Virus record (IMG/VR): IMGVR_UViG_3300024353_000005 | Coordinates: 1-64,000 of that record | Source of the DNA: a virus | Reading direction: 5' to 3' (one strand) | Length of the DNA stretch: 64,000 nucleotides | The notes under the pieces: model-generated | What the model saw: the letters and a program-made list of their open reading frames with translations, nothing else | What the model was told of the DNA's origin: nothing | Database searches by the model: none | Program-made: the position numbers and the translations under genes | Shown here: positions 1 to 64,000 of the stretch, piece after piece | Position numbering within the stretch: position 1 is the stretch's first letter | Layout: the number at the start of each line of letters is the position of its first letter

Positions 1-41
1 AGAAACAAAACAATCAAGAATAAGATTATATATCTTTGCAT
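1..41 (-). CDS. start of a membrane peptide gene, truncated by window edge
   Basis: The ATG is at 41-39, behind a GGGGG SD that overlaps the end of the gene at 45-206. Only 13 residues are visible and all but the first few are hydrophobic (MQRYIILFLIVLF), so this is probably a membrane-anchored peptide. The rest lies outside the window. Confidence 0.5.
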   Translation of the reverse strand, partial: MQRYIILFLIVLF

Positions 42-44
42 TTT

Positions 45-206
45 CTACCCCCTTTTCAATAAATCTCTAATATCCAACAAAACTTCTAAGTTTAACTGTA
101 GTAGTTTCTTCACGCCTTTTATATCCAGTTCATATCTGTCCACTCCCTTGAGGTAGACATCCGAAACTGGGATTCTTTCGCTCTCAATACGCTTGCGGTC
201 TCTCAT
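45..206 (-). CDS. hypothetical protein, 53 aa
   Basis: Charged helical protein of no recognised family. A longer in-frame start exists at 236, but the ATG at 206 has the perfect local signal AGGAGATAAAATG and the upstream gene stops inside that signal, so 206 is preferred. Ends in TAG. Confidence 0.7.
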   Translation of the reverse strand: MRDRKRIESERIPVSDVYLKGVDRYELDIKGVKKLLQLNLEVLLDIRDLLKRG

Positions 207-207
207 T

Positions 208-315
208 TTATCTCCTCGCATATTTCCTTTCAACAAATCTACACCAGAATAACAAGCCCAATACCACCATTCCCTCTATGCCCCACGCTACCAATACAAA
301 TCCTAAATATCCCAT
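208..315 (-). CDS. small single-span membrane protein, 35 aa
   Basis: Begins MGYLGFVLVAWGIEG and is hydrophobic to about residue 24, followed by a basic tail (FVERKYARR), so a single membrane span with a cytoplasmic positive end is likely. SD AAAGGAG lies 7 nt upstream. The ATG shares a base with the stop of the preceding gene (TAATG), which supports translation. Function unknown. Confidence 0.7.
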   Translation of the reverse strand: MGYLGFVLVAWGIEGMVVLGLLFWCRFVERKYARR

Positions 316-437
316 TATTCATCTCCTTTTCCATATTTTACAATGGCTTCTACATAGTCCTCAAAGTATCTCTCAAATAATCGTGGATATAACCTTATTA
401 AGATGTATAATATAGCTTTGTGGATATAGATTTTCAT
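315..437 (-). CDS. hypothetical protein, 40 aa
   Basis: Small protein beginning MKIYIHKAILYILIRLYPRL, amphipathic with an acidic C-terminus. Coupled on both sides: ATGA overlap with 434-760 and TAATG overlap with 208-315. No family recognised. Confidence 0.65.
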   Translation of the reverse strand: MKIYIHKAILYILIRLYPRLFERYFEDYVEAIVKYGKGDE

Positions 438-760
438 TTTGGTTCTTCCTCATTTATTCCACACTCTTTTACCATATCCCAAATTAGGGACATTGGAAGT
501 CCTACATCAAAAGCACTTTCCCATTTGCCTCTAATTTCTTTGCCATTTTTAATAGTAACTTTTTGCCACTTCTTTTCTTTATTCAAATCCCAATCACCTT
601 TTTCTAAATAGGCACAATAACCATTTTCGTGTTCTGGTTTATCCTTTCTTTCTGACCAATAAGGGCAGATGCCCATAGTTTTATATTTTCCATTTTTTAA
701 CTTTTTTATTAGCTTATAACAATATGAGCCTTGAGGAATTAATCGTTTATTTTTCTTCAT
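434..760 (-). CDS. hypothetical protein with conserved Cys and Trp, 108 aa
   Basis: Contains SYCYK, GICPYWSE and GYCAYLEKGDW, a spaced Cys/aromatic pattern suggestive of a small metal-bound or disulphide-free zinc fold. SD AGGAGG before ATG. Function not recognised; part of the leftmost small-gene run. Confidence 0.7.
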   Translation of the reverse strand: MKKNKRLIPQGSYCYKLIKKLKNGKYKTMGICPYWSERKDKPEHENGYCAYLEKGDWDLNKEKKWQKVTIKNGKEIRGKWESAFDVGLPMSLIWDMVKECGINEEEPK

Positions 761-930
761 CTTAACCTCCTAACAATATATCTTGCCATATTTTTATCAT
801 AATTTCGATCTAACAAACAATTAGTATTATCACACTTATCGTTCTTACATTTATCACATAATACTTTATATTTATAAGTCTGTATAAGTTTATATATTTG
901 ACCAGTTGTTATTTTTCTAAGTTTATTCAT
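757..930 (-). CDS. small zinc-ribbon-like protein, 57 aa
   Basis: Carries the cluster CDKCKNDKCDNTNC at about residues 25-38, four Cys able to bind one zinc. SD AAGGAGAG before the ATG; ends in an ATGA overlap with the next gene. The same C-C-C-C style recurs in 55058-55216 and 44797-45012, suggesting a phage family of tiny zinc proteins. Function unknown. Confidence 0.7.
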   Translation of the reverse strand: MNKLRKITTGQIYKLIQTYKYKVLCDKCKNDKCDNTNCLLDRNYDKNMARYIVRRLR

Positions 931-1151
931 TTTCTCTCCTTATATTGTTGTTCGTAGATTTTATCGTCTACAATTCCCTTACAAAAATAGTAAATCTGCC
1001 TTGTAGAATATTTATAGTAATAGCCCTTAACTACGTGTATCGGAATTAGTAATATGTGATACCATTGCTGATTGGCGAGCCAGCACTAGAAGTTGAATAA
1101 TCTACCACCATTTTTTATCAATCCTCTTTCATAAAGATAACCGAATATCAT
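927..1151 (-). pseudogene. small ORF split by an in-frame amber codon, 73 codons plus TAG
   Basis: An ATG at 1151 opens 21 codons, then TAG at 1088-1086. The same frame then continues for 52 sense codons and ends in an ATGA overlap with the next gene, with that gene's SD inside its last codons. The downstream part has protein-like composition (many Tyr, Trp and Lys) and no ATG, GTG or TTG start of its own. TAG is a genuine stop elsewhere (for example 12341-12343). This is therefore a nonsense-damaged gene, a suppressed stop or a sequence error; the sequence does not decide which. Confidence 0.5.
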
Positions 1152-1155
1152 TTTA

Positions 1156-1476
1156 TTACCAGATACTGCATCCTTTCATCCAAGGTTCGATACCAGAATT
1201 TACCCAAATACGATACCAGTTACCCATATAAAAAGAATACCCACTTTTGAAACTACCCAAAAGATTATGTAGTGTAATAACTTTTTTACAATCAGCTCGT
1301 TTAACCCAACCATTATCTCCATTATTCAACCTATGTAATCTCCAGCAACCATAGCGAACTCCATTCGCTACAATGTATTTTTTGCCTTGGTAGATAGCCT
1401 TATCACCAAGATTAATTTTAAATATCCATTTAATACTTAAACATAATACCATAAAATAAACCAATACTTTATTCAT
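1156..1476 (-). CDS. hypothetical protein with N-terminal hydrophobic segment, 106 aa
   Basis: Residues 3-20 are hydrophobic, a signal or anchor. The rest is rich in Gly and Trp (GVRYGCWRLHRL, NNGDNGWV, GNWYRIWV), a beta-rich pattern that looks like a recurrent phage family of unknown role. Overlaps the start of the SbcC-like gene upstream by 8 nt. Confidence 0.65.
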   Translation of the reverse strand: MNKVLVYFMVLCLSIKWIFKINLGDKAIYQGKKYIVANGVRYGCWRLHRLNNGDNGWVKRADCKKVITLHNLLGSFKSGYSFYMGNWYRIWVNSGIEPWMKGCSIW

Positions 1477-3139
1477 CTTTTAACTCCTCCCTTTTTATAG
1501 AGCTTCCTGCTCTATCCTTAAGCACTTCAATAATATTCTCGCAACTATCCTGCAACTCATAATCGTGGGTAATCAGGAATATCTTCTTGAACTGAAATCT
1601 CCGCCTCACAAAGTTAATCGCATCCATAATCTTCGCCTTATTTCTGGCATCCAGACTTCCGAAAGGTTCATCCAATATCAGCGTTTCAATTTGAGTTCCG
1701 CTTCGCCTTGATAAAATAACCGACAGGGCAATCCTCAAAGCAAAGTCAATCAGCGTTTTCTCGCCACCAGAATAGTTATAATATGACTTGTCCCCGCTTG
1801 AATCCGATATGATTATGTCAAGGGTTTCGGATTCCTTTCCGCTTTTGAGCTGTTTCTGTGTCTGCATATTGAGCTGCAAATCCGCAATCCTGCCGATTAT
1901 GTCGTTGGCTATGTTCTGGATTTCGGGGATGATATTATCTATAATATATGCCTGTATCCCGTTCTTGCCGAAAGCGTTCATCAGAAGTGAATAATCTTTC
2001 ATTTTATTGAAAATAAGTTTTTTATTTTGAGTGAGGATAGCTCTCTTCTTTTTCATTATGGCAAGTTCCTTGGCAGTTTCTTCAATGGATACTAATTTAA
2101 CCTTTAGACTGCCTAATTCTTCTCTCAAGTCATTATCTTGTTTTCGTAGTCGTTCTACTTTATCAGATATAGATTTGGGTAATTCTTTAACTTTTTCTTT
2201 AATTTGAGTATCAATAATCTTTGCCTGTTTTTGCAGTTTCTTTATCTCTATAAGAGACGCTTTTTTGATACTTATCTTATGAACATTGAAAATTTTCTGG
2301 AGGCAGAATGGGCAACTATTTAATTGAACGAATTTTTCTATCTTTTTCTTCAACTGGTCAATCTTTATCTTATAGTGATATTCTTTATTTTTCAGTTCAT
2401 TCAATTGCTTCTTGATTTCTTCTCTCCTGCTCTCTATTTTTAAATATCTTTTATATTCCTTCTCTATCTTGGAAAGATGTCTCTGGACTGCTCCAACACG
2501 ACTTTCGGTATCTTTGCGGTTTTCGGTATGTGGCGAAACAGTTGTATTTTCTAATAGAGATAGTTCAAGTTCGGTTTTCTCTTTTCGGAGTGCTACTTCA
2601 GCAAAAAGATTTTTAGCCCTCTTATAATAGCCATCATATTTGTCCAACTGCAATATTCGCATTAAAACGCTCTTGGCTTCTGTCGGCGATAATTCGGAAA
2701 AGGAACTCATCTTGCCCTGCTCAAATCCGACCGAGTGCCTGAAAGTGTCATAGTCCATTCCAATTATTTTTTCCAATACCGCCTGCGTTTCCTTTATACT
2801 GTTGCCACATTTGCCATTTATGGTGAGTTTTGTGGCTTTGCCCTTCGTTCTTTTTCGCAAAACTGTGCTTCGCCTATTATTTTTGATGAAAGTAATCTCA
2901 ACCGACATCTTGTCTGAAAAATCAGTGATAAGATTATCACCTGCGGTGATACATCGGTTTGAATTGCCAAATAAACAGTATTCTATTGAGTCTACTATTA
3001 AGCTTGTCTTACCACTGGCATTTGATAACCCTGTTAATTTATTTTTGCCGAGAATAAGATATAGGCCATCTTTACCAAGATTTAGCTCGGTGTTCTTATG
3101 AGAGAGGAACTTATGTAGTTTTATTTCAATTATATTCAT
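1469..3139 (-). CDS. SbcC/Rad50-like (phage gp46-like) recombination ATPase
   Basis: 556 aa. The SMC-type ATPase partner of the Mre11/SbcD nuclease, which processes DNA ends for recombination and repair. Visible motifs: Walker A ending in SGKTS (about 42-46), Q-loop FEQGKMSS, coiled coils flanking a zinc-hook CPFC near residue 276, ABC signature YSGGEKT near 457, Walker B LILDEP near 487 and H-loop FLITHD. The length matches phage T4 gp46 (about 560 aa) rather than bacterial SbcC (about 1000 aa), because the coiled coils are short. The partner gene is at 4097-5101, separated by five small genes. The start is fixed by GAGGATAAATG, where TAA ends the upstream gene. Confidence 0.95.
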   Translation of the reverse strand: MNIIEIKLHKFLSHKNTELNLGKDGLYLILGKNKLTGLSNASGKTSLIVDSIEYCLFGNSNRCITAGDNLITDFSDKMSVEITFIKNNRRSTVLRKRTKGKATKLTINGKCGNSIKETQAVLEKIIGMDYDTFRHSVGFEQGKMSSFSELSPTEAKSVLMRILQLDKYDGYYKRAKNLFAEVALRKEKTELELSLLENTTVSPHTENRKDTESRVGAVQRHLSKIEKEYKRYLKIESRREEIKKQLNELKNKEYHYKIKIDQLKKKIEKFVQLNSCPFCLQKIFNVHKISIKKASLIEIKKLQKQAKIIDTQIKEKVKELPKSISDKVERLRKQDNDLREELGSLKVKLVSIEETAKELAIMKKKRAILTQNKKLIFNKMKDYSLLMNAFGKNGIQAYIIDNIIPEIQNIANDIIGRIADLQLNMQTQKQLKSGKESETLDIIISDSSGDKSYYNYSGGEKTLIDFALRIALSVILSRRSGTQIETLILDEPFGSLDARNKAKIMDAINFVRRRFQFKKIFLITHDYELQDSCENIIEVLKDRAGSSIKREELKDE

Positions 3140-3313
3140 TTATCCTCTTTCGTAGCCTACAGATTCTAATGCTTTATCAAATTCTCGTAGAGCATTGAGA
3201 AAATTCTCCGCTTTTTCTCCAACTTCTCCTTCAACTTCGCTTGCTACTTCGGCTAATTCTTCATCGTCGTAAGGGGCATAATTGAATTTATCTAAAAATT
3301 CTTTATTTGTCAT
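3140..3313 (-). CDS. acidic hypothetical protein, 57 aa
   Basis: Begins MTNKEFLDKF, then a strongly acidic helical stretch (DDEELAEVASEVEGEVGE). A TTG 18 nt upstream is in frame, but GGAGG lies in that extension, so the ATG at 3313 is used. Its final codons GAA AGA GGA TAA supply the SD for the SbcC-like gene, so the two are translationally coupled. Confidence 0.65.
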   Translation of the reverse strand: MTNKEFLDKFNYAPYDDEELAEVASEVEGEVGEKAENFLNALREFDKALESVGYERG

Positions 3314-3524
3314 TATTTTTATATCCTCCAATATCTTTATAATATTTTTTATTTTTATTTACTATATTATCTAAATAATCTCTTAATTTTTTTATAGCTA
3401 GTAAGTTAGGTAACATTAAATTAGGATTTCCTCTTGGAGTATGGTCATAAATATAAACTGTTTTTTCTCCCAATTCTGTTATTAAAATTTCAGCCCAAAT
3501 ATTTGAATAAATATCTTTACTCAT
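3303..3524 (-). CDS. hypothetical protein, 73 aa
   Basis: Mixed alpha/beta composition (TELGEKTVYIYDHTP near the middle), no recognised motif. Overlaps the upstream gene by ATGA and the downstream one by 11 nt, so it sits inside the SbcC operon. Confidence 0.65.
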   Translation of the reverse strand: MSKDIYSNIWAEILITELGEKTVYIYDHTPRGNPNLMLPNLLAIKKLRDYLDNIVNKNKKYYKDIGGYKNNDK

Positions 3525-3829
3525 TTTTCTATTATCTCCTTTTCTCCATTTACAATGCCTTCTTGCAAATCTTCATCCGCTAATTTTATTTCTGATACTT
3601 TTTTAGCTACATCTTTAACATCATCCCAATTCATATTATTTGATAACCAATCAGTAAGTTCATAATCATCTTCCATTGTTATTTTATATTCTTTTTGAAA
3701 AGTTCTATTCCATAATTCAGAAGGAATTGCTCCTTTACCAGCATAATATCTTGCTCTATTCTCTGCAATAAATAAAGCAGGAATATCCCATTTACTTAAA
3801 TCAGGCATTGTTACTCTAACATATTTCAT
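3521..3829 (-). CDS. hypothetical phage protein, 102 aa
   Basis: Begins MKYVRVTMPDLSKWDIPALF, followed by NRARYYA and an acidic helical C-terminus. The N-terminal pattern resembles a common uncharacterised phage family (memory, no search). ATGA couplings on both sides. Confidence 0.7.
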   Translation of the reverse strand: MKYVRVTMPDLSKWDIPALFIAENRARYYAGKGAIPSELWNRTFQKEYKITMEDDYELTDWLSNNMNWDDVKDVAKKVSEIKLADEDLQEGIVNGEKEIIEK

Positions 3830-3957
3830 TTTATTTCTTTCCCGTATTGGTCAACTACTTTTCTTTTTATAATTTGTATAGGATGGTCTCTCCAAATAAT
3901 TTTGGTTTGTGTGGGTTCTTCAATAATAGCAATTAACATATCTTTTTTCTTTCTCAT
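3826..3957 (-). CDS. hypothetical protein, 43 aa
   Basis: Begins MRKKKDMLIAIIEEP; short basic/beta-like protein. SD GGAGG spaced by CAATAAA before the ATG. ATGA overlap with the next gene supports reality. Function unknown. Confidence 0.6.
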   Translation of the reverse strand: MRKKKDMLIAIIEEPTQTKIIWRDHPIQIIKRKVVDQYGKEIK

Positions 3958-4097
3958 TTTATTGCCTCCGCTAAATTTAATTTTGCTACCAAACTCCAAT
4001 CTTTCATAACTTGATAAAGATAGGTAACCCTTATTTCAAATTCCATATCAATTAGTTCTCTGGTCTGATTATAGAAATGATATGTGTAACTAAGCAT
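3954..4097 (-). CDS. hypothetical protein, 47 aa
   Basis: Begins MLSYTYHFYNQTRELIDMEF. It starts at the TAATG overlap with the SbcD-like gene and ends in an ATGA overlap, so it is a coupled cistron directly behind the nuclease. No family recognised. Confidence 0.6.
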   Translation of the reverse strand: MLSYTYHFYNQTRELIDMEFEIRVTYLYQVMKDWSLVAKLNLAEAIK

Positions 4098-5101
4098 TAG
4101 ACTTTCTCCTCTATTATCTCCAATCCTCTTTTAATAACCCTTTGTTCCAATTTTTTCTCTTTGCCATATTGTAAAAATGCTTGCACTGGACTAATCCTCT
4201 CATTGATATTCCTGTTCCTCACTCTCTTGTGTTTGATATAATCGTAATGCACGGTGTAGGTATAAGCCCCGTTGAATTTTTGCTGTATCAATTGCCAATC
4301 AAACTTGTCCTTGTCCTCTTTTTTGCAGTGGAAAACAACCTTGACAATCGCCTCGCTAACCCCATTAATGTCCACATTTTTCAATTCCTCAACAGTGCGA
4401 ATGTCAAATTGTTTCATCGGGCGTGTCTTGAGGCGATAAAATTTATACTGATTGTGAAGAATGTTCTCTTTGTCCTTGGTTATGTCAATATATAGCAAGT
4501 ATTTATGCTCATTTCTTTCGGCAAAATCAATGTGGTCTATTGAGCCGATATAGGTGATTAGGGGATTTTCTTTGTACAAGATTTGAGCCTTGTGAATATG
4601 CCCTAAAAGTATGACATCAGCCCCAGAAATACCCTTATTTGTAGCGAGGATTGCCTGTATTGAAATATTCTGGGCAGAAGCGAGGCTGTACCCCAAAGCC
4701 CCTAATTTCGCCTCTCTGACCAAAATATGCCATAATTTGACCCTGATATTATCACGGGTAATAAAGATGTCCCCATTGTTAAGCACCTGCACACCCTGTA
4801 TATTCAGGTTGTTAAACTCATCGACAACCGATATGTTCTTGTCAAAATCGTGCTTGCCCTTAAGCCCTGGTATCATAACGACCTTTATCTTGTTTTCCAC
4901 GAACCGAAGAACCCAAGTTTCAAATGCGTGCCGTTCAACATTTCTGGGTCGCTTATACTGGTAAATGTCGCCTGCTATCATGAGATAATTCGCCTTCTTG
5001 AGGATTGCAAAATCCAGTATCTGCTTCATCACATCTAAAGTGTCCTTGAAGCGTCTGGAATAATCTATGTGCAAATCGGAAATAGCTACAATTCTTGACA
5101 T
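4097..5101 (-). CDS. SbcD/Mre11-like (phage gp47-like) nuclease
   Basis: 334 aa metallophosphoesterase, expected partner of the SbcC-like ATPase at 1469-3139 in DNA end processing. Motifs in order: SDLHID (8-13), AGDIYQ, then GLKGKHD where the family has GNHD, and LGHIHKAQ. The Asn of GNHD normally contacts the metal, and here it is Lys, so activity may be altered or the alignment shifted by one loop. C-terminal third is charged and probably contacts the ATPase. Followed by TAATG coupling. Confidence 0.9.
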   Translation of the reverse strand: MSRIVAISDLHIDYSRRFKDTLDVMKQILDFAILKKANYLMIAGDIYQYKRPRNVERHAFETWVLRFVENKIKVVMIPGLKGKHDFDKNISVVDEFNNLNIQGVQVLNNGDIFITRDNIRVKLWHILVREAKLGALGYSLASAQNISIQAILATNKGISGADVILLGHIHKAQILYKENPLITYIGSIDHIDFAERNEHKYLLYIDITKDKENILHNQYKFYRLKTRPMKQFDIRTVEELKNVDINGVSEAIVKVVFHCKKEDKDKFDWQLIQQKFNGAYTYTVHYDYIKHKRVRNRNINERISPVQAFLQYGKEKKLEQRVIKRGLEIIEEKV

Positions 5102-5113
5102 TTAAACTCCTAA

Positions 5114-5365
5114 TTAAAGAACAGTATATTTTACCTGTTTTGCTGCTTTTTTCGCTTCTTTCCGAGAAACCTTACTTGAAGATTTGGTTCGGACTTTTCT
5201 AACCTTCTTTTTTGTTTTTAATAAGTCCATATTCACCACTGGTGCTTCTTTTATCTCTTCTACTTCAAACTCGGTTGCGAAATGGTGCTTTAGAGCTCGT
5301 CTAACATTATCCTTCGTTAAAGTCGAGCCCGAATTCCATGTAACTTTGAAAGTTTTGGTCGCCAT
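5114..5365 (-). CDS. basic hypothetical protein, 83 aa
   Basis: Starts MATKTFKVTW behind AGGAGGTAAAAATG; a longer ORF upstream is the end of the preceding gene in another frame. N-terminal half mixed, C-terminal 35 residues very basic (KTKKKVRKVRTKSSSK), suggesting nucleic-acid binding. The motif NVRRALKHHF is not assigned to a family. Confidence 0.7.
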   Translation of the reverse strand: MATKTFKVTWNSGSTLTKDNVRRALKHHFATEFEVEEIKEAPVVNMDLLKTKKKVRKVRTKSSSKVSRKEAKKAAKQVKYTVL

Positions 5366-5367
5366 TT

Positions 5368-5535
5368 TTACCTCCTTTTCAAGTTTCTTATAAAATCTCT
5401 TATCGTCAAATAAAGTAATTCCCACCAATAATCATGTTGGCACGCATAAGCTCCCATTTTACCACATTTTGTGCAATAAGATTCCAGAGATTTAACTGTA
5501 TGACACTTTGAACATCTATAATATATTTTGGGCAT
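5368..5535 (-). CDS. zinc-ribbon protein, 55 aa
   Basis: Two Cys pairs: CSKC near residue 8 and CTKC near residue 21, plus a further Cys and His at about 32-34. SD AGGAGG upstream. Its last codons AGG AGG TAA provide the SD for the next gene. Overlaps the end of the phosphoesterase gene by 20 nt. Function unknown; one of many tiny zinc ribbons here. Confidence 0.7.
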   Translation of the reverse strand: MPKIYYRCSKCHTVKSLESYCTKCGKMGAYACQHDYWWELLYLTIRDFIRNLKRR

Positions 5536-6089
5536 TTTTTGCCCTCCTCTTAATCCACCTGCTATATTCCTTCATAATCTCCTCAAAAGAAACTGGTCGG
5601 AAGCCCCAGCAATCTACACCTACATTGATTAAATCGGTGTGTCCCAATCCCTTATATACTCTCTTGAATTTCCATGCGTTGTGGACATGCCCGCAGAAGT
5701 TTATGGAATAGTTCAAATCTGCATGTTCGGGATTATGGACTAAGTTAATCCTATATCCGCCAAACTTAATGACCATCCGCTCTATCGGCGTTTTACAGCC
5801 ATTGTTACAGCTGTGGTTTCCACGAATGTGGATAATCTTGCCATTTAACCGCTTTTCATAATCGATGGCTTTTGTCATGGTTCCCTCGCCCTTTTTGCCC
5901 CCAGCCGAGTTTTTGAAGTTGAAATCGCCGAGTTCGAAAACCAAATCATCGGGCTTAACCCGTTCGTTCCAGTTTCGGATTATGGTTTTGTCCATCTGCT
6001 CCAAGGACTTAAATGGGCGAGAGCAGTATTTTATGATATTAGCATGCCCAAAATAACTAGTGGGTGTCAGAAGCGAACCATATTTTCAT
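5516..6089 (-). pseudogene. calcineurin-like metallophosphoesterase, frameshifted after codon 10
   Basis: The ATG at 6089-6087 opens MKIWFASDTH, the classic first metal motif (D-x-H), then hits TAG. Reading resumes in another frame a few bases later as YFGHANIIKYCSRPF, exactly the continuation expected for this family, then GDF, IRGNHS and CGHVHNAW to a TAG stop. Net shift is +1 mod 3, around 6052-6060. The start is coupled (ATGA) to the LAGLIDADG gene immediately upstream. Either the gene is inactivated, uses frameshifting, or the sequence has an error. The unshifted part alone (from 6004) lacks the D-x-H motif. Confidence 0.75.
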
Positions 6090-6913
6090 AATAGTTCACC
6101 TCTAACACCCAAGCATCTCTCCTTTACTTTCTTTTTAAGATTATTTCTTTTTATTAATAAAGAAACACCAGACTTGCTCATTCCCAATAATTTTGCTATA
6201 GAGGTTTGATTTATATCCTGCTTTAAGAGATCCTTTATTTTTTCTTTTCTTTCAATGCTTCTAACTATCCTACTTTTAAATGAAATATCTATCTTATCCC
6301 ATTTTCGATTAAGGACTGGTAATCTTAATTCTTTTGTCTTTCTTCTTAAAAAGTTTAGTATAATAGAATTATTGAAGCCCAAAAGTGAATAACCTTTATT
6401 ATTTATATGAACTTTGTTAGGCATTAGATTAAGTGGCTTACAAATTTTATTACTTAATAACTGTAAATTGTTAAACCAAGAAGAATGTATTTTAATTCTT
6501 ATAGCACAATCTTTTCTATTTGTTTGATAATTTATACATCCATCGCCATCAATAAAACCAATAAGAAAGGAGATAAAGAAATTCTTATCTACATTATCTA
6601 ACCAAAACAAATTACAAGCATTGAAAGATTTTCTACTCACAAAACCAAATTTCTTAATTATTTTCGGAATATTATATTTATCTTGAATCGATAGTTCGAT
6701 AGAATTATTATTACCTTTACGAACATTTGGACAATTAATATAATCTGCAAATCTTAACAAGTGAATTTTATCTCTCATAGATAATCCTATTTTTAATCTA
6801 TAAGTCTTATAATTTATAGATCCATCTGCCATAAGAAATCCTATCCAATAATAAGCTCTATAAGTATTTTTTAATAACTTTTCTAAATTTCCCCTGACAC
6901 GACTGTCTTTCAT
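6086..6913 (-). CDS. LAGLIDADG homing endonuclease
   Basis: 275 aa, free-standing. Two LAGLIDADG helices are visible, WIGFLMADGSI (about 23-33) and FLIGFIDGDGCI (about 115-126), as in a monomeric two-repeat enzyme. The C-terminus has a resolvase-like helix-turn-helix (DINQTSIAKLLGMSKSGVS), often used for DNA recognition. It cuts a long specific site to copy itself. It sits between a transporter gene and a phosphoesterase gene, and the latter is frameshifted 30 nt from the junction, which suggests the insertion disturbed or marks that gene. Confidence 0.9.
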   Translation of the reverse strand: MKDSRVRGNLEKLLKNTYRAYYWIGFLMADGSINYKTYRLKIGLSMRDKIHLLRFADYINCPNVRKGNNNSIELSIQDKYNIPKIIKKFGFVSRKSFNACNLFWLDNVDKNFFISFLIGFIDGDGCINYQTNRKDCAIRIKIHSSWFNNLQLLSNKICKPLNLMPNKVHINNKGYSLLGFNNSIILNFLRRKTKELRLPVLNRKWDKIDISFKSRIVRSIERKEKIKDLLKQDINQTSIAKLLGMSKSGVSLLIKRNNLKKKVKERCLGVRGELL

Positions 6914-6914
6914 C

Positions 6915-7181
6915 TTATTTCTTTCTCCGATATTTCATTATCAAAAATACTATAACTCCCATCAGCATAAAGGGAAGCAAATTTGCTATCACCACAGAAT
7001 AATTCTTTAATAGTGTATTCCCTACGAGAAATAGAATATAGGCAGTCAGACATATTGTAAAGAAAACCAAGCTCAAGCCACGAGTTTCCTTTGTCTTCAG
7101 CAATTTGCAAATTTGAGGCAGACATTCAATAGCCCACAAAAATCCTGCTGTGTATATGAAAATGTCTGCTAGTGTTTTCAT
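6915..7181 (-). CDS. SemiSWEET-like PQ-loop membrane protein
   Basis: 88 aa with three hydrophobic segments (about 5-18, 37-55, 62-82) and the PQ motif in LPQICKLLKTKETRGLS, the signature arrangement of bacterial SemiSWEET transporters (about 85-100 aa, three helices, acting as dimers to move sugars). Length and topology fit well. Unusual cargo for a phage; substrate unknown. TAA is one base before the ATG of the endonuclease. Confidence 0.75.
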   Translation of the reverse strand: MKTLADIFIYTAGFLWAIECLPQICKLLKTKETRGLSLVFFTICLTAYILFLVGNTLLKNYSVVIANLLPFMLMGVIVFLIMKYRRKK

Positions 7182-7471
7182 TATCTCTTCCTTATTATAT
7201 ATTGCATAACTATATTTTCCAAGAACTTCATTCCTAAATCCATTTCTTTAGCAAACGCATCAGAACCCATCAGTTCAAAATCGGCGATTAATTTGGGTTT
7301 TTTATATTTTCTGCTTGTCTTTGGATTATGAGTATCGTAAATCCCAATCCATAGTTCAGGTGTGTTTTCTTTCCGTTTCTTTTTAGTTTTAATATTAACA
7401 AATTCAATAGTATTGCTATAGTATATTTCTAATAGATGTGTTCCACAAATACACTGAAAAGTCTTTTTCAC
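7181..7471 (-). CDS. hypothetical protein, 96 aa
   Basis: N-terminal CICGTH, beta-rich middle (LWIGIYDTHNP, KLIADFELMG) and a basic helical end. A common-looking small phage protein without an assigned role. Joined to the next gene by the TAATG-type junction at 7181 and to the upstream gene by ATGA. Confidence 0.65.
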   Translation of the reverse strand: MKKTFQCICGTHLLEIYYSNTIEFVNIKTKKKRKENTPELWIGIYDTHNPKTSRKYKKPKLIADFELMGSDAFAKEMDLGMKFLENIVMQYIIRKR

Positions 7472-7674
7472 TTTATAGTTCCTTTTTCTCTTAATTGTTT
7501 AATAATTTCCTCTTCCATTAATTTAGAAGCTTGTTTATTAAATTCCATTTCTATTAACTTATCTATATTAGGAGAATAAATCTTAGGAAGAATAAAATAA
7601 TTGAATACAACCATCAATATTACAGTAATAGAAGTAATTTGAAGAACTTTTTCTAATATATGTAATTTATTCAT
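7468..7674 (-). CDS. single-span membrane protein, 68 aa
   Basis: One hydrophobic segment at about 12-30 (ITSITVILMVVFNYFIL), then a charged helical C-terminus with IDKLIEMEFNKQASKLMEEE. ATGA overlaps on both sides place it in a membrane/envelope cluster with 7671-8234. Function unknown. Confidence 0.65.
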   Translation of the reverse strand: MNKLHILEKVLQITSITVILMVVFNYFILPKIYSPNIDKLIEMEFNKQASKLMEEEIIKQLREKGTIK

Positions 7675-8234
7675 CTAAAATCTATTTCCTCAATTTTTTT
7701 ACGCCTATATTTCAAAAAGTCTACTATAAACGCTTTTTCTACTCTTATTTTTCTTAAATCGCAATTAATTTTAACTATATCTGGTAAACTAGAACCATTT
7801 GGAATATACCTATCTTGGTCTATAATGCCCCAATCTTTGCCATTAAAGAGGGCAACCACACAATGGTCTACTAATCTTCCTTTCATTTGTGCATAATATT
7901 TAGAATCTTCCCTAAATTTTCCTCTCCAAATTATTAAATGAGTTTCATATTTACCTTCAAGAAAATATCTCGAAAGGACAGCCCAATCCTCACAATCTCC
8001 TTTTCTCCACTTAAACATTCTTTCTGGAGGTTGAGTATAGCCACTAGAATCTATTGAAGTTTTGATATTTTGTGCCATCCACTGTGTAATTTTATAAGGA
8101 TTCCCATCAAGCATTTCTTTAGTTTCTTCCATTGTCAATTCTGAAGCAAATATACTGACAATCATTAATAAACTTAATAAAATTCCTACTGAAATACTAA
8201 CAATCATTGAAAGTTTTTCTATAAATTTTTTCAT
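7671..8234 (-). CDS. transglutaminase-like cysteine protease fold, membrane-anchored
   Basis: 187 aa. Residues about 8-30 form a signal anchor. The catalytic triad of the transglutaminase-like superfamily is visible: Cys in KGDCEDWAVL, His in VDHCVVAL and Asp in WGIIDQDRYI. Such phage or bacterial proteins act as peptidases or peptide-bond remodelling enzymes, often at the envelope. Followed by an ATGA-coupled single-span protein that may be its partner. Could act in entry, lysis or surface modification; not decided by sequence. Confidence 0.75.
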   Translation of the reverse strand: MKKFIEKLSMIVSISVGILLSLLMIVSIFASELTMEETKEMLDGNPYKITQWMAQNIKTSIDSSGYTQPPERMFKWRKGDCEDWAVLSRYFLEGKYETHLIIWRGKFREDSKYYAQMKGRLVDHCVVALFNGKDWGIIDQDRYIPNGSSLPDIVKINCDLRKIRVEKAFIVDFLKYRRKKIEEIDFR

Positions 8235-8285
8235 TACCAGTATCGTCTCCTTATGCCAATTAAAAATTCATCACTCTTTCTATAT

Positions 8286-8474
8286 CTACACACGAAGTCT
8301 CTTAGCTATAGCCTCCATAATCTCAAACATTCCTTTGATTATTTTTTGCGTGTCGGCTAACTGGATGCCCAATAAAAAGAGGACATAGACCAATCTCGCC
8401 AAAAGAAAAGCGATTAGACCGAGCAATATATTGCGAACAAATGTATTTATTTTGGTGAACACCCCATAAGCCAT
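8286..8474 (-). CDS. membrane protein, 62 aa
   Basis: Hydrophobic from about residue 11 to 38 (VRNILLGLIAFLLARLVYVL), possibly two short spans, then an amphipathic helix. SD AGGAGG before ATG. Ends in TAG followed one codon later by a second TAG. The 51 bases to the next gene hold only its SD. Confidence 0.65.
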   Translation of the reverse strand: MAYGVFTKINTFVRNILLGLIAFLLARLVYVLFLLGIQLADTQKIIKGMFEIMEAIAKRLRV

Positions 8475-8569
8475 TATTTTTTTAGCCTCCTTTTAATATG
8501 CTTATATAAGGAAATACCAAACACAACTGCCATAAATATAACCAGAAAAATTGCAACAATCTCTTTCAT
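8450..8569 (-). CDS. small single-span membrane protein, 39 aa
   Basis: MKEIVAIFLVIFMAVVFGIS forms one span, followed by a basic tail (KHIKRRLKKW). Very strong SD, GAGGAGGTGATATCTAATG. The tail overlaps the start of 8286-8474 by 25 nt and encodes that gene's SD. Confidence 0.65.
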
Positions 8570-8575
8570 TAGATA

Positions 8576-8752
8576 TCACCTCCTCTTAAATCTTTTTGGT
8601 AACTCTTTAATAGTATCTAAAACAAACTGAAGTAGCTTAGGACAGTTCTTATATCGCCTCTTTGCTTTCTTCATCTTATTCTTATATCTTCTATTTCCAG
8701 CCCTGTATTTTGTAGCTGCTGGTTGCTTTGAATGTGAACCAGGTCTTGCCAT
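8576..8752 (-). CDS. very basic small protein, 58 aa
   Basis: About one third Lys/Arg (RRYKNKMKKAKRRYKN), no acidic residues in the first 45; likely nucleic-acid binding. SD AGGAGGAATAG before the ATG; ends AGG AGG TGA, which supplies the SD for the next gene. Function unknown. Confidence 0.65.
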   Translation of the reverse strand: MARPGSHSKQPAATKYRAGNRRYKNKMKKAKRRYKNCPKLLQFVLDTIKELPKRFKRR

Positions 8753-8762
8753 CTATTCCTCC

Positions 8763-9083
8763 TTAATCCTCGTTTATTTCCCTAACTTTAATCTTCTCAT
8801 CTTCTCTAATTAAGTGGTATGAATCGCATCCATAATTACCTCTGGATGTATATCTTTCAACCAATTTATGAATATAGGTATCGCCATCTTCAAAAGTAAT
8901 CTTACTTCCTGTTTGTTTACCAGAATAGAAGTCATCATCAAGAACCACTTGTTCTATCTTGGCTACCTTTTTACCCACGATTTTTTCAAAAACTTCTCTT
9001 ATAAAAAGAGCATAATCCTTTTTAGATAATCTTTGAGCAAAATCGATTAATCTTTCAATATGATATGTCTGTTCCCAGCTCAT
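8763..9083 (-). CDS. hypothetical protein, 106 aa
   Basis: Begins MSWEQTYHIERLIDFAQRLS, then a mixed alpha/beta domain (GSKITFEDGDTYIHKLVERY). No motif recognised. ATGA coupling with the zinc protein upstream. Confidence 0.65.
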   Translation of the reverse strand: MSWEQTYHIERLIDFAQRLSKKDYALFIREVFEKIVGKKVAKIEQVVLDDDFYSGKQTGSKITFEDGDTYIHKLVERYTSRGNYGCDSYHLIREDEKIKVREINED

Positions 9084-9436
9084 TTTAATCCTCCCTTTGG
9101 TTTCGGTATTTCTAAAGAATCATTACAATCAGCACAAGCATACCATTTCCTCGATAATCTATGCCATACCCAGCCTTTACCACCGCAGAGACGACAATGC
9201 TCTTCTCTTGGATGCCCATCGTGATCTGATAACATTTGTAATAGTTCTTTATTTTGTTCAATTATATATTTAATTGCTTCGTGAAATTCTCGACTAACTA
9301 TTAATGTCTTTCCTCCAAAAGTTGGGACTTCTAAATAATCTATATGGCACTTAGAACATAGATAATGAGGATATTTCTTTTTATATAATATTCCTAATAA
9401 ACTTAATTGTGTGCTACATTTGGAACATTTTTTCAT
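9080..9436 (-). CDS. two-zinc-ribbon protein, 118 aa
   Basis: N-terminal pairs CSKC (4-7) and CSKC (27-30) form one ribbon. C-terminal CRLCGGKGW and CADC form a DnaJ-type (CxxCxGxG) half ribbon. A helical linker with LLQMLSDHDGH connects them. Probably binds nucleic acid or a protein partner; role unknown. Confidence 0.7.
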   Translation of the reverse strand: MKKCSKCSTQLSLLGILYKKKYPHYLCSKCHIDYLEVPTFGGKTLIVSREFHEAIKYIIEQNKELLQMLSDHDGHPREEHCRLCGGKGWVWHRLSRKWYACADCNDSLEIPKPKGGLK

Positions 9437-9447
9437 TCTTAATCTCC

Positions 9448-10185
9448 TTAGTCCCAGAGCCTAAAAAATTCGGTTTGGAAAATTTTCCACCCTCTCTCGT
9501 AAGCAAGGCTCTCTCGTTTAGTCATTACTCTGTCTTTAAGTTTAAGTTTTTTACTAATTCTTTTCCATCTTTTATATTCTGTCCATTTAAATCCTTTAGA
9601 AGGAAGATAAACTAAATCTCCCTCTGAAATTTTCTTTGCGGTATCAAAAGTTTTAGCAATTTGTTTAAAAGCTTTAGAATCGTGGACTCCGTGATTTCCA
9701 TATTTTATTAAATATTTAACTCCACTAGATATAATATTCGCTAAATAGTAGTCAAATCCCCAAGTATCCATAGGAGACCATCCTTTAAATCCTCTTTTAA
9801 AAAAAGATTTAACTCTTAAAGGAAGCATATCAAGGTGCTGATAAACTCTCCAGTATATATCATGAAAGAAGTAATAAACTGGATGTTTTTTTCTATCTTC
9901 TTTTAGTTCTTTAAACATATCATCAACATTTTTATATACTTTAAGCTTCTTAATTAACCCTAATTTATCTTTCCTTAAATTCCAATCATCAAATAATTCT
10001 TTTTTAGTAGCCTTTATTTTTAACTTAAATACTTTTGTATGCACAGCTTCTTCTCCACCAACTCTCAAATAATCAAATCCTCCATCAATATAAACTTTAC
10101 CACAACTACAACTTCTACAATCATGTCGTACTCTTGAATAGATAGTATCACTGCATTTTGAACAAGTAATAGCATTTACTTTCAT
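9448..10185 (-). CDS. phage protein with N-terminal zinc domain, 245 aa
   Basis: Start MKVNAITCSKC at 10185 chosen for the AAAGGAG SD; the longer ORF start is inside the preceding gene. The N-terminal 45 residues (CSKC, CRSCSCGKVYIDGGFDYLRVG) match my recollection of a small phage domain called DUF7695. The rest (WGFDYYLANIISSGVKYLIKYGNHGVH) is helical and aromatic, of a conserved phage type with unknown function. ATGA-coupled to the nuclease gene upstream. Confidence 0.7.
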   Translation of the reverse strand: MKVNAITCSKCSDTIYSRVRHDCRSCSCGKVYIDGGFDYLRVGGEEAVHTKVFKLKIKATKKELFDDWNLRKDKLGLIKKLKVYKNVDDMFKELKEDRKKHPVYYFFHDIYWRVYQHLDMLPLRVKSFFKRGFKGWSPMDTWGFDYYLANIISSGVKYLIKYGNHGVHDSKAFKQIAKTFDTAKKISEGDLVYLPSKGFKWTEYKRWKRISKKLKLKDRVMTKRESLAYERGWKIFQTEFFRLWD

Positions 10186-10643
10186 TTTCTTTTCTCCTTT
10201 AATTCTGTAACCATCGCTTCCAAATCGTCTTTCAATACCACACAATAATTCTTCTTTCCCATTCTAATCTGTAAATATGGCAATTCCCTATTCTCATATA
10301 CTGCCTCGTAAAAAACCTTTTCTAAAACTTCTCGTTTAAGGACATAGCTATTCTTATCGGTAAACTTTATCTCAATTAATCGTAGCTCGGATTTGACATC
10401 GCCCTTGTGGTAGCCAGCACCGCTCATCGGCTGCCTTCTGCCTCCGACTTCCTCGGCAACTTGGTTTTCCTGTTTAATAGACCTTTTTCTAATCTTCTGT
10501 CTCTTTTTCTTATCATAAAATTGTTTGGTGGTAGATTTTCGTTTCCAAGAAGGACAAGCCTTTGGAACTACTTTTGTTTTTACTCTATGTTCTAGACAAT
10601 AGCCATCTTTGTTAAATTTGCAATTAGAACAGGATTTATTCAC
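10182..10643 (-). CDS. PD-(D/E)XK nuclease, Holliday junction resolvase-like
   Basis: 153 aa. N-terminal Cys cluster (CSNCKFNKDGYC, plus Cys at about 30) then a compact nuclease core: RQPMSGAGYHKGDVKSEL followed by IEIKFTDKNSYVL gives the G-D...E-x-K active site typical of Hjc-like and phage resolvases. It would cleave branched DNA during recombination or packaging. A RuvC-type resolvase is also encoded at 12916-13506, so this phage has two. Confidence 0.75.
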   Translation of the reverse strand: MNKSCSNCKFNKDGYCLEHRVKTKVVPKACPSWKRKSTTKQFYDKKKRQKIRKRSIKQENQVAEEVGGRRQPMSGAGYHKGDVKSELRLIEIKFTDKNSYVLKREVLEKVFYEAVYENRELPYLQIRMGKKNYCVVLKDDLEAMVTELKEKRK

Positions 10644-10797
10644 AACTAAAATCCTCCCAAGTTATTGTCTCCAAAATTATTAATTTATCCTCGCTATAGG
10701 ACTTGCCACAATACATACAATATTTATAATAATCACATTTGCATAAATATTCTTTGCAATGAGGACAGCCATATATAACTAATTTATTCTTCTTCAT
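10636..10797 (-). CDS. zinc-ribbon protein, 53 aa
   Basis: CPHC near 11, CKC near 19 and CMYCG near 28 give six Cys in a ribbon-like order. The ATG lies inside the last codons of recA in another frame, with only AGAGG close upstream, so initiation is probably coupled to recA termination. Overlaps the next gene by 8 nt. Confidence 0.55.
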   Translation of the reverse strand: MKKNKLVIYGCPHCKEYLCKCDYYKYCMYCGKSYSEDKLIILETITWEDFSCE

Positions 10798-11803
10798 TTC
10801 CTCTAAACAGGGCTTTCTTTATGTCTGTCTTGAGTTTGCCTACTAATTTAGGATTAGCTTTTAGATGTTCAATTAAAGCAATCTTGCCCTTAAATTTCTT
10901 CTTTTCAAAAGTATAAATCGCCCCAGCTCTCTTAATATACTCATAAAATATCCCATACTGGATGATGCTCGCATAATTATCTATTGAACCGTCTTTAAAA
11001 TAAATGTTAAAAGTCCCCACTCGAAATGGTTCATAGGTTTTGTTCTTAACTGTTTTGAAGGCGATAACTTGCCCGATAGTCTTTTTATTCACACCAGTTC
11101 CTTCTTGAATCCACTCTTTTCTATTTAATCTAATTCGGATTGAGGCACAAAATCCAACACCCTTTCCGCAAGGCGTGGTTTCAGGATTGCCATATAGCAC
11201 TCCGATTTTCATTCTAATCTGGTTGATAAAGACCACGATACACCTATTATAAGACTCGCCCTTTCCCAAATCAACTGGTTGCAATGCTGACTGGACTTTC
11301 CTAACCATTTTATTAGCAAGCCGAGCAGCTACCCCCATTTGCTGGTCTTCTGCTGAGCTCTCAATTTCCACTAATGGAGTCATACTCGCCAAACTGTCAA
11401 TCACAATAATTCCCAGTTCCCTGCTCCTAACCAATTTGTCAACAGTGTCTATCGCCTGCTCTGCCGAGGAAGGCTGGGAGATAATCAGTTCTTTGGTGTT
11501 TACCCCCAATTTTTCGCACCATTCCAAATCAATGGCATTTTCCAAATCGATATAGGCAGCCTTCCTTCCGAGTTTTTGGACTTCGGCAACCAGTTTGAGT
11601 GCTGAAAATGTTTTGCCAGATGATAATGGGCCGAACATCTCGATTATGCTTCCTTCGGGGATGCCTCCGCCAGTCGCCATATTAAGTGCAAAAGAGCCAG
11701 TAGAAATCCTTTTCTTCTTGGTATAAGCACATTTTCCAAGTCGCATTACTGAACCTGGATATTGTTTGTTTATTTCGTTAATTATTTTTTCCAATTCTCC
11801 CAT
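10784..11803 (-). CDS. recA: RecA recombinase
   Basis: 339 aa. ATP-dependent strand-exchange protein for homologous recombination and repair. Walker A is GPLSSGKT (58-65), where bacterial RecA has GPESSGKT. Walker B IIVIDSLASM, the loop-2 segment NPETTPCGKGVGFCASIRI and the VFINQIRMKIG stretch follow in order. Length is near cellular RecA (about 350) and it is RecA-like, not UvsX-like. Neighbours include an SSB-like protein and two resolvases, a recombination cluster. Confidence 0.97.
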   Translation of the reverse strand: MGELEKIINEINKQYPGSVMRLGKCAYTKKKRISTGSFALNMATGGGIPEGSIIEMFGPLSSGKTFSALKLVAEVQKLGRKAAYIDLENAIDLEWCEKLGVNTKELIISQPSSAEQAIDTVDKLVRSRELGIIVIDSLASMTPLVEIESSAEDQQMGVAARLANKMVRKVQSALQPVDLGKGESYNRCIVVFINQIRMKIGVLYGNPETTPCGKGVGFCASIRIRLNRKEWIQEGTGVNKKTIGQVIAFKTVKNKTYEPFRVGTFNIYFKDGSIDNYASIIQYGIFYEYIKRAGAIYTFEKKKFKGKIALIEHLKANPKLVGKLKTDIKKALFRGNEEE

Positions 11804-11813
11804 TTATTTCTCC

Positions 11814-11993
11814 TTATTTTTCTGACAAATTAGAAGGAACTAAAGTTAATATCGCTATTATCCAGCCCAGTACAAATAAAGGTAGAGGCAAATAGTTTTT
11901 AAAGTATAAACTTACCCAAATCATTATAGTTAGTTGTGGGCAAAATATAAATCCTAAGAAATACCAGAACCAATGATATAGATAAATATTCAT
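11814..11993 (-). CDS. membrane protein, 59 aa
   Basis: Start at 11993 (MNIYLYHWFWYFLGF) chosen for SD GAGGAGAAGGTAAG; the longer ORF is the end of the previous gene in another frame. Two hydrophobic segments separated by YFKNYLPLP. Function unknown. Confidence 0.65.
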   Translation of the reverse strand: MNIYLYHWFWYFLGFIFCPQLTIMIWVSLYFKNYLPLPLFVLGWIIAILTLVPSNLSEK

Positions 11994-11994
11994 C

Positions 11995-12330
11995 TTACCT
12001 TCTCCTCTTGCTGAATATCCCTCTCTTTTCCTTCTCTCGCACATAAACAGTTCTGTCAATATACTTATTAACTGTTCCTATAACTTCTGGTTTAATATCT
12101 TCTGGAGCACATTTAGAACAATAAATATCCTGTTCGACAATCTCCCATCCAGAGGTTTCCTTCACAACTTTTGGGGCGGAAGGAATAAGTTTAGGAATCC
12201 CTGTAGCAGAATCAATTTGCCTACTAACATACATATTTCTAAATAAATATTTTATAGTCCTTATTTTTACAGTAACTTTTTGTTGTTTAATTTTTTTAGG
12301 AACCTGACCACATTTTTTACATATAAACAT
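11995..12330 (-). CDS. zinc-ribbon protein, 111 aa
   Basis: MFICKKCGQ at the start and YCSKCA near residue 72 form a split ribbon around a basic region. C-terminus KEKRGIFSKRRR is basic. SD is TAGGAGG, in which TAG is the stop of the methyltransferase gene. Role unknown. Confidence 0.65.
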   Translation of the reverse strand: MFICKKCGQVPKKIKQQKVTVKIRTIKYLFRNMYVSRQIDSATGIPKLIPSAPKVVKETSGWEIVEQDIYCSKCAPEDIKPEVIGTVNKYIDRTVYVREKEKRGIFSKRRR

Positions 12331-12340
12331 TTTTAGCCTC

Positions 12341-12919
12341 CTATTGTATCCAATCTATTGTGGGCTTGCCTTTATAGGTTTTATCCCATATAAACCAAGC
12401 ATATGCTATTAAGCCAGAGTTTTTACCCATTTTACCATTTTTATAAATCTTCAATCTTTTACAGTAAGCCAAAACACTTTTGAGTGGCGAATTTTTGAAT
12501 AGTTTATACCTATTTGAACTTTCCAAAAAGACTAATTTTAATAACATTGCCACCTTACCATTATTAGAAACTACCTCTAATGCTCTGATAACAAATTGTT
12601 TTGCACACTTATATGGTGGGTTTGTGATTATGTATCTCGGCCTTTTCTTGCCTTTCAATTCGTAGGTCAAGAAATCTATATTTCCAACTCCATAATTTCT
12701 ATAAATTAAATCGGATGAATATACATTTTGCTTTCCATATATTTTCATAAGTGGTTTGCTCATTGCTCCATTACCACAAGCAGGTTCCCATATAAGCCCA
12801 TTGGAAAAATCTTCAAACTTAACTAAATCGTATATAGTATGTTCTGGGGAAGGGTAAAAATCGTTTACCTCTCTGCCAGTTTTCTTGAAGCCTACGATAG
12901 ATTGCGAGTTTAACATCAT
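12341..12919 (-). CDS. DNA adenine methyltransferase (NPPY type)
   Basis: 192 aa. SAM-binding motif WEPACGNGAMSKPL (about 44-57) and catalytic NPPY in YIITNPPYKCA (near 98-101). DFYPSP near the N-terminus matches the phage Dam-like family. Would methylate adenine in phage DNA, for protection or marking. One of three methyltransferases in the window (others 18700-20136 and 25658-26164). ATGA-coupled to the RuvC-like gene. Confidence 0.85.
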   Translation of the reverse strand: MMLNSQSIVGFKKTGREVNDFYPSPEHTIYDLVKFEDFSNGLIWEPACGNGAMSKPLMKIYGKQNVYSSDLIYRNYGVGNIDFLTYELKGKKRPRYIITNPPYKCAKQFVIRALEVVSNNGKVAMLLKLVFLESSNRYKLFKNSPLKSVLAYCKRLKIYKNGKMGKNSGLIAYAWFIWDKTYKGKPTIDWIQ

Positions 12920-13506
12920 TTTTCCTTTAATTTAGAAATTAATGCTCTAGCCAAGACTATCGCATCTGCTGAATGATTGTCTAATCCTGTTTCTTTTGTA
13001 AACTCCTCGCTAAACTTCTTATCCGCTCGGTAGTCAAACTGCCCTTTTGTTATTTTCTTGTCTTTATATTGTTGGTACAGATTTCCGATTTTGCCGTGAT
13101 ACTTATAGAAAATCTTATCATCCACCAGTCCATATTCTTTGGCAATTTTTAGCTGGGTCTCTATTTTTTTACAGTTACCCTTTAGTTCTGAATATCCACG
13201 TGCCTGCCTTGCCATAATAAAATGTGCCTCTTTATTAAATTTGCGATAACAGAGATATTCAACTGCTCCCGCTAATCTTGATAAATGCTTAAATGTTTTG
13301 GGATTTTTTGCCATAAAAGTATCTTCAATAACTACCTCATCAATTTCGCCCTTAATAGAATAGATATAAAAAGCCAATTCAATCATTTTCTGAATTTCCG
13401 TCTTGCCAGATAGAGTAAGGAGCTTTCGCTTAATTAAGCGTAGATTGTGGTCTAATATTGCAATGCCACAGTAATTCGTGTCTAAATCAAGTGCTAATAC
13501 TTTCAT
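12916..13506 (-). CDS. RuvC-like Holliday junction resolvase
   Basis: 196 aa, RNase H-fold nuclease. Acidic active site: D7 in ALDLDT, E61 in VVIEDTF and D181 (with D176) in DNHSADAIVLA. The ATG at 13506 gives the canonical MKVLALDLDT start; the in-frame extension upstream runs through a GC-rich hairpin and is not favoured. Resolves four-way junctions in recombination or before packaging. Confidence 0.85.
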   Translation of the reverse strand: MKVLALDLDTNYCGIAILDHNLRLIKRKLLTLSGKTEIQKMIELAFYIYSIKGEIDEVVIEDTFMAKNPKTFKHLSRLAGAVEYLCYRKFNKEAHFIMARQARGYSELKGNCKKIETQLKIAKEYGLVDDKIFYKYHGKIGNLYQQYKDKKITKGQFDYRADKKFSEEFTKETGLDNHSADAIVLARALISKLKEK

Positions 13507-13528
13507 TTCTTCTTCTATTTTTGCTTTA

Positions 13529-13555
13529 GGTGGGGCATCGCTTGGACACCCCACC
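13529..13555. other. GC-rich inverted repeat upstream of the resolvase gene
   Basis: GGTGGGG and CCCCACC (7 bp) around a 13-nt loop, in the leader of the RuvC-like gene and 23 nt from its ATG. No T-run follows on either strand, so it is not a typical terminator. Possibly a translational control hairpin or mRNA processing site. Confidence 0.4.
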
Positions 13556-13570
13556 GATTAAGCATTTTAA

Positions 13571-14113
13571 TTAGAAAGGAAGCTCTTCCTCGCTAATTTC
13601 CTCTTCTCGTGGTTCTGCCTGTGTTTCCTTCAAATCATTATCTACAAGTAAAGGTTCCTCTTCCTCCACAGGTCTGCGACGAGTAGTGACTTTGCCCTTT
13701 CCCTTGTAAGGCTTGACCTTGGTAACATTCTGGTAAGTATTTTCACCGACTTCTTTATTGTCCAAAGAAATCAGATAAACTTTGCCAGTCAAATCGCCAA
13801 GTTTAACGCTCTCGTCAACTTCCAAGGCTCTGCCAAGATGCTCGGATATGGTTACATATAAATCAGCCTTCTCTGTAACAGTCTTATGAAGCGGAACAGA
13901 ACGATATCCCCTGCGAGTTTCTCCGTCATATTCCTTGACCGTTTCATAGACAAAGTTGGCTCTCTGCCCCTTCTGAGTATTCTTGGATTTTACAGCGATT
14001 AATTTTGCTGCTAACCAAGTCCGTTCGGGCAGAAGATAATAGTCGCCACCCTGACCATCACTAACTTTAACCTCGAAGTTGGCAAGGTCGTTATTGTCTT
14101 TTCTGTCAGCCAT
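13571..14113 (-). CDS. SSB-like single-stranded DNA-binding protein
   Basis: 180 aa. Beta-rich N-terminal domain (FEVKVSDGQGGDYYLLPERTW) and a long acidic, disordered tail ending EEISEEELPF, which copies the D/E-rich-PF tip that SSB proteins use to recruit partners. GTG extension upstream ignored because GGAGGTGTGAAAATGG places the start at 14113. Context (RecA, resolvases, polymerase) fits. Fold assignment rests mainly on the tail. Confidence 0.7.
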   Translation of the reverse strand: MADRKDNNDLANFEVKVSDGQGGDYYLLPERTWLAAKLIAVKSKNTQKGQRANFVYETVKEYDGETRRGYRSVPLHKTVTEKADLYVTISEHLGRALEVDESVKLGDLTGKVYLISLDNKEVGENTYQNVTKVKPYKGKGKVTTRRRPVEEEEPLLVDNDLKETQAEPREEEISEEELPF

Positions 14114-14132
14114 TTTCACACCTCCTTATCAT

Positions 14133-14339
14133 TTATTTTTGTTCGCTTACTTTATTTCTAATTTCTTCCTCTGCATAGCGCATTAAAAGATGAAATCTGT
14201 CCTCAAAATCATCATCTTCAAAAGCATGCTGATAATTATATACCTGTCCATTTACTTTGGTTGCTACTCTCAAAGTTTTAGCTCCTTCCCGATAAATAAA
14301 TGGTTCTATTCTCACTTCTAAATAATATATCTTTTTCAC
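14133..14339 (-). CDS. hypothetical protein, 68 aa
   Basis: Begins MKKIYYLEVRIEPFIYREG; short be­ta-like N-terminus then DDDFEDRFHLLMRYAEEE. ATGA overlap with the upstream gene. No family recognised. Confidence 0.65.
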   Translation of the reverse strand: MKKIYYLEVRIEPFIYREGAKTLRVATKVNGQVYNYQHAFEDDDFEDRFHLLMRYAEEEIRNKVSEQK

Positions 14340-14716
14340 TTTTCTCCTTTCTGTTCTTTGGTATAGACATCATTCTCTTTAGGGACTAATCCAATGCTAA
14401 ACAAATCAAATTTGTCAATTACATTTATATCTTTGCCATTAACTTTCTGTTTATGGGCTTCCAAAACTCTCCCTTGAACCCTGAATACAAAATCTTTCAA
14501 AGGAAATTTTTTATTGGGTTCTATAGTCGCTATTAGTTGATTTTGTTTAGGAGTAATTTCTACAATTCTGCCAACTATTTTTGAACTATTAAAATTGTAT
14601 GTTACAGGTAAGCCTTTTGCCTTTTTAATATTCTGTAAAGATTGGCTATCCAAAATTTCACCCTGCTTATCTATAACATTAAAGTAAGCGATAATAGCTT
14701 TTATCCTTTCAAACAT
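14336..14716 (-). CDS. hypothetical protein, 126 aa
   Basis: Begins MFERIKAIIAYFNVIDKQGE. Beta-rich (KIVGRIVEITPKQNQLIATIEP) with a charged C-terminus. It has the look of a small OB- or barrel-type phage protein, but no family is recognised. SD AGGGAGGTGAATAATG. Confidence 0.65.
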   Translation of the reverse strand: MFERIKAIIAYFNVIDKQGEILDSQSLQNIKKAKGLPVTYNFNSSKIVGRIVEITPKQNQLIATIEPNKKFPLKDFVFRVQGRVLEAHKQKVNGKDINVIDKFDLFSIGLVPKENDVYTKEQKGEK

Positions 14717-14732
14717 TATTCACCTCCCTATC

Positions 14733-15173
14733 TTATTTCTGTTCTTGGTTTTTATCCTCCCGCACAAACTTTAATGTTTCCCTGCACATAATAGAAGCAT
14801 CCCCAAAATCCCTACGCTTGTTCATAAGCCAGTCTACCAGAATTTCTGCATTTACCCTTTCTTCCTGCAAAATCTGCCACTCCTTATTGCCATGTGCTAT
14901 TCTTAATTTTGCTGCCTCGCTTTTTTCGCCAGACTTGGATGTGAGCAGATTTAGCTTGTTGTTCCTCGTTATCTTGATGTGCTGCTCATACCTCTTAGCT
15001 TTCGTTACCAAGTCCGTCAGCTTCATCTTGGCTTGCAGGAATAGCACATGCAATATCATGGCATCGTTCTCTGGGATAATACCATTTCTGGGAATTCGCT
15101 GCTCGACCTTTGAAATCCGCTTGATGTCGTCGGTCAGCTTAAGTTCCCTGATAATTCTGTCCAAGGTTTTCAT
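14733..15173 (-). CDS. helical hypothetical protein, 146 aa
   Basis: Almost wholly alpha-helical by composition, with AEILVDWLMNKRRDFGDAS near the C-terminus. Lies between SSB-like and polymerase genes, so a replication accessory role is possible but unproven. SD TAGGAGG. Confidence 0.65.
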   Translation of the reverse strand: MKTLDRIIRELKLTDDIKRISKVEQRIPRNGIIPENDAMILHVLFLQAKMKLTDLVTKAKRYEQHIKITRNNKLNLLTSKSGEKSEAAKLRIAHGNKEWQILQEERVNAEILVDWLMNKRRDFGDASIMCRETLKFVREDKNQEQK

Positions 15174-15182
15174 ATTAACCTC

Positions 15183-15326
15183 CTATTCGCTTATTGGGTG
15201 TTTTTTACAAACCCAAATTTTTTTATCTTTATATTCTATTACTTTAAAATCTGTTCCAATAGGTTTTTTGCAAAAAGGACATAATCCTTGCTCGCTTCGA
15301 GATAATATAATATCTTCTTTTTCCAT
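15183..15326 (-). CDS. zinc-finger-like protein, 47 aa
   Basis: CPFC near 16 and WVCKKH near 38 give a C-C-C-H set. SD TAGGAGC; the gene's own stop TAG is the first part of the next SD (TAGGAGG). Function unknown. Confidence 0.6.
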   Translation of the reverse strand: MEKEDIILSRSEQGLCPFCKKPIGTDFKVIEYKDKKIWVCKKHPISE

Positions 15327-15342
15327 ATTCCAAAGCTCCTAT

Positions 15343-15531
15343 TTAATTTTTATATTTCTTAATATCCTGATTAACGAGATGTTCTACGCCCTTTTGAAGC
15401 TGCTTGGAAACTTTCTTGACATCATCGCCATCGTTGACTTCGGCTTCCAATGAGGCAAAGAACCGAGCCGATTCGTAGTTGCCCAGATTTATATTTTTCC
15501 CGAACCCACGAACAACTTTGGTTATCTTCAT
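15343..15531 (-). CDS. hypothetical phage protein, 62 aa
   Basis: Begins MKITKVVRGFGKNINLGNYESARFF (shown in part); contains FFASLEAEVNDGDD and a lysine-rich end. The N-terminal beta part resembles small phage proteins next to replication genes (impression only). SD AAGGAGGG. Confidence 0.65.
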   Translation of the reverse strand: MKITKVVRGFGKNINLGNYESARFFASLEAEVNDGDDVKKVSKQLQKGVEHLVNQDIKKYKN

Positions 15532-15562
15532 TTTACCCTCCTTTAATTCTCATTTATCTCTT

Positions 15563-15700
15563 TTACCTCAACTTTTCCAGTAATTCGGATATTAATTTTT
15601 GTTCTGCACTAAATAAATTACATTTTTCTTCGTGCATTATCTCAAGAATCCTTTTCTTTAATTCTAATGGAAAAGTAGGACTTGTTAAACATGTTTCCAT
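15563..15700 (-). CDS. hypothetical protein, 45 aa
   Basis: Begins METCLTSPTFPLELKKRILE, helical C-terminus. SD ATAGGAG before the ATG. The 30 bases between its stop and the next ATG contain only SD sequence. Function unknown. Confidence 0.6.
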   Translation of the reverse strand: METCLTSPTFPLELKKRILEIMHEEKCNLFSAEQKLISELLEKLR

Positions 15701-15710
15701 ATTATTACTC

Positions 15711-16157
15711 CTATATTAACTTATTCTCCTTTAAATATATCAGCATCTTTGCTCTTGCGTTGGCTTCGGTGTCGGCATAAATCCATTCATTTAAAAATGT
15801 TTTTTCTATTCCCCCATAGTAATTACAACCCCACCTAATAGGATATTTGTCTGTGGACATTTTCTTTGTTATCATTGGACAGAATAATTCACTACTAGAA
15901 AGAAATTCAGGCAACATCTCTCCCAATTCAGCAACGGTGAAGGCGGAGTATTCTTTTTCAATTTGATTGAGGCTAAAACTAATACTACCGTCCGCTAACT
16001 GATATTTATAGAGATTAGCTTCGGGGTGATAAATTGCTAATTCATAGTTAGAAAAACGTATAAGTTTTACCCACCACCACAAACTCTCTTGCTTAATGCC
16101 TAACTCCTTTAATCGTTTAGCTAATTCTAAACTACAAACTTGGTCTTTAAGTTTCAT
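15711..16157 (-). CDS. conserved phage protein, 148 aa
   Basis: Start MKLKDQVCSLELAKRLKELG behind GAGGAGGAGTAAG. Contains WWWVKLIRF, FTVAELGEMLP and a C-terminal TEANARAKMLIYLKENKLI. This layout is familiar from many phage genomes as a protein of unknown function; I cannot name the family. Confidence 0.7.
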   Translation of the reverse strand: MKLKDQVCSLELAKRLKELGIKQESLWWWVKLIRFSNYELAIYHPEANLYKYQLADGSISFSLNQIEKEYSAFTVAELGEMLPEFLSSSELFCPMITKKMSTDKYPIRWGCNYYGGIEKTFLNEWIYADTEANARAKMLIYLKENKLI

Positions 16158-16158
16158 C

Positions 16159-18699
16159 TTACTCCTCCTCGTTTTCAACATTATCCGAATCGTGCATAGA
16201 ACCCCACTGTTCCCCGACCTTAATATCGGTATCCAAAGGAACTCTGAATCCTTCAGGGGCTTTGGTCATTTCCTCTTTTACTATCTTTGAAACTTTTTCA
16301 ATCTCATTATCAGGGACTTCACTTACAATACTGTCGTGGATGGTCAGCACAATTCTGGATTTGGTATTCGCTTTTAGCCTCTTATACACTTCAACCATTT
16401 GCAAGGCGACAATATCTGAAGCGGTTGACTGGACAGCCGAAGCTACAACTTTTCTCTCGTCTTTTTCGCTTAACATCTTATCTCTATCGTTAATATGAAA
16501 TAATGGTCTTTTTCTCCCAAACCAGCTCTTGACATATTCATGCCTTTTAGCACCGCTCACCGCAGCCCTGTTCCACCTTGAAGCCCTCGGATAAATCTGG
16601 TTAAAGTATCTTAACTGTTCCTCTGCCTCTTTTAAGGTTAATTTATATTGTTCGGCAATGGCCTTCGCACCACGACCATAAGGCACGCCGAAAACAAATG
16701 GCTTGCTCTTATCACGCTGTTCCTTGGTAATGTCCTCTTCTTTTGTCCTATATAATCTTGAGGCAGTGATGGTATGAATATCCTTTCCACTTTTAATATC
16801 GGATATCATTCGCTGGTCTTGGGATAAATGGGCTAAGACCCTAAACTCGATTTGCTTGCTGTCAGCCTCCAATAATCTGCATCCTTTTTTCGCTATAAAG
16901 CAGTCCCTAAAGTCTTTGCCATATTCCTTCGGAACATTCTGGAGATTTGGCCTGCTTGACGAAATTCTTCCAGTCCGAGTAATATGCTGATTATATTCTG
17001 TGTGTATCCTGTCATTCTCGTCCAAGGATTCGAGAGTTGGGCAGATATAAGTGTTATACATTTTCGTCAGCTTTTTATATTTGAGAATCAGTTTTATAAC
17101 GGGATGCTTTCCTTCCAACTTTTCCAGTGTCTTTTTATCTGTGGATAAGGCTGTTCCCTTTTTAGTCTTTTCTGGCTTGGGCATTTTTAAAACATCATAG
17201 AATAACTCGGCCAATTGTTGATGAGATTTGAAATTGAACTTGGGTCGTTCAACCTTATCCAGATATTCCTTCAGTGTATTCCGCTTCTTAATTATTTTAG
17301 AGCTTTTATACTTGGCCTTCTGCTTATTGACAAGTTTCTTGTATTGCCTGTTCCCAACTGTTTTAATCGCTGGCAGAGAGTATAGTTTGGTTTCCGTTTC
17401 CTTCAAGTTGCGAGCATACTGTAATTTTAATCGTTCCAATTTTTTCCTGTCAATCTGGACACCATTCAGCTCAATATCTGCCAAGACTATTGATTCTGGA
17501 AGCATTATATTATAAAGAACGAAGTCCATTTTTTCTTTTGTAATCTGTGGCGACAATTTATGATAAATCCTGAAAGTGCAATCTGCATCCGCACAGGCAT
17601 ACCACAATATATCGTCGTAATGTTCTTTGATATATTTTGGGTCACTGAATTGTTTCGGGTCAACCTTTTCAGCATAATTACCCATATCTGTGTAAGTCCA
17701 AGCCATTTCCTTTAATCCGTGGCTATGTCGGGGCGATTCCATATTCAGGGAGTAGTGAGCCAATTGCGTATCAAACTCTATCGTGCTTTCTATACCGAGA
17801 TGATATTTGAACCATTGAATATCGTGCTTGCCATTTTGGTATATTTTTTTAAGGTCTTCCCTATCAAAGTATTTGCGAAGTTCATTTAGAATCCAATTAT
17901 ATTGCTGATTGTTCCAAATCCGCTTAAGGTTTCTGTCCAATATGGGCAAGACTATCCCAGTATTCTCCTTCCAGCTAAAAGATATACAAAGCAATTTGCC
18001 ATTATAAGGTCGCAGGGCGGTAGATTCTGTGTCAATGGAGTTTTCCTTAATCTGCCTTAATCTGTAAAATAACAGTTTAACCTTTTTCATATCATTGCAA
18101 ACAACATATTTCACAGGGGATGTTTTCCTTTTAATCCGCCCCTTGGTTTTGCTCGCCTCTTTTACAAATTCCAGAGCCTTGATAAACTTATCCCTTATCT
18201 CATTATTCTGCGAATTTCTAATAATATAGCTCGGATGAATTAGCGGTATGCAAGTAACCTGAAACTCGTCGCTCCAAAATGGCTGCCCCTGAAATTTGAG
18301 GGAGCCAGTTTTGTTCAGCACCTGTTTCATAGCGACATTTCCAAGCAAGCCGATTACATTGGGCTTGATAGTGTTGATTTCGTTGACCAGAAATTCCCTG
18401 CAAGCCTTCATCTCTTTAGCCATTGGAGTTCTATTCTGGGGCGGTCGGCAACGGCAACTATTGCTCAAGAATATATCTGCTCTGTTTATACCAGCTTCTT
18501 TCAAACATTTATCAAGTTCCTTGCCTGCTTTGCCCACAAATGGCTCTTTCTTAAGTAGCTCGTCGTTTCCAGGAGCCTCACCAATGAGCATAATTTTGGC
18601 AGATTTAGAACCACAACCAGAAAGGCAGATTACCTTGTGCCTACCATCGTTGGTCGTGCTTGTCAAATGTAAAGGGCATTTTGTGCAGTATACTGACAT
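16159..18699 (-). CDS. uracil-DNA glycosylase / 3'-5' exonuclease / DNA polymerase I fusion
   Basis: 846 aa, three parts. Residues 1-180 form a family 4-type uracil-DNA glycosylase with Cys at 5, 8, 82/84 and 100 for an iron-sulphur cluster, GEAPG at 40-44 and HPSY at 155-158. Residues about 195-400 form a DnaQ-type exonuclease (IDTEST with D223 and E225, NGKHDIQWF, CADADCTFR). Residues about 400-846 form family A polymerase with motif A EADSKQIEFR, O-helix RDKSKPFVFGVPYG and motif C TIHDS. All catalytic residues seem present. This is the replicative polymerase, with a built-in uracil-removal or uracil-sensing domain; a similar fusion is known in SPO1-type phages. Confidence 0.95.
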   Translation of the reverse strand: MSVYCTKCPLHLTSTTNDGRHKVICLSGCGSKSAKIMLIGEAPGNDELLKKEPFVGKAGKELDKCLKEAGINRADIFLSNSCRCRPPQNRTPMAKEMKACREFLVNEINTIKPNVIGLLGNVAMKQVLNKTGSLKFQGQPFWSDEFQVTCIPLIHPSYIIRNSQNNEIRDKFIKALEFVKEASKTKGRIKRKTSPVKYVVCNDMKKVKLLFYRLRQIKENSIDTESTALRPYNGKLLCISFSWKENTGIVLPILDRNLKRIWNNQQYNWILNELRKYFDREDLKKIYQNGKHDIQWFKYHLGIESTIEFDTQLAHYSLNMESPRHSHGLKEMAWTYTDMGNYAEKVDPKQFSDPKYIKEHYDDILWYACADADCTFRIYHKLSPQITKEKMDFVLYNIMLPESIVLADIELNGVQIDRKKLERLKLQYARNLKETETKLYSLPAIKTVGNRQYKKLVNKQKAKYKSSKIIKKRNTLKEYLDKVERPKFNFKSHQQLAELFYDVLKMPKPEKTKKGTALSTDKKTLEKLEGKHPVIKLILKYKKLTKMYNTYICPTLESLDENDRIHTEYNQHITRTGRISSSRPNLQNVPKEYGKDFRDCFIAKKGCRLLEADSKQIEFRVLAHLSQDQRMISDIKSGKDIHTITASRLYRTKEEDITKEQRDKSKPFVFGVPYGRGAKAIAEQYKLTLKEAEEQLRYFNQIYPRASRWNRAAVSGAKRHEYVKSWFGRKRPLFHINDRDKMLSEKDERKVVASAVQSTASDIVALQMVEVYKRLKANTKSRIVLTIHDSIVSEVPDNEIEKVSKIVKEEMTKAPEGFRVPLDTDIKVGEQWGSMHDSDNVENEEE

Positions 18700-20136
18700 T
18701 TAATTTCCCTTTATTCTATGTTTCGCTATTTCAGAATATTCTTTGCTCATCTCAATACCAATAAACTTGCGATTAAGTAATTTAGCCGATATACCAGTTG
18801 TACCTGAACCCACGAAAGGGTCTAAAATAATATCTCCCTCCCTTGAACCCAAAATAATGAGATAGCTCATAAGTTTAATGGGTTTTACTGTGGGATGATT
18901 ATTCTTATACTTATAGCCATTTTTCTTTGAAGTAACTTTTTTTTCTGCTGGACAGTGGCATCTCGGCTCTCCACCAATAAATTTTAATCCACAATTTCCA
19001 CATTTATCTGCCCAAACTCGATTTTTGGCATCTTGATCTTGCGTTTTATCTGTTAAATTTTCACACCCTTTATTCTTCTCACTTTTACTAGCTTTAGGCA
19101 CTATTAAATAAGGAAATACTTTCTGGACTTCTGGTGGTAATTTTTTAATTCGTTCAGCCCACCACGAATCTAAATCGAAATAACGGGAATATGAACCAGA
19201 ATCATTATGAGTGATTTGTCTTTGTCCTTTTCCTCCTAATTTATGTTCGACAAATCTTCCTTCTTGTCTCCGAATACAATTCTGTCCAGATTTGCTAATT
19301 TTCCCATTATTTAATACATCATTACTTACTATTAAATTAGCAGGGAAACGACCTTTTTGATTAATATGTGCATCACCAGCTTGTTGCTTTGTTTTACTAG
19401 GTAGAAGACTTGTGCCACCATATTTTTGAATACCTTCTTTATGTCCAACTTTGCTTTTTTCTTTATCTTTCTCACTTTTATAAGGTATTCTACAATTATC
19501 TAACCAAGTAATTCCTTTACCATTCTTTAATGCTTGGTCTACGTAGGTTTTTTCAGATAAAGATTTCATCGCTATTACTATTATTTCAACTGCGGGCTTC
19601 ATTTGACATCCACCATAGGAACCTTCTAATGCAGATGTTCCTTCAGTTTCAAATATTTCTCTTCTTTTCAGTTTACCATTATGGGCTTGATTTATCGGCA
19701 TACCTTTTTCTGTTGAGACATAAGAACCTTTACTTTTAATAACTTTTCTTTTTCTTCCTAGTCTCTTATCTATCTTCTTCCCAATGTTACTTGCCTTCGG
19801 AAATCCACTAGCATATGCCCAATAAATACTGCTAAACCCAGTTTCAAATCCAGCTTCTTGTAAATTATAAATCATCCTACTTAATACATCTTGTCTTGGT
19901 GCAGACATTATAAATGCAAATGCTCCAGGTTTTAATACTCGCAAACATTCTTTCCAATGGGAAACAGGAATAACTACTTTATCCCAATTTTTGCCCATAA
20001 AAGAATATCCATAAGGTGGGTCAGTTACTATTAAATCCATATAATCATCTGGCAGTTTCCGCATAACATCCAGACAGTTACCATTATATAGCCTAATCCC
20101 ATTTTCCGAATAATATAGATAGTCTTTAAGTTTCAT
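18700..20136 (-). CDS. DNA methyltransferase (beta-type, DPPY) with zinc insertion
   Basis: 478 aa. Catalytic DPPYGYSF near 38-41 in the N-terminal part and SAM motif LDPFVGSGTTGISAKLLN near the C-terminus, the order of the beta class of N6-adenine/N4-cytosine enzymes. A zinc knuckle (CGNCGLKF and CHC) lies in the target-recognition insert at about 395-415. Overlaps the upstream gene by 11 nt. Probably an orphan enzyme, as no restriction partner is visible. Confidence 0.9.
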   Translation of the reverse strand: MKLKDYLYYSENGIRLYNGNCLDVMRKLPDDYMDLIVTDPPYGYSFMGKNWDKVVIPVSHWKECLRVLKPGAFAFIMSAPRQDVLSRMIYNLQEAGFETGFSSIYWAYASGFPKASNIGKKIDKRLGRKRKVIKSKGSYVSTEKGMPINQAHNGKLKRREIFETEGTSALEGSYGGCQMKPAVEIIVIAMKSLSEKTYVDQALKNGKGITWLDNCRIPYKSEKDKEKSKVGHKEGIQKYGGTSLLPSKTKQQAGDAHINQKGRFPANLIVSNDVLNNGKISKSGQNCIRRQEGRFVEHKLGGKGQRQITHNDSGSYSRYFDLDSWWAERIKKLPPEVQKVFPYLIVPKASKSEKNKGCENLTDKTQDQDAKNRVWADKCGNCGLKFIGGEPRCHCPAEKKVTSKKNGYKYKNNHPTVKPIKLMSYLIILGSREGDIILDPFVGSGTTGISAKLLNRKFIGIEMSKEYSEIAKHRIKGN

Positions 20137-20605
20137 TTTTTCTCTTGGTTTGCTTTTTAAATGTGATAACTAATATTCCATTTTTCTCTTCGGTCTCAAT
20201 AGTATTCAAATCAATCATTCGAGGTAATAATATTTCATCTTTTTCGCCTATTGAAAGAATATCGTCTTTAAGAGCATATTGATTAGTCCCGCTTACTATT
20301 ATTTTAAATTTATCTTTCTCATTAAATTTATCAATCATAACATTATTCTTTTCAACTTTTACCCTATGGCTTTTAATCTTTCTACGGACTGTTCCTGCTT
20401 TAGTCCGATACCTTTTTACACTTCTTATTCCAAAATTAAATGCTTCTGGATTACCTAAATTAAATGAGTTCCCTAAAACACGCCCCCTTATCCCAGTAAG
20501 TATTTTTGCTTTTTTAGTTTCTGGTAAAATTTCGGAAAATCTTTTTACTATGTTCACAGGACTTCTCCCTGTGCTGGTTCTAGGTGGTATACTTCTAAGA
20601 GCCAT
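20126..20605 (-). CDS. HSP20/alpha-crystallin-like protein, 159 aa
   Basis: The C-terminal 75 residues have the small heat-shock protein pattern: FKIIVSG, a linker with IGEKDEILLPRMIDL, then NGILVITFKK (compare the usual N-G-V-L x I x L-P-K end). The basic N-terminal 80 residues (RVLGNSFNLGNPEAFNFGIRS) are unlike chaperones. Could be a chaperone-fold scaffold rather than a stress protein. Assignment tentative. Confidence 0.5.
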   Translation of the reverse strand: MALRSIPPRTSTGRSPVNIVKRFSEILPETKKAKILTGIRGRVLGNSFNLGNPEAFNFGIRSVKRYRTKAGTVRRKIKSHRVKVEKNNVMIDKFNEKDKFKIIVSGTNQYALKDDILSIGEKDEILLPRMIDLNTIETEEKNGILVITFKKQTKRKNET

Positions 20606-20858
20606 TTTTCAAATCCTTCATTATCTGGTTAAATTTTATATCAATCTCATCAGATTTACAATAATCTGGCAATTTTTCTTTTAAGAAATGAGCAAGCCCC
20701 TGATTGGCTCTCGCTAAATTTAATATAAGTTCAGACAGTTCATTTCGTCTTTTTCTATTAGTTTCTTCCTTCATAAGCACAGATAAATTTTCTGTGGCTT
20801 TAAGGACTATTTTGACACATTCTTTGAGATTGTCAAATCGTTGCAGGCTTTGATTCAT
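20595..20858 (-). CDS. helical hypothetical protein, 87 aa
   Basis: All-helical (NQSLQRFDNLKECVKIVL ... KEETNRKRRNELSELIL). Start at 20858 is fixed by the TGATG overlap with the upstream gene. No family recognised. Confidence 0.65.
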   Translation of the reverse strand: MNQSLQRFDNLKECVKIVLKATENLSVLMKEETNRKRRNELSELILNLARANQGLAHFLKEKLPDYCKSDEIDIKFNQIMKDLKNGS

Positions 20859-20977
20859 CACAATTTTTTCTCTATTCTGCTTAAGTAAGACTTGATTTTG
20901 ATTAGTTCTTTCAATATTTCCTTTAAGACAGCCTTAAATTCCTTAACCTCTGATATAAACAATCCTAAATTAAACAT
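20858..20977 (-). CDS. helical peptide, 39 aa
   Basis: MFNLGLFISEVKEFKAVLKE and a lysine-rich end; a single long helix. SD GGAGAGAAT immediately upstream lies inside the end of the gene at 20970-21143, and the gene ends in TGATG. Coupled small cistron of unknown function. Confidence 0.6.
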   Translation of the reverse strand: MFNLGLFISEVKEFKAVLKEILKELIKIKSYLSRIEKKL

Positions 20978-21143
20978 TATTCTCTCCAAAACTTTCCAAT
21001 AAACTATTGATTTTCTCTAAATGATTTTTGGCTTCTTCAACTGCTTTTTTCTGCTTTTCGGTATGTGGAAAATTTGCTATAATAGTCTCCAGCATCTTTT
21101 TCTGCTCTTTTAATTTTTCAACTACATCCTTAAGATTGTTCAT
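20970..21143 (-). CDS. coiled-coil peptide, 57 aa
   Basis: Heptad-like helix (NNLKDVVEKLKEQKKMLET, then KQKKAVEEAKNHLEK). TAATG coupling to the small basic protein gene upstream. Likely an oligomerising adaptor; function unknown. Confidence 0.6.
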   Translation of the reverse strand: MNNLKDVVEKLKEQKKMLETIIANFPHTEKQKKAVEEAKNHLEKINSLLESFGENNV

Positions 21144-21433
21144 TATTTCCTACCTGTGGTCTCATTCTTGGACTTTTTCTGCTTCTTATCCTTTTCAATT
21201 CTTTCCTTCGCCAGCTTATGTTGTTCTAAAAGGTCTACTTTACCTAATGTTGTTCCTTCCTCTTCTTCTTTCTTTTTAATTTTAAACCTTGGAGGATTAA
21301 ACTTAGGTAAACCATATGCACCCATCTCTTTTAGCCAATTCCGTTCCCTGATGGCCTTTGACAATCTTTCATGTCTTTTTAATACTGAACGAGCCTTCTG
21401 TCTTCTTCGTTTTAAGGATTTATGCAAACTCAT
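21143..21433 (-). CDS. small basic protein, PVC-bacteria-like, 96 aa
   Basis: Begins MSLHKSLKRRRQKARSVLKR, then ERLSKAIRERNWL, GLPKF and a lysine-rich tail. The MSLH-start, R-SVL-x-R-xER-core and GLPK element match my memory of a short ribosome-associated basic protein typical of Planctomycetes, Verrucomicrobia, Chlamydiae and Omnitrophota. The tail here is about 35 residues longer than I recall for the cellular form. If confirmed it is a host-derived gene and a host clue. TAATG coupling downstream. Confidence 0.5.
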   Translation of the reverse strand: MSLHKSLKRRRQKARSVLKRHERLSKAIRERNWLKEMGAYGLPKFNPPRFKIKKKEEEEGTTLGKVDLLEQHKLAKERIEKDKKQKKSKNETTGRK

Positions 21434-21454
21434 TTGATATTCTCCATTTAATTT

Positions 21455-21682
21455 TCATCCCCAATATCCGCCATATCTCATGTCAATTGAGAACCATACT
21501 ATTTCAAGTGCAACCCAAACAAATTCTAATAAAAGAATAAATGCAGTAGTTATCTTAATGTATCTATCAGTAACTTTTCCATCTAATAAGAAGTAAAGAA
21601 ATCTTCCTATAAGACCCTTTTTCTGAAGTTTATATTTATTTCTTCTTCGTTTTTTTATTTTTCTTCTTGTTTTTCTTGGCAT
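21455..21682 (-). CDS. basic N-terminus plus single membrane span, 75 aa
   Basis: First 22 residues are almost all Lys/Arg (PRKTRRKIKKRRRNKYKLQKK), then a hydrophobic segment at about 44-62 and a short Gly/Tyr tail. Suggests a membrane protein that could also contact nucleic acid. Overlaps the upstream gene by 47 nt in another frame; SD GAGGAATTATC. Confidence 0.6.
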   Translation of the reverse strand: MPRKTRRKIKKRRRNKYKLQKKGLIGRFLYFLLDGKVTDRYIKITTAFILLLEFVWVALEIVWFSIDMRYGGYWG

Positions 21683-21842
21683 TGATAATTCCTCGTTTTT
21701 TCAAATAACGCATAACATCATCTACAATATACCAACGAATATCTCGCAAGCAATCATCTACAATTTCTGTAAGGTCTTGTTTAGTTTTACGGATATTTGT
21801 TAATCTTACTTTTTTTCTTGTCCGTAATTTGGGATGTTTCAT
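21636..21842 (-). CDS. basic hypothetical protein, 68 aa
   Basis: MKHPKLRTRKKVRLTNIRKT, a central helical DLTEIVDDCLRDIRWYIVDD, and a poly-lysine tail (KKNKKKNKKTKKK). Likely nucleic-acid binding. SD AAAGG close to the ATG. Confidence 0.6.
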   Translation of the reverse strand: MKHPKLRTRKKVRLTNIRKTKQDLTEIVDDCLRDIRWYIVDDVMRYLKKRGIINAKKNKKKNKKTKKK

Positions 21843-22109
21843 TTATTTACCTTTCGCAGTATCATTCTTTTTCCTTCTTTCCAATTCCTTAAGATTTAAT
21901 ATTTTCAAGCCTTCTTCACGAAGATTACCCGCTACTAAATCCACATCTTTATCGGAAGTCCCTAGATGTTTGATTTCGCCTTTCCTCTTTTCTAAAATTT
22001 CCTTAAACTCCTCAGTCATCGAATCTCCAGCCTTCTTACCATGCTTCATAGCCAATTCGTATATTTCCATATAGATTTCGGGAGTCATAAGCCATACATC
22101 ATTTGCCAT
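21843..22109 (-). CDS. hypothetical protein, 88 aa
   Basis: Start MANDVWLMTPEIYMEIYELA at 22109 behind AGGGAGAGTATA. Helical, Lys/Glu rich. Overlaps the previous gene by 11 nt. No family recognised. Confidence 0.65.
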   Translation of the reverse strand: MANDVWLMTPEIYMEIYELAMKHGKKAGDSMTEEFKEILEKRKGEIKHLGTSDKDVDLVAGNLREEGLKILNLKELERRKKNDTAKGK

Positions 22110-22386
22110 TATACTCTCCCTTATTCCATTTGTCATAAATCTTCTTCAATTTGGCTTGCAGATAGGTATTGCCTATGTTCTGCATACAGAACTCATCAAT
22201 TTTATAGAATAGTTTTTGGGCATCTACCAATTGCTTTTTATAGGCTTCTGCTATATCTTTCCAGTAGTCTGGGACTTTACTATTATCAACCATATAAATT
22301 GGTCTATGGCAATTTGGACATTTTATTTTATATTCCTGCAAAACTGGCTTTGATAAATCTAAAGATTCGCCCTCAAAAATACTCAT
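22099..22386 (-). CDS. hypothetical protein with one Cys pair, 95 aa
   Basis: CPNCHRPIYMVDNSK at about 23-37 is half a zinc ribbon; the rest is helical (AYKKQLVDAQKLFYKIDEF). The TAG of the preceding gene is directly followed by this ATG. Role unknown. Confidence 0.65.
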   Translation of the reverse strand: MSIFEGESLDLSKPVLQEYKIKCPNCHRPIYMVDNSKVPDYWKDIAEAYKKQLVDAQKLFYKIDEFCMQNIGNTYLQAKLKKIYDKWNKGEYNGK

Positions 22387-22545
22387 CTAATCCTCCTCAT
22401 AAAATACAATATCGCCAGTTTCTGGGTCATTATATCTTATCGCCTTTGGGTTGTTTATAACATTTTTACCTATGAGCATCCCTATCAAAGATTTGAAAGG
22501 CGAGGTTACTATATCTAATTCACTTATTCTTGCTAATATTTTCAT
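22387..22545 (-). CDS. hypothetical protein, 52 aa
   Basis: MKILARISELDIVTSPFKSL then a beta-like ATGDIV-type C-terminus (PETGDIVFYEEDstop). SD GAGGACG before the ATG; last codons GAG GAG GAT TAG provide the next SD. Unknown function. Confidence 0.6.
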   Translation of the reverse strand: MKILARISELDIVTSPFKSLIGMLIGKNVINNPKAIRYNDPETGDIVFYEED

Positions 22546-22557
22546 TTCGTCCTCTTT

Positions 22558-22932
22558 TTAACTAAATTCGTAACTAGCAAATTCAAAACCATCTATATCC
22601 ATTATCGTATCCTTTAAATACTCAAGGTTATAGGGAAAATTCTTTTTCATATAATTATTGTGGCTTCTATTCTTCTTATCTCTTTGGAGTTTTTGAACTA
22701 ATCTTATAAAACTATTTAAATTAATTTCTTCTCCATACTCATCAAATATTTTTCCGCCCCCTTCAATTTTTTCTTTTAACCATTTTTTCATTTGCTCCCA
22801 AGTTGTGTAAAATTTGCCATTATTATATTGCAAGTGAAATACCCAACCAAAACTATGTTTACCTAAATGCAAGGTATCATATCTTCTACATTCTTTACAT
22901 ATAGCAGTTCTCAAATAATAATTCGTTCCCAT
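22558..22932 (-). CDS. conserved phage protein, 124 aa
   Basis: Begins MGTNYYLRTAICKECRRYDT; LHLGKHSFGWVFHLQ and a helical C-terminus follow. The MGTNYY-C-x2-C-LHxGKxSxGW pattern is one I recall from many phage genomes, always uncharacterised. Cys pair may bind zinc. TAATG coupling upstream. Confidence 0.75.
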   Translation of the reverse strand: MGTNYYLRTAICKECRRYDTLHLGKHSFGWVFHLQYNNGKFYTTWEQMKKWLKEKIEGGGKIFDEYGEEINLNSFIRLVQKLQRDKKNRSHNNYMKKNFPYNLEYLKDTIMDIDGFEFASYEFS

Positions 22933-23063
22933 TACATTTCTCCTTTTACCTTATAAGCAAAATATTTTACTAAATTTTTGAAGTCTTTTCTAACTCTCCA
23001 ACATCTTCTCAATCCTAATGCTCTATATCTATACCAAAATTGAAAAAATCTAATAGCCTCCAT
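22932..23063 (-). CDS. small basic aromatic protein, 43 aa
   Basis: MEAIRFFQFWYRYRALGLRR, basic throughout. Coupled by TAATG at both ends: first to the ERCC4 nuclease, then to 22558-22932. Function unknown; may be a nuclease accessory peptide. Confidence 0.6.
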   Translation of the reverse strand: MEAIRFFQFWYRYRALGLRRCWRVRKDFKNLVKYFAYKVKGEM

Positions 23064-23665
23064 TATATCTCCCGCTTCATTCTATAATTAAAAAACTTGA
23101 TAAGAATCCTATATGCCAGTTGTTCTGCCAGTTTCGGGTTTCCAGCGAATACAACTTTTATGTTGTGCTTTATCATGAGGCTAATTAAAGTGGCTACTAT
23201 TAGTTTAACACTTACCTCGCCTGGGACTTTTCTCATCTGGGCTAAATCCCTAAACGAGCCTTCTATCAGAAGAAACTTATATGGAATTTTTTCCATGCGT
23301 TCTATTTCTCGCATAAATCGTTCCCTGTCCCCAGCGAAGTTTCCGAAGAGTTCGTTTATCCTTTTTCGCTCAATAATAATCTCGTTTTCAAAACCCTCTA
23401 AACTATAATCACCTGTTACCAGTTTTTTCATAACTATTTTTGCTTCTGCCTCTTTACCCTTAAATAAGTAGCCACAATTTTCTCTGGTATCAGTAATTAT
23501 CACAGGGATATGAATCCCTTTCTTGCGTCGCTTTATCCGCTTAAGCCAGTCCTCGCATTTGTAGCTGGTAACTTTGGTATAAGGGCAGTGCCTCACTCTG
23601 TCAAGACCACAGATTTTGCCCTGATTCCAGTATTCGCATAATAGTTTTTCGGTTTTCTTTTTCAT
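23063..23665 (-). CDS. ERCC4/XPF-type nuclease
   Basis: 200 aa. PVIITDTREN, TGDYSLEGFENEIIIERK and the following helix give the ERCC4 active site (D, then GDY, then E-R-K). A Cys-containing N-terminal region (about residues 10-40) may bind metal. Structure-specific endonuclease for flaps or branched DNA. Start at 23665 is set by the TAATG overlap; upstream in-frame ATG codons lie inside the preceding gene. Second or third structure-selective nuclease of the window. Confidence 0.85.
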   Translation of the reverse strand: MKKKTEKLLCEYWNQGKICGLDRVRHCPYTKVTSYKCEDWLKRIKRRKKGIHIPVIITDTRENCGYLFKGKEAEAKIVMKKLVTGDYSLEGFENEIIIERKRINELFGNFAGDRERFMREIERMEKIPYKFLLIEGSFRDLAQMRKVPGEVSVKLIVATLISLMIKHNIKVVFAGNPKLAEQLAYRILIKFFNYRMKREI

Positions 23666-23877
23666 TAGAATGGTGAGGTTATCTGTATTTCCTGTAGTTG
23701 CTTCCATCGATAGACTCTTCCACATTGGCACTGTAAAAGTTCTCCTGCTACAATAGGAAAGAGTAATAACTCCCTTTTATTAGGTTTGTATCTAATATCC
23801 AATAATTTCATTTTTCTTGAATGAGTATGACAAATTGGACATCTATAATTAGATATTGAGACCCATTGAGTTTTCAT
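23665..23877 (-). CDS. zinc-ribbon protein, 70 aa
   Basis: CPIC near 13 and CQCG near 50 form a ribbon split by a beta-like stretch (KRELLLFPIVAGELLQ). TAATG coupled to the nuclease gene. Role unknown. Confidence 0.65.
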   Translation of the reverse strand: MKTQWVSISNYRCPICHTHSRKMKLLDIRYKPNKRELLLFPIVAGELLQCQCGRVYRWKQLQEIQITSPF

Positions 23878-23889
23878 TTTTATCCCAAC

Positions 23890-24102
23890 CTATTCTGGTC
23901 GTTTATCCAAAGGCAAAGATCGTTTCATCTGTTCGACATATTCATCCAGATAGCCCTTCACATAGGTAATCATATCAAAGCCAAGTTGAAAGGTGGCGAT
24001 TTCTTGATAGTCGTCTTTGACCTTTTCCTCCACTATATACCGCCCATTCTCCTGTGTAATCCTGATGACTTTGCCTATTGTGATGATGTTTTTTTCAGCC
24101 AT
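23890..24102 (-). CDS. hypothetical protein, 70 aa
   Basis: Start MAEKNIITIGKVIRITQENG behind AGAGGTGTGAAAATGG, the same leader style as the SSB-like gene. Beta-rich first half then a helix with DMITYVKGYLDEYVEQM. No family recognised. Confidence 0.65.
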   Translation of the reverse strand: MAEKNIITIGKVIRITQENGRYIVEEKVKDDYQEIATFQLGFDMITYVKGYLDEYVEQMKRSLPLDKRPE

Positions 24103-24114
24103 TTTCACACCTCT

Positions 24115-24276
24115 TTATATCCCTATACATTTTATTAATTTGTAAAATCGTCGATAAGCAAAAACCGCTTTTTCTACTTTCTTTATTAAATATTCTCTTT
24201 CACGTTTACTTTTACAATTTTTGACACAAAAACTATTTCCTCGACCATTTAATCTTAAAATTTGAATATTACTCAT
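24115..24276 (-). CDS. small basic protein, 53 aa
   Basis: MSNIQILRLNGRGNSFCVKN, with further Cys at about 21 and 50; lysine/arginine rich. SD AAAGGAGGAATAAATG. May bind RNA; function unknown. Confidence 0.6.
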   Translation of the reverse strand: MSNIQILRLNGRGNSFCVKNCKSKREREYLIKKVEKAVFAYRRFYKLIKCIGI

Positions 24277-24289
24277 TTATTCCTCCTTT

Positions 24290-24454
24290 CTATGGTTTCA
24301 AAATAGTTTTCAATAACTCCATAGCCTCTTTTTTCTTGAAGCCTGCTTCTTGATATGCTTTATACATCTCATAAAGACCTTTAGCCATCTCATCTTTTAC
24401 TTTAAGTAAATTAGCTACAGCTTCCTGCATTTGTCGAAATTGAACATCTGTCAT
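24290..24454 (-). CDS. helical hypothetical protein, 54 aa
   Basis: Start MTDVQFRQMQEAVANLLKVK behind AAAGGATAATAAA; a longer ORF upstream is disfavoured because it lacks an SD. Ends FKKKEAMELLKTILKP, resembling short helical adaptor peptides. Unknown. Confidence 0.6.
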   Translation of the reverse strand: MTDVQFRQMQEAVANLLKVKDEMAKGLYEMYKAYQEAGFKKKEAMELLKTILKP

Positions 24455-24473
24455 TTTATTATCCTTTCCAAAA

Positions 24474-24818
24474 TTATAGAATTTCCCCATATTCATTTAG
24501 CCGAGTTGTATCCTTTGGCTCTTCCACAGGAGCTGATGTTGGGATCGTTTCCAAGCCATCTATTTTGCCCTGCAAAATAACCAGTTCCTGCCTGATTTCC
24601 TCATACTTGGCATTGGTCGTTCCGACATCGCCTGCCACCTGCTCAACTTGCTTCTGAACAGAATCATTCAGCCTTCTCAAGAGCTGATGGACTGGGGTGT
24701 TACGCATTTCTTCACGATTTTGGGCTGTGTCGTGTTCGGGACACAGTTTCGCTATCGCCTTGTCTTCCACTGCTTCAACTAATGTGCCACAAACAAAACA
24801 TGGTATCTGTTTAGCCAT
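24474..24818 (-). CDS. zinc-finger plus helical protein, 114 aa
   Basis: N-terminal CFVC near 7 and CPEH near 26 give a C-C-C-H zinc site. Then a helical region with VQKQVEQVAGDVG and a tail ending in TTRLNEYGEIL. Start MAKQIPC behind AAGGAGGTGTAG. Function unknown. Confidence 0.65.
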   Translation of the reverse strand: MAKQIPCFVCGTLVEAVEDKAIAKLCPEHDTAQNREEMRNTPVHQLLRRLNDSVQKQVEQVAGDVGTTNAKYEEIRQELVILQGKIDGLETIPTSAPVEEPKDTTRLNEYGEIL

Positions 24819-24819
24819 T

Positions 24820-24993
24820 CTACACCTCCTTATCCTCACTTAAATAAATTGTTGAAATGGACCGTGTTCCACAAATTTCTTTCTCTTTAAATACTCGAAT
24901 AACCTCACTACCTGTTCCATTATCGTAAGCTAAATATACAGGTAAGGCACCATCATATTTTTGTAATTCATATATAAGTTCAAGAACTGTCAT
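24820..24993 (-). CDS. hypothetical phage protein, 57 aa
   Basis: MTVLELIYELQKYDGALPVY, then beta-like repeats with YDNGTGSEVIRVF. The TVxELIxxLxxxxGxLPVxL pattern is common in small phage proteins of unknown role. Ends GAGGTGTAG, forming the next SD. Confidence 0.65.
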   Translation of the reverse strand: MTVLELIYELQKYDGALPVYLAYDNGTGSEVIRVFKEKEICGTRSISTIYLSEDKEV

Positions 24994-25177
24994 TCATCCC
25001 CCTATCTATAAATAAATTTTTATCTGGTTTTCCCATAGTAGAATAATTATGATAATTGCCACACCTGTTACACCATATTTCTAATAAGTATTGTTGCTCA
25101 TAACCATATCCTAAATCACAACCATCATTATGACAATTTAATCTTTTAGTCAGAAACCATTTTAGTAGATGAAACAT
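24980..25177 (-). CDS. zinc-binding hypothetical protein, 65 aa
   Basis: CHNDGC near 15 and CNRCGNYHNYS near 36 form a ribbon. Basic N-terminus. Overlaps the next gene by 14 nt. Role unknown. Confidence 0.6.
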   Translation of the reverse strand: MFHLLKWFLTKRLNCHNDGCDLGYGYEQQYLLEIWCNRCGNYHNYSTMGKPDKNLFIDRGMNDSS

Positions 25178-25185
25178 TCGCTAAC

Positions 25186-25386
25186 CTATTCCTCTTTGTC
25201 TTCCAAGAAATTATTACATTTCCTGATATGGCTTGTAATCTTTATGATATATTGATTAGGATCTATATTTTCTATCATATCCAAAAGCTTCTTATACTTT
25301 GTATAGATTCCACAAGTATTGGCATGCTGGCACTTTTGGCATATACATCTATGAGAATCGATTACCACAGACTTTTTCAGCGACAT
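25186..25386 (-). CDS. Cys-rich hypothetical protein, 66 aa
   Basis: CICQKCQHANTC near 14-25 packs four Cys in twelve residues, plus a later Cys at 57, a compact metal site. SD AAGGATAGGG some 11 nt before the ATG. Unknown function. Confidence 0.6.
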   Translation of the reverse strand: MSLKKSVVIDSHRCICQKCQHANTCGIYTKYKKLLDMIENIDPNQYIIKITSHIRKCNNFLEDKEE

Positions 25387-25396
25387 GGCTACTACC

Positions 25397-25657
25397 CTAT
25401 CCTTCTTTATTGACTTTATACTTTCTTCCAGAATCTATCTTGCCTAAACCATGGCATACAGGACAAAGTTTCGTGCCATACATCTTTCTTCCAGCACCCG
25501 AAATGGTAACTGTTATCACTCGGCCTTCTTTACATCTTGAGCATTTTATATATACCCTCATGTCGTCATCTGTTATATTAACTTCTTGCTGCTTTTTCGT
25601 GCTGTGTATCTGTTCAGCAGGATTTCGTTTCCAGAATTTTCTAAACTTGATGATCAT
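25397..25657 (-). CDS. DnaJ-type zinc-knuckle protein, 86 aa
   Basis: CSRCKEGR near 39 and CPVCHGLGKI near 65, the two halves of a DnaJ-like cysteine ribbon, between basic ends. TAAATG junction with the methyltransferase upstream. Role unknown. Confidence 0.65.
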   Translation of the reverse strand: MIIKFRKFWKRNPAEQIHSTKKQQEVNITDDDMRVYIKCSRCKEGRVITVTISGAGRKMYGTKLCPVCHGLGKIDSGRKYKVNKEG

Positions 25658-26164
25658 TTACTTTCCTTTACTAACTCCACGAACATTAAATCCCTTGGTA
25701 AATTTAGCCCGTAGCAAAACCAAGCTGTTTGGAACCATGCTCCACTTCCCTTTCCAGAAGGGAGTTTCAAAATTGATCCTCTTGTTTGGTATTAGCAGTT
25801 GTATTCCATATTTTTTGTATAATTTACCTCTTTTTTTGCCCTCTAAAGCAGTTAGTGGCATAAGCAAAGCAAAAGGTTTTTCCAACTCATAACACCTAGC
25901 TAAAAATTTATCTTTAATTGAGTATGGTGGATTTGTAACTATACAATCACACTCTTTATAACTGTTTAAAAAATCAAAATCCTTATCACTCCCTATTACA
26001 TCAAACCCTTCACTTTTTAAAAAATTAAATAGATTTCCTTTCCCCCACGCACACTCCCATATAATCCACTCCCTTTTCAAATAAGGTAATAAGAAATCTA
26101 ATGCTATTTTAGGTGTTTGGAAATTATCGGGTCTTCCATTACTCTGAATTTTTAATTTTTTCAT
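25658..26164 (-). CDS. DNA adenine methyltransferase (NPPY type)
   Basis: 168 aa. SAM-binding WECAWGKGNLFNFL (about 35-48) and catalytic TNPPYSIKDKF (near 77-80). N-terminal DNFQTPKIALDFLLPYL is the phage Dam-like start. Shorter than 12341-12919 and not a close copy of it. Start overlaps the upstream gene by 26 nt with SD AAGGATAAAG. Confidence 0.85.
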   Translation of the reverse strand: MKKLKIQSNGRPDNFQTPKIALDFLLPYLKREWIIWECAWGKGNLFNFLKSEGFDVIGSDKDFDFLNSYKECDCIVTNPPYSIKDKFLARCYELEKPFALLMPLTALEGKKRGKLYKKYGIQLLIPNKRINFETPFWKGKWSMVPNSLVLLRAKFTKGFNVRGVSKGK

Positions 26165-26489
26165 CTTTATCCTTATAAAATTTTAGTAATAGGTAACACC
26201 AGACAGCAATTTTAATTATATCCCTTTCTCTCCTATCATTCTTGAATCTAATTAATCTTTTTAGTATATCACAAATAATAAAGCTCACATACCCATCTTC
26301 TCCCACAACCTGTGGCATAATGTCTATTGTTTCTGCCTTATCTTTTTCTGCTCCAGTATATTTATCTGTCCCTTGAAGTATAATACTTTTCATATGTCCT
26401 ATGAACTCATCGAAATAAGATAACTTTCTCGGAATATCCTTCTCTTTAGCTTGAATTTTTCTGCTTTTGTCCCTGTCATTTTTTAACAT
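26139..26489 (-). CDS. conserved phage protein, 116 aa
   Basis: Core GTDKYTGAEKDKAETIDIMP, QVVGEDGYVSFI and RRERDIIKIAVWCYLLLKFY. This looks like a recurrent phage family that I cannot name; helical with conserved acidic residues, so a nucleotide-pyrophosphatase-like fold is conceivable. SD GGAG 8 nt from the ATG. Confidence 0.65.
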   Translation of the reverse strand: MLKNDRDKSRKIQAKEKDIPRKLSYFDEFIGHMKSIILQGTDKYTGAEKDKAETIDIMPQVVGEDGYVSFIICDILKRLIRFKNDRRERDIIKIAVWCYLLLKFYKDKDEKIKNSE

Positions 26490-26740
26490 TCTTCAATCTC
26501 CTTTTCCAAAGGTTTCACAATATTATCAAACCTGTCCTTATCAACCTCTTTCGGAATCGCCTTTAATAAGTCTATCGAAAATTCTGTGTTTAATCTTTGC
26601 TGTCTTACTACATAGTCCATAATCATCTTCTTAAAATCATCTGGCTTATCGTTTTTTATGGTCTCTTATAATTTGCTCGTGAGGGCTGTGTAAGCCTTCT
26701 GGAATTTCTGTATCTGCTGGATTTTCTTAAGCCGTTTCAT
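26483..26740 (-). pseudogene. small helical protein gene split by in-frame TAA
   Basis: ATG at 26740 opens MKRLKKIQQIQKFQKAYTAL and four more codons, then TAA at about 26668-26666. The same frame goes on for 60 sense codons (ETIKNDKPDDFKKMI onward) to a stop that overlaps the next gene's SD region. Together they read as one 85-residue helical protein. Internal ATG codons could restart translation. Nonsense mutation or sequence error is likely. Confidence 0.5.
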
Positions 26741-27277
26741 TTACAATTCCTTATCAGCCAACCCATATTTTATGGCTTCTTTGGCAGTCAACCATTTTTC
26801 TTTAGCTTTGGCTTCTTCCAATATCTTTTTAGGCAAATCACTCCTATCCAAAACATAATCATCGTATAATTTCTCATATTGTTCAGCATTTAATATCCTT
26901 GATTTGACAAAACTTACATAGTCATTTGTACCGATAGAAACAGGATGTATCATAACAAAAGCCCGCTTAGAGATATATCGCCTTCCTTGAGTACCAGCCA
27001 ATAGAATAGGAAGGGCCATCGAACAGATTTCTCCGACACCGATAGTCTTAATAGAACATCTACATTTTTCCATAACATCGACAAGTGCCCAGCCATCGCC
27101 TGTAAATCCACCTGGACTATTAATATAAATAGTAATGGGTCTTCGCTTCCTATCCCTATCGAGTTCAAGAAGCCTCATAATAATCTTTTCAACACTCTCG
27201 CTGTTGATTTCCTTGAAAAGATGGAGAACACGGGATTTATCTCTTCGCTGTTTCTTATTTTTCCTCTTCTTGGTCAT
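26741..27277 (-). CDS. ClpP-like serine protease
   Basis: 178 aa. ClpP/crotonase fold with nucleophile S86 in GEICSMALPIL, H111 in FVMIHPVS, the oxyanion-side INSPGGFTGDG at 52-62, and C-terminal LTAKEAIKYGLADKEL. Basic N-terminal extension (first 14 residues) is unlike host ClpP. No Clp ATPase is seen here. In phages such proteins often serve capsid maturation, but this one lies among early genes, so host protein turnover is also possible. Confidence 0.9.
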   Translation of the reverse strand: MTKKRKNKKQRRDKSRVLHLFKEINSESVEKIIMRLLELDRDRKRRPITIYINSPGGFTGDGWALVDVMEKCRCSIKTIGVGEICSMALPILLAGTQGRRYISKRAFVMIHPVSIGTNDYVSFVKSRILNAEQYEKLYDDYVLDRSDLPKKILEEAKAKEKWLTAKEAIKYGLADKEL

Positions 27278-27293
27278 TTTCTCTGCTTTCTTT

Positions 27294-27728
27294 TCATTTC
27301 TTATCTTTTTGTTTAATTATTTTAATTTGAACATATTTTAATTTTAAAGTTAAATAAATTGCTCCTGCACAAATTGTAGCCAATAAATATTCACCCATTC
27401 CACATAAAATTCCGATACCTACAATCGCCCAAAGTGTACTTGCTGTAGTAATACCCTCAATTTTCTTTTTATTAGTTATCATTACCCCACCACCGAGAAA
27501 GCCAACGCCTGCAATAGTATAAGCAATTATTCTTCCTAAATCATACTTAATCCCCTCAGAAGTAGGAACATCTCTCAAAATAAGTGAAATAATGGTGAAC
27601 ATAGTAGCACCAAGACAAATTAACATAGCATCTCTTAAACCCGCTGGTTTCTTTTGAGACTCTCGTTCCCACCCAATTAAGGCACTTAAAAGTAGACTTA
27701 AACCTATACCTATTAGATGATTAATCAT
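27294..27728 (-). CDS. MgtC/SapB-family membrane protein
   Basis: 144 aa with four hydrophobic segments. Family signatures are clear: LIGWERESQKKPAGLRDA near 18-35, LGATMFT, GVGFLGGGVMI and ITTASTLWAIVGIGILCG. MgtC proteins modulate F-type ATP synthase and ion balance in bacteria; a phage copy could tune host energy metabolism. Lacks the C-terminal ACT-like domain of Salmonella MgtC. ATGA-coupled to the next gene upstream. Confidence 0.85.
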   Translation of the reverse strand: MINHLIGIGLSLLLSALIGWERESQKKPAGLRDAMLICLGATMFTIISLILRDVPTSEGIKYDLGRIIAYTIAGVGFLGGGVMITNKKKIEGITTASTLWAIVGIGILCGMGEYLLATICAGAIYLTLKLKYVQIKIIKQKDKK

Positions 27729-28375
27729 TTTTCACCTTTACCTTCTTTAACAGGCTTGTCTGGTTTTTGCTCGGATTTGAACTCTTCTAATGCTTTTTCA
27801 GCTTCTTTTTTGAGTGCTTTAAAATCCTTATAATCCTCTTTAATCGCTTCTAATGCTTGAGTAAAATTGGGATAGATTTTTCTTTGGTCAATAGGTTTGG
27901 TTTTGCCTCTACCCATTCTAACTATCCAAGAATTTTTGTCGAAAATAGATTCTTGCACAACTGTATAAATTGGAATACGATGCCTATAAGCATATGAGAG
28001 TTCGCTAATTGTCCCACCCATTTGGACTTTTTTGCCCTTACTATCGTGGAACTTTAAAAATACTATGATAAAATCACTTTTTTCAACACAATCCAAATCC
28101 ATATCTATTATTCTTTCCATCGCTGGGTCAAATTTATCCCAATGTCCCCCCTGTCTCCATCCCTGTAATACTTCTTTAACCTTTTCTAATGGAATATTTG
28201 GGTCAACATATCCTTTCAACTTCTCATTCTCCATTCGACAGGGATCTTGAATTACAATTTTAGAACCAAAATATTCAATCAGTTCTGGAGTAATCTTATC
28301 CCTCCACTGGACACCCCCATCTGGAATGTCCTCCATCGCCCCACACAAATAGGTAACCAATTTTTCGTCTATCAT
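27725..28375 (-). CDS. nucleoside 2-deoxyribosyltransferase-like protein
   Basis: 216 aa. N-terminal YLCGAMEDIPDGG, central DMDLDCVEKSDFIIVFL and GGTISELSYAYRHRIPIY match the deoxyribosyltransferase fold that handles nucleosides or nucleotide sugars; a disordered Lys/Glu tail follows. Close to UDP-sugar dehydrogenase and glycosyltransferase genes, so its substrate may be a nucleotide derivative in DNA or glycan modification. Confidence 0.75.
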   Translation of the reverse strand: MIDEKLVTYLCGAMEDIPDGGVQWRDKITPELIEYFGSKIVIQDPCRMENEKLKGYVDPNIPLEKVKEVLQGWRQGGHWDKFDPAMERIIDMDLDCVEKSDFIIVFLKFHDSKGKKVQMGGTISELSYAYRHRIPIYTVVQESIFDKNSWIVRMGRGKTKPIDQRKIYPNFTQALEAIKEDYKDFKALKKEAEKALEEFKSEQKPDKPVKEGKGEK

Positions 28376-29175
28376 TTTATATCCTTATTTCTAACTCGCA
28401 GATTTAACCGCCAAATTTCTTCCAATAAATATGGGCAATAACCTGCTTCCCTTGACCTGTAAATTAGTGCATTTAGGTCTTTTGGAAAGCAAACTCCACC
28501 AAATCCTAATTTACCATCTAAACCTGGCATTTTAATATTCGTTCCTATTCTTTTATCGTAACTTAAAACTTGCTCAATTATTTTATATTCTATTCCTAAT
28601 CGCCTACAAATTTGATATAACTCGTTGGCGAGTGCTATCTGCCCAGCCAGCATTATATTAGAGGCATATTTAACTATTTCAGCCTCGGCGAAAGTGACTC
28701 TGATAATTGGGATGTCTTTGAATACTTCACGATACATTTTTTCGAGTGTCTGAAAGATTTCATTTTTATCTGTGCCAATTACTATTCGTTTGGAATTGAG
28801 CATATCTTCATAGGCATATTTAGCCCTTAAAAACTCTGGGTTGTGTGCAAAATTAAATTGTGGAAATCTGCTAGCAAATCGTGTGGTCGTGCCTGGGACT
28901 ACTGTACTCTTGATAACGATTATCTTATTGGATTTGGTTAATCTTTGTATTTGTATTAGGGAGTCTTTTATATCTCTTAGGCCAATTCTACCGCTTCTCA
29001 ACATAGGCGTAGGAACTGCGATGAAAATAATCTGACAGTTATCCACCAATTCTTTGTCGGTAGATACTATTTCATCCTTCTTATACTTGTCATAGTAATA
29101 GACCCTGTGTGCCTGTTCAAGCACTTTGCCTGTTGCCGAGCCTACTATGCCAGTTCCCCAGATACCTATGTTCAT
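28372..29175 (-). CDS. UDP-glucose/GDP-mannose 6-dehydrogenase, short form
   Basis: 267 aa. NAD site GIWGTGIVGSATG at the start (ATG at 29175 behind AAGGGTGG), VKSTVVPGTT, HNPEFLRAKYAYEDM and the catalytic GFGGVCFPKDLNAL with Cys near 229. Cellular enzymes are about 400-450 aa; this one stops soon after the catalytic loop and lacks most of the C-terminal nucleotide-sugar domain. Either a minimal enzyme or a degrading gene. Would supply uronic acid for glycan synthesis. Confidence 0.85.
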   Translation of the reverse strand: MNIGIWGTGIVGSATGKVLEQAHRVYYYDKYKKDEIVSTDKELVDNCQIIFIAVPTPMLRSGRIGLRDIKDSLIQIQRLTKSNKIIVIKSTVVPGTTTRFASRFPQFNFAHNPEFLRAKYAYEDMLNSKRIVIGTDKNEIFQTLEKMYREVFKDIPIIRVTFAEAEIVKYASNIMLAGQIALANELYQICRRLGIEYKIIEQVLSYDKRIGTNIKMPGLDGKLGFGGVCFPKDLNALIYRSREAGYCPYLLEEIWRLNLRVRNKDIK

Positions 29176-29330
29176 TTTACCACCCTTAAAGAATTTTGTG
29201 TAAAACAAATTGGACATATAGTATTACCACTTTCGTTATCTAAAAACCATTCAGTAAAATACTGCACTTTGCAGGCTAAACATTTAAAGAGTTTTCTATA
29301 TCCTTTGCCAATTTGGAAAACTTTAATCAT
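29172..29330 (-). CDS. zinc-ribbon protein, 52 aa
   Basis: CLAC near 17 and CPIC near 39 form a classic four-Cys ribbon. ATGA overlap with the dehydrogenase gene. Function unknown. Confidence 0.65.
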   Translation of the reverse strand: MIKVFQIGKGYRKLFKCLACKVQYFTEWFLDNESGNTICPICFTQNSLRVVK

Positions 29331-29452
29331 TTTATTCTCTTTAATGTTAGTTCGTGAATATCCTTAATAAATTTCTTGATTTGATATACCACATACTTTC
29401 GTTCATCCCATAATCTAAGTAAAAACCATTTTAAATAATAAATAAATTTCAT
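29327..29452 (-). CDS. small basic helical protein, 41 aa
   Basis: MKFIYYLKWFLLRLWDERKY then a helical, lysine-rich end. Junction with the upstream polyprotein is GGAGGATAAAATG, the SD sitting in the polyprotein's final Leu-Gly-Gly codons. ATGA overlap downstream. Confidence 0.6.
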   Translation of the reverse strand: MKFIYYLKWFLLRLWDERKYVVYQIKKFIKDIHELTLKRIK

Positions 29453-29453
29453 T

Positions 29454-32400
29454 TTATCCTCCTAATCTAACCAACCAACTTGTGTCCTTAAAAGTTTCTA
29501 TTCTTTGTTTCCCAAATATCTCATCAACTGCTTTCGTAACATCTGGTAAATACCCGTAATCGTGTCCACCAATCATTCCATTCGGCTTTATCTTTGGTAG
29601 CCAAGTTTCAATATCTTCTTTCACATTTTCATACTGGTGATTACCATCTATATAAACAAAATTAAAAGCCTTGTCCCCAGATTTTTTACTCTCTTTTGCA
29701 CTCTCGCCTTTTATTTTTATTACATTATTAAATTTCTTCATTCTAATATCAAAAGCCTGTTCTATTAATTCCATAGGATATTGTTGATAAAACGATTTAT
29801 CATCCCCATCATAGTAATTCTTCCAAGGGTCAATAGCATAAACTCTTTTACATTTCTTGGCGAATAGTTCGGTAGACTCCCCTATGTAACTTCCAACCTC
29901 TACCATAACACATTCCTTCGGCAATCCGCTAATCAGTTCTTGTAATCCTTCTTTTCCTCCTACAAAGTTCCTCACATACATCCCTTTTGGAATATCGCTT
30001 TCTTTTATTATTTTACTTTTTTCCACAGTCTTATCAGTAACCTCATAAAAATAAGTCAAATTATATGGGTTAAATTGCGCTGTAGATTTATAACCAAAAG
30101 ATGCTAAATAATTATCTATTCTTTGTTTCAAAATAGCCGATTTCGCTTCTATAAATAAGTATGGATGACATTTCTGCAAAGTCTTTTTAGCACCCTGTAA
30201 TACATTATACTCATAATCTTCAACATCTATTTTGATAAGTGATATTTCCTCATCTTTCAATACTTCATCAAGGGTAATCATTTTTATAGAGTTTCCCTCT
30301 TTTATATAAGTCCTTCCATCATATTCTATTCCTGATCCACTTGGGGATTTTTCTAAATCACAAAAACCTGCTTTCGCTCCCACAGCATAAGGAAAAACTT
30401 TAATGTCCCTCAACTTATTCATTTTTATATGATTTTCTAATACTTTTCTAACCTTATCATATGGCTCAAAAGCAAAAATTTTAGAGTGTGGACAAAATAA
30501 ACTAAAAAATATAGTATGATTTCCTATATTAGCCCCCACATCTACTATAACTTTATTTTTATCAAGCTTTAATTTTCTTGAGAACTCCAATAACTCCTCT
30601 TCATAGAAATTCCCATTCCACAAAAACCTCTGATTACTAACATCATTATTCGTAATAGATGTATCTATCCAAATTACCTTGTTGTAATTCTTTAATAGAA
30701 CTTCTCTTTTTTCAGCTAAGATTGCTTTCCATTTTCCATATTGCTCATTTTTAGTCAATATATTCGGCTTTGTTATATGTCCACCATTTTCGTGTGCCTC
30801 TAAAATCTCTCGCATAAATTTATCTTTATCATCTGTCAATAAATCGCTGTTTACGGCCTCTCTCAAAGCACCATAGCCTTTCGTGCAAAGTATATGAGTT
30901 CGGCAACCCAATATTTCCGCCAAATAAGGGGATACCCCAAATGTTTCTGGGAAATCGTTGACATAAAACATTCCTACCGAACTTGCTATCTCCCTTATTA
31001 CATCTTCTAATGTAGAGAGACTCCCTAAAAATACTATCCCAGCTTCCTTTAATTTTTGCTCGTTCACCTTATCATACCCAGGTGTGCAAACATATAACTT
31101 TGCACCTATAAATCGACCATCCTTTTTTAGTTCCGACCATAGTTTAATCGTGCTATCTAATCCTTTCACATTAGCACTTGCATAGATATATTTATTCTTA
31201 TCTTTCTCTGCTTTGTAATTATAAATCCAATCTGGAAGCCACAATTTTATCGTTTCAATATTCTTAACATATTTTTCGAAGAGAGATTTCTGCCAATCTG
31301 ATACTGTAATAAGAGTAGCGTTATCCTTATTTAAAGCCTCGAATAAATGCTTATGAGCAAGCGGTGGTGCATCGTGTGCCCATACAATAAGTCTTTTATA
31401 TTTAATTGGAGGCAAACTGCTATATCTAAAAACTATCAGGGTATCGCACTCGTAATTATAACAGTTATTATAGTTTTTCCACAATATTCTATCATGCACC
31501 TTTGGTTTATCAGTTCTAGAGAAAGCCAGCACTTTCTTTTCTTTAGCAAGCTCGGTTAGTAAAAGTGATGCTTCTAATATTGAAGCCCCGACCCCTCTCT
31601 CTTTCCAAGTTCTTGAGGTAAATGGTGTCGTAACATCATCGTAAAAGATAATATCATATTTTATAGGTTTCTTCTCTTTATAGTTAATCACAGCAAACTT
31701 TTTATTTGTAGTATTGTATTCAACATATTTCTTTCTTAATTTCTTTGATACATTTTCGAGTAATTGCTTTTCCATTCCACGATTTGTATCATCGATTAGT
31801 ATAGGAACTTTGGTATTAAATAATTTGAGATTTTCATAAAAACCCTTTCTTCCTATATACCCAGGTGGGCCATCTACTAATATTATGTCATACTTGGTCG
31901 GAAGTTCCTTTTTTAATATATCCACATCATACCAGCCATTTTTTATAGATGCATAAATATATTTAGCCCTATTTGTAAGATTAAGCCACTCTTTATCATG
32001 CTCCACAGAATATACTTTGTAGTCCTTCGCCAAATCTATTGTGCTTTTCCCACTTCCAAGTTCTAGTATGGTGCTTCCTCTTGGGATATTCCTTCTTATC
32101 CAATTATACATTTCCTTATCCATAGACCACTCTGAAATTTTGTTCAGTGAAAATTCTCGATTCTTTATATTCTGCTCTTTAATAGATTTAGGAATTCCTG
32201 TCATAGAATCTATCCTATTACATACCCTAATCGACTCCGCATATTTTCCTACATAATAAAGAGCAATTGAATACTCAAACAACATCAAATAACTGTAGAT
32301 ATTCTGCTCAACGAATAACACATCTAATTTGGGATATTTTATTCCGATTCCTATTCTGGAGAACTCGTATGCCAGTTGCCTCTGTCCAAGATTGCGATAT

Positions 32401-33215
32401 AAAAGTGTCAGTTTAAAAATGGCTTCTGCTCTCGTTGGTCTGTAGTTATATGCCTTTAGATAACTGGTAATAGCTTTATTGTTATCTTTGAGTAATAAAT
32501 AACAGTTGCCTATCTGATATAAACTGCGATAAACTTCCTCTTGCCAACCTCCGAAATTTACTCGTTTCCGATAATATCTGATAGCCTGCTGGTATCTACC
32601 ATCTTCCCGCAAAGATTGAGCCAAATAAAATGTATATCTCACCTTATTTTCTGGGTCTGTCTTTATAGCATTTTTCAAAATCTCAATATCCCTCTTTATC
32701 TTTGTGGAATAATTCATAGCTCGCTTCCCGTCGTGCAAATCCATAAATCTGATATTATTTAATTGTCCAACAGTTGCTTTATTAGTGGATAAGAAGTTGT
32801 GTATAATTCCCTTATACTTACATCCACAATCAGGCTTAAAAATCTTGGGGAAATGGTGCTGCAATGTTGGATATTTTACGATACAGTTATAAATGTCTTT
32901 ATCCAGTTTATCCTTATCAAAATCCTTATCAACTTCTAAAACTTGGTCGGCATCCATTACCAAGATATAATCTGCTTTGCCCTTTGCTTCCTCGATATAA
33001 TAGTTTCTGGTTTCGCCAAATCCAGCCCAATCCTTTATGATTATTTCCCCTGGAATATCCTTGAGAACATCACGAATAATCTCCACAGTATTATCAGTAG
33101 ATTTGGTATCCTCTATTATCACATAGGAGTCAATGATGCCCTTGACGGAATCGAGGCAACGTTTTATCACCCTCGATTCGTTTTTGACTATCATTGCTAA
33201 TGCTAAAGTTTTCAT
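29454..33215 (-). CDS. giant glycosyltransferase/methyltransferase polyprotein
   Basis: 1253 aa with six recognisable parts. 1-100 is a family 2 glycosyltransferase (LAMIVKNESRVIKRCL, DADQVLE). About 180-350 has TPR-like helices. About 375-520 is a SAM methyltransferase (ILELGSGKST, DIILVDGPPG). About 540-830 is a GT4-type glycosyltransferase (GVGASILEAS, DFPETFGVSPYLAEILG). About 885-1060 is an FkbM methyltransferase (VIVDVGANIGNHT, LIKIDVEDYEYNVLQGA). About 1100-1250 is a second class I methyltransferase (VEVGSYIGEST, VYIDGNHQYENV). It likely builds and methylates a glycan or glycosylates a phage or host surface molecule. The fused order is the notable feature. Confidence 0.9.
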   Translation of the reverse strand: MKTLALAMIVKNESRVIKRCLDSVKGIIDSYVIIEDTKSTDNTVEIIRDVLKDIPGEIIIKDWAGFGETRNYYIEEAKGKADYILVMDADQVLEVDKDFDKDKLDKDIYNCIVKYPTLQHHFPKIFKPDCGCKYKGIIHNFLSTNKATVGQLNNIRFMDLHDGKRAMNYSTKIKRDIEILKNAIKTDPENKVRYTFYLAQSLREDGRYQQAIRYYRKRVNFGGWQEEVYRSLYQIGNCYLLLKDNNKAITSYLKAYNYRPTRAEAIFKLTLLYRNLGQRQLAYEFSRIGIGIKYPKLDVLFVEQNIYSYLMLFEYSIALYYVGKYAESIRVCNRIDSMTGIPKSIKEQNIKNREFSLNKISEWSMDKEMYNWIRRNIPRGSTILELGSGKSTIDLAKDYKVYSVEHDKEWLNLTNRAKYIYASIKNGWYDVDILKKELPTKYDIILVDGPPGYIGRKGFYENLKLFNTKVPILIDDTNRGMEKQLLENVSKKLRKKYVEYNTTNKKFAVINYKEKKPIKYDIIFYDDVTTPFTSRTWKERGVGASILEASLLLTELAKEKKVLAFSRTDKPKVHDRILWKNYNNCYNYECDTLIVFRYSSLPPIKYKRLIVWAHDAPPLAHKHLFEALNKDNATLITVSDWQKSLFEKYVKNIETIKLWLPDWIYNYKAEKDKNKYIYASANVKGLDSTIKLWSELKKDGRFIGAKLYVCTPGYDKVNEQKLKEAGIVFLGSLSTLEDVIREIASSVGMFYVNDFPETFGVSPYLAEILGCRTHILCTKGYGALREAVNSDLLTDDKDKFMREILEAHENGGHITKPNILTKNEQYGKWKAILAEKREVLLKNYNKVIWIDTSITNNDVSNQRFLWNGNFYEEELLEFSRKLKLDKNKVIVDVGANIGNHTIFFSLFCPHSKIFAFEPYDKVRKVLENHIKMNKLRDIKVFPYAVGAKAGFCDLEKSPSGSGIEYDGRTYIKEGNSIKMITLDEVLKDEEISLIKIDVEDYEYNVLQGAKKTLQKCHPYLFIEAKSAILKQRIDNYLASFGYKSTAQFNPYNLTYFYEVTDKTVEKSKIIKESDIPKGMYVRNFVGGKEGLQELISGLPKECVMVEVGSYIGESTELFAKKCKRVYAIDPWKNYYDGDDKSFYQQYPMELIEQAFDIRMKKFNNVIKIKGESAKESKKSGDKAFNFVYIDGNHQYENVKEDIETWLPKIKPNGMIGGHDYGYLPDVTKAVDEIFGKQRIETFKDTSWLVRLGG

Positions 33216-33234
33216 TATCTTTCTTTCCTAAATA

Positions 33235-33387
33235 TTATTTCTTCTTGCCTTCTACAAATCTGCCAGTACTGGCCGAGTAAGCACTAATTGTGATTCTCTG
33301 TTTCCATTTAGGCCATCTTTGGACTATATCATAATCGTCAGAAACAGTTTTCCAAAAGGAACTATTATCCTTATCTCGTCTTTTCAT
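33235..33387 (-). CDS. hypothetical protein, 50 aa
   Basis: MKRRDKDNSSFWKTVSDDYD, then QRWPKWKQRITISAYSAS. Basic and aromatic. ATGA overlap with the upstream gene; no family recognised. Confidence 0.6.
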   Translation of the reverse strand: MKRRDKDNSSFWKTVSDDYDIVQRWPKWKQRITISAYSASTGRFVEGKKK

Positions 33388-33635
33388 TTCACATCTCCCG
33401 ATTCTTTTATTTTTTGGTCTTCATATCCCGCTAAAATTCTTCTTTCAATTTCTGTGGCACATTGTCTTAGTTCCCCACAATAATTTTTGTAATTATTATA
33501 GGAAGGTTTAACATACCTCTTACAAAAAGCATAAAGGATATAATTCAAATCTCCGTTGGCACAGACTCCCATTTCTCTCATTTTATTTATTACATTGTCC
33601 ATCCGTTTTCTATTTTCTTGATGTATATAAGGCAT
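33384..33635 (-). CDS. DUF6899-like phage protein, 83 aa
   Basis: MPYIHQENRKRMDNVINKMR, GDLNYILYAFCKRY, SYNNYKNYCGELRQCATEIE and YEDQKIKESGDV follow the order of a widespread small phage protein that I recall as DUF6899. Role unknown. Confidence 0.7.
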   Translation of the reverse strand: MPYIHQENRKRMDNVINKMREMGVCANGDLNYILYAFCKRYVKPSYNNYKNYCGELRQCATEIERRILAGYEDQKIKESGDVK

Positions 33636-33636
33636 C

Positions 33637-33870
33637 TTAATCCTCCAATTTATTTCTATGTATTAATTTCATAGTTCTTTCTGCATTTCCTATTCCTGCA
33701 AATTCTCCATCACAAAAATAAAACTCGATACCCTTTATCCCAGTTTCATGTTCCATCATTTTTTCTAATTCAGCTAATCTCCTATGATATTCTCCTTCAA
33801 TTCTGCTATGTAATTTAGTGTATACTTTGAGTATTCGTAGTAATTTTCTGGTTATTTTAATTTTTTGCAT
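33637..33870 (-). CDS. hypothetical protein, 77 aa
   Basis: Basic helical N-terminus (MQKIKITRKLLRILKVYTKL), then HRRLAELEKMMEHE and a short beta-like end. SD AGGAGGAATAG. Unknown. Confidence 0.6.
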   Translation of the reverse strand: MQKIKITRKLLRILKVYTKLHSRIEGEYHRRLAELEKMMEHETGIKGIEFYFCDGEFAGIGNAERTMKLIHRNKLED

Positions 33871-33880
33871 CTATTCCTCC

Positions 33881-35089
33881 TTAAATATCGGCTAAATCAA
33901 CTGCATAACTAAAGGTTAAAATCCTCTCCTTTGAAACGCCCCAGACTAACTGAACTGGGTCTGCCCTCTTAGCCAGCGATTCGGCAAACTCGTCTGCACC
34001 GATAGGCGAACCGCCCCTGAACACTCTCGTTCCATTTGCATCGAAAATGCCAAAGTGGTGAAAGTGGCCATAGACGATTGCATCGGCCTCGTGCATGCTC
34101 GCCCACCCACCAAATTTTGCTCTGCTAGCAGATGTATCAGATTGCTCTGGTGCAATGTGCCTGATATGGTATTTCCAACCCTGTATCTCAAAGTTAAGAT
34201 AGTCAAGCGTGGAAAAATGAATCTCTACCTTTTTATTATTGGCATATGCTTGATATTTAAGGACAAGGTATATCATTATATCCCAGTTGGAATTTGGGTC
34301 TTTATCCTTGCCAAGACGACCATGATTTCCCTTTACTCCGTAAAACTTGACATTTAGCTTCCTATCAAGAAGAGCCTGAATCAGCTTGGTAAATACTTCC
34401 ACAACCAGCATTACTTGATAAGGTGGAGCGAGTTCCTGTTCATATGCCTGTGTTGCATATATATCTTCGCCATTAGCATTATCGCCAGTTGAGATAAGAA
34501 CCACATCATTGATTTTAGTCCCTTTCTTAATATGGTTATCCAACAGCTTTAATATCTGGGCACAGAATTTGTCCATTCTCCGCTTAAACACAGCCTCATT
34601 ATAGACTATATTGCCCTGCTGGTCTTTAACTACCTTGCCAGCGTGCCAGTCAGATAAGTGGATTACTAATGTTTCCCCAGTAATATGAGAGTGAGTTTTG
34701 GCAGCCTGATATGGTTTAATATCCTTTGTAAGTTCCTGCAAGGACTCTACCAAAAGTTTAGAACGAGTTGTTGAGTCAATTATATTGTATTGCTTACATA
34801 AGCTCCTCACTTTATCCTCACTTATACCGAGTTTCTTAGCGACTACCGATTTAGTTTCATAAAGAGCAAGTAATTTCAACAATTCTTTCTGTGTTACAGA
34901 AGAGTCTTCCTTAATGACCTCTGATTTGGTGATATATTTTTTATAGTTAAGCTCACCTTTTGCTCTTTGTTTGGCTGCAATCCTCTCAACAGTCCTTTCG
35001 CTGATACCGTATTTAATGGACAGTTGGGTAGTAGTCAGCCCTTTATTGTAATCCTTATTAAACTGAACTAAATTAGTTTTATTTTTCAT
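33881..35089 (-). CDS. helix-turn-helix plus calcineurin-like phosphoesterase
   Basis: 402 aa. The first 100 residues carry two HTH-like segments (TTTQLSIKYGISERTVERIA and SVVAKKLGISEDKVRSLC). The rest is a metallophosphoesterase: HLSDWHAGKV, STGDNANGEDIY, VKGNHGRLGKD and VYGHFHHFG, all intact. Likely a DNA phosphatase or nuclease recruited by its HTH part. Start 35089 chosen because AGGAG is too close to the alternative ATG at 35098. Confidence 0.85.
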   Translation of the reverse strand: MKNKTNLVQFNKDYNKGLTTTQLSIKYGISERTVERIAAKQRAKGELNYKKYITKSEVIKEDSSVTQKELLKLLALYETKSVVAKKLGISEDKVRSLCKQYNIIDSTTRSKLLVESLQELTKDIKPYQAAKTHSHITGETLVIHLSDWHAGKVVKDQQGNIVYNEAVFKRRMDKFCAQILKLLDNHIKKGTKINDVVLISTGDNANGEDIYATQAYEQELAPPYQVMLVVEVFTKLIQALLDRKLNVKFYGVKGNHGRLGKDKDPNSNWDIMIYLVLKYQAYANNKKVEIHFSTLDYLNFEIQGWKYHIRHIAPEQSDTSASRAKFGGWASMHEADAIVYGHFHHFGIFDANGTRVFRGGSPIGADEFAESLAKRADPVQLVWGVSKERILTFSYAVDLADI

Positions 35090-35117
35090 TTTAATCATCT
35101 CCTATTTTTAATAGTTT

Positions 35118-35981
35118 CTATTTCTCTATTTCAAAAATATACACTGGAACTTTGCTGCAAATACCAATAATTTCTCCTCGATTATTAAAAACCGCTCCTC
35201 CAGAATTACCAAAGGTAGTAAGAGCATCGATTCCAAAATAAGTAGAATCAATATCTGTGTTACTGACTATGCCTTTTGAGAGATTATATTTTCTTCCCAA
35301 TGGATGCCCCAGAACATAAACTTCATCTCCCACTTTAGGATAAGTTTCAGCCAATTCTAATATCTCAAGTTCCACTCCTTCATTTTTGTATATTCTCAAT
35401 AATGCAAGATCTAAATCAGGATTGACAAATAAAAATTCGCCAGCCACCATAATAGAATTCTTTATTTGCACAGTTGTATTTACAACATCTTTTTGAGGAG
35501 CAAGCAGTTGTAGTGCTTCTTCCTCCAAAAATTGCTGCATCATTTCCAATTTAACAGCCAACCCCATATTCGATTCAGGAACTAGACCTATGTGCTTTGA
35601 GGTTTTGTTCTTTTTATCACCAAGTAGATGTTGGACTGTCAAGATATAATAAAAATCCTCATCCTCTTTTATACATACTCCAGCAGCTACATATTTTTCA
35701 TTATAAATGGTAACCGTTCCATTCATCATTCTTTCAAAATCTGGTTTTACCCACTTTTCAGAAAGAATACTAGCTCTTTTATATAAATCGGTAATAGCTC
35801 TGGCTTGGACATCCAAAATATCGGCAATCATTCGAATGGAAAGGTGCAATACAGTTTCATTTCTCTCTACTCTATCTTCTGTTATCACAGATTTCTTAAC
35901 TTCCACTATATGGATAAAAGCATTAGACAAAACAGCGATTACCAAGATTGTGTATAATATTCGTCTTAATGTCTTTCTCAT
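35118..35981 (-). CDS. membrane-anchored trypsin-like (HtrA-type) serine protease
   Basis: 287 aa. One N-terminal span (about 6-24), a helical stalk, then a trypsin fold with His in ILTVQHLLGD, Asp in NPDLDLALLRI and Ser in TTFGNSGGAVFNN. VYVLGHPLG and IVSNTDIDS are typical HtrA strands. No PDZ domain. Faces the periplasm or cell exterior in this topology. Could process envelope proteins during infection. Start at 35981 by SD GGGGAG. Confidence 0.85.
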   Translation of the reverse strand: MRKTLRRILYTILVIAVLSNAFIHIVEVKKSVITEDRVERNETVLHLSIRMIADILDVQARAITDLYKRASILSEKWVKPDFERMMNGTVTIYNEKYVAAGVCIKEDEDFYYILTVQHLLGDKKNKTSKHIGLVPESNMGLAVKLEMMQQFLEEEALQLLAPQKDVVNTTVQIKNSIMVAGEFLFVNPDLDLALLRIYKNEGVELEILELAETYPKVGDEVYVLGHPLGRKYNLSKGIVSNTDIDSTYFGIDALTTFGNSGGAVFNNRGEIIGICSKVPVYIFEIEK

Positions 35982-35982
35982 T

Positions 35983-36525
35983 TTAATCAATCTCCCCTTT
36001 TGGAACAAATCCATGATTGGAATTTGTATGCTTTTTGTATTTCATACTGCAAACTTTGCATTTCTCGTTCCTGCCTATCTTTCTTTCTGGTCTTTGATAA
36101 GGTTGTGCTTTTTCATCCAACATCAATCGCCCTTCCAAATGTCCGATTTCGTGCTGTGCCACTATCGCTTCCATCCCACATAAAACATATTTCGCCCTGT
36201 CAAACCCATTCTCAATGGTTATCTGCTCGTATCTCTGGGTCGTTATCTCTTTTTTCTGGTCAGGCAAACTTAAACATCCCTCTTTGTAGAATACTATTTC
36301 TCCATTATGCTCAACAATTTTGGGATTTACTAGGTCAAGCTTTTCCTTATTAGGAATACGAATGATAGCAACTTTAGCATCAATGCCGATTTGATTTGCT
36401 GATAAACCTATTCCATTTTTGTGCTGGGTTAATTCGGCTTCAAGTTTTGAAATGATTTCCTTTACCTGTTCCTGACTAACATCTTTGCAAGGAACTCGTA
36501 ATTGTTTAACATTAGTGACTATCAT
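35983..36525 (-). CDS. peptide deformylase with C-terminal zinc knuckle
   Basis: 180 aa. Motif 1 GIGLSANQIG (38-47), motif 2 EGCLSLP (82-88, metal Cys 84) and motif 3 QHEIGHLEG (HExxH at 125-129, with Gly where Asp is usual). Removes formyl from nascent proteins. About 30 extra C-terminal residues carry CKVC and may bind zinc. Phage deformylases are known in marine phages. ATGA-coupled to a proteasome-like gene. Confidence 0.9.
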   Translation of the reverse strand: MIVTNVKQLRVPCKDVSQEQVKEIISKLEAELTQHKNGIGLSANQIGIDAKVAIIRIPNKEKLDLVNPKIVEHNGEIVFYKEGCLSLPDQKKEITTQRYEQITIENGFDRAKYVLCGMEAIVAQHEIGHLEGRLMLDEKAQPYQRPERKIGRNEKCKVCSMKYKKHTNSNHGFVPKGEID

Positions 36526-37094
36526 TTATTTTCCTTATAAGCTAATGATACGATTTTGAAAGGCTCAGAAACCCCACCACTAAAATAAGAAGCACATTTT
36601 AATGCCCTTTGAACTTTAACTTTAGCACAAATTTTCCAACCTTGTAACGCATATATGACTCCGAGAGCGTAGTCCTCTCCACAACCTGTTGCAATATAAT
36701 CTGTTTCATCACATGCTACCTGAAAATCATTCTCAACAGTATATAAATTATCTTTATAGCCAATTATAAATGTTCCCCCTGTTTCCTGATTATTTTCAAC
36801 TTTGGTATAGCCATTTTTCTTTAGGCACTTTTTAACAGCATCGATAAAATCTGTTACTAAATATTCGTAATCGCTTTTAGATGATTTTTGCTTCGGAATC
36901 TTTAACTTATATCTTAATAGTTGCCCCATTCTAAAAGAGGAAGTGAAACCAAATATCATATTCCCATTCTGAAATACTTTTTCATCTTTCCTAATTCTGA
37001 CATCTAAACCAGATACTCCAGCCGAGTCTCCACCGATGTAAAGTATTCCAGCCTCTCTATCATTATATCCGACTATACAAGTGGTAGTTTTCAT
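36522..37094 (-). CDS. proteasome/HslV-like Ntn hydrolase
   Basis: 190 aa. MKTTTCIVGY followed by LYIGGDSAGVSG and RKDEKVFQNGNMIFGF fits the proteasome beta fold with a near N-terminal Thr, Asp 23 and Lys 39. Further on, GTFIIGY and ATGCGEDYALGVIYALQG match the helix-strand core. If the nucleophile is Thr 3-5, a short propeptide must be removed. May be a self-assembling peptidase; a phage family of unknown target. Confidence 0.75.
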   Translation of the reverse strand: MKTTTCIVGYNDREAGILYIGGDSAGVSGLDVRIRKDEKVFQNGNMIFGFTSSFRMGQLLRYKLKIPKQKSSKSDYEYLVTDFIDAVKKCLKKNGYTKVENNQETGGTFIIGYKDNLYTVENDFQVACDETDYIATGCGEDYALGVIYALQGWKICAKVKVQRALKCASYFSGGVSEPFKIVSLAYKENK

Positions 37095-37231
37095 TTTATT
37101 CTTTTCCTAATGTTCTTATAAGGAGTTGGTTTATGACCAAGTATCCCACCAGTTTCTGTGTCTATCTTAATCCAATATTTGGCTCTCGGATTAAAAACTT
37201 GAACTCTATTTTTAATATTCCTATTTCTCAT
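37091..37231 (-). CDS. hypothetical protein, 46 aa
   Basis: Start MRNRNIKNRVQVFNPRAKYW behind AAGGATGATAAAAATG; the 62-aa reading is disfavoured. Basic with one beta hairpin-like stretch (KIDTETGGILGHKPTPYKN), similar to short phage proteins found near zinc fingers. Unknown. Confidence 0.65.
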   Translation of the reverse strand: MRNRNIKNRVQVFNPRAKYWIKIDTETGGILGHKPTPYKNIRKRIK

Positions 37232-37424
37232 TTTTATCATCCTTAATCTCTTTCGCCTCGAATAGAACCAAGTGCGCAATCTTATCTAATTTTTCAACTG
37301 CTTCAAGTATAATCTGTTTAAAGTGCTTATGAGATTCGTGCCTTAGTTCTATCTCCAAAAGCTCGACTTCCAGTTCTTTGAGTTCGAGATAGATTTTTCC
37401 GAGTCTGCGACAATCCGAGTTCAT
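37221..37424 (-). CDS. helical hypothetical protein, 67 aa
   Basis: Start MNSDCRRLGKIYLELKELEV behind GGGAGAAAATAAA. Entirely helical and charged, coiled-coil-like. Overlaps its neighbours by 11 and 4 nt. Confidence 0.6.
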   Translation of the reverse strand: MNSDCRRLGKIYLELKELEVELLEIELRHESHKHFKQIILEAVEKLDKIAHLVLFEAKEIKDDKNEK

Positions 37425-37801
37425 TTTATTTTCTCCCAATCTTTTCCATTCCAAATTTTATTATACTTCTCCTTCATCACAAACGCTAGCCAGAGTTGTT
37501 CAAATGATTTGAATTGTAACCAAGGTTTATCTTTTTCATTAAACAATGCTCCTACTCTATTATAAAAATGTAACAGTAAATGCTGAACATCTTCTTTTGG
37601 TGCTACCATCTCCTGCAACTGGTCTTGGCGAGGGAGCCAGATTTCTTTATACTTATCATTCAAAAAGTATACACAACTCTCGTCAAAATAAGTTACAGAA
37701 GTTTGAGAATAAGCAGTCATTGTTCTACATCTAAAAGGACATAAATTCTGTATCTCCTCCGCCTTCTCGCACATCTTTATGTATTCTTTGGAAGTGTCCA
37801 T
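37421..37801 (-). CDS. hypothetical protein, 126 aa
   Basis: MDTSKEYIKMCEKAEEIQNL, then WLPRQDQLQEMV and FYNRVGALFNEKDKPWLQFKS. Similar patterns occur in many phages next to replication genes; function unassigned. Directly downstream of the primase-helicase with GGGAGGTAAAATG. Confidence 0.7.
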   Translation of the reverse strand: MDTSKEYIKMCEKAEEIQNLCPFRCRTMTAYSQTSVTYFDESCVYFLNDKYKEIWLPRQDQLQEMVAPKEDVQHLLLHFYNRVGALFNEKDKPWLQFKSFEQLWLAFVMKEKYNKIWNGKDWEKIK

Positions 37802-37802
37802 T

Positions 37803-40097
37803 TTACCTCCCGATAAAATCCTGAAAGTAAGTTTCCATTTCCTCTCTCGAAGCCTCTACTATCTTAGAAAAATTCTTATAAAACTTGTAATATAATTTTC
37901 CCTTAAAACCGCCTGTTTTATTCTTGATAACGCTTATCTCGATAACAGGCTGTGATTTCCCATTCTCATCCACAAAATATAAAGTGCTGTCATCCCGCAA
38001 ATCAAAATCATTATAGAGCAGTGCCGTAAAATCGGAATCGAACTGCAAGTCAACGCACTCCTTTATATCGTCGCCCAGTGGCCTTCGTAGCGAGTTTATT
38101 TTCTTGAGTTCGGCTGTAGCCACGACTGGAATGTCATAATCGGTTTTCCACCTTTTCAACGTATCCGATACATACATATATGTTTCCCTTACCGAGCCGA
38201 ATCTTAATTCGCTTTTTATCCTGTGCAGATTATCAACGATTACAATCAACTGTTTCTTGCCTGCAATTTCCTTATAAATCCTGATGTATTTTTCCATTTC
38301 CTCTATGCTACGAATATCGTTTTCCTCTTTTACAGCAAACGAACTCGACAAGGATTTCAAGTTGGTCATCGCTTTTTCACGGACTTTGAGCAATTCTTCG
38401 GCTCTTTCGGGTTCGAGTTCCTTATTATATTTAATCTTGAATTTTGGATTTGACACAGTATTTATTTCCAAGTTGGTATCGGCAGCAATTATTCTAGGAA
38501 GTATCTGCCTGATATTATCGTCAATAGAAAAGAACAATACAAAAACATCATTATATTTCGTAAGATTTAGGGCTAAATTTAATAAGACTGCCGACTTTCC
38601 TATGTTTGTTTGTCCAGCAAGCAAATAGAAAGCATTTTGTAATCCATCTAATTTTTTTGTGAGTATTGGATAACCAGTTTTCAGACCCAAAAGTCCACTG
38701 CCCCTTGACCAAGCCCAAGACTCGAATTGGTTTACCTCAGTTTCAAGAGACGATTTTTCTTTCAGTATATCCCGTGAGGTTAATAAATACCTTCCCTGTC
38801 CCAACTTCTTATTCCGTTCTACTTCCTTTTTAAGTGCCTCAAAAGTAACATCCAAAACCTCGGCTAAATCCCTTATCATCTGCTCAGTAGTTACATAATC
38901 TTCCTCGCTGACTACTAATTGTATCAGGTCATTTTTAAGAAATTCGTTCCCCTTATTATTTTTTAAGTCCTTGAGTTTCCACTCAAAAATGGTAAACTCT
39001 GGCAGATTAAGAAAATCCTCTGTGCTATGGCTTTGCAAATATTCATCTGGGTCTTTGTTCCCATTTGGCTCCTTGATAAAAACCTCTATATCCCTTTTCG
39101 CTTTTAATTTCTCCTCGATAATTCGGGTGGTCGCCTCTTTTCCCGCCTCATCATTGTCAAGGCAGAGTGTTAATTGTTTAATTCGGTTATATACCAAGAG
39201 GTCATATTGTTTGTCGCTAAATCCCAAGCCACCCAAAGCGATAACATTATCTACTCCTCGCAAAGCCAAAGACCACACATCAGCATAGCCTTCAACAAGA
39301 TAGACTTTGGGATGATTTTTCGCCTCTTTTAAATTATATAATATCTCGGCTTTCTTATACAAATTAGTCGCCCTAAAGTTAATATATTTCTGTTCCCCAT
39401 TTTTATCGCTTAATCTCCTGCTGGCGAACCCAGTTATCCTGCCATAGCCATCTCTGATAGGAAATACTAATCTGTTATTTAAAACGCCTTTGGCACTATT
39501 CTGGTTTTTCTCATTTGCTTTATCTGTTAAACCAGCCATTTCAAGTTGCTCTCTGGTATATCCCCGCTTTAAAAGATTAGCGATTAACTTGTCATAAAGA
39601 CAGTAGCCAAACTCAAACTTGTCTATGATTTTATCCCATCGCCTTTTTCTGATATAATCCTTGACTTTTTTCAACGATGAGTGTTCTTGTTTTATTACTG
39701 CTTTCATCATCTTGTTAGCCACTTCCAAAATTTCCCTTAACTGGCTTGCTTGCTTTTCTCTATCGCTTATATCCTCTACCTCATAAGAGATACCAAATTT
39801 TTTTGCCAAGTATAAAACATTGTCGGTAATAAACTCGTTTCCTGTAAGTGGCTTGCCTTCCAAAAAATAAGCACAAGCAAATATATCAGCATTGGATACA
39901 TCATCGCACACGAAACATTTGATATGCTCATCATCAGGAAAAAATGTTGCTGATGGAGAGTTATCATCATTTCTGTGATTAGAACGACAGGGACAAGTCA
40001 GGTGATTTCCCTCAAAATTTGTATCATGTTCTTCTAAATAATCCCGCAGATATGGTCTTATTTTATTTTTAAGTTCTTCTAAATTTTTTATTCGCAT
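37803..40097 (-). CDS. primase-helicase (DnaG-type zinc and TOPRIM plus DnaB-type helicase)
   Basis: 764 aa, single polypeptide like T7 gp4. N-terminal zinc site C35, C37, H41, C61, C64. TOPRIM with VEGYADV and LCLDNDEAG in the 265-320 range. Helicase core with Walker A AGQTNIGKSA near 496 and Walker B-like VIVDNLHRI. It synthesises primers and unwinds the fork for the polymerase at 16159-18699. A candidate loader is encoded at 40823-41701. Confidence 0.93.
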   Translation of the reverse strand: MRIKNLEELKNKIRPYLRDYLEEHDTNFEGNHLTCPCRSNHRNDDNSPSATFFPDDEHIKCFVCDDVSNADIFACAYFLEGKPLTGNEFITDNVLYLAKKFGISYEVEDISDREKQASQLREILEVANKMMKAVIKQEHSSLKKVKDYIRKRRWDKIIDKFEFGYCLYDKLIANLLKRGYTREQLEMAGLTDKANEKNQNSAKGVLNNRLVFPIRDGYGRITGFASRRLSDKNGEQKYINFRATNLYKKAEILYNLKEAKNHPKVYLVEGYADVWSLALRGVDNVIALGGLGFSDKQYDLLVYNRIKQLTLCLDNDEAGKEATTRIIEEKLKAKRDIEVFIKEPNGNKDPDEYLQSHSTEDFLNLPEFTIFEWKLKDLKNNKGNEFLKNDLIQLVVSEEDYVTTEQMIRDLAEVLDVTFEALKKEVERNKKLGQGRYLLTSRDILKEKSSLETEVNQFESWAWSRGSGLLGLKTGYPILTKKLDGLQNAFYLLAGQTNIGKSAVLLNLALNLTKYNDVFVLFFSIDDNIRQILPRIIAADTNLEINTVSNPKFKIKYNKELEPERAEELLKVREKAMTNLKSLSSSFAVKEENDIRSIEEMEKYIRIYKEIAGKKQLIVIVDNLHRIKSELRFGSVRETYMYVSDTLKRWKTDYDIPVVATAELKKINSLRRPLGDDIKECVDLQFDSDFTALLYNDFDLRDDSTLYFVDENGKSQPVIEISVIKNKTGGFKGKLYYKFYKNFSKIVEASREEMETYFQDFIGR

Positions 40098-40106
40098 AGA
40101 TTATAA

Positions 40107-40223
40107 TTATCCTCTCCAAAATATCTGCCACAAACCTTTAATAACTGTAGCAACTAAAAATCCCACCAGTCCAATAAGACAGAGCATAAGAAATCCTGCT
40201 ATTATTTGATAAAGTATTGTCAT
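40107..40223 (-). CDS. small membrane protein, 38 aa
   Basis: MTILYQIIAGFLMLCLIGLV and VGFLVATVIKGLWQI form one long or two short hydrophobic spans. Ends TGGAGAGGATAA, which supplies the SD for the primase-helicase. ATGA overlap upstream. Confidence 0.6.
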   Translation of the reverse strand: MTILYQIIAGFLMLCLIGLVGFLVATVIKGLWQIFWRG

Positions 40224-40453
40224 TTATTTTCTTTCTGGGTAGTTAAATACCCTTCTGTTCCATATAATTCCATACTTATTGTCTTTAAATCATTTAGTTT
40301 TGCATAAATAGCAGGAAATGTGGAATGTTCTGATTTATCTGCCGACCAAAAATATAAATCTTTAAATATATTTGACTTTAACCAAGTATTGTGTTTTGCC
40401 TTATAACAATGAGGCATCATATTTCTTAGTTCTTCTTTAGACAATACTTTCAT
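40220..40453 (-). CDS. hypothetical protein, 77 aa
   Basis: MKVLSKEELRNMMPHCYKAK, FPAIYAKLNDLKTISMELYG. Mixed fold, no motif. ATGA overlaps on both sides within the replication operon. Confidence 0.6.
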   Translation of the reverse strand: MKVLSKEELRNMMPHCYKAKHNTWLKSNIFKDLYFWSADKSEHSTFPAIYAKLNDLKTISMELYGTEGYLTTQKENK

Positions 40454-40596
40454 TTCTCCACCTTTATATGCAATCGTTCCAAGATAGTGTCCACGACAAA
40501 ATACTCCCTCGCAACATCGTATTCCTCTCCCGAAGAAAGTATTTTCTCCACAAGGTTAATCAGTTTCCTGTATTTTCGCTTGCTAATATATCTCAT
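40450..40596 (-). CDS. helical hypothetical protein, 48 aa
   Basis: MRYISKRKYRKLINLVEKIL, SSGEEYDVAREYF. Charged helices. ATGA overlap at each end. Unknown. Confidence 0.6.
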   Translation of the reverse strand: MRYISKRKYRKLINLVEKILSSGEEYDVAREYFVVDTILERLHIKVEK

Positions 40597-40820
40597 ACTT
40601 TTTTTAAAGTTCTCTTCTTTATTGTCCACTCACTTACCCAAACAAGTGCTCTATCATTTTTAAGTCGGATTTGATATCTAGTCACAGAATTATGTGAACC
40701 CATTGGTACTCTCATTCTATCCATAAGTATTCCTGTTTGACCACTATAAAATCCTGCAATAATTTCAACCCTATCTTTATAATGAAACTTTACGATTTTC
40801 TTTTTCTTTCGCCCAAACAT
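40593..40820 (-). CDS. KOW-motif-like protein, 75 aa
   Basis: KDRVEIIAGFYSGQTGILMD followed by YQIRLKNDRALVWVSEWTIK resembles a KOW/SH3-type barrel as in NusG or L24. Basic at both ends. May bind RNA or RNA polymerase; not certain. Confidence 0.6.
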   Translation of the reverse strand: MFGRKKKKIVKFHYKDRVEIIAGFYSGQTGILMDRMRVPMGSHNSVTRYQIRLKNDRALVWVSEWTIKKRTLKKV

Positions 40821-40822
40821 TC

Positions 40823-41701
40823 TTATCTGCTCCTTTCATTATTTTTAATAAATTTATCACCATCTATCGTTTCCCGAAACTTGCGATTTCGCTTTATCCG
40901 ATGAATATCCTTTATCACATACTCGTTTGCAAAAGTCCGCAATAATCCTGTGTGCATAGATAGCCGTCTTTCCTCAGCTTTCTTGAAAGACCAGTCCAGA
41001 AAATCTGGGACATCGTTTGCGGTCATATTGTTTTTCTCGAACTGCCTGATGAGGTTATTCATCTTAATACTGTCCATCGCCCAGTTCGGTGTGTATTTCT
41101 TCCCATAGGCATTGTTAAATTTGGACAGGAACACTCTCACCAGATAAGGTGCGTTTATCCTTCCCTCTTTGTCGGTAACTTTCTTCCTTGTATTCTTGGA
41201 ATTTTTTTCAAGTGTGGTTGACAGATTTTTCAGAAACTCGTTTGCTGGAAATCTTCCACCCAAAATTTTAAGTGCTTTTCTCAACTTATACCAGCTCGGA
41301 TATTTCCAACTGTCCAAAACTGGATTAAAGACATAAATCTTCGTTCCCTCTTTGATAAAAAATCCCACCCTATCAATGGCCTGCTTGACCAGATTTTTCT
41401 TTCCCTTCAAGGTCTGCAAGAAATCCTGCTGAAAATGCTGTGCGATTTCCTTCTTGACTATAAACTCTTTCAAGACAACAGAACCCACAATATTATAATC
41501 TATCAGGCTATCCAGAGTAAGCGAGCCAACTGTGCTGTCTAATCCGATTTGGAGGCTAAGGTCTTTTAGGCTGACTTTTTCGAAATTTCCCTTATCTGAA
41601 TAAAAATAATATGTAAATAGCAGAAGCAAAACATTAATCTGCCTCTTGTTCAGTGGTAACAGATTTAGTGCGATGAGTAAATCTTGGAAATCGGTTTTCA
41701 T
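40823..41701 (-). CDS. possible replication initiator or helicase loader, 292 aa
   Basis: The N-terminal 100 residues are winged-helix-like (LPLNKRQINVLLLLFTYYFY, LKDLSLQIGLDSTVGSLTLDSL), followed by a charged linker and a C-terminal helical domain (VRVFLSKFNNAYGKKYTPNW). No AAA+ motifs. The position just upstream of the primase-helicase suggests DNA binding at the origin or helicase loading; inference only. Confidence 0.5.
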   Translation of the reverse strand: MKTDFQDLLIALNLLPLNKRQINVLLLLFTYYFYSDKGNFEKVSLKDLSLQIGLDSTVGSLTLDSLIDYNIVGSVVLKEFIVKKEIAQHFQQDFLQTLKGKKNLVKQAIDRVGFFIKEGTKIYVFNPVLDSWKYPSWYKLRKALKILGGRFPANEFLKNLSTTLEKNSKNTRKKVTDKEGRINAPYLVRVFLSKFNNAYGKKYTPNWAMDSIKMNNLIRQFEKNNMTANDVPDFLDWSFKKAEERRLSMHTGLLRTFANEYVIKDIHRIKRNRKFRETIDGDKFIKNNERSR

Positions 41702-41716
41702 TTACTCTCCTCTATG

Positions 41717-41854
41717 TTATTTAGGGTTTTTTTTACACCAAATTATAAAATGAATAGCTATAGCTATAAAAATTATAACCAGAGCCCAAAAACAGTTCCT
41801 TGCTATTCCCTTACATATTGTATAAATTATCTCATAGCCTTCTATCTGTGTCAT
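41717..41854 (-). CDS. single-span membrane protein, 45 aa
   Basis: Hydrophobic from about 22 to 40 (CFWALVIIFIAIAIHFIIW) with a short basic tail. ATGA overlap upstream. Unknown. Confidence 0.6.
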   Translation of the reverse strand: MTQIEGYEIIYTICKGIARNCFWALVIIFIAIAIHFIIWCKKNPK

Positions 41855-42171
41855 TTAATCTCCACATCTTTTATTTGGTTGCACCCTGTATAATTAACAA
41901 AATCAATATACTTCATAAGTTCATATTCTTGTCTATATTTTATTACCTTCCAAATTTCTATAAACAAACCATAATCTGTTTCCTGTACCAAATTGATTTT
42001 ATTTGGATTAATCAGAGTTCCATTAGTATCGTTCTCAGCTAAACATTCATGATATATTTGCCTATTTTTTTCTGTGTAAATTCTAACCCTAAAATGTAGA
42101 GAAAATAGCCCAATGATAAATACTAAACTAAAAAGTAATAGTATTCCTCTATATAAAAATATTTTTTTCAT
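41851..42171 (-). CDS. membrane-anchored hypothetical protein, 106 aa
   Basis: Signal anchor at about 8-27 (RGILLLFSLVFIIGLFSLHF) with a polar remainder that would lie outside the cytoplasm. Two Cys (43 and 97) could form a disulphide. SD AGGAGGAAAAA. Function unknown. Confidence 0.6.
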   Translation of the reverse strand: MKKIFLYRGILLLFSLVFIIGLFSLHFRVRIYTEKNRQIYHECLAENDTNGTLINPNKINLVQETDYGLFIEIWKVIKYRQEYELMKYIDFVNYTGCNQIKDVEIK

Positions 42172-42180
42172 TTTTTCCTC

Positions 42181-42354
42181 CTATCTGCCTAAAATTTTAG
42201 CCCCGTAAAAAATAAAGAAATTGATAGCCCCAAGCAAATAGTTAATAATACCTGTAGTCAACTGTATCGGTCTGATTAACAAGCAGCAAGTTCCTGATAT
42301 TATAAAGGCGATTACTGTTATAGGTTGGGCTATTCTTAAAATTATCTCTAACAT
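42181..42354 (-). CDS. two-span membrane protein, 57 aa
   Basis: Two hydrophobic helices (about 3-26 and 33-52) joined by IRPIQLTT. Size and topology fit a small holin, but no lysis enzyme is adjacent, so the role is open. SD GGGGAGAATAAAAA. Stop TAG. Confidence 0.55.
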   Translation of the reverse strand: MLEIILRIAQPITVIAFIISGTCCLLIRPIQLTTGIINYLLGAINFFIFYGAKILGR

Positions 42355-42357
42355 TTT

Positions 42358-43071
42358 TTATTCTCCCCGATTAAATTTTAGAATTTTTTGTTTCGCTTTA
42401 TGTAAATCTTTTAGTTCATGTTCCCAAAAGATTAAAGTCTGATAACCGTAGGCTCCATAAACTATTGATCTTCGCTTATCTCTTTTTTTAGTATCTTTTC
42501 TATTGTGCCAATAATCGCCATAGAGTTCTATTATTTTCTTCTGACCATTATAATTTATGAAATCTGGATTTAATCCTCCCAATATAACTTTTCCATTTCC
42601 GACATATTTATATTCATTTGGCAAGATTTTCTGAAGAAATTTATCTAATAGTTTCTCTGGTTTATTAGGCTTTATCCTTAAAGATTTCATCCATTTTTTA
42701 ATTACTCTATTTTTATACTCTTTATTCTGCCATCTCTTTAACATATTTCTTTTAAATTTTCTTTTCGTTTCTAAACTATGTTTATAACCTTCCAACGATT
42801 TACTAATTCGATCTTTAATATTTTTGGAGATAATATGACCTTTTAGGGCTTCGCTTTTAGTTCTTATTTTTATACTGTATTTTTTCAAATATTGTCTAAT
42901 GGTTACATCGCTACAATTAAATATTTTAGCAATTTTCATTGATGATTTTCTATTCTCGATATATTCTTTAATCAAATATTGTTTAGTTATGGGGTATTTT
43001 TTGGGCCTTTTTAAAGCCGCTAATCTCATTTTCTGTTTAGTCTCTTTTGTATGTTTTGAGTTCAGCTTCAT
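42358..43071 (-). CDS. homing endonuclease, NUMOD3 plus Vsr-like (EDxHD) type
   Basis: 237 aa. N-terminal KHTKETKQKMRLAALKRP is a NUMOD3-like DNA-binding repeat (repeated near HSLETKRKFKRNMLKRW). An HTH (SSMKIAKIFNCSDVTIRQYL) follows. The C-terminal third (NPDFINYNGQKKIIELYGDY, then TLIFWEHELKD) has the Vsr/DUF559-type PD-(D/E)XK core. A selfish insertion between two coupled small genes, still in frame with ATGA at its start. Confidence 0.85.
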   Translation of the reverse strand: MKLNSKHTKETKQKMRLAALKRPKKYPITKQYLIKEYIENRKSSMKIAKIFNCSDVTIRQYLKKYSIKIRTKSEALKGHIISKNIKDRISKSLEGYKHSLETKRKFKRNMLKRWQNKEYKNRVIKKWMKSLRIKPNKPEKLLDKFLQKILPNEYKYVGNGKVILGGLNPDFINYNGQKKIIELYGDYWHNRKDTKKRDKRRSIVYGAYGYQTLIFWEHELKDLHKAKQKILKFNRGE

Positions 43072-43235
43072 TTCAAAGTGTCCGCAGAATAGGCATAGCC
43101 ATCTACGATAAAGAAATAAGTCTTGTCCTTATAAATGCCAGTTCCACCACAAGCCCTACAGTTCTTATCCTTGCCTTTGCAGATATAGCACTTTGCCTTG
43201 TTTATTCTGGTTATGACCTCTAATTTCTTTTTCAT
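43068..43235 (-). CDS. DnaJ-type zinc-knuckle protein, 55 aa
   Basis: CYICKGKDKNC and CRACGGTGIYKDKTY give a C-x2-C / C-x2-C-x-G-x-G pair, as in 55710-55880 and 25397-25657. ATGA overlap with the endonuclease downstream and the lipoprotein upstream. Confidence 0.65.
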   Translation of the reverse strand: MKKKLEVITRINKAKCYICKGKDKNCRACGGTGIYKDKTYFFIVDGYAYSADTLK

Positions 43236-43594
43236 TTTATCTCCTCTATAACTTTATGTATTTTTATCATTTCATTTGCAAAATTTTCTGCTTCGGTTTT
43301 TTCATCTAAATTAATTGTTAAACATTGATTAGGTTCTTCTGTAGGAATATAAGTTACTGTTTTAGTAATTTTAGTTTCAGAATTAGTAGCATAAATCTTA
43401 AAAGTATATTTCTTATTTGGTTCAAGTATCATTATAAAGGAATTTTCACCAGATAATCGCATATCATTAGAGAATACTGCATCTATATTATAAGTAAGGC
43501 TTGGTTCTATATTTATCTTTACATACACTACATCCAAAGAAGAACAACCCATAACAAATAAACTAATTAAAAATAAGCAAATTAATTTCTTCAT
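43232..43594 (-). CDS. lipoprotein, 120 aa
   Basis: MKKLICLFLISLFVMGCSS is a signal peptide with lipobox VMGC, so Cys 17 would be lipidated. The mature part is beta-rich (VVYVKINIEPSLTYNIDAVF, KTVTYIPTEEP). Phage lipoproteins often act in superinfection exclusion at the cell surface. It belongs to the operon that follows the cyclic-di-GMP riboswitches. Confidence 0.8.
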   Translation of the reverse strand: MKKLICLFLISLFVMGCSSLDVVYVKINIEPSLTYNIDAVFSNDMRLSGENSFIMILEPNKKYTFKIYATNSETKITKTVTYIPTEEPNQCLTINLDEKTEAENFANEMIKIHKVIEEIK

Positions 43595-43595
43595 T

Positions 43596-43862
43596 TCATA
43601 TCTCCTTTCTATCCAGTTTCTCCCTAATCGCTAAAGCCCTATCTATAAGCCTATCCCAGTTCTTTCGCAAATTTCTGGCTGTATCAAAACGAAAGCCCTC
43701 TTCCTTCAATTGGTCAAGGGCCATTTTGAATATACTTGGTGGGTTCTGGCGTTCAAAAGCATTGTAGATAAATTCTTCAACCTCTCTGTCTGTAACAGGA
43801 TAGGTCATTTTTCTATCTTTTCTCAACTTTTTACCCCTCACTATATAGTGTTTTTCAGACAT
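43596..43862 (-). CDS. hypothetical protein, 88 aa
   Basis: Basic start (YIVRGKKLRKDRKMTY), then a helical domain with VEEFIYNAFERQNPPSIFKM and WDRLIDRALAIREKL. No family recognised. Two bases separate it from both neighbours' signals, in the riboswitch operon. Confidence 0.6.
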   Translation of the reverse strand: MSEKHYIVRGKKLRKDRKMTYPVTDREVEEFIYNAFERQNPPSIFKMALDQLKEEGFRFDTARNLRKNWDRLIDRALAIREKLDRKEI

Positions 43863-43863
43863 T

Positions 43864-44205
43864 TTACAAGTACCCCTTAAGAGATTTTTTCAAATTATTT
43901 TTAGCACAATTGAGATACTCACTAACAGCTTGTTGACTAATTCCCAAAATTTTCCCTATTTCCTTCTGCTTCTTATTCTTTATGAAGTATAATTTAATAC
44001 ATTGTCTTTGTTTTGGTGTCAAACTTTTTAGGGCCTTTCTAACTACTTTAGCAAGGTGCTCATGCTTCTTCTGAGTAACATCAAACTCGTTTTCCTCCTC
44101 CTCAATGAGAATTTCCAAAGGAGTCTTGGGTTCTTGTTCCTCTCTTAACAGTTCCAAAGTTCGAGCAGTCTTACCTCGAAATATTTCCTTGTATTGTTTG
44201 GGCAT
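43864..44205 (-). CDS. sigma-70 region 4-like regulator
   Basis: 113 aa. C-terminal LTPKQRQCIKLYFIKNKKQK, EIGKILGISQQAVSEYLNCA is a typical sigma region 4 helix-turn-helix; no region 2 is present, so it is not a complete sigma factor. Comparable phage proteins act as late-gene activators or anti-sigma/co-sigma factors. It lies in the operon behind the tandem riboswitches, so its synthesis may respond to cyclic di-GMP. Confidence 0.75.
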   Translation of the reverse strand: MPKQYKEIFRGKTARTLELLREEQEPKTPLEILIEEEENEFDVTQKKHEHLAKVVRKALKSLTPKQRQCIKLYFIKNKKQKEIGKILGISQQAVSEYLNCAKNNLKKSLKGYL

Positions 44206-44214
44206 AATTTTCTC

Positions 44215-44775
44215 CTATCTCACAGTTACATTAACATCAGTCTCTACATCTGTTTCATTAGTATTCTCATTGGTGTTAGTATTATTATTTGTTGTTGTAG
44301 CAGTTCCAGACCCACCTGTTGCAGAATTAGTTATAGTTCCTGTATAAGCTGTAGAAGTTATATTGCCCACAGAAGAACTACTTTGAGAAGCAATAGTACC
44401 CATATTTACACTTTGATTAAATCTTATTCTTTTAATAGCGTCTGTTACTTCTCGTAATGGCATACCTTGAGCAATTAAGTACTCTCTCATTGCTTGAGCT
44501 TTAATAATTTCTATCTTAATTTCGTGTTCTCTTTGTATCTCAGTCTCGACTTGTCTTGTCCTCTCAATCATCCGTTGTTTATAATGCTCCTGCTCGGATA
44601 ATCTTTCTTTCTCAGTTAAATTTCCCTGCAAATAGATACACCCATCTTTTTCGTAGTACTCACCTTTTAAATCTAATTCATTAGCTTTTGCTCCCCTTCC
44701 AAAAATTAGCAGAAAACCTACTATCACCAAAATTGTCACCACCATCCTAATTAAGCCTACTACTTCTTTTCTCAT
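44215..44775 (-). CDS. anchored protein with Ser/Thr/Asn-rich C-terminus, 186 aa
   Basis: Signal anchor at about 8-26, a helical, charged middle with coiled-coil character (KQRMIERTRQVETEIQREHE), then a low-complexity tail (SSSSVGNITSTAYTGTIT, NNNTNTNENTNETD). The tail looks like an extracellular, glycan-like linker. SD AGAGGATAG. Second gene after the riboswitches. Confidence 0.65.
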   Translation of the reverse strand: MRKEVVGLIRMVVTILVIVGFLLIFGRGAKANELDLKGEYYEKDGCIYLQGNLTEKERLSEQEHYKQRMIERTRQVETEIQREHEIKIEIIKAQAMREYLIAQGMPLREVTDAIKRIRFNQSVNMGTIASQSSSSVGNITSTAYTGTITNSATGGSGTATTTNNNTNTNENTNETDVETDVNVTVR

Positions 44776-44796
44776 TCTATCCTCTTTCTGCTTGTA

Positions 44797-45012
44797 TTAT
44801 AGCCAAATTTTTCTCTGGCCTCTATGAGCTATTTCTGAAGTTGCTACTTTACTATTCCATTTACAGTTTTTATTTTGACAATCTTTACAACCATTAAGCC
44901 TATCGAGTTCCTTTTTATAAAATTTATCCTTCTTTTCTCCCCTTTTCCAAGCCTCCTTTTCCAGAAAATAAAAAAGCCGAACCACCACAATATTCGGTAG
45001 CTCGGCTATCAT
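44797..45012 (-). CDS. small zinc-type protein whose ORF begins inside riboswitch 2
   Basis: The only in-frame ATG (45012) lies in the riboswitch aptamer and the frame reads through the terminator hairpin. Without it, the protein has no ordinary start, although AAAAGGAGG and GGGGAG occur just after the terminator. The C-terminal half has CKDCQNKNC, a zinc cluster like those at 757-930 and 55058-55216. Either the start is non-standard or translation is linked to riboswitch folding. Confidence 0.4.
   Translation of the reverse strand: MIAELPNIVVVRLFYFLEKEAWKRGEKKDKFYKKELDRLNGCKDCQNKNCKWNSKVATSEIAHRGQRKIWL
44966..45007 (-). terminator. intrinsic terminator of riboswitch 2
   Basis: 12-bp stem (with two wobble pairs) formed by AGCCGAGCTACC and GGTGGTTCGGCT, followed on the transcript by UUUUUUAUUUU. 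The 5' arm is the 3' end of the aptamer, so ligand-bound aptamer and terminator are mutually exclusive, predicting that cyclic di-GMP turns transcription on. Confidence 0.85.
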
Positions 45013-45060
45013 TTCTGACCCGTAGCTTTGCGCTTCGCTATTTCAGCGAATTGCCTTTAT
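44994..45060 (-). ncRNA. cyclic-di-GMP-I (GEMM-I) riboswitch, copy 2
   Basis: On the transcript: GGCAA, hairpin UUCGCU-GAAAU-AGCGAA, then GCGCAAAGCUACGGGUC, a variable arm, and AGCCGAGCUACCGA. The P2 hairpin with GAAA-type loop, the near-invariant GCGCAAAGCU and the AGCCG..ACCGA close match the class consensus I know. Its stem differs in sequence from copy 1 but keeps pairing, so covariation supports it. Confidence 0.85.
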
Positions 45061-45118
45061 CGTAATCTAAATTGTATATTAAAGTTACACTACTTTAGAG
45101 ATCCTCCAATTTCTCTCC

Positions 45119-45160
45119 TAAAATAAAAAGCCGAATTGCCTATCCTTCGGCAACTCGGCT
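45119..45160 (-). terminator. intrinsic terminator of riboswitch 1
   Basis: 12-bp stem AGCCGAGTTGCC with GGCAATTCGGCT (one wobble), then UUUUUAUUUU on the transcript. Again the 5' arm coincides with the aptamer's 3' segment. Confidence 0.88.
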
Positions 45161-45222
45161 TCGCTTAAAGCGACCTTGAGTTTTGCGCCCCACTAATTCA
45201 GTGGGTAGCCCTTTCGGAGATA
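45149..45222 (-). ncRNA. cyclic-di-GMP-I (GEMM-I) riboswitch, copy 1
   Basis: On the transcript: AAAGGGC, hairpin CCCACU-GAAUU-AGUGGG, GCGCAAAACUC, AAGGUC, a short arm, and AGCCGAGUUGCCGA. Arrangement and spacing equal copy 2. Preceded by a consensus promoter whose start site would fall about 20 nt upstream. Nearest enzyme upstream is the REC-GGDEF-HD-GYP protein that makes and breaks the ligand. Confidence 0.88.
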
Positions 45223-45248
45223 GTATTAAATTTCAACCTGTAATATTA

Positions 45249-45277
45249 AGTATACACTATAAAATCTAATTTGTCAA
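45249..45277 (-). promoter_or_regulatory. consensus sigma70 promoter for the riboswitch operon
   Basis: TTGACA at 45277-45272, 17-bp spacer, TATACT at 45254-45249, reading leftwards. It starts 5 bp beyond the stop of the GGDEF gene, so the riboswitches have their own promoter. Same promoter type as at 51029, 54612, 56175 and 60242. Confidence 0.88.
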
Positions 45278-45281
45278 GTCC

Positions 45282-46787
45282 CTAATTTTTATTTTTTTCA
45301 AATCTACTTTTTTCTCGTAATACCTGCAAAAATATATCTACTAATTCTGGATCAAATTGTTTTCCCTTCTCTCGTTCCAATTCTTCTATTGCTTGTTCCT
45401 TAGTTTTAGGATTTCCATTATAGGGTCTTTTGTGTATCATTGTATCATAACTATCTAAAATAGCAGTAATACGAGAAAGTAAAGGGATATTCTGACCTCT
45501 CAATCCATCAGGATAACCAGTTCCATCCCATCTTTCGTGGTGGCGTAATATGTAATCCGCTATATGAGAAAATTGCCTTACCCCTTTTAAAATGTTATAG
45601 CCTAAAATTGGATGAGTTTTCAGCTTTTTCCATTCTTTTTCAGTTAAAGGTTCTTTTTTATGAAGTATTCTGTCTGGAATGCCTATCTTACCTATATCGT
45701 GAAATTTAATAGTATAATGTAAATCTCTTATTTCTTGAAGTGATAAATGAAGTCTTTTAGCGAATTTAGCTCCCAATTTTATTAATCTATTATGATGTAT
45801 TTGAGTTCCCATATCTTTTTGTTTCATAACTTCAATTAAACTATTAATAAATTCTTTCTGAGCAGTGCCTTCTTTATCCATTTTATCTTTATACATTTCT
45901 TCATCTGCTTTAGATATATATCTATTTAAATCTTCTTTTTTAAATTCAGTTATTGTAATAGATCCAATAGCATAGTTAATATTAATTTTTTTAACTTCTA
46001 AAGAATAAGATTTACATTTTCTATTTAATTTCTTAATAATTTCTTCTGCACGACTTCGGTCTGTTTGTTTAAGAAGGATTGAAAATTCGTCCCCCCCAAT
46101 TCGTGCTACTACATCGTCTTGTCTTACGCAATTTCTCATAGACTTTCCAAAATATCGAAGTATCTTATCCCCTGCTGGATGTCCCCAAGTATCATTAATA
46201 ATTTTTAAATGATTTACATCTATTGAGATTATAGAAATGGGATAGTTTCTTTTAGTATTTATTCTTCTCAATTCTTCTTCAAAATAAGTTCTGTTATATA
46301 ACTCTGTCAACGAGTCGTGATAGGCATTATATTTTATCTGCTCTTGTAATTTTCTGTGCTCAATTCTACTTTTTTGTAATTGCAATTTTATTTGTCGCTT
46401 TGTTTGTCTTGCCATATACTCTTGAAAACTTGTTTTTATAACCTCCAGAAAAGTTAATGTGTCATAGGGTTTTATCAAAAGCTTTTTAATTCCTATTTCT
46501 AACAATTGTTGTGTTTGTTTTAATGTTAAAATTAAACCAGTTATTACTATAATACAAGTGTCAGGATAATTTAATTTTATATAATAAGCTAAATCTACCC
46601 CATTTCCATCAGGTAATTCAATATCAATTATTACTACTCCAATATTATTTTCTTTGAAGATTTTCAACCCTTCCTGAAAAGAATTAGCAATTAAAGTTTT
46701 ATAACCCTGAGCTTGAAGATTTATAGAAATAGCTTTTGCTAATTCTTTGTCATCTTCTATAATAGCTATTTTAGGAATATTATTCAT
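45282..46787 (-). CDS. response regulator with GGDEF and HD-GYP domains
   Basis: 501 aa. REC receiver at 1-120 with phospho-acceptor D55 and K106. A coiled linker follows. The GGDEF diguanylate cyclase at about 155-305 has intact RIGGDEF (231-235), metal Asp in SIISID (190) and inhibitory-site RQDD (222-225) five residues before the signature. The HD-GYP phosphodiesterase at about 310-495 has H363-D364 in KFHDIGKIGIPD and HHERWDGTGYPDG. Both catalytic halves appear active, so it could make and degrade cyclic di-GMP under phosphorelay control from the host. Start 46787 by ATGA overlap. The riboswitch operon lies directly downstream. Confidence 0.95.
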   Translation of the reverse strand: MNNIPKIAIIEDDKELAKAISINLQAQGYKTLIANSFQEGLKIFKENNIGVVIIDIELPDGNGVDLAYYIKLNYPDTCIIVITGLILTLKQTQQLLEIGIKKLLIKPYDTLTFLEVIKTSFQEYMARQTKRQIKLQLQKSRIEHRKLQEQIKYNAYHDSLTELYNRTYFEEELRRINTKRNYPISIISIDVNHLKIINDTWGHPAGDKILRYFGKSMRNCVRQDDVVARIGGDEFSILLKQTDRSRAEEIIKKLNRKCKSYSLEVKKININYAIGSITITEFKKEDLNRYISKADEEMYKDKMDKEGTAQKEFINSLIEVMKQKDMGTQIHHNRLIKLGAKFAKRLHLSLQEIRDLHYTIKFHDIGKIGIPDRILHKKEPLTEKEWKKLKTHPILGYNILKGVRQFSHIADYILRHHERWDGTGYPDGLRGQNIPLLSRITAILDSYDTMIHKRPYNGNPKTKEQAIEELEREKGKQFDPELVDIFLQVLREKSRFEKNKN

Positions 46788-47029
46788 TTTTTCTCTCTCA
46801 AATAAACCATTCGTCTTACACATCCCGCAGGAATTAGTATAGGCTCATCTTCAGGATGACCATTTATTCTCTTCAGAACAACTTTCTCTTTATCCTTATG
46901 CCATAAATAACCAACGATTTTTATTTCAGGCAATACTAAATCTTCTATTTTCCATACTCCTTTACCATAAGAAATCATATCTACGAGGGTAATCTCTACT
47001 CGCTTGTATTCTCTTTTCCTTTTACCCAT
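46784..47029 (-). CDS. hypothetical protein, 81 aa
   Basis: MGKRKREYKRVEITLVDMIS then beta-like strands (EIKIVGYLWHKDKEKVVLKR) and a short PILIPAGCVRRM end. ATGA-coupled to the GGDEF protein, so it could be a partner of that regulator. PilZ-type motifs (RxxxR, DxSxxG) are not seen. Confidence 0.6.
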   Translation of the reverse strand: MGKRKREYKRVEITLVDMISYGKGVWKIEDLVLPEIKIVGYLWHKDKEKVVLKRINGHPEDEPILIPAGCVRRMVYLREKK

Positions 47030-47041
47030 CTTTATTCTCCT

Positions 47042-47110
47042 TTATATTTCCATAATTTTGATAATCAGCCAACAAATTAAAAGAATTAATAATACTGCTA
47101 ATAACAGCAT
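47042..47110 (-). CDS. 22-residue membrane peptide
   Basis: MLLLAVLLILLICWLIIKIM plus two residues; SD AAGGGGAAATGAG before the ATG is created by the end of the upstream gene. Stop TAA abuts the next SD. Very short but well placed. Confidence 0.4.
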   Translation of the reverse strand: MLLLAVLLILLICWLIIKIMEI

Positions 47111-47111
47111 C

Positions 47112-47294
47112 TCATTTCCCCTTCTTTCGATACTCATTAAATAATCTATTTCTTTCCAGCGGACAATCCTTACAACTCTTTCTCTTACAAATCCAACAAA
47201 GAGGCTCTGTGTTCTTTAAGATATAATCAACATTTTCCTCTAAATGTTTAATTGCCATTGCTTTTTGTAAAAATACTCTTGGATTAATTTTCAT
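47112..47294 (-). CDS. zinc protein, 60 aa
   Basis: CWICKRKSCKDC at about 33-44 packs four Cys, as in 757-930. Basic C-terminus. ATGA overlap with the zinc ribbon upstream. Confidence 0.65.
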   Translation of the reverse strand: MKINPRVFLQKAMAIKHLEENVDYILKNTEPLCWICKRKSCKDCPLERNRLFNEYRKKGK

Positions 47295-47431
47295 TTATGT
47301 CCCTTTTTTATACTAAAAATCTTCTTACAACTCATACAAAGACTTACTCGTTGTTCCTGACTATTTGAAAATTTAATGACTACCTTCTGTGTATTCTCAC
47401 TTTTACAATATGGACAACAATTATTTTTCAT
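47291..47431 (-). CDS. zinc-ribbon protein, 46 aa
   Basis: CCPYC at 5-9 and CMSC near 32, the minimal ribbon pattern, with a basic tail. SD AAAGGAGATATAATG. Function unknown. Confidence 0.65.
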   Translation of the reverse strand: MKNNCCPYCKSENTQKVVIKFSNSQEQRVSLCMSCKKIFSIKKGHK

Positions 47432-47441
47432 TATATCTCCT

Positions 47442-47540
47442 TTATCTATCTGGTTTATATTCCTCTTTTTCCCGATAAATTAAGTAAGAAACTAGAAACA
47501 AGAAAACGATTAATCCTATTCCTATCTTAAGTAAAAACAT
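47442..47540 (-). CDS. single-span membrane peptide, 32 aa
   Basis: MFLLKIGIGLIVFLFLVSYL then IYREKEEYKPDR: one span and a charged tail. SD AGGGGGACTATAAA. Unknown. Confidence 0.55.
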   Translation of the reverse strand: MFLLKIGIGLIVFLFLVSYLIYREKEEYKPDR

Positions 47541-47561
47541 TTTATAGTCCCCCTTGCTATT

Positions 47562-47687
47562 TTATATTAAAGATGAAAGAAGACAAGATAAAATCTCTGT
47601 TAAGATATAGCCAATCCGTAAAATCAACAAGCCAAAAACTATTGCAAGACTAACAACTGCTACAGTAAATATGTTTTTATAAGTCAT
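47562..47687 (-). CDS. membrane peptide, 41 aa
   Basis: Start MTYKNIFTVAVVSLAIVFGL behind AAGGAGGATAAA; mostly hydrophobic to the end. A longer ORF upstream lacks an SD and is the preceding gene in another frame. Unknown. Confidence 0.6.
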   Translation of the reverse strand: MTYKNIFTVAVVSLAIVFGLLILRIGYILTEILSCLLSSLI

Positions 47688-47701
47688 TTTATCCTCCTTA
47701 T

Positions 47702-47857
47702 TTATAGTTCTACTATTTTGTAATCTTGGGCACAATTCACTCTCGCCCATTGTTCGGCACTATGCCCACTTCCAAAAAAGATAACATCCCCCTCTTCATT
47801 TCTATCTATACTACAATTGTCATAAGTATCTTTAACATACTCGATTACGATGTACAT
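47702..47857 (-). CDS. hypothetical protein, 51 aa
   Basis: MYIVIEYVKDTYDNCSIDRN, then GHSAEQWARVNCAQDYKIVE. Mixed alpha/beta; SD AGGAGAATAAAATA. No family recognised. Confidence 0.6.
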   Translation of the reverse strand: MYIVIEYVKDTYDNCSIDRNEEGDVIFFGSGHSAEQWARVNCAQDYKIVEL

Positions 47858-47872
47858 TATTTTATTCTCCTA

Positions 47873-48031
47873 TTAAAATTCTTTTTTTACTCCGAGATAC
47901 TTTGCTATCTTCTCTGCAATTTCTGCTTTCTTCTTAAGGTCAGTCAAATCAATATGAAAATAGTTAGCATACTCTCTTAATTGTTTTGTGGTTAATTCAC
48001 ATCTTAGCATTTGCCAATCGGTTTTTCTCAT
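47873..48031 (-). CDS. SAP/HeH-like small protein, 52 aa
   Basis: LTTKQLREYANYFHIDLTDL then KKKAEIAEKIAKYLG is the two-helix pattern of SAP or HeH/LEM domains, which bind DNA or RNA. SD GGAGG 9 nt from the ATG. Tentative. Confidence 0.55.
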   Translation of the reverse strand: MRKTDWQMLRCELTTKQLREYANYFHIDLTDLKKKAEIAEKIAKYLGVKKEF

Positions 48032-48035
48032 TCCT

Positions 48036-48269
48036 TTATGCCTCCATTCCAATATGTTTACAACAAGTTTTACACATTAAAACTACTGCTTCTTCATTAT
48101 TTTTTTCCAGAACCAAATTAGCTTTTTCATATTTTATCATTAAATCTATTCCGATATCTTTAATAGTAAAAGCAAAGGGTGATTGTTCATTGCCACAAGT
48201 CTTACAATTAGGATATAATACATTTTCATCTCTACTATATACTTTTGTGCCTAAGATTAATTTACTCAT
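48036..48269 (-). CDS. zinc-ribbon protein, 77 aa
   Basis: CKTCG near 22 and CKTCC near 66 bracket a beta/helical insert. Ends GGAATGGAGGCATAA, giving the SD for the next gene. The gap 48270-48308 has only signals. Confidence 0.6.
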   Translation of the reverse strand: MSKLILGTKVYSRDENVLYPNCKTCGNEQSPFAFTIKDIGIDLMIKYEKANLVLEKNNEEAVVLMCKTCCKHIGMEA

Positions 48270-48308
48270 TTTTTCTTTCCCTTTATTATCTCTACTAATT
48301 TAGAACAT

Positions 48309-48527
48309 TCATCCAATATTTGACTTTCGTTTACTTATCCTAGCCCTTCTAAATACAAAGTCTGTATTAACATAATAATAATCATAATATAAATCTGAAG
48401 ATATAACTAAATTATTATGTCTTCCCTTATCTTTTCCAAGAACTTCTAATAATTTTTGGGTTTCTTCAGGAGATAACCAATCTACCAATGTAAAAGCCTT
48501 ATCATTCATAGTCCACTTAGCATCCAT
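48309..48527 (-). CDS. hypothetical protein, 72 aa
   Basis: MDAKWTMNDKAFTLVDWLSP, EETQKLLEVLGKDKG, then a Tyr-rich beta part. SD GGAGAAAGATA. It follows the structured leader at 48611-48683. Unknown. Confidence 0.6.
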   Translation of the reverse strand: MDAKWTMNDKAFTLVDWLSPEETQKLLEVLGKDKGRHNNLVISSDLYYDYYYVNTDFVFRRARISKRKSNIG

Positions 48528-48610
48528 TATCTTTCTCCAACTTTTGTTAATCTCTATTTTTCTTTACTCCCTTTAATTGCTTTCGACCCGCCATTGATTT
48601 AACCTATATC

Positions 48611-48683
48611 AGGCTGTCCCGTTCTTTCGGTAGCCTACCACTTTTAATCTATATGGTTTCTTGACAGGCAAACAAGACAGCCT
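48611..48683 (-). ncRNA. structured leader RNA, class unknown
   Basis: AGGCTGTC and GACAGCCT form an 8-bp closing stem around about 57 nt that contains further small stems (GGTAGGCTACC type and CCG/CGG). Nearly 160 bases here are free of larger genes. The shape is riboswitch- or small-RNA-like, but I cannot place it in a known class. A 15-codon ORF (MAGRKQLKGVKKNRD) follows at about 48597-48550. Confidence 0.4.
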
Positions 48684-48686
48684 ATT

Positions 48687-48848
48687 TTATTCCTTTTCAA
48701 TATCTAATTCTAATAGTATATCATCTAAAATATCCGAAGCGGAAGGCAACTGTATTTCCTCATTTTCAACATAGATGCCGCTTAAATATTTGTCAATGAG
48801 TTTTTCTACTGTTGCATAATCCTGTCTATCAATTTTAATTTTAGGCAT
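48687..48848 (-). CDS. acidic hypothetical protein, 53 aa
   Basis: MPKIKIDRQDYATVEKLIDK, then ASDILDDILLELDIEKE. Helical, acidic C-terminus. SD GAGGAAGG; overlaps the upstream gene by 8 nt. Unknown. Confidence 0.6.
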   Translation of the reverse strand: MPKIKIDRQDYATVEKLIDKYLSGIYVENEEIQLPSASDILDDILLELDIEKE

Positions 48849-49368
48849 TACCTTCCTCCTTTGGTTCTATTGGAGAATTACTACTCCCTCCCTGTGATTG
48901 ACTATAACAATATATTGTTTGTTTTAATTTATTTGCTATTGGTTGAGCTAATTTTTCGCCCCTGTCAAATTCTCCAATCGTTGGTTTTTCATCTTGATAT
49001 AATACTTCTATTATTTTGTCAACCCAACCCTGTCTTGTTCTATAAGTTTTTCTTCCCTTGCCTACCACCACAAAAGTTAAATGCTTATCTCTTAAATCAA
49101 CTCCTGTATTACTATATAAATCATCAGAATTAGTGTGCCAGGGTGCTTTTAATTCTTCTATTGTTCCATCTTCCAAAGTAAAAGATAGTGTTCTTCCACC
49201 AAAACCATCGGAATTTTTGCCACCAGATACATAGATATTATCAGCAGGATTATCCTGAATAGCGTATAACCAAATTCTGCCTGACTTTCCAATTACCTTT
49301 TTGTATCGTCTTTCCTCTGCTTCAGAATGACCGCATAGCATCGGTTGTCTATCAATTATATAATCCAT
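48841..49368 (-). CDS. hypothetical protein, 175 aa
   Basis: Start MDYIIDRQPMLCGHSEAEER behind AGGGAGATGGAAAA. Beta-rich core with YVSGGKNSDGFGGRTLSFTL, then TRQGWVDKIIEVLYQ and a low-complexity tail. No family recognised. Confidence 0.6.
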   Translation of the reverse strand: MDYIIDRQPMLCGHSEAEERRYKKVIGKSGRIWLYAIQDNPADNIYVSGGKNSDGFGGRTLSFTLEDGTIEELKAPWHTNSDDLYSNTGVDLRDKHLTFVVVGKGRKTYRTRQGWVDKIIEVLYQDEKPTIGEFDRGEKLAQPIANKLKQTIYCYSQSQGGSSNSPIEPKEEGNA

Positions 49369-49381
49369 TTTTCCATCTCCC

Positions 49382-49615
49382 TTATTCTTGAAAATCAACT
49401 TTAGTCCCATTCTCATAATAAGCCTCGTCTGGATGATTTTGGCAGTATCCAAACTCTATCCCAAAGTCATTGTAAGCCCAGAAAGACTTGAGGCACTTCG
49501 GGCACCTGCCCCTTGATACCCAGAATTTTGTCCCTAAGTGTTTAATCAAAGCATAACAAATATCTAAAAACCAAATTATTACAAATATAATATATATTAA
49601 CAAAAATTTATTCAT
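49382..49615 (-). CDS. membrane-anchored zinc protein, 77 aa
   Basis: Start MNKFLLIYIIFVIIWFLDIC behind AGGAGAATAAAA: one span, then CPKCLKSFW and CQNHPDEAYYE, a C-C-C-H zinc site. Unusual pairing of anchor and ribbon. Unknown function. Confidence 0.65.
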   Translation of the reverse strand: MNKFLLIYIIFVIIWFLDICYALIKHLGTKFWVSRGRCPKCLKSFWAYNDFGIEFGYCQNHPDEAYYENGTKVDFQE

Positions 49616-49625
49616 TTTTATTCTC

Positions 49626-49880
49626 CTAATCCTCATCGTAAATAAATCCGCACTCGCTACAAACAACCTCATAACTGCCCCTACTGCTTCGCATAACTAT
49701 ATCCCCACCGCAGACTATACAAGGTCTTTTCCTGTTGGTATATTCCAGCCTTTCTTCAGAAGATAAATTTCTAAATCTCGCCTCACCATCCAAAAACTGT
49801 AACCCTCTGAGGGCATTTTTTATGTTGGCAAGCTCAGTTTCTAAAGTCCGCAATTCTTGGTCTGTTAGGTAGTAATACAT
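49626..49880 (-). CDS. zinc-ribbon protein, 84 aa
   Basis: Helical N-terminus (LTDQELRTLETELANIKNAL), then CIVCGGDI and CSECGFIYDED, a textbook four-Cys ribbon as in transcription-factor or topoisomerase fingers. Confidence 0.7.
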   Translation of the reverse strand: MYYYLTDQELRTLETELANIKNALRGLQFLDGEARFRNLSSEERLEYTNRKRPCIVCGGDIVMRSSRGSYEVVCSECGFIYDED

Positions 49881-49881
49881 T

Positions 49882-50034
49882 TTATTTCTCTTGCCCCTTT
49901 AACTTCTTACTAAAACATTCTTCCGAACAGATAGTATGACAACAGTTCTCTATAAACCATTTTTTGCGATAAGGATTATCAAAATCTTCTTCTTTGCCAC
50001 ATATATCACAAATAATAATTCTTTTTATCCCCAT
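49882..50034 (-). CDS. zinc protein, 50 aa
   Basis: CDICGKEEDF and CCHTICSEECF supply four to six Cys. Junction TAAAATG with the next gene. Unknown. Confidence 0.65.
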   Translation of the reverse strand: MGIKRIIICDICGKEEDFDNPYRKKWFIENCCHTICSEECFSKKLKGQEK

Positions 50035-50035
50035 T

Positions 50036-50212
50036 TTATTTCTCCCAATTTTCTCTCGGTCTCAATTCCTCGACCTTATACTGCCTGCAAGCTGGGCAAT
50101 AGCAGTCATCATTCAAATCGCATTCACAGTCGATACATCTGCCCGTCTTTATCATTTCCTCTGCTCTCTGTTCCTGATTTATAAAGTAAAGTAAATCGCC
50201 TAATTCTCCCAT
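50036..50212 (-). CDS. Cys-rich protein, 58 aa
   Basis: CIDCECDLNDDCYCPAC at 26-42 has six Cys, typical of a ribbon or knuckle. SD AAGGAGAGTAAG. TAAAATG junction downstream. Unknown. Confidence 0.65.
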   Translation of the reverse strand: MGELGDLLYFINQEQRAEEMIKTGRCIDCECDLNDDCYCPACRQYKVEELRPRENWEK

Positions 50213-50213
50213 C

Positions 50214-50570
50214 TTACTCTCCTTTTAATAATTCTGGGCTTTCATATATGTTGCCTATAATCTCTATCATTTTAGTTTGTTTTAATATATTGCTATAACC
50301 GCTTTCCTCGAACTTCACAATAAAACTTCTATCTATTATTATATCTTTGCCCTCTTCTGTTTTGACTTTAGGAACAAAAAGTCTAACTATATTTTTTTCA
50401 TATATTTCTTTACCATTCTTATCCTTAAGGCCAGTATATTGTTGAATATCTATCGCTGTAATAAATCTTAATTCGCATTTAGTAAAAAATCTACTTAAAG
50501 TCAGGAACTTATCAGAATAGATAAATCTATTTGCTCTTTTATCCCAAGCCCTAAACTTTATCTCTCTCAT
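50214..50570 (-). CDS. YopX family phage protein
   Basis: 118 aa. Start MREIKFRAWDKRANRFIYSD behind AAGGAGTATTGAG. QQYTGLKDKNGKEIYEKNIV and the final IIGNIYESPELL are the YopX family hallmarks. Widespread in phages of Gram-positive and other hosts; forms a large oligomer, function unknown. Confidence 0.9.
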   Translation of the reverse strand: MREIKFRAWDKRANRFIYSDKFLTLSRFFTKCELRFITAIDIQQYTGLKDKNGKEIYEKNIVRLFVPKVKTEEGKDIIIDRSFIVKFEESGYSNILKQTKMIEIIGNIYESPELLKGE

Positions 50571-50571
50571 C

Positions 50572-50829
50572 TCAATACTCCTTCCCAGCAACCTTAACTC
50601 GTTCTATGGTTTGCAAATTGACAGTTCGGAAAGCATTTTTATTCATATCAAAAACAGTAAGCAATCCCTTGAGAATAGGATAGTATCTCATACCCTTACC
50701 AGTAACCCCTTTCTTCACTCCGAGCCGACAATTCATACTTCGCCGAGTCCCGTCCTTCTTGGTAAAGACGATGTTCATTATCCTGCCATTGGAGTCTTGG
50801 ATTTTCTTCAGCATTTCGGATTGGGTCAT
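50572..50829 (-). CDS. SH3-like beta-barrel phage protein, 85 aa
   Basis: GRIMNIVFTKKDGTRRSMNC, RLGVKKGVTGKGM, TVFDMNKNAFRTVNLQTIER. This is the pattern I recall for small SH3-fold phage proteins. Start by ATGA overlap; role unknown. Confidence 0.75.
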   Translation of the reverse strand: MTQSEMLKKIQDSNGRIMNIVFTKKDGTRRSMNCRLGVKKGVTGKGMRYYPILKGLLTVFDMNKNAFRTVNLQTIERVKVAGKEY

Positions 50830-50999
50830 TTTAGTTTCCTTTCTTTAGCATACTTATCTATTTTTATATAACTTCCTTTTGCCACCATTCTTTTTGTATA
50901 ACATTGAGGACATAATTTCATAGCCACTACTTCTGGAGTATATGCTTTTACTCTAAATTTCTTTTTACAATCTTGGCAAGTAAATATTTTATCTTTCAT
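50826..50999 (-). CDS. zinc-ribbon protein, 57 aa
   Basis: CQDC near 8 and CPQC near 30. First gene after the promoter at 51029-51057, so at the head of a transcript. SD AAAGGAGATTTTAAATG. Confidence 0.65.
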   Translation of the reverse strand: MKDKIFTCQDCKKKFRVKAYTPEVVAMKLCPQCYTKRMVAKGSYIKIDKYAKERKLK

Positions 51000-51028
51000 T
51001 TAAAATCTCCTTTCCAAGTCTCACTATA

Positions 51029-51057
51029 AGTATACCATATTTTAGGGTGTTTGTCAA
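51029..51057 (-). promoter_or_regulatory. consensus sigma70 promoter
   Basis: TTGACA at 51057-51052, 17-bp spacer, TATACT at 51034-51029, reading leftwards, followed by TATAG as at the other promoters. It overlaps the 3' end of the metallopeptidase gene and would drive the zinc-ribbon run at 50999 and below. Confidence 0.88.
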
Positions 51058-51512
51058 GTTTTATTTTTATATTCTTTTAGCAGAATGCTCGCTATTCTGG
51101 ATGCGTTTCTTTCTAACTTCTGCCTAACATGGCTATTTATATCCACGACATTCGTTCTCCATTCCTCAAAATATTTTCCAAACCATCTGGGGTATCTATA
51201 TTTCTGCAAGTAATGAGCGGTTTCGTGTGCTACTATAAAATATAGTCTATCAAAAAACTTCATTGGTGGGACTGCTTCTGCGTATCTATTTATATCCTTA
51301 AATTCCTTTAAAAACTTTAATCCATACAATAAAAAATTTTCGTTTTGTTTATAAGTACAATTTGGATATAAAAAGTTAAATTCTATTTCAATAAGAGGCA
51401 GTTCAAGCCTCTTCATAATTTCCCAACTCCACTGCCTAATCACATTTTTTAATTGCTCATTCTCATCCATTTTAACATCCTCGATTTTGGGGTTTACTTT
51501 TCTAAGTTGCAT
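51054..51512 (-). CDS. zincin metallopeptidase-like protein, 152 aa
   Basis: HExxH in FIVAHETAHYLQKYR marks a zinc metallopeptidase fold (SprT or minimal gluzincin-like). Preceding LPLIEIEFNFLYP and following WRTNVVDINSHVRQK are consistent. An internal ATG (51470) has a better SD (GAGGATGTTAAAATGG), so the real protein may be 138 aa. Similar zincins occur at 59658-60083. Confidence 0.7.
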   Translation of the reverse strand: MQLRKVNPKIEDVKMDENEQLKNVIRQWSWEIMKRLELPLIEIEFNFLYPNCTYKQNENFLLYGLKFLKEFKDINRYAEAVPPMKFFDRLYFIVAHETAHYLQKYRYPRWFGKYFEEWRTNVVDINSHVRQKLERNASRIASILLKEYKNKT

Positions 51513-51803
51513 TTCCCTACTTTTTCACTTTTCGCAATATCAGTTAAGCAACTCATTATTTTTGCTATCATAACCTCGTTCGCATTAAGAAGTTATATCC
51601 ATTTACTACACAATGTAGTATTACTATAAGATATAGATTTATTATAATCTGAAGCAAGTCTAGTTCTCAAAATCGCCAATTTTTCGCCTATATCCTCCTA
51701 TCATAAAAAGAGTTATGCCAATCTTCAACAAAATATAGTAGAAATCGTACTATTGTTATATATTATATATGCTCTATATAGTAACTGATAATATAGGATC
51801 GGT
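51513..51803. other. AT-rich intergenic region with palindromes
   Basis: Nearly 290 bases without a gene. Contains the operator-like palindrome TTACTACA-CAA-TGTAGTAT, a degenerate copy at 51621-51639, ATAGTA/TACTAT at about 51736-51755 and a run of TATA steps. Could be a replication origin or a promoter/operator region; no promoter of the standard phage type is visible. Confidence 0.5.
51603..51621. promoter_or_regulatory. palindromic operator-like site
   Basis: TTACTACA-CAA-TGTAGTAT, arms of 8 with a 3-base centre, same layout as sites at 57659, 60719 and 60758. Confidence 0.5.
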
Positions 51804-51962
51804 TTAGGGATTTAGTTTATCATTTACTTGAAATTTCTTATATGCCTTTTCTGCCCGTTCAGCATAAGCAAACCAGTAATCCTTTTTCTTGGTATTGCCA
51901 GCTTTTTCAAACTGTTCGGCTTTCTTAAGTGCCTCGTTTACCAGAGTCATATTGTAAGACAT
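51804..51962 (-). CDS. helical hypothetical protein, 52 aa
   Basis: MSYNMTLVNEALKKAEQFEK, then KKDYWFAYAERAEKAYKKFQ; TPR-like amphipathic helices. SD AAAGGAGAACTAAA. Upstream 51963-52026 has an open frame without a start. Unknown. Confidence 0.6.
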   Translation of the reverse strand: MSYNMTLVNEALKKAEQFEKAGNTKKKDYWFAYAERAEKAYKKFQVNDKLNP

Positions 51963-52026
51963 TTTAGTTCTCCTTTTTTATATTTCTCATAAACGCAATT
52001 AAATCTACAATTCTTTTCTGTAGCTA

Positions 52027-52200
52027 TTAAATTAGTCCATTGTCTCCATTTTTTAACAAATCTATATATTTTACAATAGAAAAACCTAAGACTAAACCAC
52101 CTAAAGGCTCTCCAATTAATAATGCGATTAATCCTATAACAGAGAAAACAGTAAACCCTACAGTATGAAATATTTTTTTTCGCAATGTAAGTTTAATCAT
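52027..52200 (-). CDS. two-span membrane protein, 57 aa
   Basis: Spans at about 11-29 and 33-48 (FTVFSVIGLIALLIG, GGLVLGFSIVKYI). SD AAGGAAGAATAAA. Unknown. Confidence 0.6.
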   Translation of the reverse strand: MIKLTLRKKIFHTVGFTVFSVIGLIALLIGEPLGGLVLGFSIVKYIDLLKNGDNGLI

Positions 52201-52217
52201 TTTATTCTTCCTTTCAA

Positions 52218-52346
52218 TTATATATACTCGTTATGATAACTTAATTCTCTAACACAATTTTCATAAGTTCCAGTATAAACACAATGGCTAAAGATATAAG
52301 CTGAATAAGTCCCATCATTATTTTTAATAATTCTAACTGCTCGCAC
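52218..52346 (-). CDS. hypothetical protein with GTG start, 42 aa
   Basis: VRAVRIIKNNDGTYSAYIFS, then CVYTGTYENCVRELSYHNEY. The GTG at 52346 has SD AAGGAGTAAATAAA. A double-psi or wing-like beta protein by look; unknown. Rare non-ATG start here. Confidence 0.55.
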   Translation of the reverse strand: MRAVRIIKNNDGTYSAYIFSHCVYTGTYENCVRELSYHNEYI

Positions 52347-52351
52347 TTTAT

Positions 52352-52588
52352 TTACTCCTTATATTCTGCATTTGTAGATTTTCTTATAGTAACATTATTT
52401 ACATTTAATTCTGCATCAATAGCTACTGCTAATCTTTCAGCGTATTTAAAAGCACATTCATATGGTTGTCCTAGTCCTAATTCTAATTTCATTGTTACAG
52501 TATAAATTTCTACAACTTCTAAGTCATATCCTCCAGCGTCTCCTAATTTCCATACATTAATTTTTAAACCATTATACATTTTAGCCAT
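52352..52588 (-). CDS. hypothetical protein, 78 aa
   Basis: Beta-strand-rich (DAGGYDLEVVEIYTVTMKLE) then a helix with YAERLAVAIDAEL. Overlaps the upstream gene by 8 nt. No family recognised. Confidence 0.6.
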   Translation of the reverse strand: MAKMYNGLKINVWKLGDAGGYDLEVVEIYTVTMKLELGLGQPYECAFKYAERLAVAIDAELNVNNVTIRKSTNAEYKE

Positions 52589-52826
52589 TATTTTTTCTCT
52601 TTCTCTTTAGTTTCTTTTTCCGTCTTGTTCTTTTCTTAGGCTGTTTCTCAAAGTATTCCCTCTCCTTTTGTTTATGTATCTCAAGCCACCTTAAGTATTT
52701 TTGAGCTTGGTTAAGAGCCTTCCTCTGCCTCTCATTCCCTCTTTCTTCAAACTGTCGGCTCAATTCTAAATCTTCGGCTATTACGAGCCAGAAAGTCAAA
52801 TTTTTTGGCATCTTAGGCTTTTTCAT
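52581..52826 (-). CDS. basic helical protein, 81 aa
   Basis: ERGNERQRKALNQAQKYLRW, then RTRRKKKLKRKRK at the end. Likely nucleic-acid binding. ATGA overlap upstream. Confidence 0.6.
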   Translation of the reverse strand: MKKPKMPKNLTFWLVIAEDLELSRQFEERGNERQRKALNQAQKYLRWLEIHKQKEREYFEKQPKKRTRRKKKLKRKRKNNG

Positions 52827-53077
52827 TTTATCTCCTTTAAATATTTTTTAAGACATCTATTACAAGGAACATATCCAAAATGCCTCATATAAAATCTATC
52901 TAAAGAAAACTTTTCTTTCCGAGTTTTCCACGAAAGTAAACCATTATACCTTTCCCAGACAAACTGTAAGACACAACATAGAGGGTATCTATATCTAAAC
53001 ACTCCCCCCACAAAATCAGCTAATAAACCTTTGAAAGTTGTTTTTTTATAGCAACAAGCATAATCAATATCTTTCAT
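52823..53077 (-). CDS. Cys-rich hypothetical protein, 84 aa
   Basis: DYACCYKK near 5, PLCCVLQFVWERY, and C-terminal CNRCLKKYLKEIK, a possible zinc site made of distant Cys pairs. ATGA overlap downstream, TAAATG junction upstream. Confidence 0.6.
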   Translation of the reverse strand: MKDIDYACCYKKTTFKGLLADFVGGVFRYRYPLCCVLQFVWERYNGLLSWKTRKEKFSLDRFYMRHFGYVPCNRCLKKYLKEIK

Positions 53078-53078
53078 T

Positions 53079-53333
53079 TTATTTACCCCATATAAAATAC
53101 AATATTTTAAGCATTTTTTCCATCAATTTCGGCACAGTATTGTAAGTTTCCTTAATTATATCTTCTGTTCGTTCAAGTCCATTTTTCTTTATAGACTCCC
53201 TCACACAGTCATATATTCTAGCCCTGGCCAAAATTTTAATCGCTTCTTCTGGAGTATATCCCTCTTTATTTTTATCAATAAAAGGATAATTCTCTCCCAT
53301 CTCATCATATTGTCTATCGCTATCGAATATCAT
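53079..53333 (-). CDS. hypothetical protein, 84 aa
   Basis: Acidic start (MIFDSDRQYDEMGENY) then helices with TPEEAIKILARARIYDCVRE. Directly abuts the next upstream gene. Unknown. Confidence 0.6.
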   Translation of the reverse strand: MIFDSDRQYDEMGENYPFIDKNKEGYTPEEAIKILARARIYDCVRESIKKNGLERTEDIIKETYNTVPKLMEKMLKILYFIWGK

Positions 53334-53546
53334 TTAATCCTCCTCTAATAGTTCTTCTACCTCACAAAAATTATCTCCAAATTCTTCTTTGAGAAGTTTT
53401 ACATCTTCTTCGTCATTCAAATCCATACCAGCACTTTGTAAAATATCTTCAGCAATAGTATCTTGCCCATACATTAATACTGTTCTTACTGCTATAAGTA
53501 TTCCTCTTGTTAAATACTCTTTTTGTATCTTTGTTAAATTACTCAT
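53334..53546 (-). CDS. acidic helical protein, 70 aa
   Basis: TKIQKEYLTRGILIAVRTVL then an acidic end (LNDEEDVKLLKEEFGD ... EELLEED). Highly acidic C-terminus resembles DNA-mimic or partner-binding tails. ATGA overlap upstream. Confidence 0.6.
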   Translation of the reverse strand: MSNLTKIQKEYLTRGILIAVRTVLMYGQDTIAEDILQSAGMDLNDEEDVKLLKEEFGDNFCEVEELLEED

Positions 53547-53653
53547 TTTATTCTCCTTTTATAATTAGATTTTCTAACAATAATACTTGCTATCAAAAGA
53601 GGGATTAGCAAAACCAATAAAGTGCCGAGTAATATGTTTACAAATTCATTCAT
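53543..53653 (-). CDS. single-span membrane peptide, 36 aa
   Basis: MNEFVNILLGTLLVLLIPLL then IASIIVRKSNYKRRIK. Junction GGAGGATAAAATG with the zinc gene upstream. Unknown. Confidence 0.6.
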   Translation of the reverse strand: MNEFVNILLGTLLVLLIPLLIASIIVRKSNYKRRIK

Positions 53654-53654
53654 T

Positions 53655-53825
53655 TTATCCTCCTGTATATTTATCCTTTATGCTTTGCTCGTCTCCGATA
53701 CTTCTTGTTTCTATAGTTCTATTGCAAGTTTTACAAAGGCCAGCATAAACTCTTTTAGTTTCATCATATTGCAATTCTATAATCTCTCTACATTTTGAGC
53801 ATTTAAAGACTTTGTAGATAATCAT
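53655..53825 (-). CDS. zinc-ribbon protein, 56 aa
   Basis: CSKC near 9 and CKTC near 31. ATGA overlap with the ComM-like gene upstream. Unknown. Confidence 0.65.
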   Translation of the reverse strand: MIIYKVFKCSKCREIIELQYDETKRVYAGLCKTCNRTIETRSIGDEQSIKDKYTGG

Positions 53826-54283
53826 TTTAAATCCTTTCCCTCGATTTGGTATTGTAGTGCTTCTGCTATATGCTGGCCTTTGAGTTCTTTGGAGTCGTCT
53901 AATTCTGCGATAGTCTTTCCTACCCTAATAGTAGAAGATAACTCTTTACAATTAAGGTTAAGTTCTTTCATAGCAGTTTTCAAAAGTTCTTTTGCTTCCC
54001 CATCTATCTTTTCTTCAAAAGTGATATCTTCAAATCTAATATCTGGAGCTTTAACTGTAATATCTGTATAAGGTAAAGCCTTTTGATATTCTTCTATTTC
54101 TTTTAGTTCGCAAGAACATTCCCTATTTTTACTCAAATAATTTCCACAGGGGCAAGGTTTGAAGGCAGGAAGAGTAGCCCCCTCGTAAATTTCAGGATTG
54201 TTCGTAATAATTTTATAGGTGTGTTTACCTGCTTTTGCTACCTCAATAGCTCTTTCAACTAAAGGGCTAATTTTTACTTTCAT
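53822..54283 (-). CDS. ComM/Mg-chelatase-like protein lacking its ATPase core
   Basis: 153 aa. FKPCPCGNYLSKNRECSC matches the Cys cluster of ComM (NPCPCG...C-C), and the end, LLKTAMKELNLNCKELSSTI then RVGKTIAELDDSKELKGQHI-AEALQYQ, matches the C-terminal lid domain. The Walker and sensor parts of the AAA+ core are absent. Perhaps a dominant partner of host ComM or a recycled domain. Preceded by a structured leader. Confidence 0.7.
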   Translation of the reverse strand: MKVKISPLVERAIEVAKAGKHTYKIITNNPEIYEGATLPAFKPCPCGNYLSKNRECSCELKEIEEYQKALPYTDITVKAPDIRFEDITFEEKIDGEAKELLKTAMKELNLNCKELSSTIRVGKTIAELDDSKELKGQHIAEALQYQIEGKDLK

Positions 54284-54311
54284 TTGATTTTCCTTTCTTT
54301 TAAAGTAAGTA

Positions 54312-54365
54312 GCGGTTTAACCCTATATCCACCGCAAAGGTTTCGGGAAGCAGGAGGCGACCTGC
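54312..54365 (-). ncRNA. structured leader with two hairpins, class unknown
   Basis: On the transcript: GCAGG...CCTGC (54365-54350), CUUCCCGAAACC linker, then GCGGT...ACCGC (54335-54312), about 30 nt before the ComM-like start. GC-rich island in AT-rich DNA. Possible riboswitch or thermosensor; no class recognised. Confidence 0.4.
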
Positions 54366-54377
54366 AATATCCTTATT

Positions 54378-54566
54378 TTATCCTTCAAGTTTTCCAAGTA
54401 TTAACAAACTTAATATGATTATTGATGTTGTCAAAACAATCCTTAATGTGCTTCTATATATTTTTATTCTCTTATTATCTCTTTCATTTTTTCCTCCCAT
54501 ATATTCTATTATTTCAGCGGTCTTTCCAAATAAATCATACATAAAAGGATGATTTAACAATTTCAT
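54378..54566 (-). CDS. single-span membrane protein, 62 aa
   Basis: MKLLNHPFMYDLFGKTAEII then a basic stretch and a C-terminal span (IVLTTSIIILSLLILGKL). Weak SD (GGGGTG). First gene after the promoter at 54612-54640. An ATG 12 bases upstream is also possible. Confidence 0.55.
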   Translation of the reverse strand: MKLLNHPFMYDLFGKTAEIIEYMGGKNERDNKRIKIYRSTLRIVLTTSIIILSLLILGKLEG

Positions 54567-54611
54567 TTTACACCCCATTCTTAAAAAGTCAATAAGTATA
54601 ATCCTATCTTA

Positions 54612-54640
54612 AGTATACCACATAAAATCCATTTTGTCAA
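54612..54640 (-). promoter_or_regulatory. consensus sigma70 promoter
   Basis: TTGACA at 54640-54635, 17-bp spacer, TATACT at 54617-54612. Sits in a gene-free stretch (54579-54837) that otherwise shows only AAGT-rich, AT-rich DNA. Confidence 0.88.
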
Positions 54641-54837
54641 GTGTCTATTTTAAAATTCTTTTTTAACCCTCAAGTATTTCAAGTTTAATTGTTAAGTAAA
54701 AAAGTCCCCATATTTCGCTTTTAAGCGATTATTTTATTTTGGCATAGCAAACCACTAAAAAAGTTAGTTCGTTAAAAATTCAAGGGCAAATCTGTCCAGA
54801 ATAAGAAGACAAAGCAAGTATGGCAACCTTAACCCAG

Positions 54838-55035
54838 TCATTTCTTTTGGCTCTCTTGTAAGTTCTTTTTCAAGTAATGATTAGCAAATACTCTGGCTGT
54901 TTCATTTAACATCATAAAATTGTCAACCTTTTGCCAAAGTTCTAAAGTTTCCTTAATCAAGCCTACCGCATAAAAGTATTTAAAATCTCTGCAATCCTCA
55001 TTTATAACTTCTGCTAATTCTCTGACTGTCATCAT
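54838..55035 (-). CDS. helical hypothetical protein, 65 aa
   Basis: Start MMTVRELAEVINEDCRDFKY behind GGTGGAGATATAAA; the longer ORF is the previous gene in another frame. Ends in a Lys-rich tail. Unknown. Confidence 0.6.
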   Translation of the reverse strand: MMTVRELAEVINEDCRDFKYFYAVGLIKETLELWQKVDNFMMLNETARVFANHYLKKNLQESQKK

Positions 55036-55057
55036 TTTATATCTCCACCTTTTGTTT

Positions 55058-55216
55058 TTATAGTTCTTCTTTATATAAACAATCAAAATTTTTACAATCA
55101 TTAGCTTTCTTACATCTAGAACACTTTAATTGCCTTATTTGTTTTTCTTGTCTTTGTATTTGCTTTTTCAAACTTTCATTTTCTTCCTTATACATTTCAA
55201 AAATAGTCTTTGGCAT
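55058..55216 (-). CDS. coiled-coil plus zinc cluster, 52 aa
   Basis: Helix MYKEENESLKKQIQRQEKQI, then CSRCKKANDCKNFDC, four Cys in fifteen residues. Same cluster style as 757-930. Likely a dimeric zinc adaptor. Confidence 0.65.
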   Translation of the reverse strand: MPKTIFEMYKEENESLKKQIQRQEKQIRQLKCSRCKKANDCKNFDCLYKEEL

Positions 55217-55234
55217 TCTATATCACCACCCTTT

Positions 55235-55426
55235 TTATTCTGGTAAGTTCTTTATAAGCTCTGTCTTTTTAGGATCATCCCTAAGTATAGCCAAAATAGT
55301 AATAATATCTCTTAAGTGTTGTCCTTCGTGTAAAGAGTAACCTAAGTCCTTTTGGCCTGTCAAGGCTTTTAATCTCGCCTCAAAGCCTTTTATTGCTCTG
55401 CTTCTTAACTGCTGATTAAGTGCCAT
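55235..55426 (-). CDS. hypothetical protein, 63 aa
   Basis: MALNQQLRSRAIKGFEARLK, DIITILAILRDDPKKTELIK. Helical; SD GAAGGAGGCAGTAAAATGG. Unknown. Confidence 0.6.
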   Translation of the reverse strand: MALNQQLRSRAIKGFEARLKALTGQKDLGYSLHEGQHLRDIITILAILRDDPKKTELIKNLPE

Positions 55427-55449
55427 TTTACTGCCTCCTTCTTTGTTTT

Positions 55450-55713
55450 TTATTTAGGCTCAAAATAATATGGAGTCCCACCTCTATAAGGATATATTGT
55501 AAATGTCCCATCTCCCCATACTCTTAAACAATGTTTACAACGATTGTCTTTCTTTACTTTTAAAACTAAATCGTCTATCCCCTTAAAAAACGGCTCTCTA
55601 ATACATTTTAAGTAAAGAGACTTTTTAGTATCGGTTGTTATTTTCCAATCCCCTCCATCGTATTCTGTACCACCTCCAGAAACATATACACACTTCAAAA
55701 AATCGTTTTTCAT
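55450..55713 (-). CDS. hypothetical protein, 87 aa
   Basis: VYVSGGGTEYDGGDWKITTD then DDLVLKVKKDNRCKHCLRVW. Beta-rich with one Cys pair. ATGA overlap with the zinc gene upstream. Unknown. Confidence 0.6.
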   Translation of the reverse strand: MKNDFLKCVYVSGGGTEYDGGDWKITTDTKKSLYLKCIREPFFKGIDDLVLKVKKDNRCKHCLRVWGDGTFTIYPYRGGTPYYFEPK

Positions 55714-55880
55714 TTTATCTTACCAGTTCCTTTACAGTTAGGGCATTTTTTAACTATATTTTTATTGCCTTTTATTCCCAAAAATAAATATCCCCAACCT
55801 TTACAGCCTTTACAATATCCTTTAGGATAATTTTTATATTTAGCAATTAACTCTTTATCTGTTAGTCTTTCTGTTTTCAT
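55710..55880 (-). CDS. DnaJ-type zinc-knuckle protein, 56 aa
   Basis: CKGCKGWGYLFLGIKG and CPNCKGTGKIK, a C-x2-C-x-G pair as in 43068-43235. Free-standing DnaJ knuckle. Unknown. Confidence 0.65.
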   Translation of the reverse strand: MKTERLTDKELIAKYKNYPKGYCKGCKGWGYLFLGIKGNKNIVKKCPNCKGTGKIK

Positions 55881-55899
55881 TTTTTAATCCTCCTCTATC

Positions 55900-56130
55900 T
55901 TATAAGTAAAAATAGTGTACATCTTTTGTAATATCATACAATATCAATAAGTTTTTATTCTGGCTATATTCTGCCCGCTTTATTTGTCGATGTAAAGGTA
56001 TAACATCGGATATATTATAAAAGTCTTTCTTTGATACTCTGCTCGCATTTTCTACAGCTTGAGCCATTTCTGTAGCATCGTTAAAAATCTCTGTGTAATT
56101 TATACAATTACAGGTATATTGAGCTTTCAT
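55900..56130 (-). CDS. hypothetical protein, 76 aa
   Basis: MKAQYTCNCINYTEIFNDAT, ENASRVSKKDFYNISDVIPL, C-terminal beta hairpin. SD TGGAGGAG. First gene after the promoter at 56175-56203. Unknown. Confidence 0.6.
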   Translation of the reverse strand: MKAQYTCNCINYTEIFNDATEMAQAVENASRVSKKDFYNISDVIPLHRQIKRAEYSQNKNLLILYDITKDVHYFYL

Positions 56131-56174
56131 TGTAAAGTCTCCTCCAAAAAAGTTAAGTAAATCTAATCTCTATA

Positions 56175-56203
56175 AGTATACCATAAAAATCCCGAAAAGT
56201 CAA
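56175..56203 (-). promoter_or_regulatory. sigma70-type promoter
   Basis: TTGACT at 56203-56198, 17-bp spacer, TATACT at 56180-56175, followed by TATAG. Spacer shares CGGGATTTT with the promoter at 60242-60269. Confidence 0.85.
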
Positions 56204-56540
56204 GAGCAAATCTTAAAATAAGCAATCGAGCTACGAGAAGCCAAAGTTAGAAATAATCAAAAAAAGCCACTCAAACAATCTAAACCAATCAAAAAAATTA
56301 ACAAAGCCAACCTATGCCCCAAATTCCCATAAGTGCCAAACGAGCCTAAAGTATCCAAAACAAACTTTCCGCAACCTTTAACAGTTAATAAAGTTAAGTA
56401 AGATACACAAGCCCAAAGTGTAGTAAGTGTATATAAGTGACAAGAGGGCCTGCCCAGCGACTCCACTCATACACTATCATAAAGAGCCATCGTCGGAGAA
56501 AGTGCAATCCCACTTTTTTATTTTCTAGCTCATTATAAAT
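56204..56540. other. gene-free 337-bp stretch, AAGT-rich
   Basis: No convincing gene. Nine AAGT words by eye on the plus strand (four times normal or more) and none on the minus. At 56496-56525 the plus strand has AAAGTG-CAATCC-CACTTT followed by TTTATTTT, a weak plus-strand terminator-like hairpin. A minus ORF at 56257-56466 lacks an SD and reads as biased composition. Confidence 0.4.
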
Positions 56541-56678
56541 TTAGTCTCCATATCCTACGCCCGAATTGTACCCATCTCCAAAGCCATCGTCGTAAATTTT
56601 ATTTAGTATATCCCGCTTTTCCTCATTAGTCTTGGCCTTGTTTATAGCCTTTAAGTATTTTGTAATGTATTTGTCCAT
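56541..56678 (-). CDS. hypothetical protein with Gly-rich tail, 45 aa
   Basis: MDKYITKYLKAINKAKTNEE, then IYDDGFGDGYNSGVGYGD. SD GGGGAGGTGAGAAAAG. Unknown. Confidence 0.6.
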   Translation of the reverse strand: MDKYITKYLKAINKAKTNEEKRDILNKIYDDGFGDGYNSGVGYGD

Positions 56679-56733
56679 CTTTTCTCACCTCCCCTAAGTT
56701 TAAATCCTCGTCGAGCAAATAAGTATTCTCCTT

Positions 56734-56817
56734 TTATCCTAAGTTAATCATCACAAGAATAAAGCAGATCAAAGCAAGTACAGCATACCCCAGCAATATA
56801 ATTAGTAGTGGTCTCAT
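56734..56817 (-). CDS. 27-residue membrane peptide
   Basis: MRPLLIILLGYAVLALICFI then LVMINLG. Weak SD (GGGGATATAAAAAA). A typical tiny phage membrane peptide. Confidence 0.45.
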   Translation of the reverse strand: MRPLLIILLGYAVLALICFILVMINLG

Positions 56818-56883
56818 TTTTTTATATCCCCAAAGTGTAACAGTTATTTTTAAGTGTTAAGATTATCTACGCCTTTTTTAAGT

Positions 56884-57075
56884 TTACTCTGCCGATCCAT
56901 AAGTGTCAAATTCCCCAGTCTCAAGATATCTTTTAAGCTGGGCCTGCGTTTCCTTTTTCGTCTTGTATAGTGCTGATATAAGGTTAGGATACTTTCGCTT
57001 GTCCCAGTAAACAGCGAAGTTCCAGCCTTTTTTATCGCCCAGAGTTCCCCTGGCTACTTCTGTTTTGGTAATCAT
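56884..57075 (-). CDS. hypothetical protein, 63 aa
   Basis: KKGWNFAVYWDKRKYPNLIS then ALYKTKKETQAQLKRYLETG. Alpha/beta, with the look of a small DNA- or RNA-binding fold. SD TGAGGAGGTGTTAAAATG. Confidence 0.6.
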   Translation of the reverse strand: MITKTEVARGTLGDKKGWNFAVYWDKRKYPNLISALYKTKKETQAQLKRYLETGEFDTYGSAE

Positions 57076-57116
57076 TTTAACACCTCCTCAAAATTTTTTG
57101 TAAGTGTAAAGAGTAT

Positions 57117-57266
57117 TTAAGTTCTTTTTGCTGGGATTATAAGTGAATATAAATTATTTCCTAAGTGTAGCTGAAAGTTATGCCAGCCTATTAAGCGATA
57201 ATAAGCAAAGACTGTTTTATCTCGTCTATTGCTGTAATACCTTTTAGTAAGTTTAGGCCATCTCAT
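57117..57266 (-). CDS. hypothetical protein, 49 aa
   Basis: MRWPKLTKRYYSNRRDKTVF, LIGWHNFQLHLGNNLYSLII. Basic and aromatic. SD GGAGGTACTAAAAATG. Unknown. Confidence 0.6.
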   Translation of the reverse strand: MRWPKLTKRYYSNRRDKTVFAYYRLIGWHNFQLHLGNNLYSLIIPAKRT

Positions 57267-57307
57267 TTTTAGTACCTCCATCGAGTTTTATAAAGTGTAA
57301 AGTCTAT

Positions 57308-57613
57308 TTAAGCGTTCCCAAGTTCTCTATCTAAGTTTTTAACAAGTTTTCCCTCGCCCTCGAATGTAAAGCCCAGGCGTGCATATTTTTTGCAAAAGGC
57401 TTTATCGCTTGCTCTTATAAAGTTCCTAAGCTGTTTTAGCAAGTCCGAATTGTCGAAGGGTAAGCCATACCAGCCATTTAAACCGCCATTGTGTAAGATC
57501 GTTTCTCCTTCTTCTGTAAGTATATCGGGGCAGTCTGAGTTTACCCATTCCGCAGAAGCTCTTTTTAAGGTTATGGTATTTTTGCCTCGCCAGTCCTCAA
57601 AGTAGTATCTCAT
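57308..57613 (-). CDS. hypothetical protein, 101 aa
   Basis: MRYYFEDWRGKNTITLKRAS then SDCPDILTEEGETILHNGGL. Conserved-looking but unassigned. SD GCGAGGAGGTGATAAATA. The operator at 57659-57677 lies upstream of it. Confidence 0.6.
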   Translation of the reverse strand: MRYYFEDWRGKNTITLKRASAEWVNSDCPDILTEEGETILHNGGLNGWYGLPFDNSDLLKQLRNFIRASDKAFCKKYARLGFTFEGEGKLVKNLDRELGNA

Positions 57614-57658
57614 TATTTATCACCTCCTCGCCTTTAAAGTTTACCTCAATTTATAGAG

Positions 57659-57677
57659 TTACTATATTTTATAGCAA
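57659..57677. promoter_or_regulatory. palindromic operator-like site
   Basis: TTACTATA-TTT-TATAGCAA in the gap before 57308-57613. Same 8-3-8 layout as 60758-60776, with which it differs only in the centre. Confidence 0.6.
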
Positions 57678-57709
57678 GTTTATCAAGTTAAGTTAAAAGT
57701 CCGCACTCT

Positions 57710-57868
57710 GTCAAGTTTTCGCCTTAGCAAGCCTCAATAAGTCCTCGTCTTTAACCCTCTGCACTTGCCCCGTCTTTTTGCAAGTGATAAGTGGCAAGCC
57801 ATCCCTAAAGCCTGTCAAGGTCCAGTTTCGCTTGTTAAGTTTAAATTTTAGACCGATTTTTATAGTCA
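57710..57868 (-). CDS. hypothetical protein, 52 aa
   Basis: MTIKIGLKFKLNKRNWTLTG, then DGLPLITCKKTGQVQRVKDE. Beta-rich and basic, possibly RNA binding. SD GAGG 10 nt from the ATG. Ends AAA ACT TGA. Confidence 0.6.
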
Positions 57869-57886
57869 TTTTTTAAGTCCTCAAGT

Positions 57887-58042
57887 TTACTTCCTATCTT
57901 TTAAAAGAGTCTTTACCGCCTCAAGTCTTTTGTTATCTTCTGGCGTGTTAAGTAGCTGTAATATAGAAAGTGCCTTCCTCATGTTTTTAAGTTCCCAAGT
58001 CGCTCGATCTCCGAGGATATTTTTTGCCTCTTGTAAAGTCAT
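57887..58042 (-). CDS. helical hypothetical protein, 51 aa
   Basis: MTLQEAKNILGDRATWELKN, MRKALSILQLLNTPEDNKRL. The pattern occurs in many phage small proteins; role unknown. SD GAGGAGGTGACTTGAG. Confidence 0.65.
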   Translation of the reverse strand: MTLQEAKNILGDRATWELKNMRKALSILQLLNTPEDNKRLEAVKTLLKDRK

Positions 58043-58056
58043 CTCAAGTCACCTCC

Positions 58057-58215
58057 TCAAGTTTTAAGCTCCTGGCAAGTCCTGCAAATTCCCTTCTCCG
58101 CCTCCTTGTCATCCAAAGCATAACCGCACTGCTTGCAAGTCCCGAAGCCCTTATAAACCCGAATCTTGCTCGCCAGCTTAGTCTTTCGCCCTGTAAGGTA
58201 TATTCTGCCCTTCAT
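58057..58215 (-). CDS. zinc-ribbon protein, 52 aa
   Basis: CKQCGYALDD near 27 and CRTC near 44. Basic N-terminus. Ends AAA ACT TGA just before the next SD. Unknown. Confidence 0.65.
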   Translation of the reverse strand: MKGRIYLTGRKTKLASKIRVYKGFGTCKQCGYALDDKEAEKGICRTCQELKT

Positions 58216-58259
58216 TTTAGCGTCACCGCCTTTGTGATAGGTTATTTTAGCTAATTATA

Positions 58260-58586
58260 TCAATCTGTCTTTTCTTCTTCTTTGTCTTGCAAATACCTTG
58301 CTACCTCTTCAAGTGCGAACCAAGCTAGAGCATTTTTAAAGGTCTCATCATCAACAATACTATCTACACAACCAAAAGAAGATATAACCTCAGTGGGTCT
58401 CTGCCCTAATTGCTCTGATACTTCGTTTAGCTGCTCCCATATTTCTGGAGCATATTCATCGTAAAACTCGACAGTATCTTTGTAATAAGTAAATCCCGCA
58501 TAGCCATCGTTTGCATTTCTAACACCAAGTAAATCCTCTTCTGTCATTCCAGAGTGATTTTTTACTGCTTTGATAAGTTCTGTCAT
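58260..58586 (-). CDS. acidic hypothetical protein, 108 aa
   Basis: HSGMTEEDLLGVRNANDGYA, then YKDTVEFYDEYAPEIWEQLN and ALAWFALEEVARYLQ. Strongly acidic, of the type of DUF7222-like phage proteins (recollection). Could mimic DNA. SD AGGAGGTGCTTTAAAATG. Confidence 0.65.
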   Translation of the reverse strand: MTELIKAVKNHSGMTEEDLLGVRNANDGYAGFTYYKDTVEFYDEYAPEIWEQLNEVSEQLGQRPTEVISSFGCVDSIVDDETFKNALAWFALEEVARYLQDKEEEKTD

Positions 58587-58626
58587 TTTAAAGCACCTCC
58601 TATCGCTTTTAGATTTTTAAAGTCCT

Positions 58627-58845
58627 TTAGTCCTTAACAATAACAAGCTCGCTTTTTATTTTAGCAAGTGCCAAGTTATCACTTTTGCAGTCTGGGCAAG
58701 TCAAAACCTTGTCAAGTGGGAGCATAAATAAATCGCCTCTTGTCCCTCCACTCTCCCAGTCGCAATCTTGACAAACTATAAACTCGCCTTGTCTTTTCTT
58801 ATAGTCTTTGTCTGCAATGTCTACTAAGTCCTTACGCCTTAACAT
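58627..58845 (-). CDS. zinc-ribbon protein, 72 aa
   Basis: Start MLRRKDLVDIADKDYKKRQG behind AGGAGGCGCTAAAAATG. CQDCDWES and CPDCKSDN complete a ribbon. Unknown. Confidence 0.65.
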   Translation of the reverse strand: MLRRKDLVDIADKDYKKRQGEFIVCQDCDWESGGTRGDLFMLPLDKVLTCPDCKSDNLALAKIKSELVIVKD

Positions 58846-58862
58846 TTTTAGCGCCTCCTTTA

Positions 58863-58988
58863 TCATTTAATTTTGTTAAGCAATCTAATCTTTAATCGCT
58901 CCGCTATCGCATAAGATAAAATATGCCAGCCCCGTTCCCCGTCTATCTTTTCAAGTATGCGATATAAGCAAATGTAAAGTAAAATCAT
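58863..58988 (-). CDS. hypothetical protein, 41 aa
   Basis: MILLYICLYRILEKIDGERG then a helical, basic end. SD CTAGGAGATATTTAAAATG. Unknown. Confidence 0.55.
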   Translation of the reverse strand: MILLYICLYRILEKIDGERGWHILSYAIAERLKIRLLNKIK

Positions 58989-59000
58989 TTTAAATATCTC

Positions 59001-59423
59001 CTAGAGTAGCTTTTTTAGTAACCTATAGCCTATATTCCCATATTGCTTTTTAACAAAACTGTAAGTCGAGACTCCAGATGGGGTCTCTATTAGCTTATCG
59101 AATCTTACGGGGTCTATAGTCTTTGTCCCCAGCATCAGCCCGACTCGACAGACTGGGATATCAAAACCGAAGATCTTTTTAAATAGTGGCCTGACCTTGT
59201 CAAAAAATATAGTCTGTCTTTGTCTTTTTAGACAGTTATTATATGCTTGAGTAATTTCCTTAGCAGTTTTTGTACTCAAAAACTCTTGAGCCTCCTGGTA
59301 TACTCCTTTGTATGTTCTAGCCGTTGCTCGGAATAGTGTTATATTTTCCAGTCCCTCAACATAGACTTTTTTACTATTCGCAATATAGAATGTAATCCCA
59401 GCTTTTTTAAATTCTCTTTTCAT
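59001..59423 (-). CDS. hypothetical protein, 140 aa
   Basis: Begins MKREFKKAGITFYIANSKKV; central helical part (TKTAKEITQAYNNCLKRQRQ) and a C-terminal KKIFGFDIPVCRVG, STYSFVKKQYGNIG. No family recognised. SD AAAGGAGGTTTTTAAAATG. Confidence 0.65.
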   Translation of the reverse strand: MKREFKKAGITFYIANSKKVYVEGLENITLFRATARTYKGVYQEAQEFLSTKTAKEITQAYNNCLKRQRQTIFFDKVRPLFKKIFGFDIPVCRVGLMLGTKTIDPVRFDKLIETPSGVSTYSFVKKQYGNIGYRLLKKLL

Positions 59424-59437
59424 TTTAAAAACCTCCT

Positions 59438-59644
59438 TTAGTATGTAACATGAGGATATATCTTCCTAAGCTGTAAGGTTACAATATAGAGTCGTCCCTC
59501 TTTTCTTATGGTATGCTTAAAATTTTTCTGCAATAATCTGGCCTGGTATCTATCCGAAGTAATAACGCAAGGGTATCCCTGGCTGTAAGCACTAAAATAT
59601 CTGGGCCTGACTGTCTTAGCATATTCTCTATTATAGTGTAACAT
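59438..59644 (-). CDS. basic hypothetical protein, 68 aa
   Basis: MLHYNREYAKTVRPRYFSAY, then TSDRYQARLLQKNFKHTIRK. Basic, beta-like end. SD TAGGAGGCGATTTAAAATG. Unknown. Confidence 0.6.
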   Translation of the reverse strand: MLHYNREYAKTVRPRYFSAYSQGYPCVITSDRYQARLLQKNFKHTIRKEGRLYIVTLQLRKIYPHVTY

Positions 59645-59657
59645 TTTAAATCGCCTC

Positions 59658-60083
59658 CTATTCGTTCCAGTCTGCTCGCCTTGAACGCTTTAGTTTACTC
59701 AAAGCATAACTGTCAGCCTGATATTCTCTTCTCCTCTCAGGCCATCTATTATAGTCCTTATTATTAGAGCGGTCTATGCTATGCTTTAGCTCATGATATA
59801 TTAAGAAGCGGATCTCATTGTGCAAGTTATGCAAGGTATATTTAGCTAATAATTCTTTACGTCCTTGATAGTAACAGTCTGTATATCCTTCTTTTATGCG
59901 AATTTTAGCCCCAGCTATGGAGAGAGTTATTTTATAGCTCCCATCAAAGTAGGAGTAGCAATGGGAGAAGGAAGTGCGGTTATCTATACTTACAGATAGT
60001 CCTTGTCTGTCTATCTTTTCATTCTTGACTATATTCCAGAATAACTGCTTGACTAATTTCTTTTCTACTTCCTGTCTCTTCAT
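59658..60083 (-). CDS. zincin metallopeptidase-like protein, 141 aa
   Basis: Start MKRQEVEKKLVKQLFWNIVK behind AGGGAGGCGGTTAAAATG. FLIYHELKHSIDRSN gives HExxH, and WPERRREYQADSYAL supplies the downstream Glu/Asp, as in SprT-like or Wss1-like zincins. Might trim a host or phage protein early in infection; it is the second gene of the first leftward transcript. Confidence 0.75.
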   Translation of the reverse strand: MKRQEVEKKLVKQLFWNIVKNEKIDRQGLSVSIDNRTSFSHCYSYFDGSYKITLSIAGAKIRIKEGYTDCYYQGRKELLAKYTLHNLHNEIRFLIYHELKHSIDRSNNKDYNRWPERRREYQADSYALSKLKRSRRADWNE

Positions 60084-60097
60084 TTTAACCGCCTCCC

Positions 60098-60217
60098 TTA
60101 AAATATACAGAGTACCACTATCACCATCAAACCTAAATAAACTAAACCTACTAAACCTAACAGATTGACTTCGCCTTTGCTTCTCCTTGCCCTTGTATCT
60201 TGTTTTATCGTTCTCAT
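60098..60217 (-). CDS. single-span membrane protein, 39 aa
   Basis: Basic start (RTIKQDTRARRSKGE) then a span (LLGLVGLVYLGLMVIVVLCI). SD GGAAGGAGG. First gene after the promoter at 60242, so the first leftward product. Confidence 0.65.
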   Translation of the reverse strand: MRTIKQDTRARRSKGEVNLLGLVGLVYLGLMVIVVLCIF

Positions 60218-60241
60218 CGTCTTTTCCTCCTTCCACTCTAT

Positions 60242-60269
60242 AGCTTACCACAAAATCCCGAAATGTCAA
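60242..60269 (-). promoter_or_regulatory. leftmost-reading sigma70-type promoter
   Basis: TTGACA at 60269-60264, 16-bp spacer, TAAGCT at 60247-60242. Shares TTTCGGGATTTT with the 56175 promoter. Likely the first leftward promoter of the genome segment. Confidence 0.7.
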
Positions 60270-60420
60270 GGGTCTTTTTTAAAATAAATTTTTTGCCTTA
60301 ACTAATAATATACTATTGTAATATATGTATAGAGAAAAACTGGGATACTCCAGCCCGTAGCATACAATTATAATACAATAGTGAGCGAATAAAATACTGG
60401 TATAAATACAAAATAATATA

Positions 60421-60537
60421 ATGAGCAGTAACAGGGAGATAGAGGGAGAGAACCGCTCCGACGCTGGCCGACGACGATGGGCGACAAACGTGCTTGAGCT
60501 GGCGGAGGCGATAAAATGTCATAACTGTAATGGCTAA
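60421..60537 (+). CDS. possible small plus-strand protein, 38 aa
   Basis: MSSNREIEGENRSDAGRRRW then ATNVLELAEAIKCHNCNG: protein-like composition and a GC-rich patch in AT-rich DNA, but no SD precedes the ATG. Could be a leaderless or regulatory peptide, or chance. The surrounding 60270-61290 stretch holds no other convincing gene. Confidence 0.3.
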   Translation: MSSNREIEGENRSDAGRRRWATNVLELAEAIKCHNCNG

Positions 60538-60718
60538 CGAAACTTATGAGCGATTTCCGAAAATTAGAGTGAAAATGGTGGTGGGTGGGTATCTATATAT
60601 GCACATTCATATACTTTTTATGGTGATTGTATTTAACTCTTTTTATTCATTAGAGTTAGGACATTTATTACCTTAGCTCGCTTTGCAGTATTATTCAAAG
60701 GTTTGATTTAGCCCAGAT

Positions 60719-60737
60719 TTACTATATCCTGTAGTAA
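60719..60737. promoter_or_regulatory. palindromic operator-like site, family A
   Basis: TTACTATA-TCC-TGTAGTAA; 7 of 8 arm positions symmetric. First of three family A sites in the divergent control region. Confidence 0.6.
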
Positions 60738-60757
60738 GATTTATGCTTGGTAGAGTC

Positions 60758-60776
60758 TTACTATATTCTATAGCAA
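60758..60776. promoter_or_regulatory. palindromic operator-like site, family A
   Basis: TTACTATA-TTC-TATAGCAA. Starts 39 bp after the previous site; nearly identical to 57659-57677. A degenerate third copy (TAGATATA-TCT-TATAGTAA) is at 60878-60896. Confidence 0.6.
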
Positions 60777-60787
60777 CTTTTATCTCT

Positions 60788-60806
60788 TGTTCTACTGCAT
60801 AGAACA
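60788..60806. promoter_or_regulatory. palindromic operator, family B, copy 1
   Basis: TGTTCTA-CTGCA-TAGAACA, a perfect 7-5-7 palindrome. Confidence 0.7.
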
Positions 60807-60808
60807 GT

Positions 60809-60827
60809 TGTTCTATCTTATAGAACA
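60809..60827. promoter_or_regulatory. palindromic operator, family B, copy 2
   Basis: TGTTCTA-TCTTA-TAGAACA, identical arms. Starts exactly 21 bp after copy 1, two helical turns, so dimers bound to both would lie on the same face and could cooperate. Confidence 0.7.
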
Positions 60828-60839
60828 TTTTGATGGTAC

Positions 60840-60876
60840 TGTTCACTTTTCTATATTGTTCACTTAATATTGAACA
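60840..60876. promoter_or_regulatory. related TGTTCA / TGAACA half-sites
   Basis: TGTTCA at 60840 and 60857, TGAACA at 60871. Looks like degenerate family B half-sites adjoining the two perfect palindromes. Confidence 0.45.
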
Positions 60877-61228
60877 TTAGATATATCTTATAGTAACTCG
60901 TTACCTAACAGTATAGCCTCAATGTAATATTTCGTTTGGCAATCATTTTTAGTGACTTAAAGAAATAAGATTATCTAGTTTTATACAGCTCCCTATAGGT
61001 TTTCATACAACTTATAAGTAGTAATTGATAGTTCCAGATTTCTGTAGTGCCTGGGATCACATCTTAACTTTCTGCGGAAAAATCAGAAAAGTTCCAAAAT
61101 TCACAGGTAGAGGTTATAGTATCTCGGCTTTTTGCGAGAGATTCAAAGAAAGCAGCCTCCATAACTGGTTCAAAATACTTGAATTAAATTATTTTAAAAT
61201 TTTACTTATAATTTTCCGACTTTTTACG

Positions 61229-61234
61229 TATAAT
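61229..61234 (+). promoter_or_regulatory. possible rightward -10 element
   Basis: TATAAT about 65 bp before the portal start, in a stretch without genes. The -35 at the proper distance (TTATAA) is poor, so an activator such as the sigma-like protein at 43864-44205 might be needed. Confidence 0.35.
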
Positions 61235-61299
61235 AGTAGTGAGGGGTATTGAACCCCAATATCTTTTTTTGGTCTTAATTTGACAATTTAGGAGTGAAT

Positions 61300-62652
61300 T
61301 TGACCTTTCCTTTCTTTAATAGGCATAAGCGAGAAAAAGACAAGCTTATTGCCGAGATACAAGATTTACAGAAAAAAGCAGTTCAAGAACCCAAAATAGA
61401 CCCAGCATCCTATATTCACGATTATAGTGAAAGTGATGAAACTAAGGGTAGGGATACTCGTGTTAGCTACTCGATGCTGGAGCAGATATACAAGAAAGAA
61501 TCTTGGGTGAGAGCATGCGTAGATGTTATAGTTAGAACCGCCACCTCAAATGGGTGGCGTTTACTTTCTATAGAGAGTAAAATTGACTTAAAAGGAGCTG
61601 AGTTAAGCAAAGCTTTATCCTCAAATTTAAAAATAATGGCTTTAAAGGACTTGCTAGAAGAACCCAATGCGGATGACACATTTTCAGATATAGTCGCTGA
61701 AATTATCACAGATTTGCATATTTATGGCGATGCTTATGTTGAGGTTGTAAGAGATAAGGCTACTGATTTGCCAGTAGCCCTTTATAATGTATATTGTCCA
61801 TCAATGAGAATCAAAGTTGACGAGCATGGTCGGGTGTTGGGTTATGTTCAGGTTTTTGATTGGCAGATAGTTGCCGAGTTTAAACTTAACCAGATTATCC
61901 ATTTTAGACTAATTAATCCTGGTTCAGAAGTTTATGGCTTATCACCTCTGGAAAGTTTAATCATACCCATTGAAACCGATCTTTATGCTCAAGCATATAA
62001 CAAAAACTTTTTCAAAAATGATGCGACACCAAGATTGCATGTTGATTTAGGTAATTGTACGCTACCTCAGTTAAAGAGAATGAGGGAATATTGGCGAACT
62101 GTTTATAAGGGTAGTGGTAAATCCCATAAAACAATTATAACTGAGGGTGGGGCAAAAATAACTCCCATCGGAACTCCTCCAAAGGATATGGAGTTCTTGA
62201 ATCAGAGGAAATTTAACCGAGATGAGATTTTGGCTGTTCTCGGTGTGCCTCCGATTATGGTTGGAATAGTTGAAAGTTCAAACAGGGCAAACTCAAAAGA
62301 ACAAGCAAATGCTTTTAAAACAGAGAAAATTATTCCACTTCAAAAAATGGTAGCAGCCAAATTAAATAAGCTATTGATTTCTGAGTTCACAAATAAATAC
62401 ACTTTCAAATTCGCTGAATTAGATTTGCGAGATGCTTTGGATGCAGCAAGGATAGACCAGATGGATTTGAAAGCTGGAATTCGTGATATTGAGGAAGTTC
62501 GCAGAGACAGGGGATTACCTCCCAAGAAGAAACATTCGATTGAGCAAGAAGAAATTGAAGAGCCACAGGAAAAGCCAAAAAAGAAGACCAAAAGAGATAA
62601 GAAGTCGAAGAAGATTATCAGATTTTTGAAAGAAGACAAGGAAAGGGAATAG
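61300..62652 (+). CDS. phage portal protein (HK97/PBSX-like)
   Basis: 450 aa from a TTG at 61300, chosen because AGGAG ends 5 nt before it; a GTG at 61294 overlaps the SD. RACVDVIVRTATSNGWRL, YGLSPLESLIIPIETD, NFFKNDATPRLHVD, TPIGTPPKDMEFL and ILAVLGVPPIMVGIVE are portal-family landmarks. The portal forms the ring through which DNA enters the capsid. A charged C-terminal tail (PQEKPKKKTKRDKKSKKII) follows. First gene of the rightward virion block; no terminase is visible in the window. Confidence 0.9.
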   Translation: MTFPFFNRHKREKDKLIAEIQDLQKKAVQEPKIDPASYIHDYSESDETKGRDTRVSYSMLEQIYKKESWVRACVDVIVRTATSNGWRLLSIESKIDLKGAELSKALSSNLKIMALKDLLEEPNADDTFSDIVAEIITDLHIYGDAYVEVVRDKATDLPVALYNVYCPSMRIKVDEHGRVLGYVQVFDWQIVAEFKLNQIIHFRLINPGSEVYGLSPLESLIIPIETDLYAQAYNKNFFKNDATPRLHVDLGNCTLPQLKRMREYWRTVYKGSGKSHKTIITEGGAKITPIGTPPKDMEFLNQRKFNRDEILAVLGVPPIMVGIVESSNRANSKEQANAFKTEKIIPLQKMVAAKLNKLLISEFTNKYTFKFAELDLRDALDAARIDQMDLKAGIRDIEEVRRDRGLPPKKKHSIEQEEIEEPQEKPKKKTKRDKKSKKIIRFLKEDKERE

Positions 62653-62728
62653 GCGGGTAAATTGAGTTTACTCAGCGAAAAAAAAGATAACTCAATTTAG
62701 GGCTGGCACGAAATAAGGTTTGCCCGCC
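62652..62728 (+). other. strong nested RNA structure between portal and ligase genes
   Basis: GGCGGG/CCCGCC (62652-57 with 62723-28) encloses an 11-bp perfect hairpin TAAATTGAGTT/AACTCAATTTA (62658-68 with 62689-99). GGGC/GCCC at 62700-03 and 62722-25 can compete with the outer stem. No SD precedes the next ATG at 62749, so this element may control or replace normal initiation. Confidence 0.55.
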
Positions 62729-62748
62729 CTCCTAATATTTTAAAAAAT

Positions 62749-64000
62749 ATGAAAGAAAATACCAAAAAAGATTTAATAGTTCATCCCAGAAAGATAACTC
62801 CTGATATGAAAGCAGTTAAATTATCGGAGGTTGTTTCAGTTGTAGATTCATTTGTAATAAAAAATCCATTTCTATTTTTGACAGGTGGGATAGTTAATCG
62901 GAATAAAACGAAGGGCGACTTTGATATTTTGTATCGGGCTGAGTATTTACCAGATAGGATGCTCCAAGAAATTAAAGAAAGACTAATGAATAGACTCAAT
63001 GACGATTTGAGAAGTCGGAGTCACCTGATGACAGATGCCTACCATGGCCCTTTTACCTCAAATATCCCATTGGGAAAGTTACAAGTAACTAAAGTAGAAG
63101 AAAAGGCAGAGAAAAAATCTTATATCCCAGTCGGTTCTTCTGGTGTTGAAATGGGAGAAGATATTCACTTAAATGATATTCTGAAAGGTCTTTCCTCTTT
63201 TGTATTTGAAGAAAAGTTTCTATGGTTAGTTGGCGAACTACCAGCAAATGGCGAAACCAAAAAATATATTGATTTTGTTTTTTGCTATCCAAAACTTCCA
63301 TTATCTATTTCGGTTGCCCTTAAGTTTAGAATATGGAGAGCACTCCCCAAAGAATACTGGCATCGAATTAGGTATCGGTTCGACACGAACTTCGAGCCAT
63401 CCGATACAGATATTTGTCTTGGGAAATTAGAATTTATTTTAAATCCAGAATTTAATATAGTTGAGATGAGCTTGAAAAATTTAACTGCTAAACAAAGAGC
63501 TGCATCACCAGAAATAAGAGCTCAAGCAAAAGCCTCGTCGGAAGAAGACAAAGTTAAACTGTTTAGATTTTATTTACCGCTTAAACCAATTAGAGGATAT
63601 TTCCCAAGGGAAAGACAGACTATCGGTTTATTTGTATCAATTGTAACAGATGAAAGTAAAGGGCCTTGGTATTCGACAAAGAAGTATGATGGATTAAATC
63701 TGGAGTTTCATTACGATAAAGGCAAAGCAACAATTATTAGCGAAGATGGAGAAGACAATACTGGTAGGTTTCCAAAGTTAATTGAAGAATTGAAGGAACT
63801 CGGTGCAGATAATTTTTCTTTTATAGCAGAAATAGAGTTATGGAAAACGGTGGATGGAGAATTGAAACATCAACCGAGAGAAGCTGTTATAGGGAGAGTT
63901 CACAGGAAAGGCGAACCAGACGAAACTGGTTTGGTCGCAAATGTTTACGATATAACCTATCTGAATGGTAAAGATATTCATAATGAGCCATTTGAAAAAC
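62749..64000 (+). CDS. duplicated nucleotidyltransferase-like domain fused to ATP-dependent ligase, partial
   Basis: 417 codons visible, running off the window. About 43-120: FLTGGIVNRNKTKGDFDIL (GG then D-x-D) resembles the pol-beta-type nucleotidyltransferase fold. About 160-240 repeats the layout (FLWLVGELPANGETKKYIDF, then DTDICLGKLEF), so the domain is duplicated. From about 300 an ATP-dependent ligase adenylation domain starts: motif I K312-Y-D-G315, SEDGEDNTGRFP, motif III AEIELW and motif IIIa VYDITYLNGKDIHNEPF. Motif I has Asn where Arg is usual. Located next to portal, so perhaps a virion-associated DNA end-processing enzyme. Confidence 0.8.
   Translation, partial: MKENTKKDLIVHPRKITPDMKAVKLSEVVSVVDSFVIKNPFLFLTGGIVNRNKTKGDFDILYRAEYLPDRMLQEIKERLMNRLNDDLRSRSHLMTDAYHGPFTSNIPLGKLQVTKVEEKAEKKSYIPVGSSGVEMGEDIHLNDILKGLSSFVFEEKFLWLVGELPANGETKKYIDFVFCYPKLPLSISVALKFRIWRALPKEYWHRIRYRFDTNFEPSDTDICLGKLEFILNPEFNIVEMSLKNLTAKQRAASPEIRAQAKASSEEDKVKLFRFYLPLKPIRGYFPRERQTIGLFVSIVTDESKGPWYSTKKYDGLNLEFHYDKGKATIISEDGEDNTGRFPKLIEELKELGADNFSFIAEIELWKTVDGELKHQPREAVIGRVHRKGEPDETGLVANVYDITYLNGKDIHNEPFEK

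Follow-up and report, generated by a model that had tools for sequence, protein, structure and literature searches.

We found that a metallophosphoesterase (MPE) gene in the stretch of viral DNA analysed here (IMG/VR record IMGVR_UViG_3300024353_000005, positions 1 to 64,000; these 64,000 nucleotides are hereafter the window) is interrupted directly behind a gene for a LAGLIDADG homing endonuclease (HEG), and to judge from its sequence it is most probably read by programmed translational bypass, a stop-hop carried with the HEG. The same anatomy of 5' hairpin, stop codon and short gap recurs in MPE genes of other viral contigs, with a landing triplet that matches the take-off codon in most relatives and with conservation of the encoded protein. 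Programmed bypassing in phages has so far rested mainly on gene 60 of T4; the present set provides dozens of natural candidates whose signals are limited to a hairpin, a stop and a landing codon, and which occur in different frames and apparently under different genetic codes. If they are true bypass sites, the minimum signal for bypassing becomes testable, as do two further questions: whether refolding of a 5' hairpin is by itself enough to move a ribosome, and whether bypassing arises in evolution as a defence against homing endonucleases. Ordinary gene finders would presumably truncate such genes.

The interrupted gene in the window

All features of the locus lie on the minus strand. A gene encoding a PQ-loop membrane protein (6915..7181; Pfam PQ-loop, 3.7e-10) is followed by the HEG (6086..6913; Pfam LAGLIDADG_1, 7.6e-6, and LAGLIDADG_3, 8.3e-6; phrog_4645 endonuclease, 8.5e-22), whose TGA stop overlaps the ATG of the MPE (6089-6087). 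The first segment of the MPE (6060..6089) reads MKIWFASDTH, includes the D-x-H motif and ends with the take-off codon CAC (His, 6060..6062), immediately 3' of which stands a TAG stop (6057..6059). Alignment to two relatives, L001 and L002, identifies seven extra nucleotides, TAGTTAT (6053..6059), which we divide into a gap, TAGT (6059-6056), and a proposed landing triplet, TAT (6055-6053), non-cognate for tRNA-His and forming two wobble pairs. After these nucleotides the family sequence resumes in a different frame as FGHANIIKYC, from 6052 to a stop at 5518-5516; this second segment (5516..6052; 178 codons plus stop) carries the other catalytic motifs and matches phrog_547 (phosphoesterase, 2.3e-27). 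RNA folding yields a 5' hairpin of 20 bp (6062..6110) with a 9-nt loop that contains the MPE start codon, and its 3' arm stops inside the take-off codon, 2 nt 5' of the TAG.

The original prediction, of an MPE broken behind a LAGLIDADG gene, is borne out by the minus-strand ORFs and by the PHROG and Pfam matches, which agree. The D-x-H motif, the TAG and the return of the family sequence in another frame were all seen, the last placed at about 30 bp from the HEG stop; between the HEG stop and the MPE TAG lie 26 nt. The hairpin and the recurrence in other viral contigs had not been noticed there. The comparison it proposed with relatives that lack the endonuclease was also run: in the HEG-free L001 and L002 (both IMG/VR) the MPE is one unbroken ORF, and it is the stop of the PQ-loop gene upstream that its ATG overlaps. 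At the other end of the gene in L002, a NUMOD3-motif gene (L002:5500-6162; Pfam 2.1e-11) overlaps the MPE 3' end, and the MPE locus looks like a hot spot for HEG- or NUMOD3-type genes. The phage of the window also carries an SbcC-like gene (1469-3139), a RecA gene (10784-11803) and a second metallophosphoesterase (4097-5101), which we take to be SbcD-like.

In the mechanism that we propose, the upstream helix would be incomplete while its 3' arm sits inside the ribosome, and would refold behind the ribosome, pulling the mRNA out. The peptidyl-tRNA would then release and re-pair 5-12 nt downstream (in the window 7 nt, from CAC to UAU), and translation would restart at the next codon to give an uninterrupted MPE (...SDTHFGHANI...). 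The interruption most likely lies at the point of HEG cleavage or insertion and would destroy the DNA target, giving immunity to re-cleavage, while the hop would keep the MPE protein despite loss of that target. We infer the hop itself, the action of the hairpin as motor and the role in immunity from the anatomy of these loci.

The break could also be read as a scar of homing that left the MPE dead or truncated, with the gap as debris of insertion or repair, or as an immunity insert, and the second segment perhaps translated from an internal start. Such a scar would cost the MPE its catalytic D-x-H. The break does coincide with the HEG junction, and remnants of an old N-terminus are found in two other loci (L004 and L035, see below). 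The second segment of the window, however, has dN/dS values of 0.066 and 0.124 relative to the intact L001 and L002, which differ from each other with a dN/dS of 0.099; the segment thus appears to be under purifying selection, and a dead gene is improbable. When the second segments of 13 bypass MPEs were aligned with that of L001, 15 columns were invariant; they include GD, G-x-H, H and GH-x-H, presumably residues of the metal-binding motifs of the MPE. These values and columns speak against inactivation, one of the readings in the original prediction. L026 was omitted from the alignment because just 34 open codons follow its hop, and some copies may be decayed, as the scar reading would have it. 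The profile built from these second segments matches PDB 1xm7 (aq_1665) at 7.9e-21 from chain residue 10 onwards; the first segment would therefore form the beginning of the fold and supply the D-x-H ligands. Among bypass orthologues dN/dS is not given because dS was saturated in 14 of 15 pairs. Since neither a stop directly after the take-off codon, nor a synonymous landing codon, nor a compensating hairpin is expected of a scar, we regard this reading as unlikely.

Recurrence, hairpins and landing codons in other viral contigs

From an HEG alignment search of viral contigs we took the best 80 of 109 confirmed loci, and from an extended HEG alignment the best 79 of 121 viral loci. Many of the HEG loci so listed adjoin an MPE, and the break seen in the window is present in 13 of them (L004, L016, L019, L020, L021, L022, L026, L032, L035, L041, L073, L092 and L137), the duplicates L003, L011 and L065 having been removed. 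In these 14 loci, window included, a codon of the D-x-H motif (the one for T, L or H) is directly followed by TAG or TAA, a short gap and then the family sequence.

A DNA pattern (GAC ACN, TA, 0-9 nt, ACN CAY T(A/T)Y NNN CAY NNN AAY) that requires a Thr landing codon, but neither a stop, a hairpin nor an MPE, gave 25 matches in the viral contigs. Twenty-three are MPEs with TAA or TAG and a hairpin, eight of them on contigs already found and 15 at new loci; in the other two (L199 and L200), which are chance matches outside any MPE, TAC or TAT takes the place of the stop and the site lacks a hairpin. Two further patterns (D-T and D-L) that leave the landing codon free gave 90 matches, of which 32 score as MPE at E < 1e-5, many of them loci of the first pattern; L199 and L200 were excluded from this landing-free test. 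The element is thus present in about 38 contigs including the window (29 tabulated and nine from the landing-free patterns), or about 35 once three duplicate pairs are merged (over 500 bases around the site, L187/L191 and L212/L225 are identical at 500/500 and L249/L265 at 493/500). It might exist elsewhere unseen, because every search began at the D-x-H site. The arm of the window hairpin found no exact match in the viral contigs, and a DNA search of the phage collection with the window region found none either. In the phage collection, HEG searches returned 12, 10 and 4 records, none of them reaching 60% identity, and MPE searches matched 446, 1313 and 900 records. Six MPE regions from phage records (L203-L208; three named phages and three unverified faecal clones) were examined, and each has one ORF and no strong hairpin at the site. 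A scan of genome contigs gave 14 HEG loci, with an MPE match at two, L164 (intact, used as a control) and L165.

This recurrence bears on the possibility of an assembly or sequencing error, which the original prediction had also raised. The contigs are metagenomic, hairpins can trouble sequencing, and a second assembly of the phage of the window was looked for and not found. Against an error stand the number of contigs, the differing gaps, and three pairs from different metagenome assemblies (L022/L065, L187/L191 and L212/L225) that are identical over 500/500 bases. We consider an error extremely unlikely. Removal of the extra nucleotides from the mRNA by splicing or editing is just as hard to credit: it would leave the codon match unexplained, and we know of no mechanism for cutting 2-9 nt out of a message behind a stop codon.

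The fold of 111 nt of RNA in the window has an energy of -38.5 kcal/mol (z = -5.46), and none of 200 dinucleotide shuffles was as good. For comparison across loci, we folded the 75 nt ending with the take-off codon and scored them against mononucleotide shuffles. Mean fold energy is -23.5 kcal/mol in the 29 bypass loci and -8.1 kcal/mol in 34 intact MPEs, and z averages -5.3 (range -8.2 to -3.1) in the former and 0.0 (range -2.6 to 1.4) in the latter, without overlap; the 34 controls were picked by hand, leaving out near-duplicates (such as L071 and L047), L028, L060 and the frame-broken L006, L059 and L105. The hairpin of the window is the strongest of the 29. Pairing ends 0-4 nt 5' of the stop in 29/29 loci, and 0-3 nt 5' of it in the 14 found through HEGs. 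L182 and L196 appear weak on a short-stem measure because their hairpins exceed the 60 nt that it allowed; their total MFE is about -25. Among matches to the landing-free D-T pattern, those that are MPEs have hairpins with z of -2.4 or lower (mean -5.0), and those that are not have a mean z of -0.4 (lowest -4.0).

Covariation was assessed on eight distinct hairpins chosen for equal geometry, in which all cells pair (88% in shuffles). The covariation score of 0.40 exceeds those of 500/500 shuffles (mean 0.17) and of slid controls (0.13 or lower). Two of the five measures do not exceed shuffles, namely both-sided changes, seen in three of ten pairs (216/500 shuffles as high), and further pair types, for which this test gave no excess (361/500 shuffles as high). 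The 3' arm encodes F-T-S-D, and the three pairs changed on both sides sit at third codon positions, so coding and pairing are both kept.

A stop immediately follows the take-off codon in 15 of the 17 interrupted MPEs listed on the HEG route (the 14 bypass loci and L006; the two without are L059 and L105), and although the first DNA pattern fixed only 'TA', 23/23 of its MPE matches carry TAA or TAG. The landing triplet is synonymous with the take-off codon in 12/14 HEG-route loci (for example ACC/ACT, ACG/ACG, CTT/CTT, CTG/CTG, CAT/CAC and CAT/CAT), the mismatches being the window (CAC/UAU) and L020 (CAT/AAC), and in 27/29 tabulated loci, 15 of which had been selected for a Thr landing. With the landing codon left free, the D-T pattern yields a Thr landing in 23/28 MPE matches and in 0/18 others; the five mismatches are GCT in L212/L225, GCG in L214 and L229, and ATT in L221. 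The D-L pattern yields a synonymous landing in 4/4 MPE matches (6/6 if L233 and L237, with weaker profile scores of E = 0.0012 and 2.9e-5, are added) and in three of the other 38. The title of Herr et al. 2004, as cited in PMC3014915, states that minimal pairing can be enough for translation to resume, which may cover the landings at UAU in the window and at GCT, GCG and ATT.

The displacement is 5-12 nt and can be of any of the three frames; whichever the frame of the gap, the resumed sequence is that of the family consensus. Ordinary +1 or -1 frameshifting, or readthrough of the stop, would do without a hop. Readthrough is possible for the in-frame cases (L021, L026, L041, L073 and L092), but it fails for the out-of-frame displacements of 5, 7 and 8 nt, as in the window, and two in-frame stops lie inside the gap of L021 and of L187/L191. 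Re-pairing at overlapping codons would miss the consensus, which a displacement of 5-12 nt restores. As the frames vary, neither readthrough nor a single frameshift rule fits the set, and a hop does. The proposal of programmed frameshifting in the original prediction therefore holds in so far as recoding is supported; the event would be a hop over the stop to a codon that does not overlap the take-off codon, and not a shift of one base.

Three other MPEs on the HEG route are interrupted differently. In L006 (identical to L106) and L105, both beside HEGs, the next codon carries a single additional base; the junctions are UUU UAA C in L006 and UUU CGG in L105, the latter with a hairpin and no stop. 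L059 has an extra T and lacks such a hairpin. L006 and L105 resemble +1 sites at the neighbouring codon, which is in favour of frameshifting, and suggest +1 shifting as an alternative solution at this position. For the bypass loci themselves, we judge frameshifting or readthrough highly improbable. Some HEG-linked MPEs (L053, L070 and L071) are intact and lack such a hairpin, so that the presence of the HEG does not entail a hop.

The codon after the take-off codon is a stop under the apparent code of each phage. One TAG in the HEG of L073 is read as Gln, and the hop stop of this phage is TAA; the HEGs of L032 and L035 each contain three TGA codons read as Trp, and their hop stops are TAG and TAA, respectively. 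For this argument from the code, L073 is the only real test, and it is one case. TGA stands at conserved Trp positions of the endonuclease in L032, L035 and L061 (the last by eye), and these phages probably read TGA as Trp.

Within its family, the window is one of the weaker cases, because the UAU landing codon does not match the His take-off codon; in the stop, its position and the conservation of the protein it agrees with the other loci. A scan of the window from sequence alone gave 163 codon-stop-codon candidates, seven of which have hairpins between -12 and -16 kcal/mol, and thus a codon match with a weak hairpin is not specific; the scan gave no convincing second hop site in the window.

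Comparison with known bypass systems

T4 gene 60 with mobA (PMC3014915, PMC5009743, PMC11194080) resembles the present loci in having a stop right after the take-off codon, a 5' stem-loop and a gene interrupted beside an HEG; its take-off and landing codons are matched, as in most relatives here, and its insert is possibly protective against cleavage, as we propose for the MPE sites. The 5' stem-loop of T4 is described as a motor that pulls the mRNA (PMC5009743), and refolding behind the ribosome as promoting directional sliding (PMC11194080). T4 gene 60 skips 50 nt, whereas the MPE sites skip 5-12 nt, and it relies in addition on a stem-loop at the take-off site, on a signal in the nascent peptide and on a 3' stem-loop, whereas the MPE hairpin lies 5' of the stop. 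In folds that included the gap and 30 nt beyond, a T4-like take-off loop containing the stop was found in 1/29 loci (L035) and not in the window, and the KKYK nascent-peptide signal in 0/29 first segments, that of the window being 10 codons long.

The synthetic stop-hops of Weiss et al. 1987 (cited in PMC5009743), in which matched codons flank a stop within 9 nt, are close to sites such as CTT TAG CTT in L026; those were constructs and the MPE sites are natural, and by this analogy the MPE sites would be the natural form of synthetic stop-hops. That 2016 review (PMC5009743) states that no natural in-frame stop hopping was known, that shorter counterparts with matched codons had long been presumed, and that there was one further phage candidate, Streptomyces phage Hau3. 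It also describes blocks of inserted nucleotides in the mitochondria of Magnusiomyces capitatus which, as proposed here, are corrected at translation, some with imperfect landing codons; those elements differ in being mitochondrial and seemingly independent of mRNA context (PMC5009743). The MPE family of phrog_547 and PDB 1xm7 (aq_1665) includes the second segment of the window, and its relatives in L203-L208 are unbroken. A literature search, with most subscription papers outside its reach, returned no report of such sites in MPE genes. Work in PNAS in 2011 reportedly dealt with mobA and the bypass sequence.

Homing endonucleases beside proposed bypass sites

The HEG beside the bypass was recognised as LAGLIDADG by Pfam in the window and by alignment or tblastn in 13 other loci. 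The LAGLIDADG domain is present with both motifs, and the ADG and IDGDG columns are invariant in 12 aligned HEGs. Beside the bypass MPE of L197 lies a GIY-YIG endonuclease (Pfam 4.3e-8), and in ten contigs found through the pattern no HEG was recognised by eye in the flank read. Upstream neighbours at loci without a recognised HEG include DNMK (L179 and L193), PNKP (L188), a cytosine methylase (L182) and SmpB (L184).

Upstream of the HEG in L004 and L035, we found a diverged second MPE N-terminus (blastn E = 5.5e-6 and 2.8e-7) that ends close to the hop codon. In these two loci the HEG thus seems to have entered the MPE, bringing a replacement N-terminus with hairpin and gap. The blastn search of the 14 loci gave matches at four, those in L019 and L092 covering the start region only, and no remnant copy upstream of the HEG in the other 10, the window among them. 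The idea of a repair scar at a homing site, also part of the original prediction, is therefore retained in that the remnants end near the hop codon, and set aside as an account by a scar alone.

Four phages (L016, L041, L193 and L197) share a near-frozen stretch at the site. In the 63 nt before the gap, 0/21 third positions differ in all six pairs; in the first 63 nt after it 4-11/21 differ, and in the following 180 nt 27-35/60 differ, while ungapped identity 61-90 nt upstream is 0.43-0.60. Their neighbours are LAGLIDADG genes in L016 and L041, a GIY-YIG gene in L197 and none that was recognised in L193. The N-terminus, hairpin and gap thus behave as a conserved or transferred unit that is not tied to one HEG, and part of the similarity may come from recent transfer.

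We think it likely, with somewhat less confidence than for the bypass in the window, that these loci represent a widespread mobile class of minimal bypass elements in about 35 distinct phage MPE genes, each with a 5' hairpin as motor, a take-off codon, a stop, a gap of 2-9 nt and usually a cognate landing codon. Such elements would have become widespread and varied by shielding the DNA from more than one HEG family, with the protein kept by hopping, and would persist without a nearby endonuclease.

Several neighbouring genes are of interest in their own right. A phage gene for SmpB, the partner of tmRNA, lies directly upstream of the bypass MPE in L184 (L184:4160-4597; Pfam 4e-43). The HEG ORF of L016 (L016:2878-3813) lacks a stop of its own and runs in frame into the MPE start, where a hop could yield an endonuclease-MPE fusion. 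The HEGs of L010 and L012 directly precede nucleotidyltransferase-like genes (Pfam CTP_transf_like in L010, by eye in L012) whose N-terminal motif is intact, which would fit a second conserved N-terminus as target.
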